Position numbers and translations under genes: made by a program
The notes under the pieces: model-generated
The model's input: only the letters and a program-made list of their open reading frames with translations
The model's database searches: none
Told to the model about the DNA's origin: nothing
Virus record (IMG/VR): IMGVR_UViG_3300023251_000021
Coordinates: 1 to 20,992 of that record
Origin: a virus
Length of the DNA stretch: 20,992 nt
Strand: one strand, 5' to 3'
Shown here: piece by piece, positions 1 to 20,992 of the stretch
Numbering within the stretch: the first letter of the stretch is position 1
How the letters are laid out: every line of letters starts with the position of its first letter

Positions 1-380
1 TCTTCCCACGTTGCATATTTCGCCAACTCCTTATTCAGGAAATCACGGGCGGCATGGACGGTTTCGTTGATAACGGCAGGGGAATGATTCCATTCCAGGT
101 TTTCATTCGCCATGATCCGCAACATTGTGGCATCGTCGATATTGCGGATTGGAATGTCAATAGTATCAACACTCAAATTTCTAAGCGCGATAAGTCGATG
201 GTGGCCGTATCCTAGCTGAAAGAATCCCTTTTTCGTTGGGTGTGGACGTGCAATGATGTTATCCCAAAAGGTTGTTTCTTGAATTGATGTTTCAAGTCGC
301 TTGACTTTGTCTTTGTCAATTGGATACGTCTTCATCCGTCGGTACGGATTCGGTTTGATCTTGGAAACTTTGATTTTCAT
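1..380 (-). CDS. ParB/Srx-like domain protein (partial, runs off left edge)
   Basis: Reading leftward from ATG at 378-380, 126 codons stay open to the window edge. The N-terminus IKVSKIKPNPYRR, then GYGHHRLIALRNL, then a MLRIMANENLEW-like segment, is the order expected for a ParB/Srx nucleotide-binding fold: the GxxHHR box followed by a helix ending in NE(N). Phage members of this fold can be DNA-binding, nuclease or methylase-associated proteins; which one cannot be told because the C-terminus is missing. The start overlaps the upstream primase stop as ATGA (377-380), so the two are probably translationally coupled. Domain call is fairly sure; function is open. Confidence 0.8.
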   Translation of the reverse strand, partial: MKIKVSKIKPNPYRRMKTYPIDKDKVKRLETSIQETTFWDNIIARPHPTKKGFFQLGYGHHRLIALRNLSVDTIDIPIRNIDDATMLRIMANENLEWNHSPAVINETVHAARDFLNKELAKYATWE

Positions 381-1258
381 GTTAAAATCTCCTTTCTGAT
401 TCGCTCCAATTCAGTGGAAGGCGATTCGGCTGCGTCTTTACCACTCAATTGTATGTTGTACGTTTCACCCTTATATCCAGACAACGAATCTACAAGTTTT
501 CGTGCTGTATCTTGCGCTTGTTTTGTATTATCGAGGCATACAGCACGTATGGGGTATTTAGACATTTTGAGAACTTGTGCTGATGTGATAGACAAACCAA
601 ACGTAGCTACTGCGCCAGGACCAATGGCCCACACATCAATGGGACCCTCTACGATAACGATAGCATGTCGCGCGAAGTCTTCACCGTATAATAAGGTTTT
701 GTGTGGAATGGTTTCGTATTCTGGTTTGGCAGAAAGATAACGCGGACGTATGTCCTCGTCAATAGCTCTAGTTGTCCAACTGACGCGTTCTCCCCGGTAA
801 AATATAGGCAAGAACAAGCGCCATTGCATGGCGGGATTAGATAGGGCAATGCCTTGAACAGACCACAATTCAGCAATATACCGCCAATCGAATCCACGGG
901 ATTTTATATACCGCTTATGTGCGTTGTGTAGTGAGCCTACTTCAGCGGGTTTAAGGAATTGACCTGTGTGTAATTTTAGTTGCTGATGTTCGGGCCGAAT
1001 ACCCTTGGCAATCGTTTTGGCTTCTACATAGGTTATTCCAAATAGGACTGCCATTGTCTCGGTAATGGAGTGGTGACCACAGTTCCAGCAGTTGACGTAT
1101 TTATTGGTGATGTCATATCCCATATGATATTTGCCACTGTTCGTGCCGCAGAATGGGCAGTCAAATTGCAACCATCCATATCGGGCATGGTGGTGGCCTT
1201 CGGGCGCTGTGCGTATTCCATTTGATTGTAATAACGTTTCAAAATCCATAGAGGTCAT
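377..1258 (-). CDS. DnaG-type DNA primase (zinc finger + TOPRIM), small
   Basis: A 293-residue protein with the two hallmarks of a phage primase. A zinc-binding domain sits near the N-terminus, with Cys pairs CPFC (34-37) and CWNC (57-60). A TOPRIM core follows at about 198-250, with the catalytic-type E204-G-P-x-D208 in VIVEGPIDVW. The second acidic motif is reduced: LDNTKQAQDTA has D243 followed by N-T instead of the usual DxD. The C-terminal GKDAAE resembles the KDPxE end of TOPRIM domains. It is shorter than cellular DnaG and lacks a helicase domain; the helicase gene lies upstream in the same operon. It would make RNA primers for phage replication. An alternative start is the Met at residue 4; neither start has a strong ribosome site. 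Confidence 0.88.
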   Translation of the reverse strand: MTSMDFETLLQSNGIRTAPEGHHHARYGWLQFDCPFCGTNSGKYHMGYDITNKYVNCWNCGHHSITETMAVLFGITYVEAKTIAKGIRPEHQQLKLHTGQFLKPAEVGSLHNAHKRYIKSRGFDWRYIAELWSVQGIALSNPAMQWRLFLPIFYRGERVSWTTRAIDEDIRPRYLSAKPEYETIPHKTLLYGEDFARHAIVIVEGPIDVWAIGPGAVATFGLSITSAQVLKMSKYPIRAVCLDNTKQAQDTARKLVDSLSGYKGETYNIQLSGKDAAESPSTELERIRKEILT

Positions 1259-1288
1259 CGCCGTTTCAATTGGGATTATTTAATACTC

Positions 1289-1717
1289 TCACCTTGAAAC
1301 CATAATAGGTAGTTCAACCATACTCCAACTATTTTCATCGTTACGTCTTAGTCTCAATACAAAATCAGTTCGCACGAGTCCTCCGAAAGTGTTCCGGGCA
1401 TCCACCCATCCTATCACACAATATTCGGTGTTGCCCAAATACGTGACGCATTCCCTGGGGTTCTGATAGTCACCACGTAAAATACCGCCGAACCGTGCTG
1501 TACTTGGTGACTTGAGACGGTCTTTCACAAAGCTCTCCGCCATAGTCCACGCCTCGATTTTCATAGAGACGGAGTCTGGGGTTGATTCTGTTGGCGGCGA
1601 CGGGGCTCTGTATGGTTTGTACTCACGTGTGTGTCTCGTGTTTGTTGGCTCCTGTAACCACAATATGAAACATACCATCATCGTCCCAACAATAGCAAAA
1701 AAGACCGTTTTATTCAT
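1289..1717 (-). CDS. Membrane-anchored protein, FVKDRLKSPSTARF-type domain
   Basis: A 142-residue protein starting with one hydrophobic segment (about residues 5-21), a proline-rich linker (30-50), and a C-terminal domain. That domain has an A-x-x-FVKDRLKSPSTARF helix, then CVIGWVDARNTFGGLVRTDF and a final beta strand. The combination (LKSPSTA ... V-x-G-x-VDAxNxFG) recurs in many bacterial and phage envelope-associated hypothetical proteins; I know no function for it. The start is supported by AAGGAG about nine bases upstream. It probably sits in the inner membrane with the domain outside the cytoplasm. An envelope protein between a helicase and a primase gene is odd. It also lacks the tight overlaps typical of its neighbours (30-base gap to the primase). 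Confidence 0.72.
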   Translation of the reverse strand: MNKTVFFAIVGTMMVCFILWLQEPTNTRHTREYKPYRAPSPPTESTPDSVSMKIEAWTMAESFVKDRLKSPSTARFGGILRGDYQNPRECVTYLGNTEYCVIGWVDARNTFGGLVRTDFVLRLRRNDENSWSMVELPIMVSR

Positions 1718-1746
1718 AAGTCATTCTCCTTATGGAAGTTGGGTTT

Positions 1747-1911
1747 TTACCCTGTTGGGTTTTCTAACCATTTGCGAACGAGTTTCGCCAGTGTTTTAGT
1801 CATGGTGGTACCACGTCGCCGACATTCTGCGGAGAAAGCATTTTTCAGTTCCGCTGGAAAGGTTTCTCCAGTTTTGATGAATAGAATGGATGTTGGTTTT
1901 CGGCGTTTCAT
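1747..1911 (-). CDS. Small ribbon-helix-helix-like protein
   Basis: A 54-codon gene on the minus strand; its ATG (1909-1911) overlaps the helicase stop as ATGA (1908-1911), and AGGGG lies just upstream. The protein starts with basic residues and a short beta-like stretch (TSILFIKTGETFP). Helix A follows, LKNAFSAECRRRGTTM, then helix B, TKTLAKLVRKWLEN. This strand-helix-helix plan with RRGTTM before the second helix resembles CopG/Arc-type ribbon-helix-helix DNA-binding proteins. It may autoregulate the replication operon or bind helicase or primase templates. The coding call rests on the overlap, ribosome site and fold plan. The family call is moderate. Confidence 0.65.
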   Translation of the reverse strand: MKRRKPTSILFIKTGETFPAELKNAFSAECRRRGTTMTKTLAKLVRKWLENPTG

Positions 1912-3260
1912 TTGTGTCCCCTGAGATATAATGTGTGGATGTTTAGCTGCTGGTCTTCGCGTTTACCGTCAAGCGTTTGAGTAACAACGCCTTGTTTTCT
2001 TTCTATGCGTTCGGCTACTGTAATATCAACCGTTCCTTTGGCAATAAAATAGTAGATGAGTACATGTTTGCTTTTCTGCCCGATTCGTCGGATGCGTTGC
2101 TCAGCTTGTTTGTGCCAACCGGGCACATCCCACAATTCAGCGAAAGCCAGTGTACTAGCTGCTGTGAGTGTGATAGCTTCTTTTGCAGCTAACGATCCAA
2201 TAAATATGCGGATGCGTTTGGATGTTTGAAATCGTTTCACGACGCTGTGTTTTGCTTTGCCATTGGTTTTTCCGTAAACAGAAACGGCGCAGCGGGAAAA
2301 TCGTTTTAGTATGGCATCGATTACAAAGTGATGGTGGGCAAACAATACGAGTTTACCGTCATTTTCTTCAAGAAACGATTCGATCCATTCGATGATTGCG
2401 GTTATTTTTCCTTGTGCTGCTAATCTGCGTAGATAGCCGTTGCGGACTAACCGCTCGGCTCTCCATTCACGGTTCTTTTTTTGGCCTTTGGTTTTGGCGA
2501 TCCACGCTTTGAAATCGTCTCGTGCCTTGGTGTACTCTGACATATTGTCAATATGCACTAATTTGACAATCCGGCGTATACTGGGCAGTTCTTTTTGTAC
2601 GTCTTTTGTCAGTCGTCGAATCATTCCCAATCGTTTCAGTTTGGCGCGAAGCAGTGGCAATTTACACGCCCCAGTAAAGTCGAGTCGTCCGTATACAAAT
2701 TTTGGTTTACAGTAGCGTGTAGCGTACGGTAGGAAATGGGGAAAGGATTTGGGCCATAGCAGATTGATGGTCGAGTATAATTCAATGGGGCGACTGAGTA
2801 GTGGTGTACCTGATATGGCTATGATGTGGGGGATGTTTGCGCCGATTTTACGGATGATCTGCGTGCGGTCAGCACCCATAGATTTAATCATGTGGACTTC
2901 ATCAAGGATCAGGCATTGTGGCCGCATGTGGCGGATGATAAATCGGGACCAGTATAGTGCGATTTCATAATTGATGACTATGCGTTTGTGCTGCTGAGGA
3001 TCGAAATGTTTGGGGGCCGTGAAAGATTCACCTACCGTGGTGCGTAGTCTTGTGTGCTTGCGAGCTTGCTCTTGCCATTCCCATTTGGCTATAGCGGGGG
3101 ATATGATCAGGGTGGGGGTTGTGGCTGTTTTGTTTCGGCGTAGGTAGTATAGAGCCTGAATGGTTTTGCCTAAGCCCATATCATCAGCCAGCAATGCGCG
3201 GCCATCAAGCCGTTCGATTGCTAATATACCTTGCTTTTGATATTTGTATAACGACGTCAT
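1908..3260 (-). CDS. SNF2-family DEAD/H-box helicase
   Basis: A 450-residue superfamily 2 ATPase with all main motifs in order: Walker A DDMGLGKT (26-33), DEVH (120-123), SGTP motif III (150-153), a second RecA lobe with KLVLFAHHHFVIDAI (about 303-317), and motif VI QAEQRIRRIGQ (395-405). ADDMGLGKT and the QRIRRIGQ arginine fingers are typical of the SNF2 group, especially compact SMARCAL1/phage-type members. It would translocate on DNA, for example to remodel or anneal forks during phage replication. It overlaps the sigma-like gene upstream by four bases and the small RHH-like gene downstream by four, so the set is clearly one operon. Length is normal for phage versions. Confidence 0.92.
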   Translation of the reverse strand: MTSLYKYQKQGILAIERLDGRALLADDMGLGKTIQALYYLRRNKTATTPTLIISPAIAKWEWQEQARKHTRLRTTVGESFTAPKHFDPQQHKRIVINYEIALYWSRFIIRHMRPQCLILDEVHMIKSMGADRTQIIRKIGANIPHIIAISGTPLLSRPIELYSTINLLWPKSFPHFLPYATRYCKPKFVYGRLDFTGACKLPLLRAKLKRLGMIRRLTKDVQKELPSIRRIVKLVHIDNMSEYTKARDDFKAWIAKTKGQKKNREWRAERLVRNGYLRRLAAQGKITAIIEWIESFLEENDGKLVLFAHHHFVIDAILKRFSRCAVSVYGKTNGKAKHSVVKRFQTSKRIRIFIGSLAAKEAITLTAASTLAFAELWDVPGWHKQAEQRIRRIGQKSKHVLIYYFIAKGTVDITVAERIERKQGVVTQTLDGKREDQQLNIHTLYLRGHK

Positions 3261-3814
3261 GATAGGCTACATTCCCACAGTTCTGTCAAGCTTTCAAGCA
3301 CTTGAGATTTGGTCCATTGCAATTTCGTTGTACAGTACCATATGATAGCATCGAGTGTGTTGGTTGGGTCGTCTGCATCAATTTCATTATCTAGTTCACG
3401 TGGGGGATATTGTAGCATTTGCCACACAGCCCATGCGTGGTCGGATACACGTTCACATTTGGTTGCGAATGTTGTGTGGTATGTTGGACATAGGGATTCT
3501 GCTAGTTCGGTATCGTATTTGATTTTGGGTTGTGTGTGTCGTGATTTTTTGCGTATTATAGAGATAAAACCCATTTGTAATTTGAACGCGAACCATGTTG
3601 TGAACGCAAATTGGTTGTTATATGTATGCAGACATTTCATAAATATTAGATGGCCTTCACCTATCCAATCATCAAAATTACCCTCATAGCGGTTGTGGAA
3701 TTTCCAAACGTATTGATACATCAGTTTTTCACATTGTTCAAATGTTTCAGTTGCGATGTCTTCATGTAAAGCTTTGTCGGCCGCTATGTCTGTGTGCAGA
3801 GCGATGCTAGACAT
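3257..3814 (-). CDS. Sigma-70 region 2-like protein
   Basis: A 185-residue protein. Residues about 27-90 read like sigma-70 region 2: a helix LMYQYVWKFHNRY, then FDDWIGEGHLIFMKCLHTYN (the core-binding and -10 recognition helix), then FTTWFAFKLQMGFISIIRKKSR. The C-terminal part (about 125-185) shows a helical pattern, but no clear region-4 helix-turn-helix is visible. Phages use such proteins as alternative sigma factors or to bind host RNA polymerase; others in this family have lost sigma activity. The start is set by AGGAGG at 3821-3826 (minus strand), six bases upstream. It is the first gene after the proposed promoter at 3862-3890 and overlaps the helicase gene by ATGA. Confidence 0.7.
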   Translation of the reverse strand: MSSIALHTDIAADKALHEDIATETFEQCEKLMYQYVWKFHNRYEGNFDDWIGEGHLIFMKCLHTYNNQFAFTTWFAFKLQMGFISIIRKKSRHTQPKIKYDTELAESLCPTYHTTFATKCERVSDHAWAVWQMLQYPPRELDNEIDADDPTNTLDAIIWYCTTKLQWTKSQVLESLTELWECSLS

Positions 3815-3861
3815 TTAATACCTCCTGCGTTAGTATTTCAGTCCGCGTTCATGGCACAGTT

Positions 3862-3890
3862 AGTATATCTACGACAGCCTAGTCGGTAAA
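3862..3890 (-). promoter_or_regulatory. Sigma-70-like promoter for the leftward replication operon
   Basis: On the minus strand, TTTACC (3885-3890) is separated by exactly 17 bases from TATACT (3862-3867). It lies 48 bases upstream of the sigma-like gene, in a non-coding gap after a hairpin. The boxes match the bacterial housekeeping consensus at 4/6 and 5/6 positions. Spacing and position support it; no experimental signal is available. Confidence 0.5.
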
Positions 3891-3893
3891 GCG

Positions 3894-3917
3894 AAAAGCT
3901 TAGAAATCTAAGCTTTT
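3894..3917 (-). terminator. Inverted repeat, probable terminator after the HTH gene
   Basis: AAAAGCTTAGA (3894-3904) and TCTAAGCTTTT (3907-3917) are perfect reverse complements separated by two bases. A hairpin would have at least nine base pairs. It starts ten bases past the stop of the XRE gene and just upstream of the next promoter. The minus-strand exit run (TTTTCGCTTT) is only partly T-rich; the plus side (TTTTTGTTTT) is better, so it could act in both directions. It could also be an operator overlapping the promoter's upstream edge. Confidence 0.5.
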
Positions 3918-3926
3918 TGTTTTCGT

Positions 3927-4163
3927 TTAATCTGGGGTTTTATTTAGTAAACAGTTAAGTACTTTATGTAAGTTGTCATGCCGCATTGCACTGCGCCCGT
4001 TCAGATAATTGTACAATGTTTGGGTGGATTTGAGTTTTGCGATTTTGGCAAGCTTGTATCGACTCCATCCCAGATTCTTACGGATAGCCTCAATTGTGTG
4101 CCGCATGAGATTTTCATCGAGAGATTTTAGTGCTGTCTCAATGCGTTGTTTTGACGTGTCCAT
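3927..4163 (-). CDS. XRE/Cro-like helix-turn-helix regulator
   Basis: The chosen start (4161-4163) gives 78 residues. A longer reading to 4337 would run inside the neighbouring Cys-pair gene in another frame and adds an unlikely sequence, so it was rejected. Residues about 23-70 form an HTH of the XRE type: TIEAIRKNLGWSRYKLAKIA as the first helices, then STQTLYNYLNGRSAM as recognition helix and turn, then NLHKVLNCLL. Such proteins are phage repressors, Cro-like switches or antitoxin-type regulators. The gene starts five bases after the upstream gene and ends before a hairpin. Candidate targets are the palindromes at 4801-4831 and 4922-4945. Only a weak ribosome site is visible. Confidence 0.75.
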   Translation of the reverse strand: MDTSKQRIETALKSLDENLMRHTIEAIRKNLGWSRYKLAKIAKLKSTQTLYNYLNGRSAMRHDNLHKVLNCLLNKTPD

Positions 4164-4168
4164 TTTCT

Positions 4169-4438
4169 TCAGGTTCCCCCATCTATTGTTTCGAGATAAA
4201 TAGAGTGACAGTCCATAAAGGATTGACGCCCATGCAATCCACAGTTGGGGCATCGCGTTCGTTGTCCTTTGGTTAGTCGAATGCGAGTAATATATTGAGG
4301 GCTTCCGAATGCGGTTGTGAGGGCTTTTGCTTCCCATATTTTAGTAATTACTCCGAGCGTATCATGACGACAATCGGGCATTCGATGTACACATACTTTA
4401 CTGCCAATTTGAAATGGTGTGTCGGGTATGGTTTTCAT
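4169..4438 (-). CDS. Small protein with zinc-ribbon-like Cys pair
   Basis: An 89-residue protein. The first half (FQIGSKVCVHRMPDCRHDTLGVITKIWE) looks like a small SH3/KOW-type beta barrel, as in many phage proteins that start with G-x-x-V-x-V. The second half carries RCPNCGLHGRQSFMDCHS, a CxxC plus one more Cys and a His that could bind zinc. The start has a good ribosome site (GGAAAGG). It is followed after five bases by the XRE gene, so the two are co-transcribed. Function unknown. Confidence 0.7.
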   Translation of the reverse strand: MKTIPDTPFQIGSKVCVHRMPDCRHDTLGVITKIWEAKALTTAFGSPQYITRIRLTKGQRTRCPNCGLHGRQSFMDCHSIYLETIDGGT

Positions 4439-4466
4439 CGTTCTACCTTTCCGCCATCCTTTCCAA

Positions 4467-4492
4467 GCCCCCGCCTATGCCAGCGCGGGGGC
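4467..4492 (-). terminator. GC-rich hairpin between early genes
   Basis: GCCCCCGC (4467-4474) pairs perfectly with GCGGGGGC (4485-4492) around a ten-base loop. It sits just after the stop of the gene at 4504-4749. No U-run follows on the minus strand, so it is more likely an attenuating or mRNA-stabilising hairpin than a full terminator. Confidence 0.45.
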
Positions 4493-4503
4493 GTTAAGGG
4501 GCT

Positions 4504-4749
4504 CTATGCCTCCTTGGCTTTGATTGCCAACCATTCTTTGCTGAGGTAGTAATTGACCTTGTCCGTAACCTCAATGGCGGTCTCCGTGACGCAACCGGTT
4601 ACTTCCTTGCCACCCACCTCGCAAGAGATAGACGTGCGGCGCGGCAGAAGTGGCGTGGTACTTGCCGGGTAGTCGGTTGCCGCGCGAAACGTACTGGCCT
4701 CAAAAATGAATTGCCCGCCAGCAAGTGTTGTCATTGCAATAAAGTCCAT
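4504..4749 (-). CDS. Small hypothetical protein, first gene of leftward arm
   Basis: An 81-residue protein that I do not recognise. It has no signal peptide or clear motif. The middle contains SISCEVGGKEVTGCVTETAIEVTDKVNYYLSKEWLAIKAKEA, which suggests beta strands followed by a C-terminal helix. The start has a strong purine-rich ribosome site (GGAAAGGGAAAG). It is the first leftward gene after the divergent control region, so it is probably the earliest transcribed. Its codons end in C or G more often than those of its neighbours, which may mean separate origin or strong expression. Confidence 0.6.
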   Translation of the reverse strand: MDFIAMTTLAGGQFIFEASTFRAATDYPASTTPLLPRRTSISCEVGGKEVTGCVTETAIEVTDKVNYYLSKEWLAIKAKEA

Positions 4750-4800
4750 CGTCTTTCCCTTTCCAAAATGCTAATGTCTATATTGTTTATCTTCTTTACT

Positions 4801-4831
4801 ATACTATTATAATAGTATTATATTATAATAG
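4801..4831. promoter_or_regulatory. AT-rich divergent promoter/operator with palindromes
   Basis: Positions 4801-4818 form a perfect 18-bp palindrome (ATACTATTATAATAGTAT). Its core, ATTATAATAG, repeats at 4806-4815 and 4822-4831, sixteen bases apart. TATAAT -10 boxes occur on the plus strand at 4808-4813 and 4824-4829, and on the minus strand within the same repeats. A TTGTTT at 4783-4788 could serve as -35 with a long 19-base spacer. The site separates leftward and rightward genes, as expected for a divergent promoter bound by a dimeric repressor such as the XRE or RHH-like protein. Confidence 0.5.
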
Positions 4832-4921
4832 ATGGGCAAGGGAAATCTTGGGATTTTTGAATAAAAGTACGGGTTTTTCGGATGGATGTGGGGTTTTACC
4901 GCAGAATCCCTATTTTTTCTA

Positions 4922-4960
4922 TGCGAAAATTATAGTAATTTTGCATATATGGCGTATACT
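4922..4960 (+). promoter_or_regulatory. Candidate operator and -10 for the packaging genes
   Basis: AAAATTA (4926-4932) and TAATTTT (4936-4942) form an inverted repeat around TAG, flanked by TGC/GCA with one bulged base. It is followed by TATACT (4955-4960), a -10-like hexamer about 40 bases upstream of the small terminase start. No good -35 is visible, so the promoter would need an activator or a phage sigma factor. Confidence 0.3.
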
Positions 4961-5000
4961 TAATGTATGTACGTTCGGTTTTTGTATGGGAAGGGATAGC

Positions 5001-5768
5001 ATGGTACAAGCAACATCTAAGAAAAAGTGGATGCGGAAATGGAAACCCGAATTGGCTATTGTGGGTTATGAATTAGCGCGTGATGGTTTGAAATTGTCCC
5101 AGATAGCAAAGGTCCTGAACATCAGTAAACCCACAATCGATAATTGGATTCAAACACGTCCAACATTTCGTTTTGCAATTCGCCGAGGACGTCGCTGGCG
5201 TAAAGAATCACGCAAATGTACATACGATATGGGTGATTATGTATACGATAGATTGAGTGAGCCAATGAGGTTGCTGTGGCATAAATTAGATCGTATGCAT
5301 AGGGCAAATGTAGGCATTGAAAAAGTGGAAGCGATGTTCGCCAATTATGGAAAAGATTTTCGTCAGCATTTGTTCTTGTGTGCCCTTGTAAAATCTGCGT
5401 TTTCTATCGCTGCTGCTTGCCGTAAAGTGGGCATCAAACGGGCCACATTCCAAACATGGTATTTAGATTCTGATTTTCAAAAACTTGTCCGTGAAATTGA
5501 GGACATAAAAGACGATATGTTTGAGAGTAGTTTAATTCGCAAGGTGCTTGATGGGAGTGAGCCAGCTATATTAGCAGTGGCGCGGTCACGATTGAAAAAA
5601 CGAGGATACGGGGATAGAGCATCACTGGATGTCAATGTGCAAGGTCAAATAGATCATAACCATAAAATGTTCCCCATGGAAAGTTTGAACTTGCCACTGC
5701 CTATCCAGAAACAAATACTTGCACATTTGCGTACGGCGAAAGCGATAGATGCTGAGGTTGTCGCATGA
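5001..5768 (+). CDS. terS: Terminase small subunit-like DNA-binding protein
   Basis: A 255-residue protein placed directly before the large terminase, which it overlaps by ATGA. It carries two helix-turn-helix segments: LKLSQIAKVLNISKPTIDNWI (about 30-50) and FSIAAACRKVGIKRATFQTWY (about 134-154). The second is followed by a long helix DIKDDMFESSLIRKVLDG and the RGYGD stretch typical of phBC6A51-type small terminases. It would recognise packaging sites on concatemeric DNA and stimulate the large subunit. I chose ATG 5001 because AAGGGA lies just upstream. The open frame extends back to 4848, but that part is hydrophobic, atypical and overlaps the proposed control region. Confidence 0.78.
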   Translation: MVQATSKKKWMRKWKPELAIVGYELARDGLKLSQIAKVLNISKPTIDNWIQTRPTFRFAIRRGRRWRKESRKCTYDMGDYVYDRLSEPMRLLWHKLDRMHRANVGIEKVEAMFANYGKDFRQHLFLCALVKSAFSIAAACRKVGIKRATFQTWYLDSDFQKLVREIEDIKDDMFESSLIRKVLDGSEPAILAVARSRLKKRGYGDRASLDVNVQGQIDHNHKMFPMESLNLPLPIQKQILAHLRTAKAIDAEVVA

Positions 5769-7240
5769 TTGGGTTTCGTGAATACGATGTGATTCGGAGT
5801 ATCACGCGGAAATCTTTCTACGAATTCGTGAAAGAGTTTTGGCCTATAGTCGTACAGAACGAACCGCTGCAATCCAATTGGCATATTAAGTATTTGTGCT
5901 GGGATGCACAACGCGAAGTGGAACGAATATTAGCACGCAAAAAGAAACGTTACGATTATATCATATACAACATCCCTCCGGTGAGTCTCAAGTCTACGAT
6001 ATTTGCGATATTTTTGCATGGATGGATATGGGCTAAAAATCCATCTATGAATTTTATCGGTTGTTCTTATGAGCAAAATCTGATGGTGGGGCATGCACGC
6101 AAAGCTAGAGATTTGATTCGGAGTGAACAGTATAAAGCTTGTTTTCCAGAAGTTGTAATTCGCGGTGATATGAATGCTGTTGGCACGTATGGCACTAAAG
6201 CGGGGGGTGTGCGATTTAGTGCGGGCACACAAGGTAGCATCACGGGGAAGCATGGGGATTTGGTGGTGATAGATGATCCGCTGAATCCTAGGGCAGCGAG
6301 GTCTATTGCAGAAACGAAAGCTGTCAAAGAGTTTATCTTAGAAGCATTGCCATCCAGAAAGCGCGCAATTGATTTGGTACCCACTATACTGATAATGCAG
6401 CGGTTGTCTCAGGAAGATCCAACAGGATTTCTTTTGGATATGGCTGAACGTGCGGAAATTCGTGTGAAGCATGTTTGTTTACCTGCTACACTATCTCCAT
6501 TGGTAAAGCCTGCAAGCCTAAAAAAATACTATCACGATCAAGGCAAACTACTCAATCCCCAACGTTTAGGTTTGTTGGCACTTCAAGAGCTCAAAGCAAG
6601 TGGCGATTTTATGTACGCCGGTCAATATGATCAGTCACCCGTACCTATTGGTGGGGGTATGTTTCAGGCTGATAAATTGTTGATCAAAACACCTCCCGAT
6701 CCTACCAATCCAAGAAAATGGGTTAAACAAATTCGGTATTGGGATAAGGCTGCTACATATGATGATGGGTGTTGGACTGTAGGTTTGCGGCTGGGTAAAG
6801 ATTTGGATCAGAATTGGTGTATTTTACATGTGGATCGTTTTCGGTTAGAAAGTGCTGCGCGGGAAAATCGGATGAAGCAGCGTGCCGAGTTAGATGGTAA
6901 ACATGTGGTTGTTGGGCTTGAACAAGAACCGGGGGGCTCAGGCAAAGGGGACGCGCAGGCATCTACACGCAATCTAGCTGGGTGGCGTATTGTAGTTGAT
7001 CGGCCTACTGGTGGTAAAGAATTGCGTGCTGATCCTGTAGCGTCTCAAGTGAATGGGGGAAATGTTTATCTGGCACCTGAGGGGTATATTGATGGATTGC
7101 CAGAGGCATGGCATGCACCATTTATTGGGGAGATACAATATTTTCCATTCAGCAAATTCAAGGATCAGGTTGATGCGCTATCTGGAGCATTTGGGCAGAC
7201 GTGTCAGGGCACATTCCAAATAGGATTCAACAATCTTTAA
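5765..7240 (+). CDS. terL: Terminase large subunit (ATPase-nuclease)
   Basis: A 491-residue packaging motor. The N-terminal ATPase has a variant Walker A, PPVSLKST (71-78), and Walker B, LVVIDDP (166-172). The C-terminal RNase H-like nuclease has its acidic residues in place: RYWDKAA (D327), GLEQEPG (E386) and FKDQVDA (D467, D470). Length and order are standard for phage terminases that cut and translocate DNA into the prohead. It overlaps the small subunit by four bases and is followed after 15 bases by the portal gene, so the packaging genes form one unit. Confidence 0.95.
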   Translation: MIGFREYDVIRSITRKSFYEFVKEFWPIVVQNEPLQSNWHIKYLCWDAQREVERILARKKKRYDYIIYNIPPVSLKSTIFAIFLHGWIWAKNPSMNFIGCSYEQNLMVGHARKARDLIRSEQYKACFPEVVIRGDMNAVGTYGTKAGGVRFSAGTQGSITGKHGDLVVIDDPLNPRAARSIAETKAVKEFILEALPSRKRAIDLVPTILIMQRLSQEDPTGFLLDMAERAEIRVKHVCLPATLSPLVKPASLKKYYHDQGKLLNPQRLGLLALQELKASGDFMYAGQYDQSPVPIGGGMFQADKLLIKTPPDPTNPRKWVKQIRYWDKAATYDDGCWTVGLRLGKDLDQNWCILHVDRFRLESAARENRMKQRAELDGKHVVVGLEQEPGGSGKGDAQASTRNLAGWRIVVDRPTGGKELRADPVASQVNGGNVYLAPEGYIDGLPEAWHAPFIGEIQYFPFSKFKDQVDALSGAFGQTCQGTFQIGFNNL

Positions 7241-7255
7241 TCGTGAGGATAGATC

Positions 7256-8737
7256 ATGGCCAAGAAAAAGGTAGTACGCAAGGCAAAATCGTCGGTTGAG
7301 GATCAACAATTGCAGGGATCGTATCTAAACGTGTTGCGATCTCAAGCACGTGTGAATTCATTGTTGCAGTATTTGAGTCCTGGGTTGGACATTGATTATG
7401 AATGTCGGTATCCAGCAGATATCGAATCGTCACAATGCCGCAAGTTGTTTGATCGTAATGGGGTGGCGCGTCGTGTGGTTAATCTTTGGCCTGATGAATG
7501 TTGGGTGGGTTTGCCAGATGTGTTTGAAACGGAAGATACAAAGGATGAAACTGAGTTTGAAACGACGTGGGATTTGCTGCGTCAAAAGAAACATGTTCTG
7601 CATTTTTTGAAGCGTATGGATGTACTATCGGGGATTGGTAGTTATGGCATAATGCTTTTGGGTATAGACGATGGTGGCAAGTTAGATACCCCAGTGGAGT
7701 CGGTTGAAAGTGCATCTGGTGTAATGCCTGATGATTTTACAGGTGCTGTAAAGAAACACCGTTTATTGTTCTTGAAATGCTTTGATGAATCGGCTGTAAC
7801 TATTGAGAAGCGCGAACCTAGTACTAACAGCCCCCGTTATGGTTTGCCTCTGTTTTACAAAGTGACAATGGAGGATGTGACTACGGGGGGCACGCAAGGC
7901 ATTTCCAAGGATATTCGTATTCATTGGACACGAGTACTTCATTACGCAGACAATCGTTTGACGAGTGAGTTGTTTGGCGAATCTCGATTGCAGGCCGTAT
8001 ACAACAATCTTCTCGATTTGCGAAAAATTAGTTCTAGCAGTGGTGAGATGTTTTGGCGTGCGGGTATTAGTGGTACGGCATGGGGTGTCGATCCAGAACT
8101 TGTACCAGCGGGCACGACGTTGACCGCAGATCAAAAAACTGATATGAAGGAAGCACTGAGTGATTACTACGAGGGTATGCAACGTTATTTATTTTCTTCT
8201 GGCATGAAAGCTCAAGACATAGCGCCGAAGCTTACTGATCCCGAGCCCTATATCAAGTCCCAGATTTTACTCATTTGTATTGGCATTGCCGTTCCATATC
8301 GCGTTTTCATGGGTACTGAGGAAGGCAAGTTGGCGGGTGGCCAGGATCGAAAAACGTGGTTGGAGCGAGTGGGTGGACGACAGGAGGGTTATGTAACACC
8401 GTTAATAATTAGACCCTTTGTTGAACGGTTACAGTTATTGGGTATTTTGCCCATGACAAAAGAGCCATTTATTGTTAAGTGGCCTGAACGTGATATACCT
8501 ACCCCGAAGGAACAAGCCGAAACAGCGAAAGATCAAACCGAGGCTATGTCCAAGTACGTCCAAGGCCAAGTTGATGCATTGATGTCGGAAAAGGATTTCT
8601 TGGTTACAGTTTTGGGCCTTGATGAAGATCAAGCAGAATCTATAGGTGACAATGTTGTGGATAGAGAAGATGATGGGGAGGATTTAGAAGAGCTAGAATT
8701 GTCCAAGCCTAAAACACAGCCCGATGAAGAGCGATAA
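7256..8737 (+). CDS. Portal protein, DUF1073-type
   Basis: A 493-residue protein right after the large terminase. The N-terminal portion DRNGVARRVVNLWPDECW, then the long helix MDVLSGIGSYGIMLLGIDDG, and the later VPYRVFMGTEEGKLAGGQD with WLERVGGRQEGYV are characteristic of DUF1073-type portal proteins. It would form the dodecameric ring at the capsid vertex through which DNA enters. The C-terminal 50 residues are acidic (EDDGEDLEELEL). The start has GTGAGGAT upstream. Related DUF1073 entries are sometimes annotated with an Acb1-type anti-CBASS domain, but I see no extra domain here; the length fits a portal alone. Confidence 0.88.
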   Translation: MAKKKVVRKAKSSVEDQQLQGSYLNVLRSQARVNSLLQYLSPGLDIDYECRYPADIESSQCRKLFDRNGVARRVVNLWPDECWVGLPDVFETEDTKDETEFETTWDLLRQKKHVLHFLKRMDVLSGIGSYGIMLLGIDDGGKLDTPVESVESASGVMPDDFTGAVKKHRLLFLKCFDESAVTIEKREPSTNSPRYGLPLFYKVTMEDVTTGGTQGISKDIRIHWTRVLHYADNRLTSELFGESRLQAVYNNLLDLRKISSSSGEMFWRAGISGTAWGVDPELVPAGTTLTADQKTDMKEALSDYYEGMQRYLFSSGMKAQDIAPKLTDPEPYIKSQILLICIGIAVPYRVFMGTEEGKLAGGQDRKTWLERVGGRQEGYVTPLIIRPFVERLQLLGILPMTKEPFIVKWPERDIPTPKEQAETAKDQTEAMSKYVQGQVDALMSEKDFLVTVLGLDEDQAESIGDNVVDREDDGEDLEELELSKPKTQPDEER

Positions 8738-8777
8738 TATATATGGATATATAAATCGCTTTTTGCTGGAGATAAAT

Positions 8778-9065
8778 ATGAAGTGTAAACGTAATCGTCG
8801 CGTCAACGGTTTTGTTGCGGTCCACATGACACGGTGTTGGAAGTTTTTGTTTCCGGATTCACTCACTGCACAATTAGGATTGCGGCGATGTTGGGGTGGC
8901 AACGCTAACGGGAGATACTGGAAGCGCTGTAAGTATTTGGAACGATGCTTGCAGCAACCAGTGGATTGTTTTCTCAAAACACCTGTGTCCTATCGATACG
9001 AAACACCATGGATGGTTTTGGACGTACCCAGTAAGGAACGAAAAAGATGCCGACGCACTGGTTGA
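8778..9065 (+). CDS. Small Cys/Arg-rich phage protein
   Basis: The start at 8778 has GGAG eight bases upstream; the frame also extends to an ATG at 8724 inside the portal gene without a ribosome site. The 95-residue product has seven cysteines and many arginines, including LGLRRCWGGNANGRYWKRCKYLERC and ends in PWMVLDVPSKERKRCRR. The segment GLRRCWGG...YWKRCKYLE looks conserved-type, not random, and may bind nucleic acid or zinc. It overlaps the head morphogenesis start by 19 bases. I do not recognise a function. Confidence 0.6.
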   Translation: MKCKRNRRVNGFVAVHMTRCWKFLFPDSLTAQLGLRRCWGGNANGRYWKRCKYLERCLQQPVDCFLKTPVSYRYETPWMVLDVPSKERKRCRRTG

Positions 9066-9943
9066 ATTTAGATCCTTCCCGTACATATTCATTGCGGATG
9101 CGGTATGTGCGTGATATACGCAGGCGGTTACGATGGTTGGATAAAGAGTTGTGGAATCTAATTGTGACATTGGATGCGTTTGGTTTAGAAGAAACCCAAC
9201 CATTTCAATTATCTGCACATCACAACGTTATCCGTCACCAATACAAGTTTTTGACTAATCCGCAGAAGGTGAAGCAATTTAGGGCGTGGCTTACTCAGCA
9301 GGTGGATGCGGGAGTGTTGGGCGTTGATTTGCCTACAAGTAAAGATGCGTGGACTGCAACGTATGTTGATTCGGCGTATCGCAAAGGAATGATGCGCTCA
9401 TATACGGATGTCCACAAGGCCGACTTGGCGGTTTCTCCAGCTTGGTATGGAGGATCGAAAGAACAGTTTTTGAAGAGTGCGTTCCTTCAGCCGGAAATGC
9501 TCAGCAAAATTGAAATGTTGTATGAGCGCGCGTTTGAAAATATGAAGGGTCTGACTGATACAATGAAAGGTCAGTTGGGCCGGATTTTAGCAGATGGTGT
9601 AGCACATGGACAAGGCGCAAAGAAAGTAGCGCGGGAAATGCGAAAGTCTATTACGTTACTTTCGCGTGGAAGGGCATCAACTATCGCAAGAACCGAAATT
9701 GTTTATGCCCATGCGGAAGGGCAGCTTGATAGTTTTGAGTTGTTGGGTGTGGAGGAAGTATCAGCGAAGGTCGAATGGTCAACGGCGGGGGATGATCGTG
9801 TGTGTGTTGCTTGCGAGGATCAGGAGGGAGAGGTTTATAAGGTGAAGGATGCGCATGGTTTAATCCCACACCATCCAAACGGACGTTGTGCTTGGATTCC
9901 TGCGGAGAATGTGCCCAAAACAAAGTCGAAACGCAAGCGATAG
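9047..9943 (+). CDS. Mu F/SPP1 gp7-like head morphogenesis protein
   Basis: A 298-residue protein in the usual place after the portal. The C-terminal domain is the Mu F fold: a helix GRASTIARTEIVYAHAEGQL (about 208-227), then VEWSTAGDDRVCVACEDQEGEVY with a CxxC at 253-256, then LIPHHPNGRCAWIP with His-His and Cys. In this family these residues form a zinc-binding or catalytic-like site. The N-terminus is helical and basic. It is a minor head protein thought to be packaged with the portal. Start is set by AAGGAA before ATG 9047. The basic tail KTKSKRKR is notable. Confidence 0.9.
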   Translation: MPTHWLNLDPSRTYSLRMRYVRDIRRRLRWLDKELWNLIVTLDAFGLEETQPFQLSAHHNVIRHQYKFLTNPQKVKQFRAWLTQQVDAGVLGVDLPTSKDAWTATYVDSAYRKGMMRSYTDVHKADLAVSPAWYGGSKEQFLKSAFLQPEMLSKIEMLYERAFENMKGLTDTMKGQLGRILADGVAHGQGAKKVAREMRKSITLLSRGRASTIARTEIVYAHAEGQLDSFELLGVEEVSAKVEWSTAGDDRVCVACEDQEGEVYKVKDAHGLIPHHPNGRCAWIPAENVPKTKSKRKR

Positions 9944-10002
9944 CGGATGGACTATTATAGGTAATAAAGCAGAAAACATTTATAGATAGGGATGGAATTG
10001 GT

Positions 10003-10896
10003 ATGAGTAAATCTTCTACAATAATCCGAGTTTTTCCGAGACGAACTAGTGCGACTCCCGTTGATTCGTTAACGGTCATAAATAGGGGTCCAGGATTGGG
10101 TTTGGGTTATGATTTTGATGCAGTGGATGAGGTTCATGTTTCGTGTACGTTTACATGGGATTTACCGCGCGCTCATTGGTTAGTAAGGCAATGGGGAAGA
10201 GTGGCTGATGTAAAATTAGGAGGCCCAGCATTAGATGCAAAGGGTGGTGAATTTGTTGTCGGTAGGTATCTCAAACCAGGATGTGTCATAACGTCGCGAG
10301 GCTGTCCTAATCATTGTTGGTTTTGTGCGGCGTGGAGACGAGAGGGGCGAAAAATAAGGGAATTGGAAATTAAGGATGGATGGAATGTGTTTGACAACAA
10401 TATTTTGGCGTGTTCTGAAAAACATGTTCGGAATGTGTTTAGGATGCTTCGACGGCAATCTGAACCGATAGAATTTACAGGGGGTTTAGAGGCTAAGATT
10501 TTGCAGCGGTGGCATGCGAAGTTGCTTGCATCTATTCGATTTAATTCTGTGTATTTTGCTTATGATACACCGGATGATTGGGAGCCTCTTGTTAATGCGT
10601 CTAAATTGCTACAATCTGTGTCTGGACTCAATTTTAATTCAGCTAAATCACTTTCAAGTTCAGACATAATTTCGTACAAGTTTCGTTGTTATGTTCTTAT
10701 CGGATATAAGAAAGATACGATTGAAAAAGCGGTGGATAGGTTGACGCGCACGTGTAAGTTAGGATTCGTGCCGTTCGCTATGTTGTTTAATAAAGATATA
10801 CAATCTGGGGAGTGGCGCGCAACTCAGCGGTTGTGGTCAGGAAACAAAAGGCAGGTATCAGCAAAATTCAAAAGTATATTAACAGGTGCACAATAA
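10003..10896 (+). CDS. Radical SAM domain protein, phage family
   Basis: A 297-residue protein with the radical SAM cluster signature C101-x3-C105-x2-C108 in TSRGCPNHCWFC, which would bind a 4Fe-4S cluster and cleave S-adenosylmethionine to a radical. Other family-like landmarks are FPRRTSATP near the N-terminus, DEVHVSCTFTWDLP, KLGGPALDAKGG, the GGLEAK segment (about 150-155) that fits the SAM-contacting strand, FAYDTPDD and RCYVLIGY. This set is seen in phage and prophage radical SAM proteins, but I know of no assigned substrate. The N-terminal KLGGPA part resembles the B12-type Rossmann region of larger members, without a visible cobalamin motif. It starts 59 bases after the head gene with GGGATGG upstream. 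Confidence 0.85.
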   Translation: MSKSSTIIRVFPRRTSATPVDSLTVINRGPGLGLGYDFDAVDEVHVSCTFTWDLPRAHWLVRQWGRVADVKLGGPALDAKGGEFVVGRYLKPGCVITSRGCPNHCWFCAAWRREGRKIRELEIKDGWNVFDNNILACSEKHVRNVFRMLRRQSEPIEFTGGLEAKILQRWHAKLLASIRFNSVYFAYDTPDDWEPLVNASKLLQSVSGLNFNSAKSLSSSDIISYKFRCYVLIGYKKDTIEKAVDRLTRTCKLGFVPFAMLFNKDIQSGEWRATQRLWSGNKRQVSAKFKSILTGAQ

Positions 10897-10955
10897 TCAT
10901 CTTATCGATAATACTAATGAGGTATAGAAATCTTAACCTATATTGTGAGGATGAA

Positions 10956-11177
10956 ATGGATTTACACCAGCAGCAACAAAGTGCATTGGTATCGCGAACC
11001 GATTCAGAAGAGATTATGGAAGCAAGGAAAATGCTTGTTTTGAGTTTCAATTGTTTTGTGGATGGTTACGGTTTTTCTGAGCCCGATTGTGCGGGTGTAC
11101 ATTCAGCAGAGGTTTTGTTAGATTCATTTATCGAGTATGCAAATAATATTCGGATTGATAAGATTATACGATGTTAG
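10956..11177 (+). CDS. Small hypothetical protein
   Basis: A 73-residue protein starting at ATG 10956, preceded by GAGG. The frame is open further back, into the radical SAM gene, but without a ribosome site. The sequence is helical: a Gln-rich start (MDLHQQQQSALV), ARKMLVLSFNCFVDGYGF in the middle and HSAEVLLDSFIEYANNI at the end. No domain is recognised. The upstream gap holds CGATAATACTAATGAGG, which resembles the recurring CGATAATA element seen elsewhere in gaps. Confidence 0.6.
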   Translation: MDLHQQQQSALVSRTDSEEIMEARKMLVLSFNCFVDGYGFSEPDCAGVHSAEVLLDSFIEYANNIRIDKIIRC

Positions 11178-11293
11178 TTTTCCCGCTTGGTGGGGCGCAC
11201 CTACATGGGTGCTACACCGCTTTTCGTTGGGAGGGGGCACTACGGTGTGGGTTAGTAGTAGATAGGCCGCTACAGGGGCTGCTAGGAGGCTAG
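11171..11293 (+). CDS. Possible 40-residue ORF in a GC-rich structured gap
   Basis: A 40-codon frame fills the gap between two small genes, overlapping the upstream stop by seven bases and ending three bases before the next ATG. Its codons are G/C-rich (many GGG and GGC) and the ribosome site is weak, so coding is doubtful. The same stretch has hairpins: GCACC/GGTGC around 11195-11211, and CAC-TACG-GTG (11238-11247), a C(UACG)G tetraloop. Near the end, CTAG-GAGG-CTAG (11282-11293) would place the next gene's ribosome site in a small loop. It may be a regulatory leader instead of a gene. Confidence 0.25.
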   Translation: MLVFPLGGAHLHGCYTAFRWEGALRCGLVVDRPLQGLLGG

Positions 11294-11295
11294 AA

Positions 11296-11523
11296 ATGGG
11301 TGTGGGTAATTTTGATATAGACGATTATAGCGTTAGAATTGAAAGACTGCTTAATTTTCTGCGCGATTATGCCGTCAGTGCAAAGATTGAAGGGGGAGAA
11401 GCGCAGTTGGCAACTATCAAATCAGAGGTTGAGGATTTAGTAGAACAGACCAAGAAATTGAAAGATTTGTTTGTGAATTATGGGAGCGATTCAAATGGAA
11501 GCACAAGAAACGAATCAGGATAG
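11296..11523 (+). CDS. Small coiled-coil protein
   Basis: A 75-residue acidic protein with a strong GGAGG seven bases upstream. Residues about 10-65 are almost continuously helical with heptad-like hydrophobics: VRIERLLNFLRDYAVSAKI, then QLATIKSEVEDLVEQTKKLKDLF. A coiled coil is likely. No family is recognised. Its end overlaps the next gene, whose ATG lies 29 bases before this stop, so they are translated in sequence. Confidence 0.65.
   Translation: MGVGNFDIDDYSVRIERLLNFLRDYAVSAKIEGGEAQLATIKSEVEDLVEQTKKLKDLFVNYGSDSNGSTRNESG
11483..11499 (+). repeat. Recurring translation-start element, copy 1
   Basis: GGAGCGATTCAAATGGA is present exactly here and at 12397-12413 and 13466-13482. Each copy contains a GGAG ribosome site and an ATG start. 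Three identical 17-mers in 2 kb before unrelated small genes point to copying, not chance. Confidence 0.8.
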
Positions 11524-11782
11524 CACATCCAAATCTCTCTGTTTTGGTTCTGGATTTGAGTTGTGGAATAGTGATACAGCATTGGGGAGAGCTTTGCGGG
11601 AGCAATTTCCAGGTGCGGTGACGTCTTTAACGTTGTTGATTTCTGTAAACGAGCCCCCAACAATAACTGTGACGTATGACAACCTGGATGTTATGTTGTG
11701 TGATGATGTGCCTGATATCATTAAGACGTTTGTGCCCAAAGAGCAACCACCTGAGTTAGATAACAAAGAAGAAACGGAGTAA
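11495..11782 (+). CDS. Small acidic hypothetical protein
   Basis: I start this at ATG 11495, since GGAGCGATTCAAATGGA (11483-11499) is the same ribosome-site-plus-start element used by genes at 12409 and 13478. An in-frame ATG at 11480 precedes that element. The product has 95 residues: a Ser/Glu-rich N-terminus, FELWNSDTALGRALREQFPGA, a beta segment SVNEPPTITVTYDNLDVMLCDD, and an acidic tail KEETE. No domain is known to me. Confidence 0.62.
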   Translation: MEAQETNQDSTSKSLCFGSGFELWNSDTALGRALREQFPGAVTSLTLLISVNEPPTITVTYDNLDVMLCDDVPDIIKTFVPKEQPPELDNKEETE

Positions 11783-11788
11783 ACGCAT

Positions 11789-12397
11789 ATGTTATCATTG
11801 CGACATTATGATGCAGTTAAAGCGGGTACGCTGAAAGAACCGCCATGGATGAAGAGGTTTCACGTGCATTGGCCTGAATCGTCTGTGCGCTGTTGGCACA
11901 TAGAGCGGTTTAATGTAGAGTTAAATATAGAAGCTTTGCTTTGCTATCGTGAGGGTAGGGGGATGTTTCCGGGGAATTACACGCGTTTGGTACATGATAT
12001 CAGAGGCGTTGTAATGAGTGACACTACAGCAGAAATCTGGGATATGAAACCCTTTTACGCATATGCAAAAGGCCGAATTTTGATTCATGGTTTGGGATTG
12101 GGTTGTATGGTGAAGGCATTGCTATCAAAACAATCTGTCACACACATAGACGTTGTAGAGGTAAATAAGGATATCATTGATTTGGTGGGCAAGCATTTCA
12201 AAGATCCACGTGTAACTATTTATTGGGGTGATGCGTTTACATACAAGTGGCCTACGCAAACAAAGTGGGATTGCGTTTGGCATGATATTTGGGATACTAT
12301 CAATTCAGATTACAAACCACAGATAACAACGCTGAAACGTAAGTTTGGGGGGCGTTGCCGTTTGCAGATGTCATGGTTGGATGAACTGATCGGATAG
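11789..12397 (+). CDS. Class I SAM-dependent methyltransferase-like protein
   Basis: A 202-residue Rossmann-fold protein. Motif I is ILIHGLGLG (97-105), the acidic strand is DVVEV (121-125), then WGDAF (146-150) and DCVWHDIWD (161-169). GLGLG, VEVNKDII and HDIWD resemble the spermidine synthase-like group of SAM-binding proteins. The preceding MSDTTAEI is also typical of phage members. The N-terminal half (HVHWPESSVRCWHIERFNVEL) has no known motif. It may methylate a small molecule, protein or nucleic acid; the substrate is unknown. The last codons lie inside a 34-base repeat that recurs downstream as non-coding sequence. The start has no strong ribosome site. Confidence 0.78.
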   Translation: MLSLRHYDAVKAGTLKEPPWMKRFHVHWPESSVRCWHIERFNVELNIEALLCYREGRGMFPGNYTRLVHDIRGVVMSDTTAEIWDMKPFYAYAKGRILIHGLGLGCMVKALLSKQSVTHIDVVEVNKDIIDLVGKHFKDPRVTIYWGDAFTYKWPTQTKWDCVWHDIWDTINSDYKPQITTLKRKFGGRCRLQMSWLDELIG

Positions 12398-12417
12398 GAG
12401 CGATTCAAATGGACAAG
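12384..12417 (+). repeat. 34-base repeat R1, copy 1 (methyltransferase end + next start)
   Basis: The block from AACTGATCGGATAGGAG through the start of the next gene matches 13453-13486 at 33 of 34 positions (C/T difference). Here its left half encodes the methyltransferase C-terminus and stop, so this is probably the original copy. Confidence 0.85.
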
Positions 12418-12606
12418 ACACAGCCCACTCAGTCAGACCGTGAGAAGTACATAGCGATGCGCCCCACTTGTCACTTTCAGTTGATGGGTACCTGTGAACA
12501 CCCGAAGTATCGGGGCAGGTATATCCTGTGCTCTCGACAAAACTGCCCTCGGATAGAAGAGGGGAGAACGGCCCAGAAGCCAAACCGGCAGGGAAGTGTT
12601 AAATAA
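12409..12606 (+). CDS. Small four-Cys protein, possible zinc binder
   Basis: A 65-residue protein beginning MDKTQPTQSDREK. The middle, CHFQLMGTCEHPKYRGRYILC followed by SRQNCP, gives four cysteines spaced 8, 13 and 5 apart, plus His residues, suggesting a small metal-binding fold. The C-terminus is basic. The start lies in the recurring GGAGCGATTCAAATGGA element, 12 bases after the methyltransferase stop. It ends in QGSVK and a TAA inside a 16-base repeat that is also found at the end of the second Tat gene. Confidence 0.65.
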   Translation: MDKTQPTQSDREKYIAMRPTCHFQLMGTCEHPKYRGRYILCSRQNCPRIEEGRTAQKPNRQGSVK

Positions 12607-12612
12607 TCCGAT
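12591..12612 (+). repeat. Repeat R2 at a gene end, copy 1
   Basis: GGGAAGTGTTAAATAA (12591-12606) recurs exactly at 13438-13453. The adjoining AAATAATCCGAT (12601-12612) recurs at 13709-13720. The two parts are joined here but separated downstream, which shows a rearrangement of this unit. Confidence 0.8.
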
Positions 12613-12650
12613 CCAGAATCTAAAGGGCGAGCAAGGATGGGAATGAAGAG

Positions 12651-13262
12651 ATGGCATTGACGCGACGAGAATTCGGTAAGCTGGCGGCCGGTGCGGCGGC
12701 AGGGGCAGTGGTTCCTGTGGTGGTTCAGGCAGAAGCTTCGCCTGTGGCGACAGTTGCAAGAGGAGGCATTCTGGATATCGGGCCGTGTATGCATGTTTTC
12801 ATGAACCACGAATGTAAATACACAGGTTCTGCTGTGGAGTGTGACCATACGTTTGAGCGATGCAAGGAGTTGGGCAACAGCATCAACTTTGGTGGTCCAC
12901 CTATCTCGCCTTATAAGTCTGCCTATGGGCATTCGGGCTTATACCTCGACGGTCTGTGGTGTGGGCATATCGAATCGGCCGGAACGCCTGGTCGCAGTGT
13001 TTTAACGTGGCTGATATTTGGGGATGATCTACAACCGCAGCGGCTGCGTGTTTGTGTGCGGGGTACGCTTATGTCGCCGCTTTGTCGGACAGGAGTAAAT
13101 GATATCTATAAATGTGAAATTGTTAACGGGGGGTTTTCATGGAGTGCGACGGTCGAGATCCTGGAGACTATTTTTTGGCCGTCTGGGGCAGATGTGTTAC
13201 TGGCGGTTGATGGTGACGTGGTGATAACAGGCATGGTAGATAGTGGTGAAGGAGTACTATGA
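12651..13262 (+). CDS. Tat-signal exported protein 1
   Basis: A 203-residue protein with a twin-arginine signal peptide: LTRREFGKLAAGAAAGAVVP (3-22), fitting S/T-R-R-x-F-x-K, then a hydrophobic stretch and a likely cleavage after VQAEA. The mature part has eight cysteines spread along it (for example CMHVF, ECKYTG, VECDHTFERC, CVRG, LCRTG, YKCEI). Strand-rich segments end in GADVLLAVDGDVVITGMV. The Tat route would export it folded, perhaps with a cofactor. I do not recognise the mature domain. It overlaps the next gene, which has a nearly identical signal peptide. Tat substrates are unusual in phage genomes. Confidence 0.75.
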   Translation: MALTRREFGKLAAGAAAGAVVPVVVQAEASPVATVARGGILDIGPCMHVFMNHECKYTGSAVECDHTFERCKELGNSINFGGPPISPYKSAYGHSGLYLDGLWCGHIESAGTPGRSVLTWLIFGDDLQPQRLRVCVRGTLMSPLCRTGVNDIYKCEIVNGGFSWSATVEILETIFWPSGADVLLAVDGDVVITGMVDSGEGVL

Positions 13263-13453
13263 TGGCCTTGACACGACGGGAATTTGGGAAGTTGGTGGCC
13301 GCTGCGGTGGTTGGGGGTGTGATGCCTTTGGTTGGCGCAGGGGCTGCTGTGAAGGGTAAGACGATTGTGGGCCGCGATTTCCGTGTGTTCTTTCAAGGGC
13401 GGGAGGTCGGCCGGACGATACCCTTCAAGTTACACGGGGGAAGTGTTAAATAA
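13259..13453 (+). CDS. Tat-signal exported protein 2 (short paralogue)
   Basis: A 64-residue protein starting MMALTRREFGKL; the second Met (13262) gives the same first eleven residues as the upstream paralogue, so either start is possible. GGAG lies upstream and ATGA overlaps the previous stop. After the signal (MPLVGAGAA), only about 35 residues remain (TIVGRDFRVFFQGREVGRTIPFK), a beta-rich basic peptide. DNA differences between the two signals are mostly at third codon positions, so both copies seem to be kept by selection. The C-terminus GGSVK ends in repeat R2, like the gene at 12409, which suggests the gene end was exchanged or copied. Confidence 0.65.
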   Translation: MMALTRREFGKLVAAAVVGGVMPLVGAGAAVKGKTIVGRDFRVFFQGREVGRTIPFKLHGGSVK

Positions 13454-13486
13454 ACTGATTGGATAGGAGCGATTCAAATGGACAAG
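13438..13486 (+). repeat. Fused repeats R2 and R1, copy 2
   Basis: GGGAAGTGTTAAATAA (13438-13453) runs directly into the second R1 copy (13453-13486). Here the methyltransferase-end part of R1 is non-coding, as it follows the TAA. This shows R1 was copied as a fragment from 12384-12417, carrying the ribosome site and MDK start. Confidence 0.82.
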
Positions 13487-13708
13487 TTGATACCACCCGA
13501 ACCAAAGGAAACAACTACGCAACCATCTCAAAAGATATGGATTGTCAGGCAAACGGTTCTTGTTACTTATGTTGTGCGTACAGATACAAGGCGGGAAGCG
13601 TTGAATGTCACATCATCTGGCCATCTCCAACCACGTAAAACAGTGGTGACGAAGCAAACGTGTTATCAGCATATAGACAAACCCCCGAAATATAGGAAGA
13701 AAGAATAA
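13478..13708 (+). CDS. Small basic hypothetical protein
   Basis: A 76-residue protein that starts MDK within the copied R1 element but otherwise differs from the gene at 12409. It has a Pro/Thr/Gln-rich N-terminus, then IWIVRQTVLVTYVVRTDTRREAL, a strand-turn-helix typical of small phage proteins with a V-x-V-x-A-x-t-x-x-eA pattern. The tail KPPKYRKKE is very basic. It is followed by the AAATAATCCGAT repeat and a small hairpin, the same flank as the first MDK gene. Confidence 0.62.
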   Translation: MDKLIPPEPKETTTQPSQKIWIVRQTVLVTYVVRTDTRREALNVTSSGHLQPRKTVVTKQTCYQHIDKPPKYRKKE

Positions 13709-13731
13709 AAATAATCCGATGTCATCATCGG
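13709..13731 (+). repeat. Gene-end repeat copy 2 with hairpin
   Basis: AAATAATCCGAT (13709-13720) matches 12601-12612. Here it extends into CCGATG-TCAT-CATCGG (13716-13731), a six-base-pair hairpin absent from the first copy. There is no T-run, so it is only a weak terminator candidate. Confidence 0.6.
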
Positions 13732-13793
13732 TTCAATATAAGTGACAAACAGATAGCAAAAAATCAGTAGTGTTGTACAAAGGAGTCAGAACG

Positions 13794-14315
13794 ATGAAGT
13801 GTAATAGAAATTTATTGTTGATTGTATTACTGATTGTATCCGCAATTGCGTTTACTGGATGTACAAAATACGGATACGAAGTGCAGTTGGCAGGGGGGGA
13901 TAATGTAACACGGGGGGCTGTGGGTGTGATTGCGGATGCGAACAACAGCAGCATTGGTATTGAGGTGGTGGGGGGATCGGATTTCGAGGATGATGATGTT
14001 GCTGTGGGTTTGTATACTAAATTCAATATGGGTGATGTTGCTGGCGATGTTCTAAACAGAGCAATACCGGGTGAGTGGGGGTTGGCACAATATCCAGCGA
14101 AGTTGTATGGTGGTGTGTCTGTGCTGTATGATACGGCTTATCATAATTGGATTCTCAAGCCTAGTACGGAACTGCGATTCTTTCCTGATTGGCCCGCACA
14201 GCCTACCGTATGGTTGGATTACTATCTATCGGAAAGCAACAGCGATAATATAGACGATGAGATCAAGTTGCTGTTTGGTCTTACCATACCGATAGGCACG
14301 CAACCGGAACTGTAG
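13794..14315 (+). CDS. Lipoprotein with predicted beta-rich domain
   Basis: ATG 13794 follows AGGAG and gives 173 residues; the frame is open from 13770 without a ribosome site. The N-terminus is a lipoprotein signal: basic start, LLLIVLLIVSAIAF, lipobox TGC with Cys at residue 23. The mature part alternates polar and hydrophobic residues with glycines (VGVIADANNSSIGIEVVGG, VAVGLYTKFNMG, LYGGVSVLYDTAY, LKPSTELRFFP, VWLDYYL, IKLLFGLTIPIG), like the strands of a small outer-membrane barrel. A phage-made surface lipoprotein could block receptors or alter the host envelope; this is inference. Confidence 0.72.
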   Translation: MKCNRNLLLIVLLIVSAIAFTGCTKYGYEVQLAGGDNVTRGAVGVIADANNSSIGIEVVGGSDFEDDDVAVGLYTKFNMGDVAGDVLNRAIPGEWGLAQYPAKLYGGVSVLYDTAYHNWILKPSTELRFFPDWPAQPTVWLDYYLSESNSDNIDDEIKLLFGLTIPIGTQPEL

Positions 14316-14330
14316 GCATAAGGTCATAAA

Positions 14331-15305
14331 ATGTCAAAACGTTTGAAAGCCCCATTTCCGTATTTTGGTGGTAAAGCTACAGTCGCCTCTGTGGTTTGGA
14401 AGGCTCTGGGTAATGTGGGGCATTATCTGGAGCCTTTTTGTGGTTCGTGTGCTATCTTGTTAGCAAGGCCACGTTGGAATTCACAGCGCCATGTAGAAAC
14501 TGTCGTAGACAAGGACGGTCATATAGCTAATGTATGGCGCAGCTTGCAATCCAATCCGGATGAAGTAGCTAAGTGGTGTGATTGGCCGGTTAATCATGCA
14601 GATCTGATTGCACGTAAACGCAAGCTCAATCTTAATACGGAAACATTGTTGGAACGATTATGTGCCGATGATGAGTATTACGATTCCAAGTTGGCTGGGT
14701 ATTACATATGGGCTGCTTCCTGTTGGATTGGGCATGGTTTGATTTGTCCGGGTCAGAGACCTCATTTGGTTAAAAGTGCGGGCGTGCATGCTAAGGGTCA
14801 GAGACTACATTTGGCTTCTACTGGTAAGGGCGTACAAGAACCTTACAACACGCCAATTTATGAATGGTTTCGGAAATTGAGTGAACGTTTGCGAAACGTC
14901 CGAGTGGTTTGTGGTGATTGGTCGCGTGTTTGTGGTGGCGATTGGCAACATCAAGTATCGCCTGCATCACCTGTAGGTATTTTTTTCGATCCACCTTACA
15001 GTGATGTGGCTGATCGTCGTGCAGGGATTTATGCTGTGGACAGTCTCCAAGTGGCCCATGATGTAAGGCATTGGTGTTTGAAGCGAGGTAGTCGTAAGAA
15101 ATACCGTATTATTTTGGCTGGTTATTACGATGAACATAAGGAGTTGTTGCAACATGGATGGTGTGTGCATCGTTGGAAGGCTGGTGGTGGTTATGGGAAT
15201 ATTTCAGGCAAAAAGCAAACACGAGGCAAAACCAATAGGCATAAAGAGTGTTTGTTTTTAAGCCCCAACTGCCTGCGTTCCAAAGGCTTGTTAGATTTGC
15301 ATTAA
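14331..15305 (+). CDS. DNA adenine methylase, D12 class (Dam-like)
   Basis: A 324-residue N6-adenine DNA methyltransferase. It has the class landmarks: PFPYFGGK (8-15), the SAM-binding EPFCGSCAILL (34-44), a DKDGHIANVWR segment (60-70), and the catalytic DPPY (220-223) in FFDPPYSD. The end RHKECLFLSPNC resembles the tail of phage relatives. It would methylate adenine in a short site in phage or host DNA, most likely to evade host restriction. No matching endonuclease is nearby, so it looks like an orphan methylase. It starts 15 bases after the lipoprotein with AAGGT upstream and precedes the structured segment at 15370. Confidence 0.9.
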   Translation: MSKRLKAPFPYFGGKATVASVVWKALGNVGHYLEPFCGSCAILLARPRWNSQRHVETVVDKDGHIANVWRSLQSNPDEVAKWCDWPVNHADLIARKRKLNLNTETLLERLCADDEYYDSKLAGYYIWAASCWIGHGLICPGQRPHLVKSAGVHAKGQRLHLASTGKGVQEPYNTPIYEWFRKLSERLRNVRVVCGDWSRVCGGDWQHQVSPASPVGIFFDPPYSDVADRRAGIYAVDSLQVAHDVRHWCLKRGSRKKYRIILAGYYDEHKELLQHGWCVHRWKAGGGYGNISGKKQTRGKTNRHKECLFLSPNCLRSKGLLDLH

Positions 15306-15369
15306 CGAGCAAGCGATAATATAGGTAGATACAAGGATGTAGGTTTTGACGATCAAGGAGGCAAAAGTT

Positions 15370-15679
15370 AATAGAGGTGCTGGCGTCAATAATTATTTTG
15401 CTAAAATGGATTGGGTCGTTAATTGTTGTCTTACAGGCCAGCACCTCTATTTGACAAGTGAATATTTCAGTCTATGCGACTGGTTGCCGCACCTTGCTAA
15501 AACCGGATTTCGATATATTGCTTTGGTTGGCTTGAAACACCCACTATGTGATGTTATCGGTTCGCGTACAGAAACTAGGCAACCAGTCTCATTTTTGACT
15601 CCTCCGAGGAACTGGGAGGCTTATAAACCTCCGCACACCTGTCTCCAGATAAGTTCTCCCGGTTTCCTTTTACGAAAGG
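15370..15679 (+). ncRNA. Candidate structured RNA or long leader
   Basis: This gap of about 380 bases (15306-15687) contains several strong pairings. AATAGAGGTGCTGGC (15370-15384) is the perfect complement of 15437-15451, with CAATAATTA/TAATTGTTG (one G-U) and TTTTGCTAAAA inside. GACTGGTTGCC (15478-15488) pairs perfectly with 15578-15588. GGAGG/CCTCC (15615-15619, 15628-15632) sits inside a GGAACT/AGTTCT pairing. CCTTT-TACG-AAAGG (15666-15679) is a UACG tetraloop hairpin that covers the next ribosome site. One reading frame is open from TTG 15346 through the region into the next gene, so an N-terminal protein extension is the main alternative. SD-like AAGGAGG at 15355-15361 has no nearby AUG. 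Confidence 0.55.
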
Positions 15680-15687
15680 CGGTACGT

Positions 15688-16272
15688 ATGAAATATCGAT
15701 TAATTGGATTCGTGTTTGTTTTCGTGGTTGGTGTATTGCCTGGGATTTTAGCGGTAACAACACCAATCAAGGCAAATGAAGCTGATGAGGATACGACGTG
15801 TGTGCAGGTGTTTTTGGAGATACCCTCAAACATCGATCCAAACCTAGTGCCCATTGATCCTGAATCTGGTCGGCGTTTGTATCTGGGTGTATGTGATGCT
15901 TATGCTGGACAGGATTTGGTGATTCGGGGACGTGCTTGCGACCCAAACACACAACAAACAGTTACATTGTATTATTACGATAGTGGTGAATCAATCCCGT
16001 TGAATGAGCATGGTGACTATACGATTGTATATCAGTGTGCGACAACGGGAGTATTCCCGCTAACGTTGATAGTTACAGACGACCATCCCGATCAGAAATC
16101 ATGTGTGGGCACTTGGATTGTACGGGTGCATACAGAGAACAGGCCCCCAGTACTTACGTTGCAAACATCTACAGCGCGGATGCGCCTGAAGCAAAAAGCG
16201 TTGATGGAGTTGGCTAAGCGTGAAGGTACGCATGTGTTGAGACGTCGAGGATACGTTCTCGTTTCCCAATAA
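15688..16272 (+). CDS. Secreted protein with PKD/Ig-like domain
   Basis: ATG 15688 gives 194 residues starting with a Sec signal peptide (MKYRLIGFVFVFVVGVLPGILA, likely cut near KAN-E at about 30). The mature part is beta-rich: LVIRGRACDPNTQQTVTLYYYDSG, GDYTIVYQCATTGVFPLTLIVTDDHPD, then GTWIVRV and NRPPVLTL. The G-x-Y ... PLTLIVTDD rhythm resembles PKD or cadherin-like repeats of surface proteins. The tail is basic and helical. The ribosome site AAAGGCGG is part of a hairpin. A longer product from TTG 15346 is possible but would bury the signal peptide, so the shorter form is preferred. A terminator follows. Confidence 0.7.
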   Translation: MKYRLIGFVFVFVVGVLPGILAVTTPIKANEADEDTTCVQVFLEIPSNIDPNLVPIDPESGRRLYLGVCDAYAGQDLVIRGRACDPNTQQTVTLYYYDSGESIPLNEHGDYTIVYQCATTGVFPLTLIVTDDHPDQKSCVGTWIVRVHTENRPPVLTLQTSTARMRLKQKALMELAKREGTHVLRRRGYVLVSQ

Positions 16273-16292
16273 ATCATCACCCTCCTGCTTGG

Positions 16293-16351
16293 GGGAGCGG
16301 CAGACCAGCTTTGATTTATGTCTATTGAAGATACGATGCCGCTCCCTTTTT
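16293..16351 (+). terminator. Rho-independent terminator with long loop
   Basis: GGGAGCGGCA (16293-16302) is the perfect complement of TGCCGCTCCC (16337-16346), followed directly by TTTTT. The 34-base loop is long, so the inner part may fold further. It lies right after the exported protein gene. Confidence 0.75.
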
Positions 16352-16378
16352 GGTTTAATTTCGATCAAGGAGAATAAA

Positions 16379-16549
16379 ATGAACGTGTGGCTTGTTAAAC
16401 GACATTTGGAAAACATATATTTGAATCAGTATCATGGATGGACACGGAATATAAACCATGCCCGCACGTTTCCGACCAGACGCGCAGCACGATACGTCAG
16501 TCGTGGTACCCCAATAAAAGCAACAGTCACCATACGGGAAAGAGGATAA
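16379..16549 (+). CDS. Small hypothetical phage protein
   Basis: A 56-residue protein with AAGGAG in the 11-base string CGATCAAGGAG that also occurs at 15350-15360. The sequence W-L-V-K-R ... IYLNQYHGWTRNINHARTFPTRRAARYVSR follows a common small-phage-protein pattern: strand, W-T-x-x-x-x-x-A, F-x-T-R-x-x-A. No function known. It is followed after one base by the next start. Confidence 0.65.
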   Translation: MNVWLVKRHLENIYLNQYHGWTRNINHARTFPTRRAARYVSRGTPIKATVTIRERG

Positions 16550-16550
16550 A

Positions 16551-16823
16551 ATGCAGACAGAGACAAGGCTTGACAGTGCGATCTCATCATCTGTACAGAA
16601 CATCATGAAAAAGAAGTTCGCCGCAGCGTTGTTTGGCATGTGGATACTGAGTAAGGGGGAAGCACCACCATGGATGATTTTTGGCTTGGCTATAGCGGTG
16701 ATTATAGCTCAGCTGGTGCAAGACGTGATGGCCCAGCGATCAGGCCATCCTGTGCCGTCTCCGGAGCCAGAGACACCTGATACAGAGACTTCAGTGGAAA
16801 GCCCAGCCAGGGAATTGAAATGA
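16551..16823 (+). CDS. Small membrane protein, holin candidate
   Basis: A 90-residue protein with two hydrophobic stretches: KFAAALFGMWILS (about 22-34) and PWMIFGLAIAVIIAQLVQDVMA (about 40-61), separated by a short charged turn, and a polar, acidic, proline-rich tail (PSPEPETPDTETSVES). Small size, membrane segments and nearness to a spanin-like pair suit a holin, but no endolysin is seen nearby and the tail is not clearly holin-like. The start lies one base after the previous stop, with GAGGA upstream. It overlaps the next gene by ATGA. Confidence 0.6.
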   Translation: MQTETRLDSAISSSVQNIMKKKFAAALFGMWILSKGEAPPWMIFGLAIAVIIAQLVQDVMAQRSGHPVPSPEPETPDTETSVESPARELK

Positions 16824-17029
16824 AACCGGATATGCGATTTGTAGTTTCAACATCTTCTAGCAACGCACAGGTTGATTTTGCTGCATTGGTGAGAAGATTT
16901 CCCAACATGTCGTTGGGAGATTTATCCGATCTTGGTTTGATGTTTGGAGTTACGTTTCGATTTCGGTTGGTCGAAATAGATCCGTTTTTATGTGACGCAT
17001 GGAAACGTAAAGTTGCAGGGGAAAGATGA
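16820..17029 (+). CDS. Small hypothetical protein
   Basis: A 69-residue protein with its ATG overlapping the upstream stop (ATGA). It has a Ser-rich start, then VDFAALVRRFPNMSLGDLSDLGLMFGV, a helix-turn-helix-like spacing without a recognised DNA-binding motif, and FRFRLVEIDPFLCDAWKRKV. No family is recognised; the coupling to the membrane protein suggests co-expression. Confidence 0.55.
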   Translation: MKPDMRFVVSTSSSNAQVDFAALVRRFPNMSLGDLSDLGLMFGVTFRFRLVEIDPFLCDAWKRKVAGER

Positions 17030-17059
17030 ACCCCAACAGACCTAATTAGGAGCAAGATA

Positions 17060-17545
17060 ATGGGTAGGAAAAGTCCTAATCCACCACCGCCGTCGAATGT
17101 GAAACCACCTCCTCCGCCTTCACCATCCAGTCCATGTAATTGGTTTAGACCATGTGTGCATACCAACCAATCACAAGATCAAAAATTCAAAGAATATAAA
17201 CAAGATACGCGCCCAAAACGGAAAGGTTGGGCCCCAGGTCAGTATGTGCATACTTGTCCTAGATGTGAAGATTCATACATAGGAGACAAACTGGCGACAG
17301 AGTGTGCGGATTGTGCGTATATGTCGGACATCATATACAGAATCTATGCGCCGAGTGAAGCTAATGAAGGCCGTCTGTTTGGTTATATGCGTTTGTGTGG
17401 TTGTGAGCCTTTGTATCTACCTGTCGGTCTATGTGATTCGGAGATGGGACTTGCATCCCAGACGCACGGTTGGATGGACTTAGGGTTTTGGCGATCTTGG
17501 GCTGGCCACACACTCAGCGATTTTAGATTGGAGAGAATAGAATGA
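17060..17545 (+). CDS. Proline-rich zinc-ribbon protein
   Basis: A 161-residue protein. Residues 7-25 are mostly proline (PNPPPPSNVKPPPPPSPSSP). A zinc ribbon follows: HTCPRC (Cys 66 and 69) and ECADCAY (Cys 82 and 85), with a basic linker before it (KRKGWAPGQY). The rest (YMRLCGCEPLYLPVGLCDSEMG, then WMDLGFWRSWAGH) is unfamiliar, with three further cysteines. Zinc ribbons of the YVHTC..C...CADCAY form are frequent in phage proteins. GGAG lies upstream. It overlaps the next gene by four bases. Confidence 0.65.
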   Translation: MGRKSPNPPPPSNVKPPPPPSPSSPCNWFRPCVHTNQSQDQKFKEYKQDTRPKRKGWAPGQYVHTCPRCEDSYIGDKLATECADCAYMSDIIYRIYAPSEANEGRLFGYMRLCGCEPLYLPVGLCDSEMGLASQTHGWMDLGFWRSWAGHTLSDFRLERIE

Positions 17546-17802
17546 AATTTCTAACTATATTGCTATCGTTGATTAGGAAGGTATTCAAACTCTTTGTCCG
17601 GCACCAATCACCCCGTAGAAAGTGGAGAACGAAATATGAGTTGCTACGCAGACAACGTGACGATTTGTCGGATTTGCATGCAAAGGCTTTGGCTCGTAGT
17701 AATACCACTGATGTCCTGCGTTATTATAGGCAGTGGATGCAAACCAGCAGACGTCTCGCATCCCATCGTGCTACAGGCAAGCAAAGCGGTTATATTGATT
17801 GA
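17542..17802 (+). CDS. Candidate inner-membrane spanin (Rz-like)
   Basis: An 86-residue protein with an N-terminal hydrophobic/amphipathic segment MKFLTILLSLIRKVFKLF, then a basic helical stretch KWRTKYELLRRQRDDLSDLHAKALARS that could form a coiled coil. This is the layout of Rz-type inner-membrane spanins, although the membrane segment is short and carries R and K. The strongest support is the lipoprotein gene nested in the +1 frame, as in Rz/Rz1 pairs. It overlaps the zinc-ribbon gene by four bases. Sequence similarity to known Rz proteins is not evident by eye. Confidence 0.5.
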   Translation: MKFLTILLSLIRKVFKLFVRHQSPRRKWRTKYELLRRQRDDLSDLHAKALARSNTTDVLRYYRQWMQTSRRLASHRATGKQSGYID

Positions 17803-17917
17803 TCCGAACACACCATTTGTTGCACCTTATTCTGCGGTGGTAATGCGGCGTGGCAGGTATCAGAATTTGGTGGAAGCCGAAATGTGGGCTGTATCACGGG
17901 GATATGCGGGCGACTGA
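17636..17917 (+). CDS. Overlapping lipoprotein, candidate outer-membrane spanin (Rz1-like)
   Basis: This frame lies +1 to the gene at 17542 and overlaps it by 167 bases. From ATG 17636 (GGAGA upstream) it has 93 residues; from ATG 17678 it has 79 and begins directly with a lipoprotein signal, MQRLWLVVIPLMSCVIIGSGC, Cys at residue 21 with lipobox-like GSGC. The mature part is PADVSHPIVLQ, VILIDPNTPFVAPYSAVVMRRGRYQNLVEAEMWAVSRGY. A lipoprotein embedded in a small membrane-protein gene is the known design of Rz/Rz1 lysis genes. It continues past the end of the first gene, which is less usual but known for overlapping spanins. Confidence 0.6.
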   Translation: MSCYADNVTICRICMQRLWLVVIPLMSCVIIGSGCKPADVSHPIVLQASKAVILIDPNTPFVAPYSAVVMRRGRYQNLVEAEMWAVSRGYAGD

Positions 17918-17985
17918 AAAGATGACAGCGATACTATATGTAGTGATTGAAAAGGCAATCCATATTAAAAAGTAAGAAGCGCATA

Positions 17986-18441
17986 ATGAAACTGATCAAG
18001 CTCACTCAAGGCCAATACACACTTGTCGATGACAAAGTCTACGCGAAACTTTCTAGATACAAATGGCGTGCCCAGTGGGACAAGCACACGCAGAGCTTCT
18101 ATGCCGTACGAAACATTCGCCTGCCCAATGGCAAATGGACTACGGAACGCATGCACCGACGCATCTTATGCCTGAAACATGGTGACAAACGACAGGGGGA
18201 TCATATCAATCACGATACACTGGACAATCGCAGGTTTAATATCCGAATCGTCACGGCAAGTGAGAACCGGCAGAACAATCGGGGCAAAGGATACTACAAA
18301 GCGGGAAGGAAATTTAGAGTCAAGATCAAAGTGGATAATGTAGAAATATATCTTGGAATGTTTAACACGCCAAGCGAAGCCCGTGCGGCATATTTGGCGG
18401 CAAAACGAATCTATCATCCATCGGCACCTATTCTAGGATAG
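17986..18441 (+). CDS. HNH endonuclease with AP2-like DNA-binding domain
   Basis: A 151-residue free-standing homing-type endonuclease. The N-terminus KLIKLTQGQYTLVDD and WRAQWDKHTQSFYAVRN is the usual pre-HNH strand region. MHRRIL (H57) with GDHINHDTLDNRRFNIR (71-87) gives the HNH core, and TASENRQNN follows. An AP2-like domain, GYYKAGRKFRVKIKVDNVEIYLGMFNTPSEARAAYLAAKR, forms the C-terminus. Such genes insert into phage genomes and cut at cognate sites. I start at ATG 17986, matching relatives that begin MK-I-x-L-T; an ATG at 17947 adds a basic stretch. Codons end in C more often than in the neighbours, fitting recent acquisition. Confidence 0.88.
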   Translation: MKLIKLTQGQYTLVDDKVYAKLSRYKWRAQWDKHTQSFYAVRNIRLPNGKWTTERMHRRILCLKHGDKRQGDHINHDTLDNRRFNIRIVTASENRQNNRGKGYYKAGRKFRVKIKVDNVEIYLGMFNTPSEARAAYLAAKRIYHPSAPILG

Positions 18442-18477
18442 TAACACCAACAAGTTATGCGGGAGAACAAAAAGCAG

Positions 18478-18669
18478 ATGTTTCGGTGGACATACATAAT
18501 GTTTGTGGTTGGGGATCGACGATGGTGTGAACGCATTTTCGTCATTTCCCTTCTTGCCGCATCTGTATCTCCGATAGCAATCATAGTTCAAACAATGGGG
18601 GAAGTCCGCTGTCGCACAATAAGCGGTATCGTGCGACAATCGCGCCAGAAGCCCAGCACGTATGGTTAG
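18478..18669 (+). CDS. Possible small membrane protein
   Basis: In the 356-base gap 18442-18797, the only credible frame starts at 18457 or 18478 (the latter with GGGAG upstream) and gives 63 residues with one hydrophobic helix, IFVISLLAASVSPIAIIVQTM. The tail is basic. The DNA also holds the inverted repeat GTCGCAC/GTGCGAC (18611-18617, 18631-18637), which may be structural. Coding is uncertain; the rest of the gap up to 18731 is AT-rich with no clear feature. Confidence 0.35.
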   Translation: MFRWTYIMFVVGDRRWCERIFVISLLAASVSPIAIIVQTMGEVRCRTISGIVRQSRQKPSTYG

Positions 18670-18731
18670 TTTCATACACACCCTTACTTAAAAAATACCT
18701 TTTAAAATTTAGTTTGTTATGTGCGAGAGTA

Positions 18732-18780
18732 AAAGGGTTGGGGGATCATGTAGGCTCACGACCCCAACCCTTTGCTTTTT
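18732..18780 (+). terminator. Strong rho-independent terminator
   Basis: AAAGGGTTGGGG (18732-18743) is the perfect complement of CCCCAACCCTTT (18762-18773), a 12-base-pair stem with an 18-base loop, followed by GCTTTTT. It stops rightward transcription after the HNH region. The NUDIX gene starts 18 bases later, which leaves no room for a promoter between, so that gene needs read-through or a promoter inside the stem. Confidence 0.85.
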
Positions 18781-18797
18781 AATATGCTGGAGGCGAT

Positions 18798-19460
18798 ATG
18801 AAGTCCAATGATGAACAAGTGCTGGTGGTAGATCGTAGAGCTTTGAGTCAGCATATTGCACATCCCTCTGGGTTATTAGTGGGCTGCAAAGGTGTTCGTA
18901 ATTTATTAAAGCCCCTAGCATCCGATTTTTGCAACATACGGTTTATGCTGCGGTCTGAAGCCGAGCAGGATTCCAAAGTTAAACAAATCATTCCGTATGT
19001 TATCATTACGGACGGCAGTAGGTTTTTGAGTTATACTCGGGGTAAGCAGTGTGATGATAGGTTGAAAGCAAAGCTTAGCATAGGCTTTGGGGGACATATA
19101 AATCCAACAGATCAACCACAATTTTTGGCGGATTTATTGAATGCCTGCGTGTATCGTGAATTGCATGAAGAACTTGTATTGCCAAGCAAGTACACGCAGA
19201 ATATTGTGGGTGTAATCAATGACGATTCAAATGAGGTGGGCGAACGTCATTTCGGTTTGGTGTACTGGCTGTGCGTAAGTGATTTGAATGACATGCAGAT
19301 AAATTCTGCTGCGGAGATTTGCAACTTATCTATTCTTAATACGGAGTCCGACGCGCCGCTTGGCCGGGCAGAGTTTTGGAGTCAATTGTGTTGGGTGCAT
19401 AGGATATCGCTGGCGGTGGAAAATGAAGTGGGCACATTTCGTTGTGAAATCAGACCATGA
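18798..19460 (+). CDS. NUDIX-family phosphohydrolase-like protein
   Basis: A 220-residue protein. The segment FLSYTRGKQCDDRLKAKLSIGFGGHIN (about 76-102), then RELHEEL (120-126), is a NUDIX-box pattern: GG near 98-99 and R120-E121-x-x-E124-E125 for metal binding. The SIGFGGHIN form matches the 'predicted NUDIX phosphoesterase' group (COG4112-like). NUDIX enzymes hydrolyse nucleoside diphosphates linked to another group, so a role in nucleotide, NAD or cap removal is possible; the substrate is unknown. GGAGG lies before ATG 18798. It overlaps the next gene by ATGA. Confidence 0.8.
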   Translation: MKSNDEQVLVVDRRALSQHIAHPSGLLVGCKGVRNLLKPLASDFCNIRFMLRSEAEQDSKVKQIIPYVIITDGSRFLSYTRGKQCDDRLKAKLSIGFGGHINPTDQPQFLADLLNACVYRELHEELVLPSKYTQNIVGVINDDSNEVGERHFGLVYWLCVSDLNDMQINSAAEICNLSILNTESDAPLGRAEFWSQLCWVHRISLAVENEVGTFRCEIRP

Positions 19461-19918
19461 GTAAAATGAGGTATGATATGTTGAGTGCAAAAGATTTACT
19501 TCCATTGTCGTGGGATGAATTGTTAAAGATGGATGCCTTCCGAGAAGCTATTTGGAAGGGATTGGGTGAGAAGGGACCGTGGGAGCATGACCTGCGAGCG
19601 GGAGGTATAGGCAGTGTCGGGGCGGCAGTGGGAGGTTATTGCAGAAAATGCAAGAAAGGAGGCTACGAATTATTTGGATCTGACGAGCCCTGCCCCGTCC
19701 CACCGCCGATCAAGGACCCAGCCGAGGTGGTGGCGGTCAGATTGAAAGGGCGGGCATGGAAGCAGAAATCATCCGTTAAGGATTTTCTCGATCACATAGC
19801 GTCCATTCAAGACGCGTTGAGAATTAAGGGTTCTGTGTGGGTATGGTTTGGGTGGGAAGCCACTCCCATCCAGCAAATCATCGTCTGTTTGTTGGTATTG
19901 GGATTGATTGGAGTATGA
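19457..19918 (+). CDS. Hypothetical protein with Cys motif and hydrophobic C-terminus
   Basis: A 153-residue protein coupled to the NUDIX gene by ATGA. Residues 19-50 are helical and acidic (WDELLKMDAFREAIWKGLGEKG, then EHDLRAGG). GYCRKCKKGGYELFGSDEPCPVPPP has a CxxC and a later Cys-Pro that may bind metal. The C-terminus IQQIIVCLLVLGLIGV could be a membrane anchor. The CRKCKK...DEPCPVPPPI arrangement occurs in many phage hypothetical proteins of unknown role. Confidence 0.65.
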   Translation: MSKMRYDMLSAKDLLPLSWDELLKMDAFREAIWKGLGEKGPWEHDLRAGGIGSVGAAVGGYCRKCKKGGYELFGSDEPCPVPPPIKDPAEVVAVRLKGRAWKQKSSVKDFLDHIASIQDALRIKGSVWVWFGWEATPIQQIIVCLLVLGLIGV

Positions 19919-19919
19919 C

Positions 19920-20078
19920 ATGAGTAAAATATCAAAACAAAAAGCTAAAGACCGTAGATGTTTTAAGCTGATCAACGTCGAGCCTCCAAAAGAAACGGAA
20001 AAAGTTACGTGTCCCCAGTGTGAGTTTGTACAGTACAAGAAGGATTATTGTAGTTTGTGTGGGCATGATTTACGGTGA
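19920..20078 (+). CDS. Small zinc-ribbon protein
   Basis: A 52-residue gene starting two bases after the previous stop, with GGAG upstream. The product MSKISKQKAKDRR... ends in TCPQCEFVQYKKDYCSLCGHDL, a classic rubredoxin-like zinc ribbon (Cys 31, 34, 44, 47). Basic N-terminus. Function unknown; similar mini-ribbons are common in phage accessory regions. Confidence 0.7.
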   Translation: MSKISKQKAKDRRCFKLINVEPPKETEKVTCPQCEFVQYKKDYCSLCGHDLR

Positions 20079-20101
20079 GTTTGCAGAGAAAGGTTAGATC
20101 G

Positions 20102-20218
20102 ATGAGCGATCCAATTTGGCAAACTAAGAAACAACAACAAGCTTTTTACGCGGTGTTGGTTTGTTTTGGTTTGATGCTCATTTTGGTTCTCATTCGATTG
20201 GCACAGATTTATTTGTAG
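20102..20218 (+). CDS. Tiny single-pass membrane protein
   Basis: A 38-residue frame with AGAGAAAGG upstream. After MSDPIWQTKKQQQ comes one hydrophobic helix, FYAVLVCFGLMLILVLIRLA. Spacing to its neighbours (23 and 9 bases) and the ribosome sites fit a true gene in this run of small membrane proteins. Role unknown; lysis or membrane modulation is only a guess. Confidence 0.55.
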   Translation: MSDPIWQTKKQQQAFYAVLVCFGLMLILVLIRLAQIYL

Positions 20219-20227
20219 GAGATTGGA

Positions 20228-20413
20228 ATGATATCGCATTGGAAAACATGGTTTTGGATAGGAGTCATTGTTCTTATCGTTACTGCCACACGTGCCTGTT
20301 TCGGTCCAATAGATGCATCCCGGCAACGCGATATGAATACCACGAGTCATATTTGTTTTGTGGCGGCAGTTATTTTGTATAAGTTGGACGAGAAAAAAGG
20401 AAATGAGAAATGA
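20228..20413 (+). CDS. Small membrane protein
   Basis: A 61-residue protein with GGAG nine bases before ATG. It has an N-terminal hydrophobic helix (WFWIGVIVLIVTA) and a weaker second one (SHICFVAAVILYKL), then a charged tail. The gene follows the 38-residue membrane protein and overlaps the next gene by ATGA. Function unknown. Confidence 0.6.
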   Translation: MISHWKTWFWIGVIVLIVTATRACFGPIDASRQRDMNTTSHICFVAAVILYKLDEKKGNEK

Positions 20414-20931
20414 ATGAGCAAGAGATAGCCTTTTGGGGCAACACACCCCAACATACGATTGACTATGCTAATGAGGTTTGTGCCGAAAACCGGCAACGAA
20501 AGAATATCCAGAAATACGCAGACCTTAGTGATGTTGAGCTGCGAAGAAAAATAACACGGGTATTGGAGCCTGTGCCAGCTAAGATTAGTTCTGTAGAATA
20601 CAATCCTTGGGCACACCAGATTGATGTGGATGTTGATGTTGTGGGTGCAAACATTTCTACAGTTACGAAATGTAAGAAATGTCATAAGGATAATGTGGAT
20701 GTGTATCTTCCCTGTTCTATTCCAACTGGTGCGAATGGAAGCTGGGCGGATCTTGCGGACAAGTTATTAATGCCTCTAAATAGAGGGAATTTGTGTGCCA
20801 CCGTTCGCAAATTTCCATATATGCTAGAAGGCAATGTTGGGTCGTTGGCTACTGGGTTGCTTACTTTTATGTATAAATCAGCCCGTGTCCGTTGTTGTAT
20901 TCTGTTGGGAGTGTATGATCTACGGCAATAG
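20410..20931 (+). CDS. Hypothetical protein with CxxC motif
   Basis: A 173-residue protein with a complete frame, starting at an ATGA overlap. The N-terminal part is helical (AFWGNTPQHTIDYANEVCAENRQRKNIQKYADLSDVELRRKI). The middle is beta-rich with repeated VDVDVV, then TKCKKCHKDNVDVYLPC, a CxxC with a later Cys that could bind zinc. The end is YKSARVRCCILLGVYDL. No family is recognised. The last 61 bases of the window hold nothing I can support. Confidence 0.6.
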   Translation: MNEQEIAFWGNTPQHTIDYANEVCAENRQRKNIQKYADLSDVELRRKITRVLEPVPAKISSVEYNPWAHQIDVDVDVVGANISTVTKCKKCHKDNVDVYLPCSIPTGANGSWADLADKLLMPLNRGNLCATVRKFPYMLEGNVGSLATGLLTFMYKSARVRCCILLGVYDLRQ

Positions 20932-20992
20932 GTATTTACGGACTCGACCCCAATAGGCTCGTGTTGAATCTTTCTTATCCCCCCTTGGTCCT

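Follow-up and report, generated by a model that had tools for sequence, protein, structure and literature searches.

Phages are said to carry riboswitches only rarely (PMC9004378), and the phage-borne leaders and motifs on record include a glutamine riboswitch in Melnitz-like phages and the manA and wcaG motifs in cyanophages (PMC9004378, PMC2864571). GOLLD RNAs are reported to be often longer than 800 nt, and ROOL and GOLLD RNAs often lie near tRNA islands (PMC12286853). Here, we analyzed a gap between two genes at positions 15306-15687 of the 20,992-nt IMG/VR record IMGVR_UViG_3300023251_000021, the whole of which is called the window below. A preliminary description of this DNA had proposed an undescribed structured RNA or leader in the gap, and that proposal is now supported by covariation in three hairpins (P2, P3, and P4), the fold energy, the lack of a coding signal, and the lack of an Rfam match. 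We hold with high confidence that the RNA structure is real and under selection.

The plus strand of the window carries the terminase, portal, and Mu-F-like genes. Immediately upstream of the gap is a D12-like DNA methylase gene (14331-15305), which scores just under the Pfam cut-off and also matches a PHROG DNA methyltransferase. Downstream is the gene of a secreted-type protein, which returned no family match and no relative in the genome_contigs or phages collections, and the structure prediction of this protein was unusable (pLDDT 37.9). Among other genes of the window, a protein with a radical-SAM-like match (10003-10896; Pfam score under the cut-off) follows the phage structural genes, and two neighboring proteins (12651-13262 and 13259-13453) have, by eye, nearly the same twin-arginine-like start, MALTRREFGKL, as if an export signal had been duplicated.

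Two contigs, L002 and L003, match the window at 385 of 385 bases across the gap and thus add nothing, leaving two distinct sequences for comparison. The second is the one divergent relative, L005 (IMGVR_UViG_3300033145_001721; also L022, L073, and L084), in which methylase, gap, and secreted gene follow each other in the same order as in the window. DNA identity between the window and L005 is 83.5% in the methylase gene, 84.0% in the secreted gene (83% at the amino acid level), and 62.6% in the gap. The leader was present in all three contigs found with the secreted gene. Among the 15 other methylase relatives (L004 and L006-L019), the secreted gene was found in none (tblastn, E ≤ 1e-3), and matches to the gap were limited to 17–27 nt with E ≥ 0.06. 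A DNA similarity search of the phages collection with 14331-16272 gave 0 matches. The features of the locus, in window coordinates, are as follows.

15313-15331, plus strand: promoter-like block GCGATAATATAGGTAGATA, the same in L005, with a -10-like GATAAT
15356-15603, plus strand: P1, a tentative closing helix (15356-15360/15599-15603 and 15362-15366/15593-15597)
15370-15451, plus strand: P2 hairpin with a perfect 15-bp stem (15370-15384/15437-15451)
15452-15477, plus strand: TGACAAGTGAATATTTCAGTCTATGC, the conserved linker joining P2 to P3, in which TGAA-TAT-TTCA may form a mini-hairpin
15475-15591, plus strand: P3 hairpin, stem 15478-15488/15578-15588, extended by 15475-15476/15590-15591 beyond a C.U mismatch
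15606-15669, plus strand: P4 hairpin, core 15612-15624/15649-15662 and base 15606-15611/15664-15669, with TTTT at the 3' end
15675-15679 and 15688-15690, plus strand: Shine-Dalgarno AAAGG and ATG at the start of the secreted protein, in a conserved context
15688-16272, plus strand: secreted-type protein gene (194 aa), with an N-terminal hydrophobic signal-like stretch judged by eye
16288-16352, plus strand: terminator-like hairpin, core 16293-16301/16338-16346, with TTTTT; the probable end of the unit

Both long inverted repeats of the preliminary description, 15 bp in P2 and 11 bp in P3, are perfect and lie exactly where it had placed them, with the 11-bp repeat beginning 26 nt past the end of the 15-bp repeat. 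No other perfect inverted repeat in the window is as long as the 15-bp one at loops of up to 120 nt, and among 200 dinucleotide-shuffled versions of the window, none had a repeat of more than 13 bp. When the gap was shuffled, one repeat of at least 11 bp arose in 12 of 2000 cases and two such repeats in 0 of 2000, bearing out the view that chance is an unlikely source. The smaller elements fared less evenly. The inner 9-bp stem is present at 15387-15395/15420-15428 and belongs to the predicted fold of the window, but it is broken in L005, where four of seven gap-free pairs are lost. The UACG-loop hairpin (CCTTT-TACG-AAAGG, 15666-15679) exists as sequence but falls outside the best fold of both the window and L005, and its L005 counterpart, CCTTT-TATG-AAAGG, has no compensating change. 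Likewise, the letters of the GGAGG..CCTCC hairpin are there (15615-15632), but the CCTCC arm is missing in L005; the conserved alternative pairs GGGAGG (15614-15619) with TCTCCC (15655-15660) and is part of P4.

The fold energy of the gap was under that of nearly all shuffles in both genomes, contrary to one of the outcomes that had been named as evidence against the proposal. For 15306-15690, the z score was -2.6 on the plus strand and -2.8 on the minus strand, with one of 100 shuffles as low in either case; because the two strands score alike, energy alone gives no direction. The shorter stretch 15315-15600 reached z = -3.1 (2 of 200 shuffles as low), and the corresponding L005 region (L005 6114-6477) reached z = -4.5 (0 of 100).

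In the comparison with L005, the 12 column-aligned pairs of P2 (15373-15384/15437-15448, local alignment) contain four two-sided changes and one one-sided change, and none is broken. P3 has one two-sided and one one-sided change among 14 pairs, and its single mismatch, C.U in the window, is an A-U pair in L005. P4 is a third hairpin, absent from the list of the preliminary description, with an MFE of -22.7 kcal/mol. In the aligned register, its 17 pairs (15608-15624/15649-15666) contain two two-sided and six one-sided changes with none broken; in the best-fold register of the window, the 13 core pairs contain one two-sided and four one-sided changes, again with none broken. The six base pairs at 15606-15611/15664-15669 fail in L005, where the register of the base is shifted by one. 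The hairpin 3' of the secreted gene (16288-16352) has one two-sided and one one-sided change among nine pairs. Taken together, the 52 pairs of P2, P3, P4 (aligned register), and this terminator-like hairpin comprise 34 unchanged pairs, eight with two-sided changes, nine with one-sided changes, and one broken pair.

Several controls bear on these counts. Sliding the partners in P2 and P3 by 1–3 columns lowered the share of paired cells from 98% to 27–46%, and in a column-pair control with the 3' letters redealt between the two sequences, the observed values were reached in 15 of 500 trials. The best null stem in 1000 column permutations of the leader alignments scored 7.9, compared to 11.65 for P2, 10.65 for P3, and 10.25 for P4; judged by two-sided changes alone, six of 1000 permutations held a stem of at least six pairs with four such changes. 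A random-substitution null gave 0.001 for P2, 0.002 for P3, 0.001 for outer P4, 0.24 for inner P4, and 0.03 for the terminator-like hairpin, values to be read in the knowledge that all these nulls are simple and that the helices were picked because they are paired in both sequences, which favors G.U over A.C. Of the 285 conserved stems of at least 8 bp contained in five aligned window stretches, only three carry two two-sided changes: P4, which is the longest, and two others at the gap edge (15293-15346) and at 18610-18638. The whole-genome alignment placed the 5' arm of P2 wrongly, and P2 is therefore missing from this list of 285 stems. The stem at 18610-18638 (TGTCGCAC/GTGCGACA), with its two two-sided changes against L005, lies inside a small ORF (18457-18669) and is possibly a further RNA structure or a product of chance.

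The conserved part of the fold is smaller than the fold predicted for the window. When the best-fold helices of the window were transferred to L005 column by column, P2, P3, and the core of P4 held and the inner 9-bp stem of P2 did not, so that the covariation check proposed in the preliminary description, made here on one divergent homologue, favors the outer stems and goes against the inner one. P1 was not conserved at the aligned columns, although its pair probabilities are 0.49–0.85 in the window and 0.66–0.95 in L005, and the closing helix predicted for L005 lies elsewhere (L005 6126-6135/6371-6380). The inner helices of P3 (15504-15521/15548-15564) were not conserved against L005 either. 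All three of these (P1 and the inner parts of P2 and P3) were consequently rejected as conserved parts, since the aligned columns do not hold their pairing, with the proviso that the alignment is least sure at the failing helices. As only P2, P3, and the P4 core hold, the conserved element consists of three outer stems and the linker and not of the whole fold.

The sequences around the stems are also partly conserved. Identity to L005 is 18 of 20 positions over 15320-15339, next to and within the promoter-like block, and 16 of 20 over 15440-15459 and 17 of 20 over 15460-15479 around the linker. The GATAAT block is absent from the output of a consensus promoter scan, so we infer its promoter role. 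In the window and L005 alike, P4 immediately precedes the start of the secreted gene, and it ends 5–8 nt from the Shine-Dalgarno sequence. The promoter and terminator scan, which covered loops of 3–8 nt only, listed neither P4 nor the hairpin 3' of the secreted gene, and with a U-run of only four, P4 would be a weak terminator at most. The predicted partners of the Shine-Dalgarno sequence in the full leader are CTTTT next to P1' in L005 and coding-region bases in the window. Because these partners differ between the genomes, there is no support for a translational switch conserved in both, and conserved sequestering of the ribosome site was rejected as a candidate. Another terminator-like hairpin stands just ahead of a ribosome site at 18732-18773 of the window; its arms, AAAGGGTTGGGG and CCCCAACCCTTT, pair perfectly over 12 bp, it has a T-rich tail, and a gene with a weak NUDIX match begins 24 nt further on, at 18798.

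No RNA family in Rfam accounts for the element. The Rfam check gave 0 matches in the window at the gathering cut-offs (4227 families), consistent with the earlier failure to recognize a known class, and group I and II intron models were likewise without a match in the window at these cut-offs. Under permissive settings, the best hit in the window gap was g2 (25.1 bits against a cut-off of 70) and the best in the L005 gap was rliE (21.7 bits against a cut-off of 90). The observation that no reverse transcriptase is nearby was upheld, with PF00078 in 0 of four records (the window and three related records, possibly fragments) at E ≤ 1e-3. Neither the integrase family PF00589 nor PF07282, which served as the test for a TnpB/IscB-type nuclease, was found in any of the four records at the same threshold, and an HNH_3 protein (17947-18441) lies 2.3 kb from the gap. 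A retron, a TnpB guide RNA, and an integrase site were thus rejected, as none of their partner genes was found in the four records. A MITE-like mobile repeat was rejected as well: the 15-mer occurs in 50 viral_contigs stretches, twice per stretch only in two contigs identical to the window, and the stem at the same place in L005 has different letters.

Searches for further homologues were made by pattern and by covariance model. In viral_contigs, the strict linker pattern matched two stretches, the relaxed pattern 60, its 3' half 18, and the -10-like block pattern eight; in genome_contigs, the linker pattern matched 87 stretches (88 matches scored). Hairpin tests on 51 distinct contexts, on the 88 matches, and on the 3'-half stretches found two long stems only in the window group and L005. 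Most of the top combined scores in genome_contigs were due to a single strong downstream hairpin in gut Oscillospiraceae/Ruminococcus contigs that have no P2-like stem. The covariance model R1, run over 97, 80, 100, and 26 sources, gave only weak matches beyond the window group and L005; these source sets omit L001, L002, L020-L022, L036, L056, and L073 (pieces of the window or of searched contigs) and L215-L218. Over 30 whole records, R1 gave one weak match (E 0.11). The strongest outside match (21.8 bits, E 0.0095) is in L309 and L321, which had been picked for a half-linker and have no long stem 5' of it (5.0) and a short one 3' of it (7.3); it is treated as chance for this reason. No convincing third homologue was found by the pattern scans or R1 in the collections searched, and the element appears to be either narrow in distribution or changing too fast for such searches.

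The pattern scans also brought up two elements of other kinds. In six gut Oscillospiraceae/Ruminococcus sequences (L296, L251, L254, L256, L274, and L283), CACCTTGACAACTGAATATTTC precedes a conserved 14–17-bp hairpin containing CCGGTATTATGAT; this is a repeated element and, by the hairpin test, unrelated to the phage leader. In L269, a Gastranaerophilales contig, a linker-like 18-mer occurs at 6524-6541 and again at 6635-6652, 111 nt apart, suggesting a tandem repeat.

We consider it somewhat better than an even chance that the gap serves as a structured 5' untranslated leader in a one-gene transcription unit and acts in cis on the secreted gene. Transcription would start just past the conserved GATAAT block and run through P2, the linker, and P3, which P1 may close, and then through the terminator-like P4, which would end 5–8 nt before the Shine-Dalgarno sequence; the transcript would stop at the terminator-like hairpin 3' of the secreted gene. 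The fold signal, the pairing kept by three stems in two genomes, the lack of coding, and the synteny with the secreted gene are demonstrated; the promoter, both transcript ends, the action in cis, and any sensed signal or regulation are inferred. The leader would most likely set how much transcript is finished, kept, or translated, with P4 as an attenuator or stabilizer and P2, the linker, and P3 as a sensing or steadying part. A more specific form of this mechanism is a riboregulator in which P2, the linker, and P3 sense a ligand, a host protein, or a phage RNA and P4 decides whether the mRNA is completed or translated, a version that we regard as doubtful.

Two alternatives would do without a structured RNA. 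One is that the secreted gene extends N-terminally and codes from TTG 15346, since the window has an open frame of 114 codons ending at ATG 15688, L005 shares an open frame over the 77 codons preceding the ATG, and one 25-aa tblastn stretch matches at 56% (E 3e-6). However, L005 has a stop inside the best-matching 25 codons, and mismatches in the gap are flat across codon positions (41/117, 44/114, and 44/114), unlike those of the secreted gene (18/15/60) and the methylase gene (40/19/99), which are in excess at third positions; the gap indels, which include lengths of 1, 2, and 25 nt, also break the frame. The clear protein-level conservation that had been named as evidence against an RNA was thus not found, and we give the coding reading hardly any credence. 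The other is a DNA-level element, such as an origin, a packaging or recombination site, or a transposon-end hairpin, with the repeats serving as DNA hairpins or protein-binding palindromes. Cruciforms or template switching from arm to arm could also keep repeats with compensating changes. All nine one-sided changes in P2, P3, P4, and the terminator-like hairpin are to or from G.U on the plus strand; because pairing in both sequences was one ground on which the stems had been chosen, the search was redone under minus-strand rules, in which A.C replaces G.U. P2 then fell from 12 to 10 pairs and P3 from 11 to nine, survivals that fit a DNA element, but the P4 region gave no stem of at least seven pairs, compared to 12 under plus-strand rules. 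As P2 and P3 barely separate the strands and P4 does, it is mainly P4 that speaks for a rightward RNA, a reading that is supported, though less firmly than the structure itself. The sign of the GC skew does not change across the gap (2-kb windows), by which a DNA origin was rejected, the end of the large terminase gene lies 8 kb upstream, and none of the four records, possibly fragments, matches PF00589, PF00078, or PF07282 at E ≤ 1e-3. A DNA-level role is accordingly very improbable in our estimate.

The remaining alternatives keep the RNA and assign it another task. A free-standing, trans-acting small RNA of ~250–340 nt, with its own promoter at 15313-15331 and P4 as its terminator, would leave the secreted gene to be expressed by leak-through. 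The conserved promoter-like block, the compact fold of P2 and P3, and a covarying hairpin with UUUU all suit such an RNA, and phage non-coding RNAs of unknown role do exist, ROOL and GOLLD being examples (PMC12286853). But P4 lies 5–8 nt from the next ribosome site, which leaves no room for another promoter, its U-run is only four, and the leader was found only alongside the secreted gene; we rate this reading as unlikely, if still the foremost of the competitors to a leader acting in cis. Less likely again is a role confined to processing or stability, with P2 as a place of RNase III-type cleavage or as a stabilizer at the 5' end of the mRNA and no sensing at all. RNase III sites occur in T7-like phages, P2 is a long and nearly perfect duplex in which pairing matters above letters, and the window has the other hairpin before a ribosome site at 18732-18773. 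A simple cut site, however, would need neither a conserved linker nor a second and third covarying hairpin.

The comparison of two genomes provides a testable fold for P2, P3, and P4. If the leader senses, the phage would be controlling a secreted, uncharacterized protein through RNA, and if the riboregulator version is true, the element would be a phage switch through which the host surface or the environment is modified.

Compared with described systems, the locus shares with phage riboswitch-type leaders a structured RNA at a phage gene, here in the form of several hairpins upstream of the gene (PMC9004378, PMC2864571), and differs from them in having no Rfam match, another gene context, no conserved switching pair, and two distinct sequences. 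No mutually exclusive conserved structures of the riboswitch type were found in the Shine-Dalgarno pairing of the window and L005. Since the Rfam test failed and a conserved switching platform was sought and not found, the element is not filed as a riboswitch, and its resemblance to the phage riboswitch group is at most one of analogy. With ROOL and GOLLD it has in common that it is a phage-borne structured RNA with no function assigned, as those RNAs are presented in PMC12286853, whereas it spans no more than about 340 nt, has no tRNA in the window, and matches no Rfam family. The unit as a whole recalls phage moron units as outlined in PMC7067206, with one gene, a terminator-like end, a possible promoter, a secreted-type product, and few relatives, but here no integrase match occurs in the four records and the promoter-like block is a presumed promoter. 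P4 resembles intrinsic terminators and attenuators in being a hairpin whose 3' end carries UUUU, and departs from them in its short U-run, its position directly before a ribosome site, and its absence from the terminator scan.
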